34,942 bases of DNA from a virus. The stretch is from positions 1-34,942 of IMG/VR virus record IMGVR_UViG_3300007734_000615; one strand, written 5' to 3'. How positions within the stretch are numbered: position 1 is the stretch's first letter; each line of letters begins with the position of its first letter. The position numbers and the translations under genes are program-made. The notes beneath the pieces are model-generated. The model had not been told where the DNA came from. It did not search any database and saw only the letters and a program-made list of their open reading frames with translations. Shown here piece by piece: positions 1 through 34,942 of the stretch.

Positions 1-27
1 GCCAGACCAGCACCAGGGGCCAAGCGG
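1..27. repeat. Contig-end overlap with 34916-34942
   Basis: The first 27 bases match the last 27 bases with one mismatch: G at 16 versus T at 34931. The overlap keeps the reading frame of the gene that runs off the right end (34441) and re-enters at base 3. This is best read as assembly overlap of a circular or circularly permuted genome. A real 27-bp terminal repeat is less likely because it would cut a structural gene. Confidence 0.85.
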
Positions 28-233
28 CAGCGGGCAACATTGGCCAGGCCGCGATTGGCGGGGCGACCGCGTTGGGCGCTGGCCAAATTGGCGCTGCCAA
101 TGCTATGGCCGGTGGGTTGCAAGGCATTGGAAACACAGCATTCCTATATAACCTCATGAATAGACAAACTGGCGGTGGCGGTCTGTCTGAGCCGTATCCA
201 GGATATAACGCCTCTATCGGATTGAAGGGTTAA
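3..233 (+). CDS. DNA transfer (ejection) protein, C-terminal part; continues from 34441
   Basis: Reading from base 3 gives an open frame of 76 codons that ends at TAA 231-233. It has no start of its own, and its first residues repeat the last residues of the frame opened at 34441 (QTST-x-GQA in both). Joined, the protein has 235 residues. This C-terminal part is rich in Gly and Ala and contains the segment NTAFLYNLMNRQ, which resembles the ends of phage 'DNA transfer protein' families. The next gene starts 3 bases after the stop. The single mismatch in the overlap makes one residue Arg here and Met at the other end. Confidence 0.8.
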   Translation, partial: QTSTRGQAAAGNIGQAAIGGATALGAGQIGAANAMAGGLQGIGNTAFLYNLMNRQTGGGGLSEPYPGYNASIGLKG

Positions 234-235
234 TC

Positions 236-1876
236 ATGGCAGACCTAAGCGTAACCCCTGTTGCGACCCAGATCAAACCCGTGCCCAACATGAGCCTGGG
301 CGAGATGGTCAACCTTGCCCGCGGCGCACAAGCCTATCAGCAGTCCGAGCAGATGAACCCCTTGCTGCTTCAACAGCAGCAGCAACTTGTAAGCACAGGC
401 CAAATTGCCCTGACGTTGGAACAGCAAAAAGAAGCGGAACGCCAGCGTCTGATCCCTTTTTTGCAAGACCCGCGGAACCTGCAATCAGATGGCCGGTTTG
501 ACATCAATAAGTTGAACGCTGACATCTTGAAACTTGCTCCGCTGACTGGTGCTGACTTCATTCAGAAATTTACTCAACTCAGCACCCTACAAACGGAATC
601 AGATCGGGCAATTCAGAATTTAACAAGCGAAGAACGCAACGTTGTTGCGTCAGCCCTTGGCGCTGCTGGAAGGCAAGGGGTAAAAGATCGGGCGCGGGTT
701 TACGAGTTGTTGGACGACATCCAAAGCCAATATCCCAAAAGCCCCTCAATGCAAAATCTCATTAGGTCTTACAAGGGACAATTGAGAATGGCTGCTCCAG
801 ATTCTGATTTGCCAAGCCTGTTGATCGGTGCGGCCAATCAGGTGATGACACCTGCCCAACAAGTTACAGCATTTGCACCACAGGCTACAACTGTGCAGAC
901 TGGTTCGGGCATTTTCCCATCAGTGGTTCAGCCGTCGGTTACGGGCGAAGCGCCGACGCAAACTATTGCACCATTCCCGATAGCTACAACGCAACTTGGC
1001 CCAGCACAGCGCGAAACCATCGAAGGAACAGACCCGCTTACCAATCTGCCGATTGTTATTACGCGCAGCGAAGATGGCACCGTCATTGGCCGTCGGTTGT
1101 TGTCTGGTACGCCGACCGCAGCACAGATGCCTGGCAGGTACTTGCCGTCGCCTACTGGGCAAGCTGCACCAGCGGGTGCTGGTTATGGTCGCCCAATGGT
1201 TTCGACCCAAGTCACACCTATGGTGCCCATCCCGCCTGGAGAATCGCCAGAGACAGTTGGACTGGCCAATCAAGTGCGGATTAAGGCACTGGAATCGGCA
1301 ACACAAGTGCCGATGCAGAACTTCAACAACAACGAAATCATCAAGTTGGCTGATGAGGCATTGACAGGTCGGGGCGCTGGTACTCTGGCCAACCTGACTG
1401 GTGGTTATGCCGTGTTCAACGCCGTCGGCTTAGGTGGTGGCAATGCAACCGCCCTGAACCAGTTGGGCCATTACATGGCGCTGCAAACCGCATCGCTGGC
1501 GCAGTCTGCTGGTCTTGGCACTGATGCCGCAAGGAACATTGCAGCCGAAAGCACCGGCACAATCAATTGGACGCCCGACGCAATCAAAAAGACGGCGCGG
1601 GTCAACAGATCATTGGCCACCGCAACCGACCTGTTCAACCAAGGGATTCAAAGCGCATTTCAAAGAACAAAAAATCCTTTATCGGCGCGGGAATTCCAAA
1701 ATCTTTGGTCACAAACTGTTGACATCAACGCCATTCGATTGTTTGATGCGATGCGAAACAACGATCCTGACGCATTTAGGGAAGTTGTTGATGGGGCTGG
1801 TGGGCCGCAATCATCTGGCTTTAACAGGTTGAAGACCAAGGTTGAAGACATTAAACGAATAGTCGGGATTCAATGA
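236..1876 (+). CDS. Putative internal virion (ejection) protein, 546 aa
   Basis: Long open frame directly behind the DNA transfer protein, with its ATG 3 bases after the previous stop. It is rich in Gln, Ala and Thr and low in Cys. The N-terminal 120 residues look helical (runs such as LLLQQQQQLV). The middle (about 190-340) is Pro/Thr-rich and probably extended, and the C-terminal 200 residues are again helical. I recognise no enzyme motif. Its place between a gp7-like and a very large virion protein mirrors the P22 order of ejection proteins gp7, gp20 and gp16, so a role in DNA delivery across the envelope is inferred from position. The stop overlaps the next start by 4 bases (ATGA), suggesting translational coupling. 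Confidence 0.65.
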   Translation: MADLSVTPVATQIKPVPNMSLGEMVNLARGAQAYQQSEQMNPLLLQQQQQLVSTGQIALTLEQQKEAERQRLIPFLQDPRNLQSDGRFDINKLNADILKLAPLTGADFIQKFTQLSTLQTESDRAIQNLTSEERNVVASALGAAGRQGVKDRARVYELLDDIQSQYPKSPSMQNLIRSYKGQLRMAAPDSDLPSLLIGAANQVMTPAQQVTAFAPQATTVQTGSGIFPSVVQPSVTGEAPTQTIAPFPIATTQLGPAQRETIEGTDPLTNLPIVITRSEDGTVIGRRLLSGTPTAAQMPGRYLPSPTGQAAPAGAGYGRPMVSTQVTPMVPIPPGESPETVGLANQVRIKALESATQVPMQNFNNNEIIKLADEALTGRGAGTLANLTGGYAVFNAVGLGGGNATALNQLGHYMALQTASLAQSAGLGTDAARNIAAESTGTINWTPDAIKKTARVNRSLATATDLFNQGIQSAFQRTKNPLSAREFQNLWSQTVDINAIRLFDAMRNNDPDAFREVVDGAGGPQSSGFNRLKTKVEDIKRIVGIQ

Positions 1877-4755
1877 TGACTGACATTGAAGAATTTGCAG
1901 CCAAAGTCTATAGTGCCCCGCCGCCGCCGCGTCCTGCACCCCCGCGGGCTGCTGCGCCAGTTGCACCTGCTGCTGTACCCGTTGCACCACCTGTTGCACC
2001 TGCTGCACCCGTTGCTGTGCCCGCGGCACCCCAACAGCGGCCAGCTGGGCCTGTTTTGGAAGGTCTAGACCCTGACCTGGCCAACCGTTTGAACCAAGCG
2101 CGAGAAGCATACCGCCTACGGTTTAATAAGGATTTGCCGATCACAAGCGGGGTTCGCACCCGTGAAGATCAGCAGCGTTTGTATGACCGCTGGAAGGCTG
2201 GCGACAAGTCAATCTATATGCCGCTGAACCCGGCAGACTATCCAAAGCAGACGACTTTTCACACAGACGCAGTTGATATTCCCACGTCAGTGCCTGAGCC
2301 GTTTTTGCGTGAATTTGGCATCCACCGTCCGCTGGGGAGCAAAGACCCCGTTCATGCGGTTTTGATGCCAAGCAGTCAACCGCCCGCGACTGCGCCAGCT
2401 GCCCCTACCGCTGCTGTGGCACCTGCTGCGCCCGCCGTGCCGATGCAGTCTCCATCGCAAACGGTAAGCCAAGCCGCTGTGCCTATGCAGTCCCCGTCTA
2501 GAACGGTGACACAAGCCGCTGCCGCCCCTGCTGCACGGCCAGCTGCACCTGGTGCAACACCCGCTGCGCCCGCCGCCCCTGCGATTAACCCGTCAGACCT
2601 GATGTCATCCCAAGCGGTGGATGCGTTTGCTGCCCAGGCTTATGGCCAGCCGCCCAAAAAAGGCGCTGTGGCCAGCAAAGTAACATCATTCCTACGCAGC
2701 AGCGCGGCATTGGCTGACACGCTGTATGGCGTTGTTCCTGCTGTTGCTGGCATGGTAGCTTACGCTGCTGACCGAGCAGGTGGCAGAACTCCAGAAGAAG
2801 CCGCGCAATATCAAGCCCGCGTCACTGGCGCATTGGAACGCCCCGTCGGACGTGCGTTTGGCGTGACCGAAACGCCAGAGTACAAAGGCGAAGCCAGCCA
2901 GAAGATCATGGAATTTATTGGCGAGAACGTCGGCAAGGGTGCGGACTGGATCAGCAAACAGACTGGAATGCCCAAGGCCGATGTTGAGTATTACCTAAAC
3001 CTTGGCCTGACCGCTGCGCCTTTCAGCAAGACCGTGCAGCGTGAAGTAGGCATGGCTGGCCAGGCCGCAGGGCAAGCCGCAGGTAAAGTGGTGGAAGCCG
3101 CCGCCCAGGTTACGCCAGCACCTATTCGCACCGCGGTCAGGGCTACGACTGAGGCCATTGCACCAGGCGCGACCACAGCGCCCGCAAGAGCGCCGACCCT
3201 TGGTGTCCCTGCTGCTCCTGCTGCGCCCGCCGCCCCGCAGCCCGTCCTGGGCCGTGGCAGCGTTGGTGCCGCAGGTGTGCCTGATGCCACGATCATTCGG
3301 CAAGCATTGCTGACTGCAACCCCAGAATTCCAGCAGTTGTTTGGCAATATGCCGCTGGATAAAGTCAACACGCCCGTGGTGCTGCGCCGCCTTGAGGGCG
3401 ATTCGTTGCCCATTCCTATCCGACTGACTGAAGGCCAAGCCACTGGCGACGTGGTGAAGTTGTCCACAGAACAAAATCTGAGAGGAAAACAGCCAGCATT
3501 TGCCCAGCGGTTCAACGAACAGAACACCCAACTGGTGGAAAACGTGCCGCTGATCCGCGAACGCGCAGCGCCCGACGTGTACGCCACCAAGACCATCGAA
3601 TCCAGCCAGGCGCTGATTGATGCCTACAAGGCTTTGGACGACACCCGCAGTGCCGACATTACTGCTGCTTACAAAAAGCTGGAAGATGCAGCCGGTGGCC
3701 AGTTCCCTGTGGATGGTGCAGCTTTGGCGCGTAATGCCGAAGCCGCACTGGCCAAGAAACTGAAAACCGACTTTTTGCCATCAGCAATTAAAAACCAGTT
3801 GGAACGGTTCAAAAATGGCGAACCCATGACTTTCGAACAATTCGAAGCCATGAGAACCAACCTTGCTGCTGAAATCCGCAAAGCTGAACGATCAGGCGAT
3901 GGAAATGCCGCCATGGCATCCAGCATCGTGCGCGAAGCGTTGGAAAACCTGCCACTTAAAGGAGAAGCCGCAGCATTGAAGCCGCTGGCTGACCAGGCCC
4001 GTGCGCTGGCCAAGGCGCGGTTTGATGCACTGAAGAAAGACCCAGCCTACAAGGCCGCGGTTGATGATGCTGTGCCCGCCGACAAATACTTTGACAAGTT
4101 TGTGGTCAACGGGGTCAACAAGAACATCAACACGATGGTCGAAACGCTGGGCCGTGATTCTGTGGCCCATCAGCACATGAGGGCTGGCACCATTAACTGG
4201 CTGTCTGACAAAGCCGGTATCGTGGACGGGCGTGGAAACTTCAGCCAGGCCAACTACAACAAGGCGCTGAAGCGGCTGGACGACGTGAACAACTTTGGGG
4301 CCATTTTTGACCCTGACAGTCAGTTGCAGTTGCGTACTCTTGGCAACGTGGCCGCGTACACGCAATTTCAGCCCCGCGGTTCATTTGTCAACAATTCCAA
4401 CACCCTGGTAGGCTACTTGGCCAGCAAAGCCGCTGGTGGGCTTGAGCAGGTCGGTAATGTTGCGGGCCTGAAGACTATCGGCTACCCCATCGGCAGCGAA
4501 ATACGCCGCGGTGTAAGTGCAGCCCGTGAGCGCCGCGAAGTTGAACGCGCCCTAAGCCCTACTGCTGGAACAACTCTGCCGCCTGGTTCCCAGCCAGCTG
4601 GGTCTACCCTGCAAGAAGTCAGCCAGGGCAGAGTGCCAAATATCATCAACCCGCCACCACCGTCCCGCATTGAGCCAACGTTCGACTTTACACTGCCCCC
4701 TGGTGCGACTGACCTTGAGGCTTTGGGTAAGAGCCAGTTCAAGCGCAAAAAATGA
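1873..4755 (+). CDS. Large ejection protein with M15 peptidase-like domain, 960 aa
   Basis: Residues about 14-60 are a Pro/Ala-rich linker. Residues about 63-166 look like a D-Ala-D-Ala carboxypeptidase (M15) fold with SGVRT at 92-96, His130, Asp135 and a final DPVH with His161. M15 enzymes normally have H-x6-D, whereas here the spacing is H-x4-D, so activity is uncertain. A second Pro/Ala-rich stretch (about 165-240) leads into a long helical region without recognised motifs. Size and position fit a P22 gp16-like or T7 gp16-like internal protein that enters the cell with DNA, and a wall-cutting domain would help local entry through peptidoglycan. The start overlaps the previous stop and the end overlaps the next gene by 4 bases. 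Confidence 0.7.
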   Translation: MMTDIEEFAAKVYSAPPPPRPAPPRAAAPVAPAAVPVAPPVAPAAPVAVPAAPQQRPAGPVLEGLDPDLANRLNQAREAYRLRFNKDLPITSGVRTREDQQRLYDRWKAGDKSIYMPLNPADYPKQTTFHTDAVDIPTSVPEPFLREFGIHRPLGSKDPVHAVLMPSSQPPATAPAAPTAAVAPAAPAVPMQSPSQTVSQAAVPMQSPSRTVTQAAAAPAARPAAPGATPAAPAAPAINPSDLMSSQAVDAFAAQAYGQPPKKGAVASKVTSFLRSSAALADTLYGVVPAVAGMVAYAADRAGGRTPEEAAQYQARVTGALERPVGRAFGVTETPEYKGEASQKIMEFIGENVGKGADWISKQTGMPKADVEYYLNLGLTAAPFSKTVQREVGMAGQAAGQAAGKVVEAAAQVTPAPIRTAVRATTEAIAPGATTAPARAPTLGVPAAPAAPAAPQPVLGRGSVGAAGVPDATIIRQALLTATPEFQQLFGNMPLDKVNTPVVLRRLEGDSLPIPIRLTEGQATGDVVKLSTEQNLRGKQPAFAQRFNEQNTQLVENVPLIRERAAPDVYATKTIESSQALIDAYKALDDTRSADITAAYKKLEDAAGGQFPVDGAALARNAEAALAKKLKTDFLPSAIKNQLERFKNGEPMTFEQFEAMRTNLAAEIRKAERSGDGNAAMASSIVREALENLPLKGEAAALKPLADQARALAKARFDALKKDPAYKAAVDDAVPADKYFDKFVVNGVNKNINTMVETLGRDSVAHQHMRAGTINWLSDKAGIVDGRGNFSQANYNKALKRLDDVNNFGAIFDPDSQLQLRTLGNVAAYTQFQPRGSFVNNSNTLVGYLASKAAGGLEQVGNVAGLKTIGYPIGSEIRRGVSAARERREVERALSPTAGTTLPPGSQPAGSTLQEVSQGRVPNIINPPPPSRIEPTFDFTLPPGATDLEALGKSQFKRKK

Positions 4756-5012
4756 ACAGGGAACAGATGATGGCGCAGTTTGAGGAAGCGAACATTGATC
4801 CAGTCAAATACGGTCAACTCTGGGAAAAAGTCCAGAACTACGAGCGCCGGTTTGATGACATGGAAAAGAAGATCGACAAGATGGAAGGCAACCTGGAAAA
4901 GCTGGTCGCCTTAGCCAACCAGGGCCGCGGTGGGTTCTGGGTAGGGATGTCGATTGTGTCGGCTGCGTCTGCCGCGGCTGGTTATGTAATGTCCCATTTC
5001 GGGAAATCTTGA
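4752..5012 (+). CDS. Small coiled-coil plus one-TM protein, probable holin-like lysis protein
   Basis: An 86-residue protein. Residues 1-55 are charged and heptad-like (WEKVQNYERRFDDMEKKID and following), predicting a coiled coil. Residues about 60-80 (FWVGMSIVSAASAAAGYVM) form one membrane segment with a short C-tail. It is followed by a second small membrane protein and the endolysin, so it belongs to the lysis cassette. It could be a holin, an antiholin or a spanin-like helper; the sequence does not decide. Its start overlaps the end of the ejection protein gene. Confidence 0.6.
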   Translation: MNREQMMAQFEEANIDPVKYGQLWEKVQNYERRFDDMEKKIDKMEGNLEKLVALANQGRGGFWVGMSIVSAASAAAGYVMSHFGKS

Positions 5013-5024
5013 AAGGAAGACACC

Positions 5025-5195
5025 ATGAAATCGTATCTACTTGAACGCATGAAGGAAGCATCGACCTGGCGCGGCCTGACCCTGCTGCTGACTGCTTTGG
5101 GCATCCCACTGGCACCTGGCGTGGCCGACGCGGTGATTGCCGTGGGCCTGGCCGTGGCCGGTCTGATCGGTGCCGTAACCCCTGATCGTCGATGA
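5025..5195 (+). CDS. Putative holin, 56 aa
   Basis: Small frame with a good ribosome site (GAAAGGA, 9 bases before ATG). After a charged N-terminus (MKSYLLERMKEAS), two hydrophobic segments (residues about 17-30 and 36-52) are separated by a short PLAPGVAD turn, and the C-terminus is basic (DRR). Two short membrane helices next to an endolysin are typical of small holins. Its stop overlaps the endolysin start (ATGA at 5192-5195), so the two are probably translated together. Confidence 0.65.
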   Translation: MKSYLLERMKEASTWRGLTLLLTALGIPLAPGVADAVIAVGLAVAGLIGAVTPDRR

Positions 5196-5647
5196 CCTTC
5201 AAACTGTCCAAGCGGTCGCTGGCCAACCTTGAGGGCGTGGATCACCGCCTGGTGACCGTTGTTCACCGGGCCATTGAGTTGACCAAGGTGGATTTTGCGG
5301 TGATCGAAGGCGTCAGGACGCTAGAGCGCCAGATTGAACTTTACAACAAGGGTGCCAGCCAAATCCGCGAGGGTGGCAAACACGTTGTAGGTCAAGCAGT
5401 TGACCTGATGGCCTATATCGGCACCAGAGGGTCTTGGGAACTGAACCTATACGATGACATTGCCGATGCCATGAAAGCGGCTGCAATCGAGCATAACGTG
5501 CCTTTGCGGTGGGGTGCCGCCTGGACAGTATCTGACATCCGCAAGTGGCAGGGCACGATGGAATCGGCGATGAACTCTTACATTGACGAGCGCCGCCGCC
5601 AAGGTAAACGCCCGTTCATTGACGGCCCGCACTTTGAAATCGTTTAA
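5192..5647 (+). CDS. Endolysin, M15 L-alanyl-D-glutamate-type peptidase
   Basis: A 151-residue protein with the full metal site of M15 peptidases: EGVRT at 39-43, His64 and Asp71 in H-x6-D spacing (KHVVGQAVDL), and the late His147 in GPHFEI. The family cuts the peptide part of peptidoglycan. No signal peptide is visible, so export depends on the holin. It lies directly behind the two small membrane proteins. The last codons converge with the left operon: its TAA and the TAA of the opposite gene sit inside the same TTTAAA at 5643-5648. Confidence 0.9.
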   Translation: MTFKLSKRSLANLEGVDHRLVTVVHRAIELTKVDFAVIEGVRTLERQIELYNKGASQIREGGKHVVGQAVDLMAYIGTRGSWELNLYDDIADAMKAAAIEHNVPLRWGAAWTVSDIRKWQGTMESAMNSYIDERRRQGKRPFIDGPHFEIV

Positions 5648-6156
5648 AGTTTGATTGCGTTTAGGTTGAAGTTGTCGGACATGACTTCAGCATATTCAAA
5701 ATGACGGCCAAAGCAGTCCCTGAACGAAACGCATTCGTCTGACCAGCCTTCTACGGCGTTGTTGTAAATGTACGCCTTTTTGGGTACGGTAATGGTGCCG
5801 CACAGGAAGTGCAAACCCTTGGCCGTAACGCGCCAGAACCCGTCTGACCGCTTGCTGTCGTCGTCGTTGCCGCCCTGTTCGATCAGCCCCCACTTGGCCA
5901 TGGTGGTGTAGTTTTTGCCCCGCAGCATCCAGGCCGGTGCAATCGGTGGGACGTTCACCCAGCCTTCAGCGTCGCACGGTGCCTTAGACAGCCACAGCAG
6001 CGCCAGGGCGTGGGTTTCGGTGATGGTAAAGGGTGAAATCTTGCCCCACTTGCCGCAGCAGGGGCAGTGACCCCCGTCGCCTTCAATGGTGACCCGCCAG
6101 TCAGCCTTGAGTTTGGCCAGCAGAATTTCCTCATCGCTCCAGATTTCAAACTGCAT
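5644..6156 (-). CDS. Hypothetical zinc-finger-like protein, 170 aa
   Basis: Last gene of the left operon. A longer frame is open upstream, but the ATG at 6156 has a strong ribosome site (AGGAGGGG just before it), so I take MQFEIWSDEE as the start. A CPCCG pair near residue 30 suggests a metal-binding knuckle. The sequence after it (ALALLWLSKAP; WMLRGKNYTTMAKWGLIE) looks like a winged-helix or similar small fold. I do not recognise the family. It runs tail-to-tail into the endolysin gene with no terminator visible between them. Confidence 0.7.
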   Translation of the reverse strand: MQFEIWSDEEILLAKLKADWRVTIEGDGGHCPCCGKWGKISPFTITETHALALLWLSKAPCDAEGWVNVPPIAPAWMLRGKNYTTMAKWGLIEQGGNDDDSKRSDGFWRVTAKGLHFLCGTITVPKKAYIYNNAVEGWSDECVSFRDCFGRHFEYAEVMSDNFNLNAIKL

Positions 6157-6164
6157 GGCCCCTC

Positions 6165-6311
6165 CTAAAACCACAGGTAGAACCCGTGCAAGATGCCGAT
6201 GGGAAAAAAGATCGCCCCAGCCAGTAAAAAGCCCCACATCCCATCTGCAAAGCAGGTGAAGACATGGGTTAACCAGGCGAGGAAACACAGAACGCCGATG
6301 ATGTAACCCAT
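6165..6311 (-). CDS. Small membrane protein, 48 aa
   Basis: Short frame with ribosome site AAGGGG 6 bases before ATG. Nearly the whole protein is hydrophobic, with two segments (residues about 3-20 and 26-46) and the end GILHGFYLWF. It fills the gap between two left-operon genes in the same direction. Such two-helix proteins are common in early phage operons, but function cannot be read from the sequence. Confidence 0.65.
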   Translation of the reverse strand: MGYIIGVLCFLAWLTHVFTCFADGMWGFLLAGAIFFPIGILHGFYLWF

Positions 6312-6320
6312 GGTGACCCC

Positions 6321-6578
6321 TTAGAACGGCGTGTCGTCCATGTCGTCGAACCCGCTGCCGCGCTGCTGGCGGGGCTGGTCTTCCCGCGGCCTGGGTTCGT
6401 TCATGTACGCCCAGCCGTCCCAGCCGCCTTCTTTCAGCGGGATAACGTCAATCTTTAGCATTTCACCGTTCTTGGTGTCAATGACCGAGCCGATGCGTTG
6501 GTAGCGGTTTTTCTGCTGGCCGTCTTTGTTGGTGTACTGGCCGGTGATGACGGTGATTTCTTTGGTGACTTTAGGCAT
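6321..6578 (-). CDS. Short SSB-like protein with acidic C-terminal tail
   Basis: An 85-residue protein with a beta-strand-rich core (residues 1-60) and a Pro/Arg/Gln-rich linker. It ends in GFDDMDDTPF, the kind of acidic tip ending in Pro-Phe by which SSB proteins call in partner enzymes. It follows an exonuclease and an ERF annealing protein, so an SSB-like role in recombination is likely. The core is shorter than a usual SSB OB fold (about 110 residues), so it may be a minimal or different fold that has the same tail. Confidence 0.6.
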   Translation of the reverse strand: MPKVTKEITVITGQYTNKDGQQKNRYQRIGSVIDTKNGEMLKIDVIPLKEGGWDGWAYMNEPRPREDQPRQQRGSGFDDMDDTPF

Positions 6579-6579
6579 T

Positions 6580-7209
6580 TCATTCCCCGATAATTTTCTT
6601 CAGTGCTGCAACCTTGGCGTCTACTTCAGCCAAGAACTTAATAACCTCTGATTCCACGTCAGCCAGCCACTTATCGTCGCGCAAGACGCGGACAACAAAC
6701 AGTTGGGCCTTGGCGGGCATCCGAGGGTCGAACACAACGTAGTCGCACCATGACCTGTCGGCGCAGCGCATCTGCCATTGCATTTGAGCGAAATACTTGG
6801 ATTCAACTGGGTTTTCGGCAAGCCAGCATTCCAGGGCGGTCTTGCTGTCGGGGCATTTGATCTCGACCATCCCATCATCGCCTACAAGGCCATCAGGGGA
6901 CGCGCCAGCCGCTGCAATGGTCGGGTGAGGGATAAACCCCACCTCATCTACCATAACGCCCCTGGAGGCCTCATAAGCGGCCCTGGCGAACGGTTCCTGG
7001 TCAATGCCCCACTGCATGGCCGCGTTGGTGTAGGAATCGGCCTTGGTGCCGGTGACCCTCTCCAGCACCAGTTGGGTCATGTAGTTGCCGCGGTCGGCCC
7101 CGTAGCCGGTCTTGGTCTTGGCCAGGACTTTGTACAGGCTGCTGGCGGTCACTTTGCCCAGGCGGGCGGTAAACCAATCGTCGGTACGTTGTTCCATCAT
7201 TTCAATCAC
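6580..7209 (-). CDS. YqaJ/lambda-exonuclease-family recombination nuclease
   Basis: A 209-residue protein with the PD-(D/E)xK site of the lambda exonuclease/YqaJ family: ASPDG with Asp106, then VEIKCP with Glu116 and Lys118. QRTDDWFTARLGKVTAS at the N-terminus is the family's opening motif. Such enzymes resect double-stranded ends 5' to 3' for single-strand annealing recombination. The start is GTG at 7209, with AGGAG 8 bases upstream, overlapping the previous stop. It works with the ERF protein encoded upstream. Confidence 0.92.
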   Translation of the reverse strand: MIEMMEQRTDDWFTARLGKVTASSLYKVLAKTKTGYGADRGNYMTQLVLERVTGTKADSYTNAAMQWGIDQEPFARAAYEASRGVMVDEVGFIPHPTIAAAGASPDGLVGDDGMVEIKCPDSKTALECWLAENPVESKYFAQMQWQMRCADRSWCDYVVFDPRMPAKAQLFVVRVLRDDKWLADVESEVIKFLAEVDAKVAALKKIIGE

Positions 7210-7457
7210 TTTGCTTTCTCCTGATTTTGGGCTTTGAAAATTGCATATTCCGCTGTTGTTTTTGCCCCGACTTCAATGGTGATTCGCATTACCGGGTCAC
7301 CGTCAACCCATACCGGGATGGCGATTTCATGCGGCACAGGCACTTTGGCGTTGTTGTAAGCCTGAATAGTTCTTGCGTGAATGTCGGATGCCGCTTCCCA
7401 AAGTTTGTGCATCGGATGGTCGGTGGTCACCTTAGACCGCAATCTTGAAGATTTCAT
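7206..7457 (-). CDS. Hypothetical protein, 83 aa
   Basis: Left-operon gene with a clear ribosome site (AGGAG before ATG 7457), overlapping both neighbours by 4 bases. The N-terminus is basic and the middle contains the strand-like stretch EIAIPVWVDGDPVMRITIEV. I recognise no family. Its place between the recombination genes suggests an accessory role, which the sequence itself does not show. Confidence 0.7.
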   Translation of the reverse strand: MKSSRLRSKVTTDHPMHKLWEAASDIHARTIQAYNNAKVPVPHEIAIPVWVDGDPVMRITIEVGAKTTAEYAIFKAQNQEKAK

Positions 7458-7675
7458 GCTTCTACTCCTAACTGTTCTGCAATTCTTTCAATGGCATCAA
7501 CACAACTGATGTTCAAGGCTTCATCAATCAGACGTAAAGATTGGTCAATCATTTCGTCATAAGTCCCTGGGTCGGCCTCCTTGATCGCTTCAAGCGTAAA
7601 TTTGGCATCGTTTAATGCATCCAGGTCTGCGCTATTAACGCGCTGCAAGATTTCAATGTCTTCTTTATTTGCCAT
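7454..7675 (-). CDS. Hypothetical acidic helical protein, 73 aa
   Basis: The frame is open further upstream, but the ATG at 7675 has AAGGAG 7 bases before it, giving MANKEDIEILQR as the start. The protein is acidic and almost all helix (NSADLDALNDAKFTLEAIKE). It overlaps the end of the ERF gene by 11 bases and the next start by 4. No family recognised. Confidence 0.7.
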   Translation of the reverse strand: MANKEDIEILQRVNSADLDALNDAKFTLEAIKEADPGTYDEMIDQSLRLIDEALNISCVDAIERIAEQLGVEA

Positions 7676-8249
7676 TTGCTTTCTCCTTTTTGGCGCGTTC
7701 AATGCGGGCTTTCTTGGCAGCAATCACCCGAGCCTGTAGCGTCTGATTGCCCTGGCAAGCCTCATAAGCTGCGGAATAGGCTTTGGCCAGGTCATCGCTG
7801 CTGGCGCTGGCTTCAATTGCTGACAGGTGGTCGGTGATGTCAGGCGTTGCGGCTGGCGCTGTAGGGCGACGGCTGGCCGCGTTGGCGTCGTCGTCTTCTG
7901 GCGCGATACCGCAAGCGGCCATCAGGCTGTAGCGGCGGGCATAGGTCAGCGCCGAGCCGTAACCCTGAGGGTCTTGCTTGGCCGCGGGGACGTGCAGCTG
8001 TCCGCAGTTGATGATTTCGCCAGATTCGTGGATGAAGACGGTTTCCACGATCACGCCATCGTCGCAAGGGCTGACGCGCTGGGTCAACGCGATGCCGTTG
8101 TTGTTGAGGGCATCTACCACCGCCTCGACGCAAGCGGCCAGGTCGGCGTAGCGTGATTTGAAGTGGGGGTTAGTGCTGGACTTCAGCGCGGGGCCAAATT
8201 CCTTCTGGGCCTTGACCAAGGCCGCGGCTACTTTGTTGAACGTGTTCAT
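7665..8249 (-). CDS. erf: ERF-family single-strand annealing protein
   Basis: A 194-residue protein with the two hallmarks of the ERF family: NPHFKSRYADL near residue 28, and GYGSALTYARRYSLMAACG followed by an acidic EDDDAN. P22 Erf and its relatives form rings that anneal single strands, and P22 uses Erf to circularise its DNA. A longer frame opens at 8303, but only the ATG at 8249 (MNTFNK) has a ribosome site (AGGAG, 9 bases). The C-terminal 60 residues are Ala-rich and helical and end in a Lys-rich tail. It is co-transcribed with the YqaJ nuclease and the SSB-like protein, making a complete annealing set. Confidence 0.92.
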   Translation of the reverse strand: MNTFNKVAAALVKAQKEFGPALKSSTNPHFKSRYADLAACVEAVVDALNNNGIALTQRVSPCDDGVIVETVFIHESGEIINCGQLHVPAAKQDPQGYGSALTYARRYSLMAACGIAPEDDDANAASRRPTAPAATPDITDHLSAIEASASSDDLAKAYSAAYEACQGNQTLQARVIAAKKARIERAKKEKANGK

Positions 8250-8253
8250 TGCT

Positions 8254-8448
8254 TCATACTCCTGTTGTCGTTGCACTGTTTCGTAAAACTGTTGGTGACT
8301 CATTTTTTTCTGCCAAAGGTTTCCAGCCGAACCGACGCCAGGTCTGCGTGATGTCGGTGGCTGCTGCTGGGACGTACTTGAACCGGCTGTCCAAGATGCT
8401 GGGCCGCGTGGGCGGCGGTGGTGTGGGGACGGAGCGAAGCTGTTTCAT
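8254..8448 (-). CDS. Hypothetical protein, 64 aa
   Basis: The open frame could begin at a TTG further upstream, but the ATG at 8448 overlaps the stop of the preceding small membrane protein (ATGA), so MKQLRSVPTPPPP is the likely start. It has a Pro-rich beginning, then FKYVPAAATDITQTWRRFGW, a basic aromatic segment of a type often seen in small phage proteins. Function unknown. Confidence 0.65.
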   Translation of the reverse strand: MKQLRSVPTPPPPTRPSILDSRFKYVPAAATDITQTWRRFGWKPLAEKNESPTVLRNSATTTGV

Positions 8449-8576
8449 GACGACCACCAAGCGACGAGTAGCCAAGCCAAGCCGGTGCCAATGGCAAGGG
8501 CCAGCAGGAAGCCTAAAGCGGCTTCTGTGCGGCTTTCCGCGTTGTCGGTTCTGTAGTGTTGACGGTACTGTTTCAT
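8445..8576 (-). CDS. Small one-TM protein, 43 aa
   Basis: Short frame with AGGAG 5 bases before ATG 8576. The N-terminal 18 residues are polar (MKQYRQHYRTDNAESRTE). The rest is one membrane helix (ALGFLLALAIGTGLAWLLVAW) ending in SS. The stop overlaps the next start by 4 bases. Function unknown; the coupling supports expression. Confidence 0.65.
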   Translation of the reverse strand: MKQYRQHYRTDNAESRTEAALGFLLALAIGTGLAWLLVAWWSS

Positions 8577-8585
8577 GGTGTCTCC

Positions 8586-8696
8586 TTAGAAGGGTGCAGC
8601 GGGCAACTTGTCGCGCTGTTGCTGTTGATATTCGCGTTCTTGGGCTGGCGTCCAGGGGATTGGCCCCCCTGGTGGGGGGAATGGCCAGTTAGACAT
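8586..8696 (-). CDS. Pro/Gln-rich mini-protein, 36 aa
   Basis: Frame MSNWPFPPPGGPIPW... ending DKLPAAPF, with a Gln run near residues 24-27. It overlaps the preceding gene by 8 bases and lies in the same operon. No strong ribosome site is visible, so it probably depends on coupling. The C-terminal Pro-Phe echoes the end of the SSB-like protein, which may be chance. Confidence 0.5.
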   Translation of the reverse strand: MSNWPFPPPGGPIPWTPAQEREYQQQQRDKLPAAPF

Positions 8697-8892
8697 TGGC
8701 AAGCACCTTGGCCTTGTTGATGGCCTGGGCCAGCATGGCCGCGGGGTAGATGTAGGTGCCGACAATCTGTTCAGCGTCGGTGTCCAGCAGCGTGACGGCC
8801 AAGCCGCGTTTGGTGGTGGTCACGGTGGATGCAATGCCCAGGTCAGGATTGACAAAGGTTGCAATTTGGTTGGCGGGGGTGGTTGCGTACAT
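8689..8892 (-). CDS. Hypothetical protein, 67 aa
   Basis: Start ATG 8892 with AAGGAG 7 bases upstream. Short protein with a strand-rich middle (STVTTTKRGLAVTLLDTD) and a helical C-terminus (AAMLAQAINKAKVLANV). It is the first gene after the second left promoter (8934-8963) and so can be made independently of the first left genes. Family not recognised. Confidence 0.7.
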   Translation of the reverse strand: MYATTPANQIATFVNPDLGIASTVTTTKRGLAVTLLDTDAEQIVGTYIYPAAMLAQAINKAKVLANV

Positions 8893-8933
8893 CTCAATTC
8901 TCCTTAAAAGACCGCTTGCTGCGGCATGGTTGC

Positions 8934-8963
8934 ATTGTAAGCCCGCTTTACGCGGGCTGTCAA
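8934..8963 (-). promoter_or_regulatory. Second early-left promoter with palindromic spacer
   Basis: On the minus strand, TTGACA (8963-8958) and TACAAT (8939-8934) are separated by 18 bases. This is a near-consensus sigma70 promoter. The spacer is almost entirely a perfect 7-bp inverted repeat, AGCCCGC (8940-8946) and GCGGGCT (8952-8958), with a 5-base centre. The 15 bases reading into the -10 box (AAGCGGGCTTACAAT) match those of the other two control promoters, which suggests a shared operator. Confidence 0.75.
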
Positions 8964-8967
8964 GTGT

Positions 8968-9234
8968 TTACATCCGCACGGCCCGAGCGCAAGCCGCGGC
9001 CCAGTAAGGGCTGTCGGGGAAGATGCGAACCCGACCCTTTTCAAAGTAGTCGGTCATCGTGTCGGTGTTGTTTTCGTAGGGGGCCAGGTCACGAAACACG
9101 CGGCCCAAAGCGCCGGTGTAGTCCTTGGCATAGATCGTCACGCAGTCACGACCGTCGATCAGTTGGCCGCGGCTGTACCAGACACGGGCTTTTTCGACGT
9201 TGTTGGTAACGTAGAACTTCATCATCTTGACCAT
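8968..9234 (-). CDS. Hypothetical protein, 88 aa
   Basis: ATG 9234 has AAGGAG 7 bases before it. The protein begins MVKMMKFYVTNNVEKARVWY, with strand-helix alternation and aromatic residues, and ends in a helix with two late cysteine/alanine turns (WAAACARAVRM). Second gene of the left operon. No family recognised. The gap behind it holds the second left promoter. Confidence 0.7.
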   Translation of the reverse strand: MVKMMKFYVTNNVEKARVWYSRGQLIDGRDCVTIYAKDYTGALGRVFRDLAPYENNTDTMTDYFEKGRVRIFPDSPYWAAACARAVRM

Positions 9235-9270
9235 CTTGATTCTCCTTAATAGACCCGTGAGGGCATTGGT

Positions 9271-9286
9271 GGGGGCCGTGGCCCCC
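9271..9286 (-). other. Hairpin between first and second left genes
   Basis: GGGGGC (9271-9276) and GCCCCC (9281-9286) form a 6-bp all-GC stem with a 4-base loop. No U-run follows on the minus strand, so it is probably not an efficient terminator. It could protect the upstream mRNA end or reduce downstream expression. Confidence 0.55.
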
Positions 9287-9292
9287 GGTTGA

Positions 9293-9541
9293 TTAGTAGC
9301 CGAACATGAAGGCAGGAAGTGCTTGTTTGCGGATCAGGCTGCGACGTGTTGCGGGGTGCATTGCTGCGACACGTTCCCACTTTTGCGCCGCCTCTGTCGC
9401 AACGTCCGATTCAAGAATTGCGGCCTGGGTCAGTTTGTCGTTGCCGCCAAACGCGACGCAGTACACCGCGACACGGGCCTGAGCCAGGTTTGCAGCGTGA
9501 CGTGCTGCTTGTGCTTTCTTGAGGGCTTCTGCTTTGGTCAT
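9293..9541 (-). CDS. First early-left gene, hypothetical, 82 aa
   Basis: An ATG exists at 9547, but AGGAGA touches it directly. The second ATG at 9541 has normal spacing, so MTKAEALKKAQAA is preferred. The protein is helical and Ala-rich with basic ends (RRSLIRKQALPAFMFGY) and one Cys. It is the first gene from the main left promoter, the position held by control or host-takeover genes in lambdoid phages. No family recognised. Confidence 0.7.
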   Translation of the reverse strand: MTKAEALKKAQAARHAANLAQARVAVYCVAFGGNDKLTQAAILESDVATEAAQKWERVAAMHPATRRSLIRKQALPAFMFGY

Positions 9542-9588
9542 CTTCATTCTCCTGAAAGACCGCTTGCGATTCGCTACGGCATGACGCC

Positions 9589-9618
9589 ATGTTAAGCCAA
9601 CTTACAACGCCACGTCAA
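9589..9618 (-). promoter_or_regulatory. Main early-left promoter
   Basis: On the minus strand, TTGACG (9618-9613) and TAACAT (9594-9589) are 18 bases apart. Operator-like sites lie at both ends: AAGCCAACTT at 9594-9603 and AAGCCCGCTT at 9617-9626, the latter overlapping the -35 box. The promoter faces away from the Cro-like gene 90 bases to the right, giving the usual divergent control region. Confidence 0.75.
9594..9603 (-). promoter_or_regulatory. Operator-like site at main left promoter -10
   Basis: AAGTTGGCTT on the minus strand, running into TAACAT. It belongs to a set of four 10-bp near-identical sites (consensus AAGYGGGCTT) at 8939-8948, 9594-9603, 9617-9626 and 9660-9669. Three of them abut a -10 box at exactly the same offset. 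These are likely binding half-sites or sites for the Cro-like protein (inference). Confidence 0.6.
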
Positions 9619-9626
9619 GCCCGCTT
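9617..9626 (-). promoter_or_regulatory. Operator-like site at main left promoter -35
   Basis: AAGCGGGCTT on the minus strand, whose last TT is the start of the TTGACG box. It is identical to the site at 8939-8948, and a protein bound here would cover the -35 element. Confidence 0.55.
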
Positions 9627-9645
9627 GCAAAAATATTTTTGGGTG

Positions 9646-9674
9646 TTGCAAAAAAACGAAAGTGGGCTTAACAT
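9646..9674 (+). promoter_or_regulatory. Promoter of the Cro-like gene (predicted leaderless)
   Basis: TTGCAA (9646-9651) and TAACAT (9669-9674) with 17 bases between. The expected transcription start, 7 bases after the -10, falls on the A of the ATG at 9681. There is no ribosome site before that ATG. Leaderless control genes are known from lambda (cI from PRM). The operator-like site AAGTGGGCTT (9660-9669) runs into the -10 box, which fits autoregulation. Confidence 0.65.
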
Positions 9675-9680
9675 CGCACG

Positions 9681-9842
9681 ATGGACAAGAAACAAGCCAT
9701 TGAAAAAGCGGGGTCGGCCATGGCGCTGGCCAAGTTGCTGGGCATCACGCGCCAGGCCATCAGCCAGTGGGGCGATGCCCTGCCCGCGGCCCGTTTGTGG
9801 CAGCTGAAAGCCCTGCGGCCCAAGTGGTTCAAGGGCGGTTGA
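9681..9842 (+). CDS. cro: Cro-like helix-turn-helix repressor, 53 aa
   Basis: Small basic protein. Residues 14-34 (MALAKLLGITRQAISQWGDAL) form a helix-turn-helix with the AKLLGI-TRQAISQW pattern of the P22 Cro/YdaS-like family. P22 Cro is only slightly longer (61). The C-terminus is short and basic (RPKWFKGG), and there is no CI-type dimerisation or protease domain. It lies to the right of a divergent promoter region with repeated sites, as cro does in lambdoid phages. No CI gene is seen on the other side. Its stop overlaps the -35 box of the next promoter. Confidence 0.85.
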   Translation: MDKKQAIEKAGSAMALAKLLGITRQAISQWGDALPAARLWQLKALRPKWFKGG

Positions 9843-9868
9843 CAAGGAATTTTTTGTTGATGTATGAT
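9839..9868 (+). promoter_or_regulatory. Strong promoter reading into gene-free region
   Basis: TTGACA (9839-9844) and TATGAT (9863-9868) with 18 bases between form a near-consensus sigma70 promoter. The -35 box contains the stop codon of the Cro-like gene. The predicted start is near 9875. The first bases of the transcript form a 6-bp hairpin (CGTCTG 9875-9880 with CAGACG 9891-9896). Confidence 0.75.
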
Positions 9869-9874
9869 CCGACC

Positions 9875-10040
9875 CGTCTGGAGTGGCATTCAGACGATGA
9901 ACAGAGGAAATTAACCCCGCAGGGTACTGTGTGGTCTTGTCGTACGGCAAGCGAGTCTTTTGACCATCTGTTCAATCGTCTTGCTGTTGCTCTCGCCAAG
10001 AGCCAAGACCACAGAGCATCTTGCGGGGTTTTTGCTTTTG
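9875..10040 (+). ncRNA. Candidate structured RNA in the control region
   Basis: Starts at a strong promoter and carries nested complementary arms. AACCCCGCA (9913-9921) pairs with TGCGGGGTT (10022-10030), and TGTGGTCTTG (9930-9939) pairs with CAAGACCACA (10004-10013). The two stems are perfect, 9 and 10 bp, separated by a symmetric 8/8-base internal loop. The outer stem is followed by a T-rich tail (TTTTTGCTTTT), so transcription could end near 10040, giving an RNA of about 165 bases. A frame is open across it but has no coding features. It could be a regulatory RNA, a 6S-like polymerase mimic, an attenuator or a put-like antitermination site. Confidence 0.6.
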
Positions 10041-10369
10041 CAGACCGTACTCCGCACGATAGCAAGCACCCCAATCGTGGTGGCGCGGAAGGAAAGCGTA
10101 GCCAGTATGCTGCAAGGCTAGGGGGCAGTTCCCGAATAATCTGGTCGGCTGGTCGAATCATCAAGCCGAGGGGCGTACGGTATCCAACCCGTAGCATGAT
10201 GATCCCGCAAGGGGGTGAAACCTTCCCTCTCTACTCCTGTTGGGGTAGGGGGGTCTTTGGGTGAAATTTATTGAATTGTGAGACACGGCTAGGTTTGGAT
10301 TGATCCCCAGACCGAAAGGCGAACCTCCCGCTTGCCGCTGTTTCTTTACTGGAGGATTGGAGAAAAGCA
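10041..10369 (+). other. Gene-free leader before the right operon, with RNA hairpins
   Basis: No convincing gene on either strand. Two plus-strand RNA hairpins stand out. CCTCTCTACTCC (10226-10237) pairs with GGGGTAGGGGGG (10242-10253) over 12 bp with a 4-base loop, several pairs being G-U, which marks the plus strand as the folding one. GGTTTGG (10292-10298) pairs with CCAGACC (10307-10313). No clear sigma70 promoter is seen, so the right operon may be transcribed from the 9839 promoter by readthrough. Confidence 0.5.
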
Positions 10370-10723
10370 ATGTTTGAAAGCGGGTTCGATAAATTCTGGG
10401 CAGCATGGCCAAAAAGCCCCAGGAAGGGCGCAAAAGCGGCCTGTCTGGCCAGGTGGAAGAAGGGTCTGTACGAACACTGTGCAGACCAAATAATTAAGCA
10501 CGTCGAGTGGCAAAAAACCACCGACCAGTGGCTGAAGGACAACGGCGCATTCGTACCTGCGCCCCTGGTCTACTTGAACCAGATGCGGTGGGATGGGGCT
10601 GAAATACCTGAGCCAAAAAAGGTTGTCTCTATTTCGCAACAGTTCGAAGAACGCACTCGAAACGCTGTTCCGATGCCTGACTACATTCGTGAGCGCCTGG
10701 CGCAAATTAGGCGGGGCGTATGA
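10370..10723 (+). CDS. Putative replication organizer-like protein, 117 aa
   Basis: First gene of the right operon, with a strong ribosome site (GGAGGATTGGAG before ATG). The pattern FDKFWAAWPKSPRKGAKAAC ... FVPAPLVYLNQMRWDG matches the C-terminal module found in phage replisome organizers and lambda O/DnaT-like proteins (FWxxYPxxxxK ... P.TWLN..RW). Here that module stands alone without the usual N-terminal winged-helix origin-binding domain. It may help load the host helicase, but no helicase loader gene is visible beside it. The stop overlaps the next start by 4 bases. Confidence 0.7.
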   Translation: MFESGFDKFWAAWPKSPRKGAKAACLARWKKGLYEHCADQIIKHVEWQKTTDQWLKDNGAFVPAPLVYLNQMRWDGAEIPEPKKVVSISQQFEERTRNAVPMPDYIRERLAQIRRGV

Positions 10724-10983
10724 CCCGCGACGAAGGCCACCAGCTGCTGAACAGACTGCAAGAGGGGACAGCGTTTGACTACGAACAAATCACCGCGGCC
10801 CTTATCGCAACAGGCGACCTTGCCGGGTGGCGAGACATGGACGGAAGCCTGGCGGCGGGAATGCGAAGCCAGGTACTGGGTCAATCGGTACAAGCAGCAG
10901 CGCAGCCAGGCGTGGTGGGAAAAGACCAAGCAGGACATACGCAAGGCGCGTGGCCAGGCTGGTCTAGATACCTTGATCGCTGA
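10720..10983 (+). CDS. Small early protein overlapping the next frame
   Basis: ATGA overlap with the replication gene sets the start (MTRDEGHQLLNRLQEGTAFDYEQITAALIATGDL). This first part looks like a real small helical phage protein. After about residue 34 the text becomes Gly/Gln-rich and low in structure, while the frame starting at 10775 becomes gene-like over the same bases. Either two genes overlap heavily or the two halves were once one gene split by a frameshift near 10830. Confidence 0.5.
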   Translation: MTRDEGHQLLNRLQEGTAFDYEQITAALIATGDLAGWRDMDGSLAAGMRSQVLGQSVQAAAQPGVVGKDQAGHTQGAWPGWSRYLDR

Positions 10984-11023
10984 CATGAACAAGGAATGGA
11001 ATGCGACGGGCAGCAAAAATTGA
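10775..11023 (+). CDS. Conserved-looking basic early protein
   Basis: Frame with no ATG start; TTG at 10775 or TTG at 10829 are candidates. From PGGETWTEAWRRECEARYWV onward it looks like a real phage protein: helical, basic, Trp-rich, with WWEKTKQDIRKARG and LIADMNKEWNA. It ends 23 bases past the start of the next gene. The start is unresolved because of the overlap with the 10720 frame. Confidence 0.6.
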   Translation: MTTNKSPRPLSQQATLPGGETWTEAWRRECEARYWVNRYKQQRSQAWWEKTKQDIRKARGQAGLDTLIADMNKEWNATGSKN

Positions 11024-11291
11024 CGCGAACCAGACTCAAGTTGTTGAGGCGCTACGGGCGGCTGGCGCTACTGTTCAGTCTCTGGCTGCTGTTGGCCAAG
11101 GCGTACCTGATCTGCTGGTTGGATTCCAAAGCAAGACACTACTTATGGAAGTCAAAGACGGTCGCAAACCGCCGTCGGCAAGACAACTGACCGATCAACA
11201 ACTGACCTGGCACGGTGCCTGGCGCGGTGGGCCTGTAGTGATCGTAGACGGGCCTGATGCCGCTTTACGAATGTTGGGTGTAATGAAATGA
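11001..11291 (+). CDS. VRR-NUC-type nuclease, 96 aa
   Basis: Compact nuclease of the VRR-NUC (PD-(D/E)xK) type: GQGVPDLLVGF with Pro-Asp at 36-37, then LLMEVKDG with Glu50 and Lys52, then the SARQLTDQQ helix. Stand-alone phage members are thought to cut branched DNA such as Holliday junctions or flaps. ATG 11001 has AAGGA upstream. The stop overlaps the next ATG. Together with the left-operon annealing set it could resolve recombination intermediates. Confidence 0.88.
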   Translation: MRRAAKIDANQTQVVEALRAAGATVQSLAAVGQGVPDLLVGFQSKTLLMEVKDGRKPPSARQLTDQQLTWHGAWRGGPVVIVDGPDAALRMLGVMK

Positions 11292-11497
11292 ACAGAGAAG
11301 ATATCATCCGCATGGCGCGAGAGGCTATCGAACACTTATCCGATGCAGAAAACGTGCGGCTGCAAGGCATTGTGTTGCTGGCTCTTGACGCCGGTGCCGC
11401 TGCCGAGCGTGAGGCGTGTGCCAAGTTGTGTGAGGAAGAAGGTTTGCTGTGGGGGCAGCGATATGCCGCCGCCATCAGAGCAAGGGGGAACACATGA
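11288..11497 (+). CDS. Small 'AEREACAKLCEE' protein, 69 aa
   Basis: Helical protein with the motif AAEREACAKLCEEEG near residue 38 and the end AAAIRARG, a pairing very common in small phage proteins of unknown role. The next gene carries the same motif, so the two are related in their C-terminal halves. Translation is coupled by ATGA overlaps at both ends. Confidence 0.75.
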   Translation: MNREDIIRMAREAIEHLSDAENVRLQGIVLLALDAGAAAEREACAKLCEEEGLLWGQRYAAAIRARGNT

Positions 11498-11766
11498 CAC
11501 AAGCACTTATCCGAGCAATCAACATGGGTCTTTACGAAGCTGGATGGACGGTTGTCAATGATGGCTACTCCATTAAAAACAGAACATGGCGCAAAGCAGT
11601 TGAACCCGTTGAACAACACATCCAACGCAGGATTAAAAAAGCCATAGCCGCCGAGCGTGAGGCGTGTGCCCAGTTGTGTGAGCGCATGGCAGGGCGTACA
11701 GAGGACATCCGACGCGCCGCGCTTGAGATGGCAGCAGAAAATATCCGAGCAAGGGAGCAGAAGTGA
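11494..11766 (+). CDS. Second 'AEREACAQLCE' protein, 90 aa
   Basis: Start ATG 11494 overlaps the previous stop; a longer in-frame extension upstream is a shadow. The N-terminal half (MTQALIRAINMGLYEAGW) differs from the previous gene. The C-terminal half repeats its AAEREACAxLCE...IRARE pattern, including near-identical DNA around 11400-11425 and 11647-11672, a sign of tandem duplication. Function unknown. Confidence 0.75.
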   Translation: MTQALIRAINMGLYEAGWTVVNDGYSIKNRTWRKAVEPVEQHIQRRIKKAIAAEREACAQLCERMAGRTEDIRRAALEMAAENIRAREQK

Positions 11767-12095
11767 GACAACCAGAAGACGCGGCGCAGGACATCCGCGA
11801 CAAGGCGCACGACTACGGCAAGGCCAAGGCCCAGCGGGTCTACCTGGAGGAATTTCGGCGCAGCAAAAAGGCCATGCTGATGAAGGACAGCCTACACATG
11901 GGCATCGAAGCGGCCAACGCCCAGGAACGTGAAGCCCTGGCCGACCCTGAGTACATCCAGCTGCTCAAGGGGCTGGCCGTGGCCGTGCAGGACGAAGAAA
12001 CGCTGAAGTGGGAACTAGAAGCCGCACGTCTGGACATAGAAATCTGGAGAACCCGCCAGGCGACCGAGCGCATGGTGGTAAGGTCGCATGAATGA
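11763..12095 (+). CDS. Hypothetical helical protein, 110 aa
   Basis: GTG start at 11763 inside the previous stop (GTGA), with GGGAG upstream. Charged, nearly all-helical protein (AHDYGKAKAQRVYLEEFRRSKKAML; EAARLDIEIWRTRQATERM). Proteins of this look occur in early phage operons, often near single-strand-binding or recombination genes. No enzymatic motif. Confidence 0.7.
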   Translation: MRQPEDAAQDIRDKAHDYGKAKAQRVYLEEFRRSKKAMLMKDSLHMGIEAANAQEREALADPEYIQLLKGLAVAVQDEETLKWELEAARLDIEIWRTRQATERMVVRSHE

Positions 12096-12268
12096 AATGC
12101 CCCATCTGCGGAACTTGGACACTGGTCAAAGAAACCAGAAAAACGCCCACGAACGAAAAAAAGCGTCGCTACGAGTGCGCCAATGAACACCGATTCAGCA
12201 CCCTGGAAACGGTCATACCCGAAAAGACAGTACGTCCGAAGCGAAAAGTTGCTGCGGTTGGTGGCTGA
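12092..12268 (+). CDS. NrdR-like zinc-ribbon protein, 58 aa
   Basis: Begins MKCPICGTWTLVKETR and continues with KKRRYECANEHRFSTLE. This is the layout of the NrdR zinc ribbon (two Cys, RRRYEC, then a HRFTT-like stretch), without the ATP-cone that real NrdR has. It may bind DNA or be a small host-control factor. The start overlaps the previous stop. The last 86 bases also code for the beginning of the next gene in another frame. Confidence 0.75.
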   Translation: MKCPICGTWTLVKETRKTPTNEKKRRYECANEHRFSTLETVIPEKTVRPKRKVAAVGG

Positions 12269-12554
12269 CTTAGACTGCCAGTTGTGCGGTTCAGGGTCAT
12301 TTGTCCAGGCCGCACACACAAATTGGGGTGGCGGCAAGGGCAGGTCAATCAAGGCCGACGACAACCTGGTGGCGGCGCTGTGTATGTACTGCCACCATGA
12401 CATCGACCAGGGCACCAAGTGGTCAAAGCGAGAGCGCCAGCAAGCCTGGTGGCTGGCCCACAGGAAGACGGTTGACCTGTTGGTGGAGACAAAACGCTGG
12501 CCAGTTGACGTGCCGATCCCAGATGAGACAGAATGGCAGCGGCTGATCTCCTAG
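12183..12554 (+). CDS. HNH-type nuclease-like protein, 123 aa
   Basis: Cys32-x2-Cys35, His45 in AAHTNW, Asn61, and Cys67-x2-Cys70-His-His make a small zinc-bound HNH-like core similar to the YbcO/DUF1364 group of phage nucleases. The rest (WSKRERQQAWWLAHRKTVDLL) is helical and basic. The ATG at 12183 lies inside the NrdR-like gene, and the early segment QYVRSEKLLRLVADLDCQLCG reads as natural protein, so the overlap seems real. It is the last gene before the terminator at 12574. Confidence 0.75.
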   Translation: MNTDSAPWKRSYPKRQYVRSEKLLRLVADLDCQLCGSGSFVQAAHTNWGGGKGRSIKADDNLVAALCMYCHHDIDQGTKWSKRERQQAWWLAHRKTVDLLVETKRWPVDVPIPDETEWQRLIS

Positions 12555-12573
12555 TTGCCACTAGTAGCCCTTG

Positions 12574-12600
12574 GGGGGGGCTTTGCGGCCCCTCCTTTTT
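12574..12600 (+). terminator. Intrinsic terminator of the early-right operon
   Basis: An 8-bp stem, 12574-12581 with 12588-12595, GC-rich with one G-U pair and a 6-base loop, is followed by TTTTT. It lies 20 bases after the HNH gene stop. A smaller inverted repeat (CTAGT 12551-12555, ACTAG 12560-12564) surrounds that stop. Confidence 0.85.
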
Positions 12601-12610
12601 CCACTATCAT
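12583..12610 (+). promoter_or_regulatory. Candidate promoter for the late leader gene (predicted leaderless)
   Basis: TTGCGG (12583-12588) and TATCAT (12605-12610) with 16 bases between, sitting in the terminator's 3' half. The expected start, 7 bases downstream, is the A of the ATG at 12617. No ribosome site precedes that ATG. The -35 is weak, so activity is uncertain or factor-dependent. Confidence 0.4.
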
Positions 12611-12616
12611 CTGGCC

Positions 12617-12976
12617 ATGAACGAAGATGCCGCCGAATTCATCGCCGCTTTGCTGCACAGCAGCACGGTGACGCATTTCATGCACTTGTCCACCGATTCG
12701 TATTCGGCGCACAAGGCGCTGGGCCGGTACTACGAAGAAATCATCGAACTGGCCGACGACTTTGCCGAAGCGTATCAGGGTCGGTACAATAAAATCAAAT
12801 CCTACCCGGACGAATTTCACGCCGGGAAAGAGCCTGTTAAGTACCTGAAATCCATCCAGGCGTTTGTGGACGAAGCCCGCAAAGATTTGCCCCAGGATTC
12901 AGAAATCCAGAATATCATTGACGAAATTAGTCAACTGATTGATTCGACCCTGTACAAACTGAAATTCCTAGACTGA
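12617..12976 (+). CDS. DUF5856-like (ferritin/Dps-like fold) protein, 119 aa
   Basis: Helical protein with FIAALLHSSTVTHFMHL, then SYSAHKALGRYYEEIIELAD and FAEAYQGRY. This is the pattern of a small four-helix family (DUF5856) known mainly from environmental phages. The His/Glu placement recalls ferritin-like proteins, but a metal site is not proven. The start is taken at 12617 although the frame is open from 12533, because the terminator lies in between. It opens the rightward block of small genes before the terminase. Confidence 0.7.
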   Translation: MNEDAAEFIAALLHSSTVTHFMHLSTDSYSAHKALGRYYEEIIELADDFAEAYQGRYNKIKSYPDEFHAGKEPVKYLKSIQAFVDEARKDLPQDSEIQNIIDEISQLIDSTLYKLKFLD

Positions 12977-12987
12977 AAGGACAGACC

Positions 12988-13206
12988 ATGAAAGACAACG
13001 CCGAGATGACCCCTAAGGGCTACGGTTCTGGCGGCAAAGCCCCCGCGGGCGCAAGCGCCAGCGATTCCAGCGGTGAGCGCCACGGCAAGCTGGTCAACGG
13101 TGTCGGCATGGGCAAGGCCGACGGCACTGGCAGCAATCACCAGTACAACGGTGGCCGTTCCAAGGGTATGTGCTATACCCACGGGCGTTCTTCCTACCAG
13201 AAGTAA
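12988..13206 (+). CDS. Gly-rich small protein, 72 aa
   Basis: Good ribosome site (GAAAGGA, 7 bases before ATG). The protein is Gly/Ser/Asn-rich and probably disordered, with GKAPAGASASDSSGERHGK and a C-terminal NGGRSKGMCYTHGRSSYQK. The last stretch, with its single Cys and basic residues, may bind nucleic acid or metal. Its stop is immediately followed by the kinase start. Confidence 0.65.
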   Translation: MKDNAEMTPKGYGSGGKAPAGASASDSSGERHGKLVNGVGMGKADGTGSNHQYNGGRSKGMCYTHGRSSYQK

Positions 13207-14136
13207 ATGGCTATCCCGCTGTCAGATTTGGCAGCGGCGGGGCAGCAGCAGCAGCCAAAGGCTGCGACCACCCAGGCCACCCTGGCATCGCTGGTTCCGC
13301 AGCCGCCCCAACTGTCGCAATCGGGCAATCCGATTGAATCGGCATACTTTGACCGCCTGGCCAAAGACTACGACGGCCTAAAGGCCGAATACGCCCAACT
13401 CACAAACGAGAGGGGCGAAAACACGACCAGGGGCGGGCGGTTACTCAACACCGACGAAGCCCGCGAACTTTCCCCTGAATACCGCGCAGACCGCACCAGG
13501 TCGGCTGACGTGCATGAGCCGTCGTCCGCTTTGGTCAAGCAGATGTACGCGGACAAATTATCCCAACCGACGCCTTCAGGCATGAGCAACCTGGTGTTAT
13601 TCACCGCGGGTGGGACTGGGGCAGGAAAAACCACTGGCCTACAGATGGTCGAAGACGAGCATCCAAGCGTTAAAAAAGCAGAAATCGTGTACGACACGAA
13701 CATGAACACGTTCGATTCTGCCGACAAAAAGGTCAAGCAAGCCCTGGAAGCTGGCCGCAAGGTCGGTATCGTGTACACCTACCGCGACCCTGTAGAAGCC
13801 TTGGAAAACGGCGCATTGAAGCGGGCCAGCAGGATGGAAGCCGACACAGGCACAGGCCGCACCGTACCGCTGGATGAGCATTTCAAGACCCATGCCGGTG
13901 TTCGTGATGTGATGGAACGCCTACAAGCGAAATACGGTGATGACCACCGATTCCACATCATGGCCATCGACAACAGCCGCGGGCAAGGAAATGCTGTTGT
14001 AAGCAGCCTTGACAAACTGCCCAAAATAGACCATACTAAGGTACGGAAAGGACTTAATGATGCACTCGAAAATGCCTACCGCACCGGCAAAATCAGCCGT
14101 GCCATCTACGAGGGAACGCGTGGCAACGCCCGCTGA
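13207..14136 (+). CDS. Zeta-toxin-like kinase, 309 aa
   Basis: Residues 1-45 are a Gln/Pro-rich tail. Residues about 128-290 match the zeta toxin/UDP-GlcNAc kinase fold: Walker A GGTGAGKT at 135-142 after strand NLVLFTA, then VYDTNMNTFD, and VYTYRDPVEALENGALKRA (the zeta-type R-x-PVE-A motif). Zeta toxins phosphorylate UDP-N-acetylglucosamine and block wall synthesis. No epsilon-type antitoxin is visible beside it, so it may be a solo effector, a kinase with another substrate, or a packaged protein. It sits in the late transcription unit before the terminase genes. Confidence 0.8.
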   Translation: MAIPLSDLAAAGQQQQPKAATTQATLASLVPQPPQLSQSGNPIESAYFDRLAKDYDGLKAEYAQLTNERGENTTRGGRLLNTDEARELSPEYRADRTRSADVHEPSSALVKQMYADKLSQPTPSGMSNLVLFTAGGTGAGKTTGLQMVEDEHPSVKKAEIVYDTNMNTFDSADKKVKQALEAGRKVGIVYTYRDPVEALENGALKRASRMEADTGTGRTVPLDEHFKTHAGVRDVMERLQAKYGDDHRFHIMAIDNSRGQGNAVVSSLDKLPKIDHTKVRKGLNDALENAYRTGKISRAIYEGTRGNAR

Positions 14137-14239
14137 ACATCGTATGAAGCGGATGCACGAAGCCGATATGCGAAGTATTGCTGAAGCTGTTGCCAAGGGT
14201 CTAAACGCTGCTGTCAAGGCTGGGAAGCCCGTCAGATGA
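14120..14239 (+). CDS. Hypothetical basic helical protein, 39 aa
   Basis: The frame is open from 14057, but GTG 14120 has GAGGGA just upstream and gives a compact protein ending AVAKGLNAAVKAGKPVR. It overlaps the end of the zeta-like kinase by 17 bases and the next start by 4. It is too short for an epsilon antitoxin. Function unknown. Confidence 0.5.
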   Translation: MATPAEHRMKRMHEADMRSIAEAVAKGLNAAVKAGKPVR

Positions 14240-14457
14240 GCGACGCCCGCTGCAAGACCTGTCGGTTTTTCACCCAGTCACAGATCATGGGTGTCTGCCG
14301 CAGGTTTCCAGAACACCAGAACAAACATGAATTGGACTGGTGCGGTGAGCATCAACTGACCACCATCATTGCCTTGCCTGTTGTATCGACTGAACAACTT
14401 GAACGCAAAAAGCCTGGAAGGAAGCCCAAAGATGTGCCCGATTCGTCCGCTGCGTGA
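14236..14457 (+). CDS. Cys-rich zinc-binding-like protein, 73 aa
   Basis: Four cysteines in the order CKTC, then GVCRRFP, then DWCGEH give a rubredoxin/ribbon-like metal site common in tiny phage proteins. The C-terminal third is basic (LERKKPGRKPKDV). Translation is coupled at its start. Exact role unknown. Confidence 0.75.
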   Translation: MSDARCKTCRFFTQSQIMGVCRRFPEHQNKHELDWCGEHQLTTIIALPVVSTEQLERKKPGRKPKDVPDSSAA

Positions 14458-14704
14458 CCGCGTAGTGGTGCAGCCGCGTGTCCGCAAACTGTCGGACATC
14501 ATCTTCACCATCAACAGCGAAAAGATGAACGAGGGCACCATTGTGGCCGTCGGCCCTGACGTGACTGAAGTCAAGCCAGGCGACTTTATCAAGTACGGCA
14601 ACGGCACCTATCTGGATTGGCCCGTCCATGAGTTTGACGGCCAGGACTACCAGGTGATTCAGGAAGGCGACGTATGCGCCGTCGTGGAGACAGAAGATGC
14701 CTAA
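14432..14704 (+). CDS. GroES-like co-chaperonin, 90 aa
   Basis: Starts at ATG 14432 (GGAAGGA upstream), giving MCPIRPLRDRVVVQP, the classical GroES opening. Residues about 16-33 (RKLSDIIFTINSEKMNEG) correspond to the mobile loop that docks on GroEL. GTIVAVGP, VKPGDFIKYGNG and the EEGDVCAVVE-like end (here QEGDVCAVVE) follow as in GroES. T4 gp31 is a phage co-chaperonin used to fold the coat protein, and its place shortly before the head genes suggests a similar use here. Confidence 0.92.
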   Translation: MCPIRPLRDRVVVQPRVRKLSDIIFTINSEKMNEGTIVAVGPDVTEVKPGDFIKYGNGTYLDWPVHEFDGQDYQVIQEGDVCAVVETEDA

Positions 14705-14972
14705 AGGTCACGACAAACCCATCGCCCGCACCACCACGGGCAAAGACAAGAACTACCGCCCCACCGAGCAGGGGGCTGGTATGACGGCCAAGGGCCGTGC
14801 GGCGTACAACGCCAAAAACAACGCAAACCTTAAACCACCAGCACCAAACCCGAAGACCAAAGCAGACGCTGGACGAAAAGCGTCTTTCTGCGCGAGAATG
14901 GAAGGGGTGGTTAAAAACGCCAAAGGCCCAGCTGAACGGGCTAAAGCATCCCTCAAGAATTGGAATTGTTGA
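14697..14972 (+). CDS. DUF6321-like basic protein, 91 aa
   Basis: Basic, low-complexity start, then GAGMTAKGRAAYNAKNNANL and ASFCARMEGVVKN, ending in LKNWNC. This combination (GxGxTAKGRxxYN, SFCARMxG, W-N-C at the end) is that of a family widespread in environmental podoviruses and siphoviruses. Probably nucleic-acid-binding or a minor virion component. Start overlaps GroES stop. Confidence 0.8.
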   Translation: MPKGHDKPIARTTTGKDKNYRPTEQGAGMTAKGRAAYNAKNNANLKPPAPNPKTKADAGRKASFCARMEGVVKNAKGPAERAKASLKNWNC

Positions 14973-14982
14973 AAGGAACATC

Positions 14983-15576
14983 ATGTCAAACAGCCAAGCC
15001 ATCGGCGTCGCATACGCTGACCCAGCCCTGAACAGTTTTGAAGTTGGCACCGCAACCGTGCCAATTGCAAACACCACGTCGGGCAACCTGAACCAAATTT
15101 ATGCCCGCACCACCCATGCGTCGGGTGATATGCGTGGCCTGTACGCCCGCGTGGACTACGCTGGCGCTGGCGCTGGTGAAACCCTGCGAGCCTTCAGCCG
15201 CGTGGTTGCTGCCCAGGGTTCTGGCCAGACGACCAACGGCGCACACATCAGCCTGTCGGTCAACACTGGCGGCAGCATCAGCGGTGCAGGTAATGCGCTG
15301 CGGGCCACCATCGGCGGTTCGTCCACCAACCCTGGCGGCACCCTGGCTGCGCTGCAACTGGACTCTGACTTTGCATCGGGCGGCACTTGGTCGAACACAT
15401 CGTTTCTGCGTGTGACCAACAGCGGCACGGGTGAAGTGAGCAACTTTGCTGCAATGCCCGCGGTGAGCGCAACTGGCGTGTTCCGCGCCAAGGTTGGTTC
15501 GCCTGTGGTCACCCACACCATCCCGGTGAGCAGCGGCGGCACGACTTACTACATCATGGTCAGCACTGTTGCCTGA
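14983..15576 (+). CDS. Putative virion surface/decoration protein, 197 aa
   Basis: ATG 14983 follows GAAAGGA. All-beta composition rich in Thr, Ser, Gly and Ala, with no lysine-rich or enzymatic motifs. RGLYARVDYAGAGAGETLRA, then AHISLSVNTGGSISGAGNAL and a C-terminal GGTTYYIMVSTVA look like a head-surface or fibre-like protein. The longer frame from 14797 is not used because it covers the previous gene. It lies away from the main fibre block, before the terminase. Confidence 0.6.
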   Translation: MSNSQAIGVAYADPALNSFEVGTATVPIANTTSGNLNQIYARTTHASGDMRGLYARVDYAGAGAGETLRAFSRVVAAQGSGQTTNGAHISLSVNTGGSISGAGNALRATIGGSSTNPGGTLAALQLDSDFASGGTWSNTSFLRVTNSGTGEVSNFAAMPAVSATGVFRAKVGSPVVTHTIPVSSGGTTYYIMVSTVA

Positions 15577-15791
15577 TGGAAATAAGCCGAGAATTCATCC
15601 AGGCTGAAATCAGCCAGGTTGAGCAGGAAGTGGTGAAAGCTAGGACGTTTTTGATACAAGCGGAAACGTCACTGGCCATCTACCAAATGCTGCTGGCCAG
15701 GCTAGATCAGCCAGATGAAGGGAAGTTAGGCGAATTATCGGAAGACGATAACTTGTCTAATTCTGATATGAAAGCAGGGGGAACTGACTGA
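15576..15791 (+). CDS. Small coiled-coil protein, 71 aa
   Basis: Residues 1-45 form a clear coiled coil (EISREFIQAEISQVEQEVVK). The C-terminus is acidic and polar. Starts and ends inside its neighbours' codons (TGATGG; ACTGATGG). Function unknown. Confidence 0.7.
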   Translation: MEISREFIQAEISQVEQEVVKARTFLIQAETSLAIYQMLLARLDQPDEGKLGELSEDDNLSNSDMKAGGTD

Positions 15792-15952
15792 TGGCCAAAC
15801 CTGGTTTGTACGCAAACATTCACGCCAAGCGTGAGAGGATCGAACAGCAAAAGGCCGCGGGCAAGAAACCCGAGCGTATGCGAAGCCCTGGGGACAAAGG
15901 CGCACCCACGGCCAAAGCCTTCAAACAAAGCGCCAAGACTGCAAAGAAATGA
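15791..15952 (+). CDS. Small basic phage protein, 53 aa
   Basis: MAKPGLYANIHAKRERIEQQ, then RMRSPGDKGAPTAKAFKQS and AKTAKK. This Lys-rich protein of about 50 residues recurs in many environmental phages beside the terminase genes. Role unknown. Confidence 0.75.
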   Translation: MAKPGLYANIHAKRERIEQQKAAGKKPERMRSPGDKGAPTAKAFKQSAKTAKK

Positions 15953-16128
15953 CCCTTGAGCAAATGCAAAAGCGCCTGGCTGAACTGCAAGAACTGGCGA
16001 AGCAGCATGAAACTGTGTTGATCCAGATCAGCGGTGCCATCCAGGAATACAACCGAGTAATCGCAGAGGAACAATCCAAAGCGATGAGCAAGGAGAAACA
16101 AGATGCCCCTGACCAAATCGCCCAGTAA
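15949..16128 (+). CDS. Small coiled-coil protein, 59 aa
   Basis: Open frame [20 protein letters not shown]... with heptads through residue 45 and an acidic-polar end. ATGA overlap with the preceding gene, and it overlaps the next one by 26 bases. No family recognised. Confidence 0.65.
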
Positions 16129-16246
16129 GCAAGCGTTCCAAAAGAACATCAAGGCCGAAATCAAAGCAGGAAAGCCACCCAAGCAAGCGGTGGCCATCGC
16201 CTATTCGGTAAAGCGCGAAGCCAAGGCACCGAAGGGCAAAAAATGA
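16103..16246 (+). CDS. DUF6496-like small basic protein, 47 aa
   Basis: [20 protein letters not shown], then [19 protein letters not shown] and a Lys tail. The motif [15 protein letters not shown] is typical of a small phage family often found next to terminase or portal genes. AAGGAG lies 8 bases before its ATG. It overlaps the previous gene in another frame. Confidence 0.75.
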
Positions 16247-16725
16247 CCTTAGATGCACCCGTCAAGCGGCGGGGGCGTCAACCCAAAGACAAGCCCACCC
16301 GCGACGCACCAGAACACCCAAAGCTGGGGCGTCCGACTAAGTACGAAGACTGGATGGCCGACGCCATCTACGAGTACTTCAGCAAGCCTGTAGGTGATTT
16401 CCCTACCCTGGCAGGATTTGCCGCCAGCATCAACGTTTCACGCGACACCCTACACGACTGGGCACACGCCAAGAATGTTAGTGGGGACTTACGCAACCCA
16501 GCTTTTTCCGACGCCTATAAAAAGGCAAAGGATATGCAAGAGCAGAATCTGGTCAAAGGGGCGCTAACTGGGGTGTACAACAGCACGTTCGCCATCTTTA
16601 CGGCCAAGAACGTACTGGGCTGGCGCGACAAGGTAGAGCAGGAAATCACCGGCAAGGACGGTTCACCGCTGGCTGGCATCCAGGTCATGTTTGTGAACGC
16701 CGATGGATCAGAACGCAACGATTGA
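16243..16725 (+). CDS. terS: Terminase small subunit
   Basis: A 160-residue protein. Basic start ([11 protein letters not shown]), then [19 protein letters not shown] and [17 protein letters not shown], a helix-turn-helix-like DNA-binding part, and then helices with [20 protein letters not shown], an end typical of phage small terminases. It recognises phage DNA for packaging and feeds the large subunit, whose gene overlaps its end by 23 bases. Confidence 0.9.
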
Positions 16726-17986
16726 CAAGGCCATTGCAAAGGCCGAATTCCCGGTCAAACTGCAAGGTCTGTTCAAAAAAAGCCGCTACAAGGTGCTGTA
16801 CGGCGGGCGGGGCGGCGCGAAGTCCTGGGGCATCGCCAGGGCGCTGCTGATCCTGGGGGCCAAAAAGCCCATGCGGGTGCTGTGCGCCCGTGAGTACCAG
16901 ACCAGCATCAAGGATTCAGTCCACAAGCTGCTGTGCGACCAGATCGAAGCCCTTGGCCTATTGGGGTTCTACGAAATCACCCAGGCCAGCATCCGCGGGG
17001 CCAACGGCACCGAGTTTGCGTTTATCGGCTTGAAGAACAACCCGACCAACATCAAGTCATTTGAAGGCGTGGACGTGTGCTGGGTGGAAGAAGCCCAGAC
17101 CGTCAGCCGCCTGTCGTGGAACATCCTGATCCCGACCATCCGCAAGCAGGACAGCGAAATTTGGGTCAGTTTCAACCCTGAGTTGGAGACAGACGAAACC
17201 TATCAGCGGTTCGTGGTCAAGCCACCGCGGGACTGCATCAGCATCAAAGTCAACTTCTACGACAACCCCTGGTTCCCTGAAACGCTGCGTCTAGAGATGG
17301 AAGCCCTGAAGGCCAGGGATTTGCCAGCATATAACCAGGTCTGGGAAGGTATGTGCCGTCAGTCTGTGGACGGGGCTATCTTTGCCAACGAGTTGCAGCG
17401 GGCCGAAGCCGAGGGGCGGGTCACAAAGGTGCCCTATGACGCCACAAAGCCCGTACACGCCATTTGTGACCTGGGCTGGGCCGACGCTACCGCCTGGTGG
17501 TTTGTGCAGTTTGTGGGCATGGAAACGCGCCTGATTCGGTACTTTGAGGACAGCCAGCGCACGATGACCAGCTACCTGGCGCAGCTACAGACCTATGGTT
17601 ACGTCTACGACACCATCTGGCTACCGCACGACGCCCAAAGCACGACGCTGGCCGCAGCTGGCAGGAGCATTGAGGACATCGTGCGCGGGGCAGGATTTAA
17701 GACCCGCATTCTGGACAGGGTGCCGGTGGTCGATTCGATCAACGCGGCCCGCACCATCTTCCCTAACTGCTATTTTGATAGGGAAAACACGGCAGATGGA
17801 TTAAACTGCCTGAGACATTATCGGTATGACGTTGACCCTGAAACCGGCCAATTCAGCAGACAACCGCTGCACGACCAGTATTCGCACGGTGCCGACGCAT
17901 TCCGATATATTGCGTTGATGATTAAGGAACCGTCCAAACCCAAGAAACGTGCCAATGTGGCCATGGCGGGCAACTGGATGAGTTGA
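16703..17986 (+). CDS. terL: Terminase large subunit (PBSX/Terminase_3 type)
   Basis: A 427-residue protein. ATPase part: Walker A GGRGGAKS at 34-41, Walker B VCWVEE at 125-130. Nuclease part: ICDLGWADATAWW near 254, and the final acidic motif GADAFRY near 400. This is the normal full length. The motor drives DNA into the procapsid and cuts it, probably by the headful mode as in other P22-like phages, which would explain a circularly permuted assembly. Confidence 0.95.
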   Translation: MDQNATIDKAIAKAEFPVKLQGLFKKSRYKVLYGGRGGAKSWGIARALLILGAKKPMRVLCAREYQTSIKDSVHKLLCDQIEALGLLGFYEITQASIRGANGTEFAFIGLKNNPTNIKSFEGVDVCWVEEAQTVSRLSWNILIPTIRKQDSEIWVSFNPELETDETYQRFVVKPPRDCISIKVNFYDNPWFPETLRLEMEALKARDLPAYNQVWEGMCRQSVDGAIFANELQRAEAEGRVTKVPYDATKPVHAICDLGWADATAWWFVQFVGMETRLIRYFEDSQRTMTSYLAQLQTYGYVYDTIWLPHDAQSTTLAAAGRSIEDIVRGAGFKTRILDRVPVVDSINAARTIFPNCYFDRENTADGLNCLRHYRYDVDPETGQFSRQPLHDQYSHGADAFRYIALMIKEPSKPKKRANVAMAGNWMS

Positions 17987-17997
17987 AAGGACTGAAC

Positions 17998-20217
17998 ATG
18001 GCACTGCAAGACATAGGCGACGACCGCATCGGCGAGGCAATCAAGTTTCTGCGCCTGGTGGGCGAAGCGGACAGCCAGAACAGGGCCGAAGCCCTTGGCG
18101 ACCTGAAGTTTGCCGCGGGTGACCAGTGGCCGGTGGAGATTCAAAATAGCCGCAACCTGGAATCGCGCCCGTGCTTGACCATCAACAAGATCGATGCCTA
18201 TGTGCGCCAGGTCACCAACCAGCAGCGCCAGCAGCGGCCCAGGATCAAGGTTCACCCGGTCAACAACGAGGGCGACCTGAAGATTGCCCAGGTCATTGAA
18301 GGCATCACCAGGCACATTGAAGTCAACAGCAGCGCCGACACGGCTTACGACACCGCGTTTGAATACGCTGTGAAAATGGGCTGGGGCTACTGGAGGGTGA
18401 CCACCAACTATGTGTCGGAAGAAAGTTTTGACCAGGAAATCTACATTGAGCCAGTAGACGACCCGTTTTCGGTGTACTTTGACCCCAACAGCGTGTCGCC
18501 CGACGGATCAGACGCTGAACGGTGCCTGATTACCAGCGTGATGTCTAAGACCGCGTTTCGGCGCGAGTACCCTGGGGCTGATGATGGGGCCAACTTCAGC
18601 GCCCGTGCGACGGGTGACAGCGACGCCGAATGGGTCACGAAGGAAGACATCCGCGTGGCCGAGTACTGGCACGTTGAGCGCGAGAAAGCCACCCTGATCT
18701 TGTTGTCTGACGGCACAAAGGTCTACGAAGACGAACTGCCGTCCGCAGAACTGCTGGACGCCAGCCAGATCACCATCATGGACAAGCGCCCGTCGTACCG
18801 GCGCAAGGTCAAGTGGTGCAAGCTGACGGCCATGGAAGTGCTGGAAGAACGCGAGTGGCCAGGCAAGTACATTCCGATCATCCCGTGTTACGGTGCCCAG
18901 GTCATCGTTGAGGGCAAGCGCAAGAAATACGGCCTGGTGCGATTCGCCAAAGACCCGCAGCGGATGTACAACTTCTGGCGCACGTCGATGACCGAGAGCA
19001 TCGCGCTGGCACCCAAGCCCAAGTGGCTGCTGGCCGAAGGTCAGGACGAGGGGCACGAAAGCGAATGGGCGCTGGCCAACATCAAGTCCACCCCTGTTCT
19101 GAGATACAAGCAGAAGGACATCGAAGGCGTCCCCGCACCGGTGCCGACCCGCATCCAGCCTGAACCACCCCCAGAAGGCATCATGGTGGCCGCGGGTGCA
19201 ATTGCTGACGACCTGAAGACCGTGCTGGGCATCTTTGATCCGGCCCAAGCCCTGCCAGGCAACATCAGCGGCAAAGCCCTACAGGGCCAGCAGATGCAAG
19301 TGGATTTGTCGAACTTCCACTTCTACGACAACATGACCCGCAGCATCAAGCACACGGGCAAGATCATTTTAGACCTGATTCCCAAGATTTACGACACCCA
19401 GCGGGTTCTGCGGATCATCGGCGCGGACGGCAAGCCTGACCTGGTGACCATCAACGAAATGGAAGCCACCGGCAAGGTGATGAACGACGTGACCGTGGGC
19501 CTGTATGACGTGGTGATGGACACTGGCCCAGGCTACAACAGCAAGCGCCAACAGGCCGTCGATACCATGCTGCCCCTGATGGCCGACCCCCAAGTGTTCC
19601 AGGCTGCGGGCGACCTCTTGTTCCGCAACATGGACTTCCCTGGTGCTGACGTGATTGCCGACCGCCTGGCCGCGATGAACCCGCTGGCGCAGATCAACCC
19701 CGACACTGACGTGCCGCCGCAGATTCAGATGCAGCTGCTGCAAGCCCAAAAGGCTGTTGCAGATATGGAACAGAAGATGATTGCCATGCAGTTGGAGATC
19801 AACAACCGCGGTCAGGTGGCGTCGATCAAGGAAGACGGCCAGAACCGCCGCAAGCTGATGGATGTCATCAGCCGTGCCTACAACACCGACACCATCAACG
19901 AAGCCCGCGTCAACCAGGCCGCAGTCAAGGCGGTGACCGACCAGAACAAAATCGAACTGGACGCCATGGTGCGCCTAGTGCTGGCCGGGTTGCCCGCCGA
20001 AGCCCTGTCCGCGGAAATGGCCAGGCGCGATGCCGAGCAGCAGCAAGCCACGGGCTTTGCGGAAATGGAAGTCAACCAGACCCAGAACCCGTTTATTCAG
20101 GCTGGCCAGGAATTGATGGCCCCGCCGCCCCAGCCCCAAATGTCACCAGAAATGATGCCGCAGCAGCCCCAAATGCCGCCTGGAATGATGCAACCTGGCA
20201 TGGGAATGCCGCAGTGA
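17998..20217 (+). CDS. Portal protein, P22 gp1-like
   Basis: A 739-residue protein, similar in length to P22 gp1 (725). Start chosen at ATG 17998, which has GAAAGGA 6 bases upstream; the TTG at 17983 is less likely. N-terminal FAAGDQWP and SRPCLTINKIDAYVRQVTNQQRQQRP are the P22-portal signature. A long helical C-terminal barrel region (about 600-690) is followed by a Pro/Met/Gln-rich tail (PPQPQMSPEMMPQQPQMP). Confidence 0.95.
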   Translation: MALQDIGDDRIGEAIKFLRLVGEADSQNRAEALGDLKFAAGDQWPVEIQNSRNLESRPCLTINKIDAYVRQVTNQQRQQRPRIKVHPVNNEGDLKIAQVIEGITRHIEVNSSADTAYDTAFEYAVKMGWGYWRVTTNYVSEESFDQEIYIEPVDDPFSVYFDPNSVSPDGSDAERCLITSVMSKTAFRREYPGADDGANFSARATGDSDAEWVTKEDIRVAEYWHVEREKATLILLSDGTKVYEDELPSAELLDASQITIMDKRPSYRRKVKWCKLTAMEVLEEREWPGKYIPIIPCYGAQVIVEGKRKKYGLVRFAKDPQRMYNFWRTSMTESIALAPKPKWLLAEGQDEGHESEWALANIKSTPVLRYKQKDIEGVPAPVPTRIQPEPPPEGIMVAAGAIADDLKTVLGIFDPAQALPGNISGKALQGQQMQVDLSNFHFYDNMTRSIKHTGKIILDLIPKIYDTQRVLRIIGADGKPDLVTINEMEATGKVMNDVTVGLYDVVMDTGPGYNSKRQQAVDTMLPLMADPQVFQAAGDLLFRNMDFPGADVIADRLAAMNPLAQINPDTDVPPQIQMQLLQAQKAVADMEQKMIAMQLEINNRGQVASIKEDGQNRRKLMDVISRAYNTDTINEARVNQAAVKAVTDQNKIELDAMVRLVLAGLPAEALSAEMARRDAEQQQATGFAEMEVNQTQNPFIQAGQELMAPPPQPQMSPEMMPQQPQMPPGMMQPGMGMPQ

Positions 20218-20245
20218 TTGACATATATTGTTTTCGGGTTAAAAA
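20218..20245 (+). promoter_or_regulatory. Candidate promoter between portal and scaffold
   Basis: A perfect TTGACA begins the base after the portal stop. The best -10, TAAAAA at 20240-20245 (16-base spacing), is weak. It may give extra scaffold and coat transcripts. Confidence 0.4.
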
Positions 20246-20278
20246 TTAACCCCAAACCTACCGATGGGTTTTCATCGG
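20236..20278 (+). other. Two hairpins between portal and scaffold genes
   Basis: GGGTTAA (20236-20242) with TTAACCC (20246-20252), and CCGATG (20261-20266) with CATCGG (20273-20278). Neither is followed by a run of T, so they look like RNA processing or stability elements, or a partial terminator that sets the portal to coat ratio. Confidence 0.5.
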
Positions 20279-20298
20279 GTTAATTCGTAGGGATACCT

Positions 20299-21228
20299 AT
20301 GTCGGAAGTGCAAGAACGTGTCGCCGGTAACCTGGTGACAAGTGAGAATTTAGCCGAATTCACAGCCCAGAAACTTGGTCTAGTTGACGCGCCAGCAGCC
20401 GAGGCGGCAGATGCCGAGCCGAATGCGGAAGCCGATCAGAGTGGACAGGATGGGGAAGGGAATGAAGCGACAGCGTTAGACGATCAGAAGGAAAAGAAAC
20501 CTAATCCGAAGTTGGAAAGGCGGTTTTCCGAGATTACCAAGCAACGTGAAGCGGCCCGCGAAGAAGCCCGCCGCGAACGTGAAGCACGGGAATCCCTGGA
20601 AGCCAGGCTGAAGGAACTTGAATCCAAGGTCAGCCCACCGGCGCAAGCCGACACTGACGAACTGGGCCAGGAACCCAAGCCAGAACAGTTCAGCGATATG
20701 TACGAGTACGCCAAAGCGTTGGCCGAGTACACCGCTGATAAGAAGCTGATGGAGAGGGACAAACAGGAAGTGGCCCGCAAGGCCGCGGCTGAACAGGAAG
20801 TGAAATTCAAAGCCTGGGCAGACCGTGTGAACGCAGCCAAGAATGATTTGCCCGACTTTGACGACATGGTGCAAAGCAGCGACGTTAGGGTTTCTGACCC
20901 CGTGCGCGATGCAATCATCGAATCAGAGCATGGCCCGAAGATTCTTTACTACCTTGCTGAAAACAGCGAGTTTGCAAAGAAGCTGGCCGATATGTCAGTT
21001 GTTTCTGCCGTCCGCGAAATCGGAAAGATCGAAGCCCGCTTTGTGCGGGATACGAAGGAATCTGCTCCTGAAGTGAAAACTGCCGCTGTGAAGTCTAGAG
21101 CGCCAGCACCGATTAGCCCGCTGCGCGGTGCGGTCAACACGACGGATGCGAACGTGGATGCCGACGGCAATTTCCACGGCACGTTCCAACAGTGGAAAGC
21201 CGCCCGCCAGGCAAGGAAAATCCGCTGA
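20299..21228 (+). CDS. Scaffolding protein
   Basis: A 309-residue protein (P22 gp8: 303). Acidic, helix-rich, no Cys: an acidic N-terminus (residues 30-70), a long Arg/Glu coiled coil (RREAREAREE-like stretch about 75-115), and a basic C-terminus (FQQWKAARQARKIR) like the coat-binding end of P22 scaffold. It lies between portal and coat as in P22. It directs procapsid assembly and leaves before packaging. Confidence 0.88.
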   Translation: MSEVQERVAGNLVTSENLAEFTAQKLGLVDAPAAEAADAEPNAEADQSGQDGEGNEATALDDQKEKKPNPKLERRFSEITKQREAAREEARREREARESLEARLKELESKVSPPAQADTDELGQEPKPEQFSDMYEYAKALAEYTADKKLMERDKQEVARKAAAEQEVKFKAWADRVNAAKNDLPDFDDMVQSSDVRVSDPVRDAIIESEHGPKILYYLAENSEFAKKLADMSVVSAVREIGKIEARFVRDTKESAPEVKTAAVKSRAPAPISPLRGAVNTTDANVDADGNFHGTFQQWKAARQARKIR

Positions 21229-21256
21229 CAATTAACCCTTTTTCAAGGAAACTGAA

Positions 21257-22513
21257 ATGTCCAACAATTTGCTTACCATCAGCAAGATCACCAACGAAGC
21301 GTTGATGGTCTTGGAAAACGAACTTACGTTCACCTCCGAAGTCAACCGCGAATACGACGACCAATTTGCCGTCGTTGGTGCGAAGATTGGTAACACCCTG
21401 AACGTGCGCCGTCCTGGCCGGTTCATCGGTACTACCGGCCCCGCACTGAACGTTGAAGATTTCAACGAAACCAGCATCCCCGTGACCCTCTCGACGCAAT
21501 TCCACGTCGATACCCAGTTCACGACCCAGGATTTGGCCCTTTCGTTGGATATGTTCAGCGACCGCGTGTTGAAGCCCGCCGTTGCCGCCATCGCCAACAA
21601 GATCGACTTTGACGGTCTGACCATGGCTAAAAACAGCACTGCCAACATCGTTGGTACTGCTGGTGTGCCCCCGACCGGCCTTATCACCTACCTGACCGCC
21701 CAGGCTTACCTGGACAGCGAGGGTGCCCCGCGTGATGGCCGTCGTTCGTGCATCATTGAGCCGTTTACCAGCGCCACCATCGTGGACAACCTTAAAGGTC
21801 TGTTCAACCCCCAGCCGACCGTAAGCACCCAATTCCAAAAGGGTCTGATGGGCCGTGATTCGGGCGGCATGAACTGGAAAATGGATCAGAACGTTATCTC
21901 GCAAACGTTCGGTGCATGGACTACCACCGCTGGCACCCTGACTGCCAACACCCAATCCATCGGTATCGCTACCGGCTGGGCGTCGAGCAGCACCATCACC
22001 CTGACCCACAGCGCCGGTCTGACGCTGCGCCAGGGCGACGTGATCCAGATTGCCAACGTGTTCGCGGTCAACCCGCAGAACCGCCAGGCTTATGGTTCCA
22101 ACAAGAACCGCAACTTTGTGGTTCAGTCCACCGTGACGGGTTCTGGTTCGTCCACCATGCAAGTGACTGTGGTTCCTGCCATCATCACTGGTGGCCAGTT
22201 CCAAAACGTCACCATCCCGACCACTTCCGCTACCGCAACGGTCACCCCGTTCAGCATCGGCACGTCGGCCACCGGCACTGTCAGCGCACAAAACATCGTG
22301 ATGCACCGCAATGCGTTCACCTTGGCCACCGCTGACCTGGAACTGCCTGATGGCGTCCATTTCGCTGGCCGCGCATCGGACAAGGAACTGGGCCTGTCGA
22401 TCCGCGTGGTTCGCCAGTACACGATCAACAACGACAGCATCCCGACCCGTTTGGATGTGCTGTACGGTTGGGCACCGCTGTACCAGGAACTGGCTTGCCG
22501 GGTCGCCGCTTAA
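21257..22513 (+). CDS. Major coat protein, P22 gp5-like
   Basis: A 418-residue protein (P22 gp5: 430). MSNNLLTISKITNEALMVLE, then GNTLNVRRPGRF and DLALSLDMFSDRVLKPAVAA match the P22-coat family (HK97 fold with an inserted I-domain). AAGGAA lies 7 bases before ATG. Strongly codon-adapted: most codons end in C or G and few are rare. Confidence 0.95.
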   Translation: MSNNLLTISKITNEALMVLENELTFTSEVNREYDDQFAVVGAKIGNTLNVRRPGRFIGTTGPALNVEDFNETSIPVTLSTQFHVDTQFTTQDLALSLDMFSDRVLKPAVAAIANKIDFDGLTMAKNSTANIVGTAGVPPTGLITYLTAQAYLDSEGAPRDGRRSCIIEPFTSATIVDNLKGLFNPQPTVSTQFQKGLMGRDSGGMNWKMDQNVISQTFGAWTTTAGTLTANTQSIGIATGWASSSTITLTHSAGLTLRQGDVIQIANVFAVNPQNRQAYGSNKNRNFVVQSTVTGSGSSTMQVTVVPAIITGGQFQNVTIPTTSATATVTPFSIGTSATGTVSAQNIVMHRNAFTLATADLELPDGVHFAGRASDKELGLSIRVVRQYTINNDSIPTRLDVLYGWAPLYQELACRVAA

Positions 22514-22540
22514 TAAACCAACATTGAAAGGAAACCGATC

Positions 22541-22966
22541 ATGAGCAATCCCGGCCCCGCAAGTACCCAAACCGCGCACCCGTCAAATCTGGCCACCAAT
22601 CAGGCACTGCGCCTGTTGGCCAGCGCACAGGGTGTTAACCTCAACAGCGTCGGCGACACGGTGGCAAACATCGTGAACCGTCTGGGCAACATCAGCGTTC
22701 AAAGCGTTATTGTGGCCAACGCAAGCGTTGACCTGACCACCGCCCAACTGGCCGTTTACACCGGCCCTGGCGCGACTGGTACGGCCATCAAGACCGCCTA
22801 CGCCCTGACTGGTAACTCAGCCAGCGACAAGGTGGTGATTACCGCCGCCACCGACACCGATGCAATCACTGTGGATCAACTCTACATTCGTTGCACGACT
22901 GCCCAGGGCGCAGCGGCCACCGCCGACGTGTTCCTGTACGGGTATGACCTGACATTCCTTTCTTAA
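22541..22966 (+). CDS. Putative head decoration protein, 141 aa
   Basis: Strong ribosome site (GAAAGGAAA). N-terminal helical part (NQALRLLASAQGVNLNSVGD), then a beta-rich Thr/Ala domain (TAQLAVYTGPGATGTAIKTA; ITVDQLYIRC; FLYGYDLTFLS). Its place right after the coat gene and before a terminator suggests a capsid surface or minor head protein made in large amounts. Confidence 0.65.
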   Translation: MSNPGPASTQTAHPSNLATNQALRLLASAQGVNLNSVGDTVANIVNRLGNISVQSVIVANASVDLTTAQLAVYTGPGATGTAIKTAYALTGNSASDKVVITAATDTDAITVDQLYIRCTTAQGAAATADVFLYGYDLTFLS

Positions 22967-22988
22967 TCGGATGGAATGACAAGGCGAG

Positions 22989-23017
22989 AAAGCCGCCCTC
23001 AAAAGGGGTGGCTTTTT
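22989..23017 (+). terminator. Intrinsic terminator after the head genes
   Basis: AAAGCCGCCC (22989-22998) pairs with GGGTGGCTTT (23006-23015) over 10 bp with one G-U and a 7-base loop, and the T-run continues behind it. It separates the highly expressed head genes from the tail genes. Confidence 0.88.
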
Positions 23018-23030
23018 CGTTTCCTGAGCC

Positions 23031-23036
23031 TATAAT
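23031..23036 (+). promoter_or_regulatory. Consensus -10 box before the tail genes
   Basis: A perfect TATAAT 22 bases before ATG 23058 and right behind the terminator. No good -35 is seen (the best region is the terminator's GTGGCT). It may restart tail transcription, perhaps with a phage factor. A ribosome site (AAAGGGGA) follows. Confidence 0.45.
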
Positions 23037-23057
23037 TTCGCAAGAAAGGGGAATCCT

Positions 23058-23399
23058 ATGCTGCCAAACTTCCGACCCAACGGGCCGACGTATCGGATCA
23101 CCGTGCCGTCGTCTGCGTCAACCCCCCTTGAAATCGTCCCCAACACCAACGTTGAAAACAATTATGTGGCGCTGATTAACACCGGCACCGCGTCGGTTGT
23201 GGTCAGCCTGGGCACGACTTCAGGAACCACCAGGACACCAGCTGTGCCGACTACTGGCACCTCAACGCCTGGATTTATCCTGCCGCCCAACATGATTTAT
23301 CCAATTGTGGTGCCAGCCCCGCGCAACTCATTTTTCATCGCCATCATCGGCACTGCCGCCAATGGTGAATGCTATGTGACGCCTCTGGCCGCGGGGTAA
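23058..23399 (+). CDS. Small beta-rich structural protein, 113 aa
   Basis: No Lys, many Thr, Pro, Val and Asn, with NNYVALINTGTASVVVSLGT and PGFILPPNMIYPIVVPAPRN. It looks like a small beta-sandwich of the head-to-tail or fibre-base type. First gene behind the terminator. Function inferred from position only. Confidence 0.65.
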   Translation: MLPNFRPNGPTYRITVPSSASTPLEIVPNTNVENNYVALINTGTASVVVSLGTTSGTTRTPAVPTTGTSTPGFILPPNMIYPIVVPAPRNSFFIAIIGTAANGECYVTPLAAG

Positions 23400-23402
23400 A
23401 CC

Positions 23403-25892
23403 ATGGCCAACCAGGTCGCCAGCCAGCAGACCATCAACATCGTCCCGGTTCAGGGTATTTTTGGCCCTGAGCCGACGTTTACGCCTATCACGCTGGTTGG
23501 CCCTGCCGGTTCGTATTTCTACCCCGTAATCAGCCCCATTCAGTCAGGGCTGACCATCACCAACAGCACGATTGATTCGTCTGTCATCGGTGGAAACAGC
23601 CCCGCTGCGGCGTATTTCACGACCGCCCAGGTCGCAGCCACCCCGACCGCCGACCAAGACGTGGCCAACAAGGCTTACGTCGATTCGGTGGCCCAAGGGC
23701 TGGACATTAAGGCGTCCTGTCTGTACACCACGACCAACAACATCACGTTGTCTGGCCTGGCGGTTCAGGCTGGTGGCGACTGGCCATCAACGCTGACCGC
23801 GGGCGACCGCGTTTTGGTCAAGAACCAGACCAATCAGGCTGAAAACGGCATCTTTGCCGCGTCAGCGACGGGCTGGACGCGCACCGCGGACATGAACAAC
23901 TGGGCCGAAGTGCCTGGCGCGTTCACGTTTATTGAGGACGGCGCGACCTTGGCATCCACCGGCTGGGTGACCACCGCGGGATCGACCGGCACCATCGGCG
24001 TGACCAATATGCCCTGGACGCAGTTTTCAGGGGCTGGAACGTACACCGCGGGCAACGGGCTGCAACTGATTTCCAATGCGTTTTCAGTCAAGCTGAACGG
24101 CACCAGCCTGGACGCCAGCAGCAGCGGGCTGCGGATTTCCACGACCTACGCGGGTCAGACCAGCATCACAACGCTGGGCACCATTGGAACTGGAGTTTGG
24201 GAAGCCACCGACGTGGCTGTGTTGCATGGCGGGACGGGCGCATCGGATGCCGCAGGGGCCAGAGCGAACCTGTCCGCAGCCGTTTTGGGGGCCAACAACG
24301 ACATCACCAGTATGTCGGCCATCACAGGCGCGATTGCGACCCCGACGTACATCGACTTCAATTCGACCCAAAGCCCGCTGCCGACTGATGCGACGGCGCG
24401 GCTGTACTACAACAACGACGACCAATTCCAGACCCTTTCTTTCCGCATGAACGGCAACGTGGTGCAGAAAATTGGCGAAGAACTGTATTACAGGGTCAAG
24501 TGTTCGTCGGCGGTCACCAAAGGCCAGGTGGTCATGTTCACGGGCACGTTGGGCGCATCTGGTGGCCTGACCGCGGCACCAGCTACGGGCCTGACCAAAG
24601 ATCAATCGCAGTACGTTCTGGGGATTGCCGCCGAATCGGGCAACACCAATGCCTGGATTTTTGTCACGGCCTTTGGCGAAGTCAAAGGAATCAACACCAC
24701 GGGCGGCGCTGAAAACTGGGTGCAGGGCGACGAACTGTATTACAACCCCCTGGTGACTGGCGGGCTGACCAAAACCAAGCCATCGGTTCCGAATGCCATC
24801 GTGCTGGTGGCCGCGGTTGTCCATGTTGGCACGTCCAACGGCATTTTGTTTGTGCGGCCCACCTATGGGTCGGTTTTGGGGGGCACTGATGGAAACGTCC
24901 AGTTTGGAACCCTTAACAACCTTGACGTGCTGCAATACAACGGCACATATTGGACAAACGTCGCAGCCAGCACCCTATCGGTCAGTTTTGCAACCACGGC
25001 TGGAAGTGCAGGAAGCGCAACGACCGCCACAACGGCCACAAATCTTGCCGGTGGTGCAGCGGGCAGTCTCCCGTACCAAACAGGTGCCGGTGCTACTACG
25101 TTCTTGGGACTGGGAACCAGCACCTACATCCTGACCGCGGGCGCGAGTGCGCCAGGCTGGACGAACCCATCCAGCATCACGGTTGGAAACGCAACAAACG
25201 CAACAAACGCAACGACCGCAACCAACCTGGCCGGTGGTGCAGCTGCCAGCATTCCCTACCAAACAGGAGCAGGGGCGACCACGTTCCTGGCGTCTGCGGC
25301 TGGCGATGCAGGAAAAGTCCTACAGAGCAACGGCACGTCGGCCCCATCCTGGGTCACGCCCGTGGCCTACGCGACGGTCACAGACGACACCACGACGAAT
25401 GCGACCTACTACCCGCTGCTGGCCAACCAGACCGCGGGCAACCTGACGACGACCTATTCATCGTCCACCAAGCTGCAATTTAACCCGTCCACCGGCCTGA
25501 TGACGGCCACCGGGTTCAGCGGGTCGGGCGCAAACCTGACTAGTCTGCCAGCGGGACAGCTGTCGGGCACCATCCCGTCTGGGGTTTTGGGAAATTCCAG
25601 CCTGTTCATTGGCACCACGTCGATTGCACTGAACCGCAGCAGCGCCAGCCAGAGCCTGACCGGCGTCAGCATTGACGGCAGCGCAGGATCGGCGACGACC
25701 GCGGGCACGGCCACGAACGCCAACAACATCGCAATCACCGACGACACGTCAACGAATGCGGACTACTATCCCGTCTGGGTCACCAACAGCACGGGAAACT
25801 TGCCCGCCAAGGTGACCAGCACTAAACTTAAATTCAACCCGTCCAGCGGCGTTCTGACGACGACTGGCGGCATCGGTGGGGGTGCGTTTTGA
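23403..25892 (+). CDS. Tail fibre protein with internal repeats, 829 aa
   Basis: N-terminal 90 residues contain the adhesin-type motif ITNSTIDSSVIGGNSPAAAY. Residues about 85-210 contain AYVDSVAQGLDIKASC, a fibre-shaft domain common to many phages. The C-terminal half is built from repeated units: TNLAGGAAGSLPYQTGAGAT (twice, DNA 25017-25107 and 25209-25290) and DDTxTNAxYYP...STKLxFNPSxGxL (twice). It ends GGIGGGAF. Likely trimeric shaft. There is no enzymatic tip, so it may need the following small protein or a separate tip. Confidence 0.8.
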   Translation: MANQVASQQTINIVPVQGIFGPEPTFTPITLVGPAGSYFYPVISPIQSGLTITNSTIDSSVIGGNSPAAAYFTTAQVAATPTADQDVANKAYVDSVAQGLDIKASCLYTTTNNITLSGLAVQAGGDWPSTLTAGDRVLVKNQTNQAENGIFAASATGWTRTADMNNWAEVPGAFTFIEDGATLASTGWVTTAGSTGTIGVTNMPWTQFSGAGTYTAGNGLQLISNAFSVKLNGTSLDASSSGLRISTTYAGQTSITTLGTIGTGVWEATDVAVLHGGTGASDAAGARANLSAAVLGANNDITSMSAITGAIATPTYIDFNSTQSPLPTDATARLYYNNDDQFQTLSFRMNGNVVQKIGEELYYRVKCSSAVTKGQVVMFTGTLGASGGLTAAPATGLTKDQSQYVLGIAAESGNTNAWIFVTAFGEVKGINTTGGAENWVQGDELYYNPLVTGGLTKTKPSVPNAIVLVAAVVHVGTSNGILFVRPTYGSVLGGTDGNVQFGTLNNLDVLQYNGTYWTNVAASTLSVSFATTAGSAGSATTATTATNLAGGAAGSLPYQTGAGATTFLGLGTSTYILTAGASAPGWTNPSSITVGNATNATNATTATNLAGGAAASIPYQTGAGATTFLASAAGDAGKVLQSNGTSAPSWVTPVAYATVTDDTTTNATYYPLLANQTAGNLTTTYSSSTKLQFNPSTGLMTATGFSGSGANLTSLPAGQLSGTIPSGVLGNSSLFIGTTSIALNRSSASQSLTGVSIDGSAGSATTAGTATNANNIAITDDTSTNADYYPVWVTNSTGNLPAKVTSTKLKFNPSSGVLTTTGGIGGGAF
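25017..25290 (+). repeat. Direct repeat inside fibre gene
   Basis: Two diverged copies, 25017-25107 and 25209-25290, encode nearly the same TATNLAGGAA-x-x-PYQTGAGATTFL block. They are old enough to differ at many third positions, so selection keeps the protein repeat. Similar blocks in tail fibres serve for length variation by recombination. Confidence 0.7.
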
Positions 25893-26197
25893 ACTACACA
25901 TGGAAAATCCTGAGCATCAAGGCCAAGGATGGGCTGATTACCCAAGCCCAGTACCATGCCCGCGTGGCCGAAGGCGAAGCCGCGGTGGAAACCGAGGGCA
26001 CTTGGTTCTTTAAGGGCCAGCGCCTGGTTGTCCCGTTTGAAAAGGTCACCGAGGAAATGATCGTCGGCTGGATCAAGAACGAATCCGACGGCCTGATCGA
26101 AGCGCGGATGGCGCAGCAGTTGAAGAACCTGGCCGCACGGGATGAAACACCGCTGCCTTGGATGCCCCAGGTGTTCAAACCCAAATTTGAGGAATAA
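25889..26197 (+). CDS. DUF7936-like fibre-associated protein, 102 aa
   Basis: TTG start inside the fibre stop (TTGA at 25889-25892). Sequence NYTWKILSIKAKDG, EGTWFFKGQRLVVPFEKVTE and LPWMP match a small family that commonly follows tail-fibre genes (W.I......; G....P......; LPW near the end). Possibly a fibre chaperone or a small virion protein. The GGTGGGGGT run just upstream may serve as a ribosome site. The same stop/start layout recurs at 33984. Confidence 0.65.
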   Translation: MNYTWKILSIKAKDGLITQAQYHARVAEGEAAVETEGTWFFKGQRLVVPFEKVTEEMIVGWIKNESDGLIEARMAQQLKNLAARDETPLPWMPQVFKPKFEE

Positions 26198-26199
26198 CT

Positions 26200-28518
26200 A
26201 TGGCAGTCAACCTTTCACCTGTTTTCGGCGTTGCTGGGCAACTGTTCGACAACAACGGCAACCCGCTGGCCGGTGGGAAGATTTTCACCTACGCGGCTGG
26301 GACTACAACCAACGTTGCTACATACACCAGCAGCGCGGGAACAATTGCCCACAGCAACCCTATTATCCTAGATGGTGCTGGCCGCGTCCCGTCGGGCGAA
26401 ATCTGGCTGACTGACGGCATCACCTACAAGTTTGTAGTTCAAGATGCCGACAACAACTTGATCGGCACCTACGACAATCTGTCTGGCATCAACAGCAATT
26501 TTGTTGCGTTTACAAATGAGCAAGAAATCCAGACCGCCACCGCTGGACAAACGGTGTTTAACCTGGCCACCATGCAGTACCAGCCAGGCACGAACAGCCT
26601 GTCGGTGTTTGTTGATGGCGTAAACCAGTACGGCCCAGGCGCACAGTACGCCTACGTTGAAACCGATCAAGACACGGTGACGTTCGTGTCTGGTCTTCAT
26701 GTTGGCGCGTCGGTGAAATTTACCACGTCGCAGTTGAACAGCAGCGGTGCTGGTGATGCATCGCAGGTGTCATATACACCACCCTTTTCCGGGTCTGTCA
26801 CAACCAACGTTGAAGACAAGTTGTCGCAAATCGTTAGCGTCCAAGACTTTGGCGCTGTTGGCGATGGTTCTACAGACGACACAGACGCTATTTTGGATGC
26901 AATTGCCGCTATGCCCGCGAATGGATCGGGTTTGTACTTCCCGCCTGGCACTTACATAGTAAATTCTGACTATGTAAATGGCCTTAAATTTAACGGCAAG
27001 TCAAATTTTGTCTTGAACGGGTACGGCGCGACCATCAAAGTTAAAAACGGGGCGGCAGTCACAACCAACCATGAGGTGATGTTTTTCATCAACTGTCAAA
27101 ACGGCGCAATCAACGGTTTGACAATTGATGGGAACAGGGCAAACAGAACAATTACCATTGAAACCGCATCACATTGCTTATCAATCACCGACTATTGCAG
27201 CAACATCGTGGTCAATGATGTCGTCTGTCAAAATTCAACGTCTGACGGCTTGTATGTCAGCACGACGGTCTTAGGAACACAAGCCAGCTACCCAACAGAC
27301 ATTGTGCTGAACAATTGCATTGCTGACAACGCATATAGAAATGGGTTGTCTGCTATCGGCAGTTTGCGTTTGACGGTAAATGGTGGCGAATACAAAAACA
27401 CCAACGGAACGTTGCCTGAGTGTGGCATTGACGTTGAGCCTGATGCTGGCTACACCTTTGGCAACCGACAGACGGTCATCAATGGTGCGCGGTTGTTCAA
27501 CAATGACGGGTACGGATTGGCGCTTGGTGGCCCAGTTGGCCTGAACCAAAACATTCTTATCACGAATGTGACTGGCCAAGATAACGACTTGGGGTTCATG
27601 AACATTGCGTCTTGCGAGAATCCATCAATCCGAGATGTCATCGCTTATGACCACCCAACCGCTACACGCGGCATTATTGATGTCGGCACAATGATTACAA
27701 ATCCCATCATTGATGGCGCTGACTTCATCAACATCAGCGCATCTGCTGGTGGCAACGTGTGCGTTTATCTGCACGGGTCTATCACTGGCGTTCCGATTGT
27801 TCGCAACGTCAATGTAGAAAACAGCGCGTGTCCAATTCTTTACAGCGACATTCGTTCTGACATTGATGGCGTGTATGGAAATTTTGTGCCCGATGTTGCA
27901 ATTGTTCTGAACAGCAACTACTCAAGTCTGAAAAATGTTCAGTTGAGCAACTGTTCTGACCGTTCAATCTATGTTGCGGGCACAAACGTCACACTAGATG
28001 GCATTCATCTGGTCAACTGCGGTACGGCCAATTCACGCGCCATTCAATTTGAGGCCGCTGCCGCGATTGTGAAAAACGTGGACATTTTGTTCATAGGGGC
28101 GCGTCCAGCCAATTTTGTCGGCATTTTGTTTAACAGTGGTGTGCCGCGATTCATCAGCAACGTGCTGGCAAAAGCTGCATCTTCCGACTTCAATCAAACC
28201 AGCGTAATGTCGTTTACTTCTGGTGTGGCTGGAACGACGATTCGCAATGTCAGCCCAAGCCCGTTTGGCGTGTCGCAAGCATGGGATCCCGGCAGCATTG
28301 CCAGTGGCGCAAGCGAAAGCGTGGCTGTAAATGTGCCGGGTGTTGTGTTTGGCATGGTGTGTTACGCCTCGCTGGGCATAAGCACGGCGGGTATGACTTT
28401 GAGCGCGGCGGTCACCCAGACAAGCCCAGGACAGATCACTGCAACACTGACCAACAACACCGGGTCGCCTATTGACTTGGCGTCGTCAACACTGACTGTG
28501 TGGGCCGAAGGCTTCTAA
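26200..28518 (+). CDS. Tailspike with head-binding domain and pectate-lyase-like beta-helix, 772 aa
   Basis: Residues 1-100 (FGVAGQLFDNNGNPLAGGKI, YAAGTTTNVATYTSS, ILDGAGRVPSGEIWL) are a podovirus tailspike head-binding domain. A linker with DQDTVTFVSG follows. From about 212, VQDFGAVGDGSTDDTDAILD opens a right-handed beta-helix (pectate lyase 3 type) that runs to about 670. A C-terminal beta domain (SLGISTAGMTLSAAV; STLTVWAEGF) ends it. Such spikes bind and often cut surface polysaccharide. The helix part is visibly AT-richer than the ends. Confidence 0.88.
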   Translation: MAVNLSPVFGVAGQLFDNNGNPLAGGKIFTYAAGTTTNVATYTSSAGTIAHSNPIILDGAGRVPSGEIWLTDGITYKFVVQDADNNLIGTYDNLSGINSNFVAFTNEQEIQTATAGQTVFNLATMQYQPGTNSLSVFVDGVNQYGPGAQYAYVETDQDTVTFVSGLHVGASVKFTTSQLNSSGAGDASQVSYTPPFSGSVTTNVEDKLSQIVSVQDFGAVGDGSTDDTDAILDAIAAMPANGSGLYFPPGTYIVNSDYVNGLKFNGKSNFVLNGYGATIKVKNGAAVTTNHEVMFFINCQNGAINGLTIDGNRANRTITIETASHCLSITDYCSNIVVNDVVCQNSTSDGLYVSTTVLGTQASYPTDIVLNNCIADNAYRNGLSAIGSLRLTVNGGEYKNTNGTLPECGIDVEPDAGYTFGNRQTVINGARLFNNDGYGLALGGPVGLNQNILITNVTGQDNDLGFMNIASCENPSIRDVIAYDHPTATRGIIDVGTMITNPIIDGADFINISASAGGNVCVYLHGSITGVPIVRNVNVENSACPILYSDIRSDIDGVYGNFVPDVAIVLNSNYSSLKNVQLSNCSDRSIYVAGTNVTLDGIHLVNCGTANSRAIQFEAAAAIVKNVDILFIGARPANFVGILFNSGVPRFISNVLAKAASSDFNQTSVMSFTSGVAGTTIRNVSPSPFGVSQAWDPGSIASGASESVAVNVPGVVFGMVCYASLGISTAGMTLSAAVTQTSPGQITATLTNNTGSPIDLASSTLTVWAEGF

Positions 28519-28528
28519 GGAAAACAAT

Positions 28529-30046
28529 ATGGCGCAAACCGGCTACACCCCAATTCTGATTTACAGCAGCAGCACGGTCAGCCAGGCACCGGCTGCTGGG
28601 AATTTGACCAACAGCACGTTGGGGTCGGAACTGGCCATCAACATTACTGACGGCAAGCTGTTCTACAAAGACAATGCAAACGCAGTCCAGGTCATCGGCT
28701 GGAAAACCACGCCTACGACCGCGGGCGGCACGGGGCTGACCAGCTACACCGCGGGCGACTTACTGTATTACGCCACCGGCACAACGTTGTCCAAGTTGGC
28801 CATCGGTGCAAACACAACGGTGTTGACATCATCAGGCACCGCCCCGCAATGGACGGCGCAAAGCAGCCTGTCTGTGGGAACTGCGGCCAACTTGCTGTCA
28901 AACGCCACCACAGGTGTCATGCAAATTGTTGGGCCAGGCGCGGGCACAACCCGCGTCATGACCATTCCAAACGCCAATTTCACAGCGGCCAGGACGGATG
29001 CGGCGCAAACTTTCACGGGTGATCAAACCATAAATGGCATCTTGAATGTCACTTATGGCACCGGTGATCAATTGCTGATCAACGCAAAAACAAATGATTC
29101 GACCGCAGCCAACAATGCTGGCATCGGATTGCGGGCAAATTCAAGTGCAACGGCGGGAAGCCGATTCGCCCAACTTTGGTTTGATGCTGATGGCGGCAAC
29201 CTAAGTGGCGGTGACTATTTCTTGATGACCAAAAACGGGAATGACGGAACGATTGATCTGATTCAGTATTCCAATTCCGCAATGCGTTTTGCAGCCAATT
29301 ACGTTGGTCGCGCAACCATTGACATGACGTTGTTTCCGTCCGGCGGCGTTTCAATTGGCAACACAACCGATCCTGGCGCAACAAACCTGTCGGTAACCGG
29401 AACAGCGAAAGCGGCGGCTTTTATTCCGACAAGCGCAACCGTGCCAACAAACGGGATGTATTACCCGGCAAGCAATGAACTTGCTTGGGCAGTTAATTCA
29501 ACGCGGCGTTTAAATTTGTTTTCTGATGGCGCGTTATCAAACAATACATCTCAAGATCAATGGTACACAAGCACAAACGCTGGTTTTTATGCTGCATGGC
29601 AATCATTTATTGCCGTTGCCAGCAGCGGAAACGTGTCGTTTGTCGCAAACCGACTTACATCGGATGGCAGCGCAATCAGTATGCGTCGAGGTGGGACTGA
29701 AGTTGGCACAATTTCTGTTACCGCTACCGCCACGGCTTACAACACATCATCTGACTATCGATTAAAAAACATTGAAGGTCCGTTGGAAAATTCCGGTGCG
29801 TTTATTGATGCGCTGCAACCCAAAATTGGTACATGGAAAATTGATGGAAGTCGATTTGTTGGTTTTCTGGCCCATGAGGTGCAAGAAGTCAGCCCTTCAA
29901 CTGTTACAGGGCAAAAAGATGACACGGACGAGGATGGAAATCCAGTTATGCAATCTATGGAATATGGATCGGCTGAATTTATTGCAAACATTGTGGCCGA
30001 ACTTCAATCATTGAGAAAACGCGTCGCGCAATTGGAAGCAAATTAA
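28529..30046 (+). CDS. Tail fibre with self-cleaving S74 chaperone domain, 505 aa
   Basis: Residues 1-130 hold fibre motifs (TPTTAGGTGLTSYTAGDLLY; SSGTAPQW). The end, from residue 407 on (SSDYRLKNIEG with Ser408 and Lys413; then RFVGFLAHEVQEV and a coiled coil MEYGSAEFIANIVAELQSLR), is an intramolecular chaperone of peptidase family S74. It trimerises the fibre and cuts itself off at the Ser. From about 29050 the DNA has a lower GC content than the start, suggesting exchange of the receptor-binding part. Confidence 0.9.
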   Translation: MAQTGYTPILIYSSSTVSQAPAAGNLTNSTLGSELAINITDGKLFYKDNANAVQVIGWKTTPTTAGGTGLTSYTAGDLLYYATGTTLSKLAIGANTTVLTSSGTAPQWTAQSSLSVGTAANLLSNATTGVMQIVGPGAGTTRVMTIPNANFTAARTDAAQTFTGDQTINGILNVTYGTGDQLLINAKTNDSTAANNAGIGLRANSSATAGSRFAQLWFDADGGNLSGGDYFLMTKNGNDGTIDLIQYSNSAMRFAANYVGRATIDMTLFPSGGVSIGNTTDPGATNLSVTGTAKAAAFIPTSATVPTNGMYYPASNELAWAVNSTRRLNLFSDGALSNNTSQDQWYTSTNAGFYAAWQSFIAVASSGNVSFVANRLTSDGSAISMRRGGTEVGTISVTATATAYNTSSDYRLKNIEGPLENSGAFIDALQPKIGTWKIDGSRFVGFLAHEVQEVSPSTVTGQKDDTDEDGNPVMQSMEYGSAEFIANIVAELQSLRKRVAQLEAN

Positions 30047-30056
30047 AGGAAAGAAC

Positions 30057-31286
30057 ATGAGCCTCACACAAGCAACTTTTTCAATGATTGATGGTGCATG
30101 GGTCAACGTGCATGATTTTGGCGCAAAAGGCGATAGCGTGACCGATGACACCGCAGCAATTCAAGCGGCGGTTAATTATTGCACCAGTCTTAGCAATCGA
30201 AAACAAACGCTGTATTTTCCAGCCAGCAATCCAGCGTGTGCTTATGTTATCACCGCGCCAATTGTCATTCCGCGTCCGCTAAACATCGTCGGAAATGGTC
30301 AATTCAGCACGATCATTTACGCAAAAGATTTTACGTCTGGTCAAATCGTTTTGGATTTCAATTGCGATGTTGCCGATCAAGTTTATTACTGCGGTATCAC
30401 GAACATAAAAGTTGTTAGCAACAACAGCCTTGCGGTTGGCGTTCGTTTGAAAAACGTTTCATACATGGCAATGAAACAAGTTGCATTGTCGAGTCTTATC
30501 AAAGGCGTCATTTGCGATGGAACTTCGTGTTTTTCAAATTATTTTGAACAACTGACGTTATATGGGATTACTTCATACGGTTTTGAATGGGCTTCAACAT
30601 TTGCCGGCGGAGGTCAATGGACATTCATTGGTTGCACATTCAATGGAAGTGACGGCGCTTATGTGCGAAACGGTGCTGGTTTAGATACTCTTGCCTTTTA
30701 CAACTGCAATTTTGAACAATGTGTCACTACGGATTTGTCTGTTGAGGGCACGGTTCGAGGCTTGACCCTTAACACTTGTCGATCAGAAGGTTTGGATGGC
30801 GGCACATCATTTTTGATCAGTCCGGTTTCTCCTTCGTCTGTTGGCGGCCTTAACGTCACAGGTTGTTTTTGGACCGGGGATGCTGGAAACGCAAATCCAA
30901 TCAACATCACCGGCAACGTTTCAAATTTGAACGTGACCGGCAACATTGTTGATTACATGGGTTTTCAGCAATTTGTTTATTTGAATGGCGCCGGTCAAGC
31001 CGGTGTTATTTCGGGAAACTATTGCGTAAACACCCCAACGACAAAAGTTGTCAGCGCGCCAAGGGCTGGTGTTGTCACATTTGCAAACTACAACTCAAGC
31101 GGCGCAATGACAGATTACGACGGACTGTTAACCAAAGGTTATGGGTCCGCGCCGCCTGTCAGCGGAACTTACGCCGTGGGGAGCATTATTTGGAATAGTG
31201 CGCCAGCATCTGCCGGATATATTGGTTGGGTTTGTACTGTTGCTGGAACGCCTGGAACTTGGAAAACATTTGGTTTGATTTCTTAA
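30057..31286 (+). CDS. Second tailspike, pectate-lyase-like beta-helix, no head-binding domain
   Basis: A 409-residue protein. It begins MSLTQATFSMIDGAWVNVHD, and the pectate-lyase-3 signature FGAKGDSVTDDTAAIQAA follows almost at once, so there is no virion-attachment domain. Regular helix turns with Asn/Gly/Val (ITGNVSNLNVTGNIVDYMGF) run to about 340. The short C-terminus (APPVSGTYAVGSIIWNSAPA) is typical of spike ends. The DNA is markedly AT-richer than the late genes. It probably binds another tail part, for example the preceding fibre. Confidence 0.85.
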   Translation: MSLTQATFSMIDGAWVNVHDFGAKGDSVTDDTAAIQAAVNYCTSLSNRKQTLYFPASNPACAYVITAPIVIPRPLNIVGNGQFSTIIYAKDFTSGQIVLDFNCDVADQVYYCGITNIKVVSNNSLAVGVRLKNVSYMAMKQVALSSLIKGVICDGTSCFSNYFEQLTLYGITSYGFEWASTFAGGGQWTFIGCTFNGSDGAYVRNGAGLDTLAFYNCNFEQCVTTDLSVEGTVRGLTLNTCRSEGLDGGTSFLISPVSPSSVGGLNVTGCFWTGDAGNANPINITGNVSNLNVTGNIVDYMGFQQFVYLNGAGQAGVISGNYCVNTPTTKVVSAPRAGVVTFANYNSSGAMTDYDGLLTKGYGSAPPVSGTYAVGSIIWNSAPASAGYIGWVCTVAGTPGTWKTFGLIS

Positions 31287-31295
31287 AGGCAAAAC

Positions 31296-32276
31296 ATGAC
31301 AACACCGTTTGACATCATCACCCGCGCCATGAAAGACATTGGCGCTTTGGCCGCGGGCGAAGTGCCAACGGCTGACGAAGCCCAGGACGGGCTGGACTTG
31401 CTCAACGACATGATCGCCCAGTGGTCAAACGAGAACATGATGGTGTTTTACCGCACCGAAATTGTGTTCCCGTGTGTGCAGAACCAGGTGCAGTACACCA
31501 TTGGCCCCGCGGGCAACGTGTCGGCCAGGTTCGTGGGGTCGATCAGCGGCACCACCCTGACCGTGCCGGTGGATGGCGTGACCAAGGGCGCAATTACCAT
31601 GGGCATGACGCTATCTGGCCCTGGGGTGCTGCCTGGCACGACCATCGTGGGCTTTGGGACTGGCGCTGGCGGCAACGTCAACGAGGGGGGGACGTATACC
31701 GTCAGCCGCGGTCACACAACGCCCGTGGTGACGCAGATCATCGACGCCTACTACCAGCGCCCCCTGACCATTGAATCGGCGTTTGTGCGGGTCAACACGA
31801 CGTCCAACGGCGTCCCGATCTATGGCGGCGGTCTGGACTACCCCATCGCCATTTTGAGCCTGGAAGAATATGAATCCATCGGCCTGAAATCACTGAACGG
31901 CCCGTGGCCCAAATCCATCTACTACCAGCCGTCTGAGCAGCTGGGCACGATCTACGTCTGGCCCAACCCCGCCCAAGGCGAAATGCACCTGTTCACGCAG
32001 ACCATCTTCCGCGAGTTTGGCGACCTGTACGGCACGATGGAATTCCCGCAGGGCTACAACATGGCGCTGCGGTGGTGCCTGGCCGAGCGCATGATGCCCA
32101 TGTTTGGCAAAGTCAATCAGGTGCAGGTGGCGCAAATTACCGCCTACGCAGCCCAGGCAAAGGCGACAATCAAGCGCACGAACATGAAGCCGCCGCAAGT
32201 GTCCAAGTACCCTGACGTGCTGATGACAGGTCGGCCAAAGGATGCGGCGTTCATCCTTGACGGGGGATTCAACTGA
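31296..32276 (+). CDS. Tail accessory factor, P22 gp4-like, with inserted domain
   Basis: A 326-residue protein, while P22 gp4 has 166. Family opening TPFDIITRAMKDIGALAAGE and ADEAQDGLDLLNDMIAQWSN, then a beta insertion of about 70 residues (SISGTTLTVPVDGVTKGAIT, GPGVLPGTTIVGFGTGAGGN, TYTVSR), then DYPIAILSLEEYESIGLK and NMALRWCLAERMMPMFG. gp4 binds under the portal and closes the filled head. The insert would protrude and may contact fibres. Confidence 0.88.
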   Translation: MTTPFDIITRAMKDIGALAAGEVPTADEAQDGLDLLNDMIAQWSNENMMVFYRTEIVFPCVQNQVQYTIGPAGNVSARFVGSISGTTLTVPVDGVTKGAITMGMTLSGPGVLPGTTIVGFGTGAGGNVNEGGTYTVSRGHTTPVVTQIIDAYYQRPLTIESAFVRVNTTSNGVPIYGGGLDYPIAILSLEEYESIGLKSLNGPWPKSIYYQPSEQLGTIYVWPNPAQGEMHLFTQTIFREFGDLYGTMEFPQGYNMALRWCLAERMMPMFGKVNQVQVAQITAYAAQAKATIKRTNMKPPQVSKYPDVLMTGRPKDAAFILDGGFN

Positions 32277-33748
32277 TGCCTGATTTTGGTTTTGTCGGCG
32301 CGTCCTATACCACCAGGTCGATCTACCAAGACGACCAGGAGTGCATCAACTTCTACCCCGAAATCGACCCGACGAAACAGCCAGGCGAAAGGGGGATTGT
32401 GGCGTTGTACCCGACCCCTGGTCTGGTGACCGAAATCACCTTCCCCATTCCCGCCGAAATCCGCGGGCAGCGGGCGCTGTCGGGCCTACAGTACGCCATC
32501 GCTGTTTGTGGCAACCGGGTCTACCGCATCGACCAAGCGTTGTCCTACACGCAGGTTGGAACGCTGACTACAAGCACGGGGCCGGTGTCGATCACCGACA
32601 ACGTGATGACCGTGCAGGGGCTGACGGCCTACATCGTGGACGGCGTGAACCGCTACTACTACGTTGTGGCCACCAACACGTTCGTGACCTTGCCGCCGTC
32701 TGACGGGGCTTGGCAGGGTGCCGACGTGTGCGACACGGTGGACAACTACATCATCTACAACAAGCCAGGAACGCAGCTGTGGTCTGCTACTGACCTGGGG
32801 TCGCCCCTGTCTACCCAAGCGTGGTACGGGGCCAAGGACGGGTCGCCTGACAACCTGGTGGCCCTGATCGTTGACCACCGCCAGGTCTACCTGCTGGGCG
32901 AAGTGACCACCGAAGTCTGGGTGGACGTGGGCACCCAGATTCCTGGGCTGCTGACCTTCCCGTTTCAGCGGGTGTCTGGGACATCCAGCCAGAACGGCAT
33001 CGGGGCGCGTTTCTCGCTGGTGCGTTATGCCGAAACCTTCATGTTTCTTTCCCGCGACACACTAGGCACGGCCACCATCGGCATGATGAAGGGCTACGAA
33101 TACCAGCGGGTTTCAACCCATGCGGTGGAAAACAGCCTGATCGGCGTCAACGTCGAGAACGCCCGCGCCTGGTCATTCCAGCAGGAAGGCCACGAGTTTT
33201 ACGTCATCACCTTCCCTGACATTGACCTGACTTGGGTCTATGACCTTGCCACCCAGCAGTGGTTCAAATGGCTGTGGTGGGACAGCCCCAGCGCGGTCTA
33301 CAAGCGCCACCGCGGCCAGAACTGCATCGCGTTTGCGAACAAGAACTTGGTGGGCGACTACGAGAACGGCAAAATCTACGCCATCGAATTCGACGCCTAC
33401 ACCGATGCTGGCAATCCGATCCGACGGCTGCGCCGCGCCCCGCACATCACGACCGACTTGCAGCGCCAGTATTTTGAGGAATTCCAAATCCAGTTTCAGC
33501 CTGGCGTCGGGCTGACTACGGGGCTAGGGGAAAACCCCCAGGCGATGCTGCGGTGGTCGAACGACGGCGGGTCTACCTGGTCAAACGAACACTGGGTCGG
33601 CATTGGTCGGCAGGGCAATTACACCAACCGCGCCATCTGGCGGCGGCTGGGGTGGGCGCGTGACCGCATCTTTGAAGTGGCGGTGACTGACCCTGTAAAG
33701 GCTGTGATTGTGTCGGCCAACCTGAAGGCATCGCCTGGGGACAACTGA
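32276..33748 (+). CDS. Tail factor, P22 gp10-like DNA-stabilisation protein
   Basis: A 490-residue protein (P22 gp10: 472). MPDFGFVGASYTTRSIYQDD, QECINFYPEI and ALYPTPGLV are family hallmarks. The body is beta-propeller-like with regular aromatic strands (TWVYDLATQQWFKW; MLRWSNDGGSTWS). gp10 lengthens the tail tube below gp4 and holds the DNA in. Its start overlaps the gp4 stop by one base, as expected for the pair. Confidence 0.92.
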   Translation: MPDFGFVGASYTTRSIYQDDQECINFYPEIDPTKQPGERGIVALYPTPGLVTEITFPIPAEIRGQRALSGLQYAIAVCGNRVYRIDQALSYTQVGTLTTSTGPVSITDNVMTVQGLTAYIVDGVNRYYYVVATNTFVTLPPSDGAWQGADVCDTVDNYIIYNKPGTQLWSATDLGSPLSTQAWYGAKDGSPDNLVALIVDHRQVYLLGEVTTEVWVDVGTQIPGLLTFPFQRVSGTSSQNGIGARFSLVRYAETFMFLSRDTLGTATIGMMKGYEYQRVSTHAVENSLIGVNVENARAWSFQQEGHEFYVITFPDIDLTWVYDLATQQWFKWLWWDSPSAVYKRHRGQNCIAFANKNLVGDYENGKIYAIEFDAYTDAGNPIRRLRRAPHITTDLQRQYFEEFQIQFQPGVGLTTGLGENPQAMLRWSNDGGSTWSNEHWVGIGRQGNYTNRAIWRRLGWARDRIFEVAVTDPVKAVIVSANLKASPGDN

Positions 33749-33987
33749 TGGCGACCCTTACGAACATTCGGTTTCCCACGTCGCCGTTCATTGAACAGGC
33801 CACGGGCAGACCATCGCGTGAGTGGATACAGTGGCTGCAAAACCCCAACTTGGTCAGCACCACGGTGCAGTACCAGATCATCAACGGGGGCGAAATCAAC
33901 AACACGATCATCGGCAACGTGACGCCCGCGCAGGGTACTTTCACGCTGCTGACGGCCTTAAACGGCATCGGGGGGGGTACGTTTTGA
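33748..33987 (+). CDS. Mini fibre/attachment protein, 79 aa
   Basis: FPTSPFIEQATGRPSREWIQ, then the fibre motif NNTIIGNVTPAQGTFTLLTA, ending NGIGGGTF. The same motif and the same GGIGGG-x-F end are found in the 829-residue fibre. It may be a tail plug or fibre anchor of P22 gp26-like function, or the base of a fibre. Starts inside the gp10 stop. Confidence 0.6.
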   Translation: MATLTNIRFPTSPFIEQATGRPSREWIQWLQNPNLVSTTVQYQIINGGEINNTIIGNVTPAQGTFTLLTALNGIGGGTF

Positions 33988-34439
33988 ACGTCAGACAAGC
34001 AACCGCTGCCGACTTGGACGCCTACATTGAACTGCTGGCGCATTTCCACGAATCGTCGCCCATGCGGGGCGTTGCGCCATACGATCCTGACGGAATTCGT
34101 GCTTTTTTGTCCGCTTCATTGGAAAATACCAACATCCTGCTGTTGGTCGGTGAACTGGATGGCCAGATTGTTGGGGTGACATCGTGTTTGCTGTACCCGC
34201 TTTATTTCAGCCCCGGTTACCAGGTCGCGCAGGAACTGTGGTGGTGGCTGACACCTGCGGCCAGGGGCAGCGGGATTGGACAGGCAATGTTCAAGGCGAT
34301 TGAAGCCTGGGCAAAAGAGAAAAACGCAAGGGCGCTGTTTATGATTGCTTTGGAAGATGAACGCGCAGCAGCAATGGAAAAAGTCTACTTTCGGGCGGGA
34401 TTTAGGCCGCTAGAAAGAACGTTCATAAAGGAGTTGTGA
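33984..34439 (+). CDS. GNAT-family N-acetyltransferase, 151 aa
   Basis: Start TTG 33984, inside the previous stop (TTGA), gives MNVRQATAADLDAYIELLAH, the standard GNAT opening. The acetyl-CoA site is the PAARGSGIGQAMFKAIEAW stretch (residues about 90-108), preceded by ELWWWLTP. Target unknown: it could modify a virion protein or a host factor. The frame is open further upstream, but that part is a shadow of the mini fibre gene. Confidence 0.9.
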   Translation: MNVRQATAADLDAYIELLAHFHESSPMRGVAPYDPDGIRAFLSASLENTNILLLVGELDGQIVGVTSCLLYPLYFSPGYQVAQELWWWLTPAARGSGIGQAMFKAIEAWAKEKNARALFMIALEDERAAAMEKVYFRAGFRPLERTFIKEL

Positions 34440-34440
34440 A

Positions 34441-34942
34441 ATGGCAATCGGAACAGGAACCGCACTACTGCTAGGTGCTGGCGCTGGCCTGATCGGCGCT
34501 GGTATGCAGTCGAGCGCGGCAAAGTCTGCTGCGGCGCAACAAGCTGGGGCTACTCAATACGCTGCTGATGTTCAGCGGCAGATGTTTGAAACCATCAACC
34601 AGCAGCAAGCCCCGTACCGGGAAGCTGGCTACGGTGCGCTGACGCGGATTGGCGAACTGCTGCCAGGTCTGACGGCCCCAGTGTCCCGTGAGGAAATCAT
34701 GGGGCTGCCTGGCTATCAGTTTGGGATTGAGCAGGGAACAGGCGCTGCCCGTGCAAGCATGAACGTCGGCGGCGGCGGGTCAAACGTTGACCGCGCAGCC
34801 CAAAAGTTTGCAATTGACTACACCCTTGGGACGGCCATGCCCCAGGTCATTTCGCAGCGCCAGAACATCTACAACACCCTGGCCGGTATCGCTGGCATCG
34901 GGCAGACCGCGCAAGGCCAGACCAGCACCATGGGCCAAGCGG
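34441..34942 (+). CDS. DNA transfer (ejection) protein, N-terminal part; continues at base 3
   Basis: ATG 34441 has AAGGAG 7 bases before it. The frame is open to the window end and continues in phase at base 3, ending at 233; 235 residues in all. MAIGTGTALLLGAGAGLIGA (glycine-rich hydrophobic start), then a Gln/Ala helix, IMGLPGYQFGIEQGTGAARA and RQNIYNTLAGIAGIGQTAQG match the phage 'DNA transfer protein' family (P22 gp7-like). It is packed in the virion and enters the cell first. The Gly-rich start may insert in membrane. Confidence 0.85.
   Translation, partial: MAIGTGTALLLGAGAGLIGAGMQSSAAKSAAAQQAGATQYAADVQRQMFETINQQQAPYREAGYGALTRIGELLPGLTAPVSREEIMGLPGYQFGIEQGTGAARASMNVGGGGSNVDRAAQKFAIDYTLGTAMPQVISQRQNIYNTLAGIAGIGQTAQGQTSTMGQA
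34916..34942. repeat. Contig-end overlap with 1-27
   Basis: Repeats bases 1-27 with T at 34931 instead of G at 16. See the entry at 1-27. The unique genome length is 34915 bases if the overlap is removed. Confidence 0.85.

Follow-up and report, generated by a model that had tools for sequence, protein, structure and literature searches.

The region between cro and the replication gene

The window, by which we mean the whole stretch of 34,942 nucleotides analysed here, is an environmental record of a freshwater bacterial virus. It encodes P22-like portal and head proteins, a Cro-like protein and the recombination proteins ERF and YqaJ. Next to cro lies a sigma-70 promoter on the plus strand (9839-9868), with TTGACA at 9839-9844, an 18-bp spacer and TATGAT at 9863-9868 (11 of 12 matches). 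As a preliminary description of this DNA had stated, it is near-consensus and its -35 element contains the cro stop codon, TGA at 9840-9842. Another near-consensus promoter (11/12), for the leftward early genes, is found on the minus strand at 8963-8934, with no copy of the RNA described below behind it. The replication gene follows at 10370-10723; its product is matched by longer phage replication initiation proteins in their C-terminal part only, aligning to positions 178-262 of the 288 of PHROG 9474, and lacks the N-terminal domain. Directly upstream of this gene, positions 10282-10355 give a sub-threshold match to the Rfam int-alpA RNA (29.1 bits against a cut-off of 35.8; E 5e-4 in 601 bases), in which CCUCC could mask the GGAGG ribosome site, and similar sequence is present upstream of the replication gene in three other loci (L011, L025 and L033).

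Judging from the comparison of homologous sequences, positions 9875-10040 are a conserved structured noncoding RNA of ~165 nt, hereafter RNA1, behind which lies another structured element, RNA2. The preliminary description had called this a region without genes, although it is crossed by open frames (9767-10264 on the plus strand and 9829-10197 on the minus strand). The frames searched, 9860-10261 (+) and 9615-9950 (-), had no family match, and among homologues no frame is favoured by the distances that separate conserved blocks (39/36/34 and 45/34/30 over the three frames). We therefore regard the crossing frames as chance frames and RNA1 as non-coding, with no conserved protein read across it.

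Structure and covariation of RNA1

RNA1 consists, in order from its promoter, of a 5' hairpin (H1), a rod of ~25 bp that encloses an apical hairpin and is crossed by a helix a:a', and a terminator-like U-tract. Comparison with shuffled sequence, as the preliminary description had suggested, supported a stable fold: the folding energy of 9875-10060 is -78.2 kcal/mol, whereas shuffles give -55.7 (sd 4.1), which corresponds to z = -5.45, and none of 200 shuffles was as good. To examine the pairing we used A2, an alignment of 62 non-redundant RNA1 members, which supports six helices including a pseudoknot. Overall, 97.9% of cells are paired and 26 pairs have double-sided changes (321 such cells versus 89 when shuffled). 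The covariation score is 0.318, compared with 0.142 for shuffled alignments and 0.05-0.09 when the pairing is slid, and the slid controls are near 40% paired. The pairing is thus conserved among homologues with compensatory changes.

The 9-bp and 10-bp perfect stems previously noted are indeed present at 9913-9921/10022-10030 and 9930-9939/10004-10013. The 'symmetric internal loop' placed between them, however, is mostly paired through G-U, G-C and A-U, so that the two stems merge into an almost unbroken rod of about 25 bp whose mismatches are single-base only. Its 5' strand, AACCCCGCAGGGTACTGTGTGGTCTTG, spans 9913-9939 and its 3' strand, located from the stem coordinates and the A2 pairing, spans 10004-10030 (both on the plus strand, as are all parts of RNA1; A2 helix 4, 98.5% of cells paired). 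That the rod core does not vary in A2 is in part an ascertainment effect, since a pattern in that core was used to find most members; contigs fetched through the replication gene include variant cores with compensatory changes, such as UGCGGUC/GACCGCA for UGUGGUC/GACCACA in L023. Inside the rod, helix c joins 9944-9951 to 9980-9987 (A2 helix 5; 98.2% of cells paired, five pairs with double-sided changes).

H1 (9875-9896; CGTCTGGA-GTGGCA-TTCAGACG; A2 helix 1) is also paired in 98.2% of cells, with double-sided changes in seven of its eight pairs. Between H1 and the rod lies a hypervariable segment, GAACAGA (9899-9905), which pairs with TCTGTTC (9967-9973) as helix a:a' (A2 helix 3), again with double-sided changes in 7/8 pairs. 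The longest helix between the two segments averages 10.8 within a member's own sequence versus 7.2 with mismatched partners, and nearly every member can form it. Because a:a' joins a segment 5' of the rod to one inside it, it crosses the rod as a pseudoknot.

The loops of H1 and of the apical hairpin e (9989-10003; GCTCT-CGCCA-AGAGC, invariant in A2) offer a further contact, in that UGGC in the former (9884-9887) is complementary to GCCA in the latter (9995-9998). As both loops are invariant in A2, the kiss cannot test itself within this class, but L143 keeps the complementarity with other letters (GCUAA/UUAGC), and L038 has a longer version (GUGGCAU/AUGCCAC). Such a kiss may form within one molecule or between molecules.

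Directly 3' of the rod, and kept in all homologues, is the U-tract TTTTTGCTTTTG (10029-10040), the T-rich tail of the preliminary description, which is likely to be part of an intrinsic terminator and to mark the 3' end of RNA1. In class A it reads U5 G C U4, weaker than the canonical form. We infer that rod and U-tract together act as an intrinsic terminator.

The promoter belongs to the same conserved arrangement. Across 106 distinct loci the spacing between the -10 element and H1 is constant, the -10 lying mostly 13-14 nt upstream of GTGGCA, and 40 of the 106 have a promoter scoring 10-12 of 12, compared with about 1% of shuffles. Transcription is predicted to start at or just upstream of the base of H1 (9875). 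With covarying pairing and a promoter at constant distance both conserved, the original proposal of a promoter-driven structured RNA stands.

Distribution of RNA1

RNA1 was found in more than 100 environmental phage contigs, which are fragments and partly redundant. The inner stem together with its spacing occurs in at least 120 stretches of viral contigs, nearly all of those listed being 79-85 bases in total, and the aligned matches have promoter, 5' hairpin, rod and U-tract in common and in fixed order. A covariance model built from the 62 non-redundant members matched a single locus in each source, most sources being parts of contigs, and scores were usually 130-190 bits; it also matched members reached through neighbouring genes rather than through RNA sequence. 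Weaker hits on the opposite strand arise from the symmetry of the rod. Each contig searched carries one RNA1 copy.

In most loci RNA1 and RNA2 lie, in this order, between cro and the replication gene, and ERF is encoded on the opposite strand. Eight loci instead have RNA1 just behind a terminase gene, all of one family, and L151 has it just behind a terminase gene of another family; PHROGs confirmed both types. L218 combines RNA1 directly downstream of the terminase with a 12/12 promoter.

Rfam 15 gave no gathering-threshold match over RNA1 in the window or in 16 loci, and at E<5 the best hits over RNA1 itself (searched in 9800-10400) were at chance level. Distant blastn with queries of 901 and 181 bases found no match in 50,697 named phages, the exact conserved RNA1 motif was absent from 84,980 bacterial and archaeal genomes, and RNA1 was not found in the open-access full-text literature searched. 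We infer the host from one MAG and one Variovorax genome. A contig of a Comamonadaceae MAG has the same replication gene and an analogous RNA; the covariance model had no match in 401 genomes of that MAG's family, a set without a positive-control genome. MW202484 is the one deposited genome found to carry a relative. Its analogous cassette bears the annotation of a hypothetical protein, UOF77725.1, which spans most of an RNA1-RNA2 cassette (1734-2093 of L381; MW202484.1 33533-33892) and is probably not a protein.

RNA2 and further RNA1 classes

RNA2 lies directly 3' of RNA1, with no room for another promoter between them. In the window it is of the type we call Y (10041-10275, plus strand, 3' border approximate) and starts with the conserved 5' motif CCGTACTCCGCACGATAGCA (10045-10064), which recurs in many viral contigs among the matches listed. 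It is about 250-300 nt long, falls into types X, Y, Z, W and V, and is as widespread as RNA1. Besides the window it was seen in L208, L039, L057, L199 and others, and it is absent from Rfam. A tRNA/tmRNA search of RNA2 found none. Type X shows strong covariation of its own, and an all-pairs covariation scan of this type revealed no helix between RNA1 and RNA2. Each element can also stand alone: RNA2 is found without RNA1, and L143 (9434-9610) has a divergent RNA1 whose U-tract leads straight into an ATG, with no RNA2.

Upstream of the same RNA2 start, among the matches listed, we found further RNA1 classes that are unrelated in sequence and share the layout, namely promoter, H1, rod and then T5-T9 at the same place. 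In such classes (L016, L019, L034, L257, L369, L374, L377 and L368) the H1 loop can kiss the rod over 7 bp, and this pairing covaries. Across the RNA2-anchored set, again among the matches listed, the H1 loop and the rod interior share complementarity of at least seven bases in 53 of 106 members, a lower bound because automatic detection put H1 in the wrong place in some members. The kiss sequences are diverse (GUGGAAA, GUGAGAA, GUAGGAA, GUGGCAA, GUUGCGG, UGGAACA and UGGUAAC). In L312 and L320 an extra conserved-looking hairpin module (GGGACTAGGTCGG...CCGATCTAGTTCC) sits between the other-class RNA1 and RNA2. The flanks of RNA2, named from sequence reading among the matches listed, vary as well: RusA-like and toprim-like genes occur upstream, and a replication gene or an oxygenase-like gene downstream.

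Two mutually exclusive folds

A second arrangement, which we call state B, pairs 9891-9905 with 9967-9983 in one long helix (9891-9983, plus strand); the H1 3' strand and segment a are thereby joined to a' and the 3' strand of c, which excludes H1, the kiss and the distal part of helix c. The structure described above is state A. In A2, column 26 of H1 covaries with column 119 through A-U, G-C and G-U (66 of 67 paired), while column 9, the H1 partner of column 26, stays U as 26 varies. On a tree built without columns 26 and 119 these changed 15 and 12 times, five of the changes falling on shared branches (p = 0.005), which lends state B modest support. Pair 20:102 also emerges in the all-pairs covariation scan.

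In equilibrium folding of truncated RNA, which is not a kinetic simulation, sequences ending at the apical hairpin, with the rod 3' strand yet to come, adopted state B with no H1 in 111 of 113 cases, and full-length folds restored H1 at a mean probability of 0.91. RNA1 appears to have two mutually exclusive shapes and seems built to switch between them.

Possible function

A cis-acting attenuator is the best fit to an element that combines its promoter with two exclusive folds and a braced terminator rod and that stands before further transcribed elements. We propose, at a probability of roughly 45%, that RNA1 is a kinetic attenuator of the early transcript, at which either a short RNA is released or transcription continues into RNA2 and the early genes. 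Transcripts from its own sigma-70 promoter would begin with RNA1 as their first ~165 nt. State B would form first during transcription, holding the rod 5' strand in a loop, and emergence of the rod 3' strand would make refolding to state A possible, whereupon H1 would reform, kiss the apical loop and brace the rod. Were state A reached in time, polymerase would stop at the U-tract and a compact RNA of ~165 nt would be released; were state B to persist, transcription would run through into RNA2 and the genes beyond, which in most of these phages means the replication gene. The switch might be tuned by a protein, a ligand or another copy of the RNA.

The RNA1-RNA2 pair precedes or follows different genes (replication, oxygenase-like, terminase), however, so a self-contained locus suits the data equally well as a leader. 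The main rival, a tentative reading that this variety of contexts keeps close behind the attenuator, is that RNA1 is a free-standing, trans-acting small RNA whose terminator sets its 3' end, readthrough into RNA2 being incidental; its compact fold would bind another RNA or a host machine such as polymerase, the ribosome, a nuclease or a defence protein. An autonomous promoter-RNA-terminator unit, present once per contig searched and found even behind a terminase gene with a perfect promoter (L218), is what one would expect of such an RNA, as is a primary sequence more invariant than pairing alone requires, and an arms race would give sequence-unrelated classes with a common layout. Nevertheless, RNA2 follows RNA1 nearly everywhere, and a simple small RNA has no need of two-state covariation.

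Alternatively, RNA1 could be the variable 5' domain of one large ornate RNA of about 450 nt, comparable to GOLLD, with the U-tract as an internal linker and a kiss that may oligomerise the molecule. The two elements do travel together in several contexts, RNA2 strongly covaries on its own, and GOLLD likewise joins a conserved 3' part to a variable 5' part with kissing loops (PMC12286853). We nonetheless consider this unlikely: the lack of any RNA1-RNA2 helix in the all-pairs scan weakens it, the U5-U9 tract behind a strong stem in every class resembles a terminator, and either element occurs without the other.

Less probable still is a put-like role, in which RNA1 binds the transcribing polymerase so that later terminators are ignored. 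RNA1 is indeed transcribed first from an early promoter, and, in line with the preliminary description, no N- or Q-like protein was found among the early-region ORFs tested; its size, fold, single copy per contig searched and terminal U-tract differ from those of put RNAs (PMC9378689), and it also lies after terminase genes. Finally, a long inverted repeat beside a replication gene, with open frames across it, might recall a DNA operator, a replication origin or coding sequence, but G-U pairs, strand-specific hairpins, a fixed promoter distance, pseudoknot covariation and block spacing that is not a multiple of three make this very improbable.

We offer as speculation, with low odds, that phages of freshwater bacteria have a modular RNA system in common, in which 5' modules of unrelated sequence stand before a conserved, ornate RNA of ~250 nt. 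Every module would consist of a terminator rod that a 5' hairpin braces by way of a hypervariable kiss, and the hypervariable pairing would set a type-specific, RNA-only switch that gives superinfection immunity. If so, RNA1 released by a resident phage could act on the nascent RNA1 of an invader of the same type and tip its switch, which would extend RNA-based superinfection immunity beyond the P4 and P1 examples. More broadly, RNA1 represents a widespread and well-supported class of structured RNA in environmental phages that is in no RNA library searched, and its two-state structure and modular kissing-terminator design yield clear and cheap predictions about RNA-only control of a phage early transcript.

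Comparison with known systems

In 6S RNA the rod is interrupted at its centre by a large single-stranded bubble, which imitates an open promoter. RNA1 shares the long rod, which had prompted the earlier likening, whereas it is phage-encoded and pseudoknotted and lacks the defining bubble, as its rod has single-base mismatches only and 98.5% of cells paired. The Rfam 6S models gave no gathering-threshold match in the window and none at E<5 in 9800-10400. The resemblance thus fails, and identity with 6S RNA is ruled out by the missing bubble.

The likeness to put RNAs, also raised earlier, holds in part. The put RNAs of HK022 antiterminate in cis by way of the beta' zinc-binding domain. Like them, RNA1 is structured and stands first in an early transcript. 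However, put RNAs are ~70 nt long, have two stem-loops, occur as putL and putR and have no terminator of their own (PMC9378689), whereas RNA1 is ~165 nt long and pseudoknotted, ends in its own terminator-like U-tract, is present once per contig searched and has terminase-adjacent loci. Only the position agrees, and size, fold and copy number rule out identity.

GOLLD and ROOL are likewise phage-encoded, large, conserved RNAs with pseudoknots and kissing loops and of unknown function. RNA1 and RNA2 together are shorter and have a U-tract between their parts, and the GOLLD and ROOL models of Rfam had no match in the window or the 16 loci.

By its logic RNA1 may be likened to the P4 leader with its CI RNA and to IsrK of Gifsy-1, structured leaders in which complementary segments govern the outcome and whose short RNA acts on the readthrough transcript in trans. 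There, premature termination controls downstream phage genes and yields a short RNA and a readthrough transcript (PMC4825925). P4 CI RNA is processed out of its leader and pairs with seqA and seqC, whereas RNA1 has a kiss of its own H1, a crossing helix and RNA2 behind it. RNA1 carries the sequence signals of its own promoter and then of a terminator before downstream phage genes, both presumably active, and, as in P4 and IsrK, has complementary segments that can form mutually exclusive structures, to which both the covariation of states A and B and the nascent folds point.
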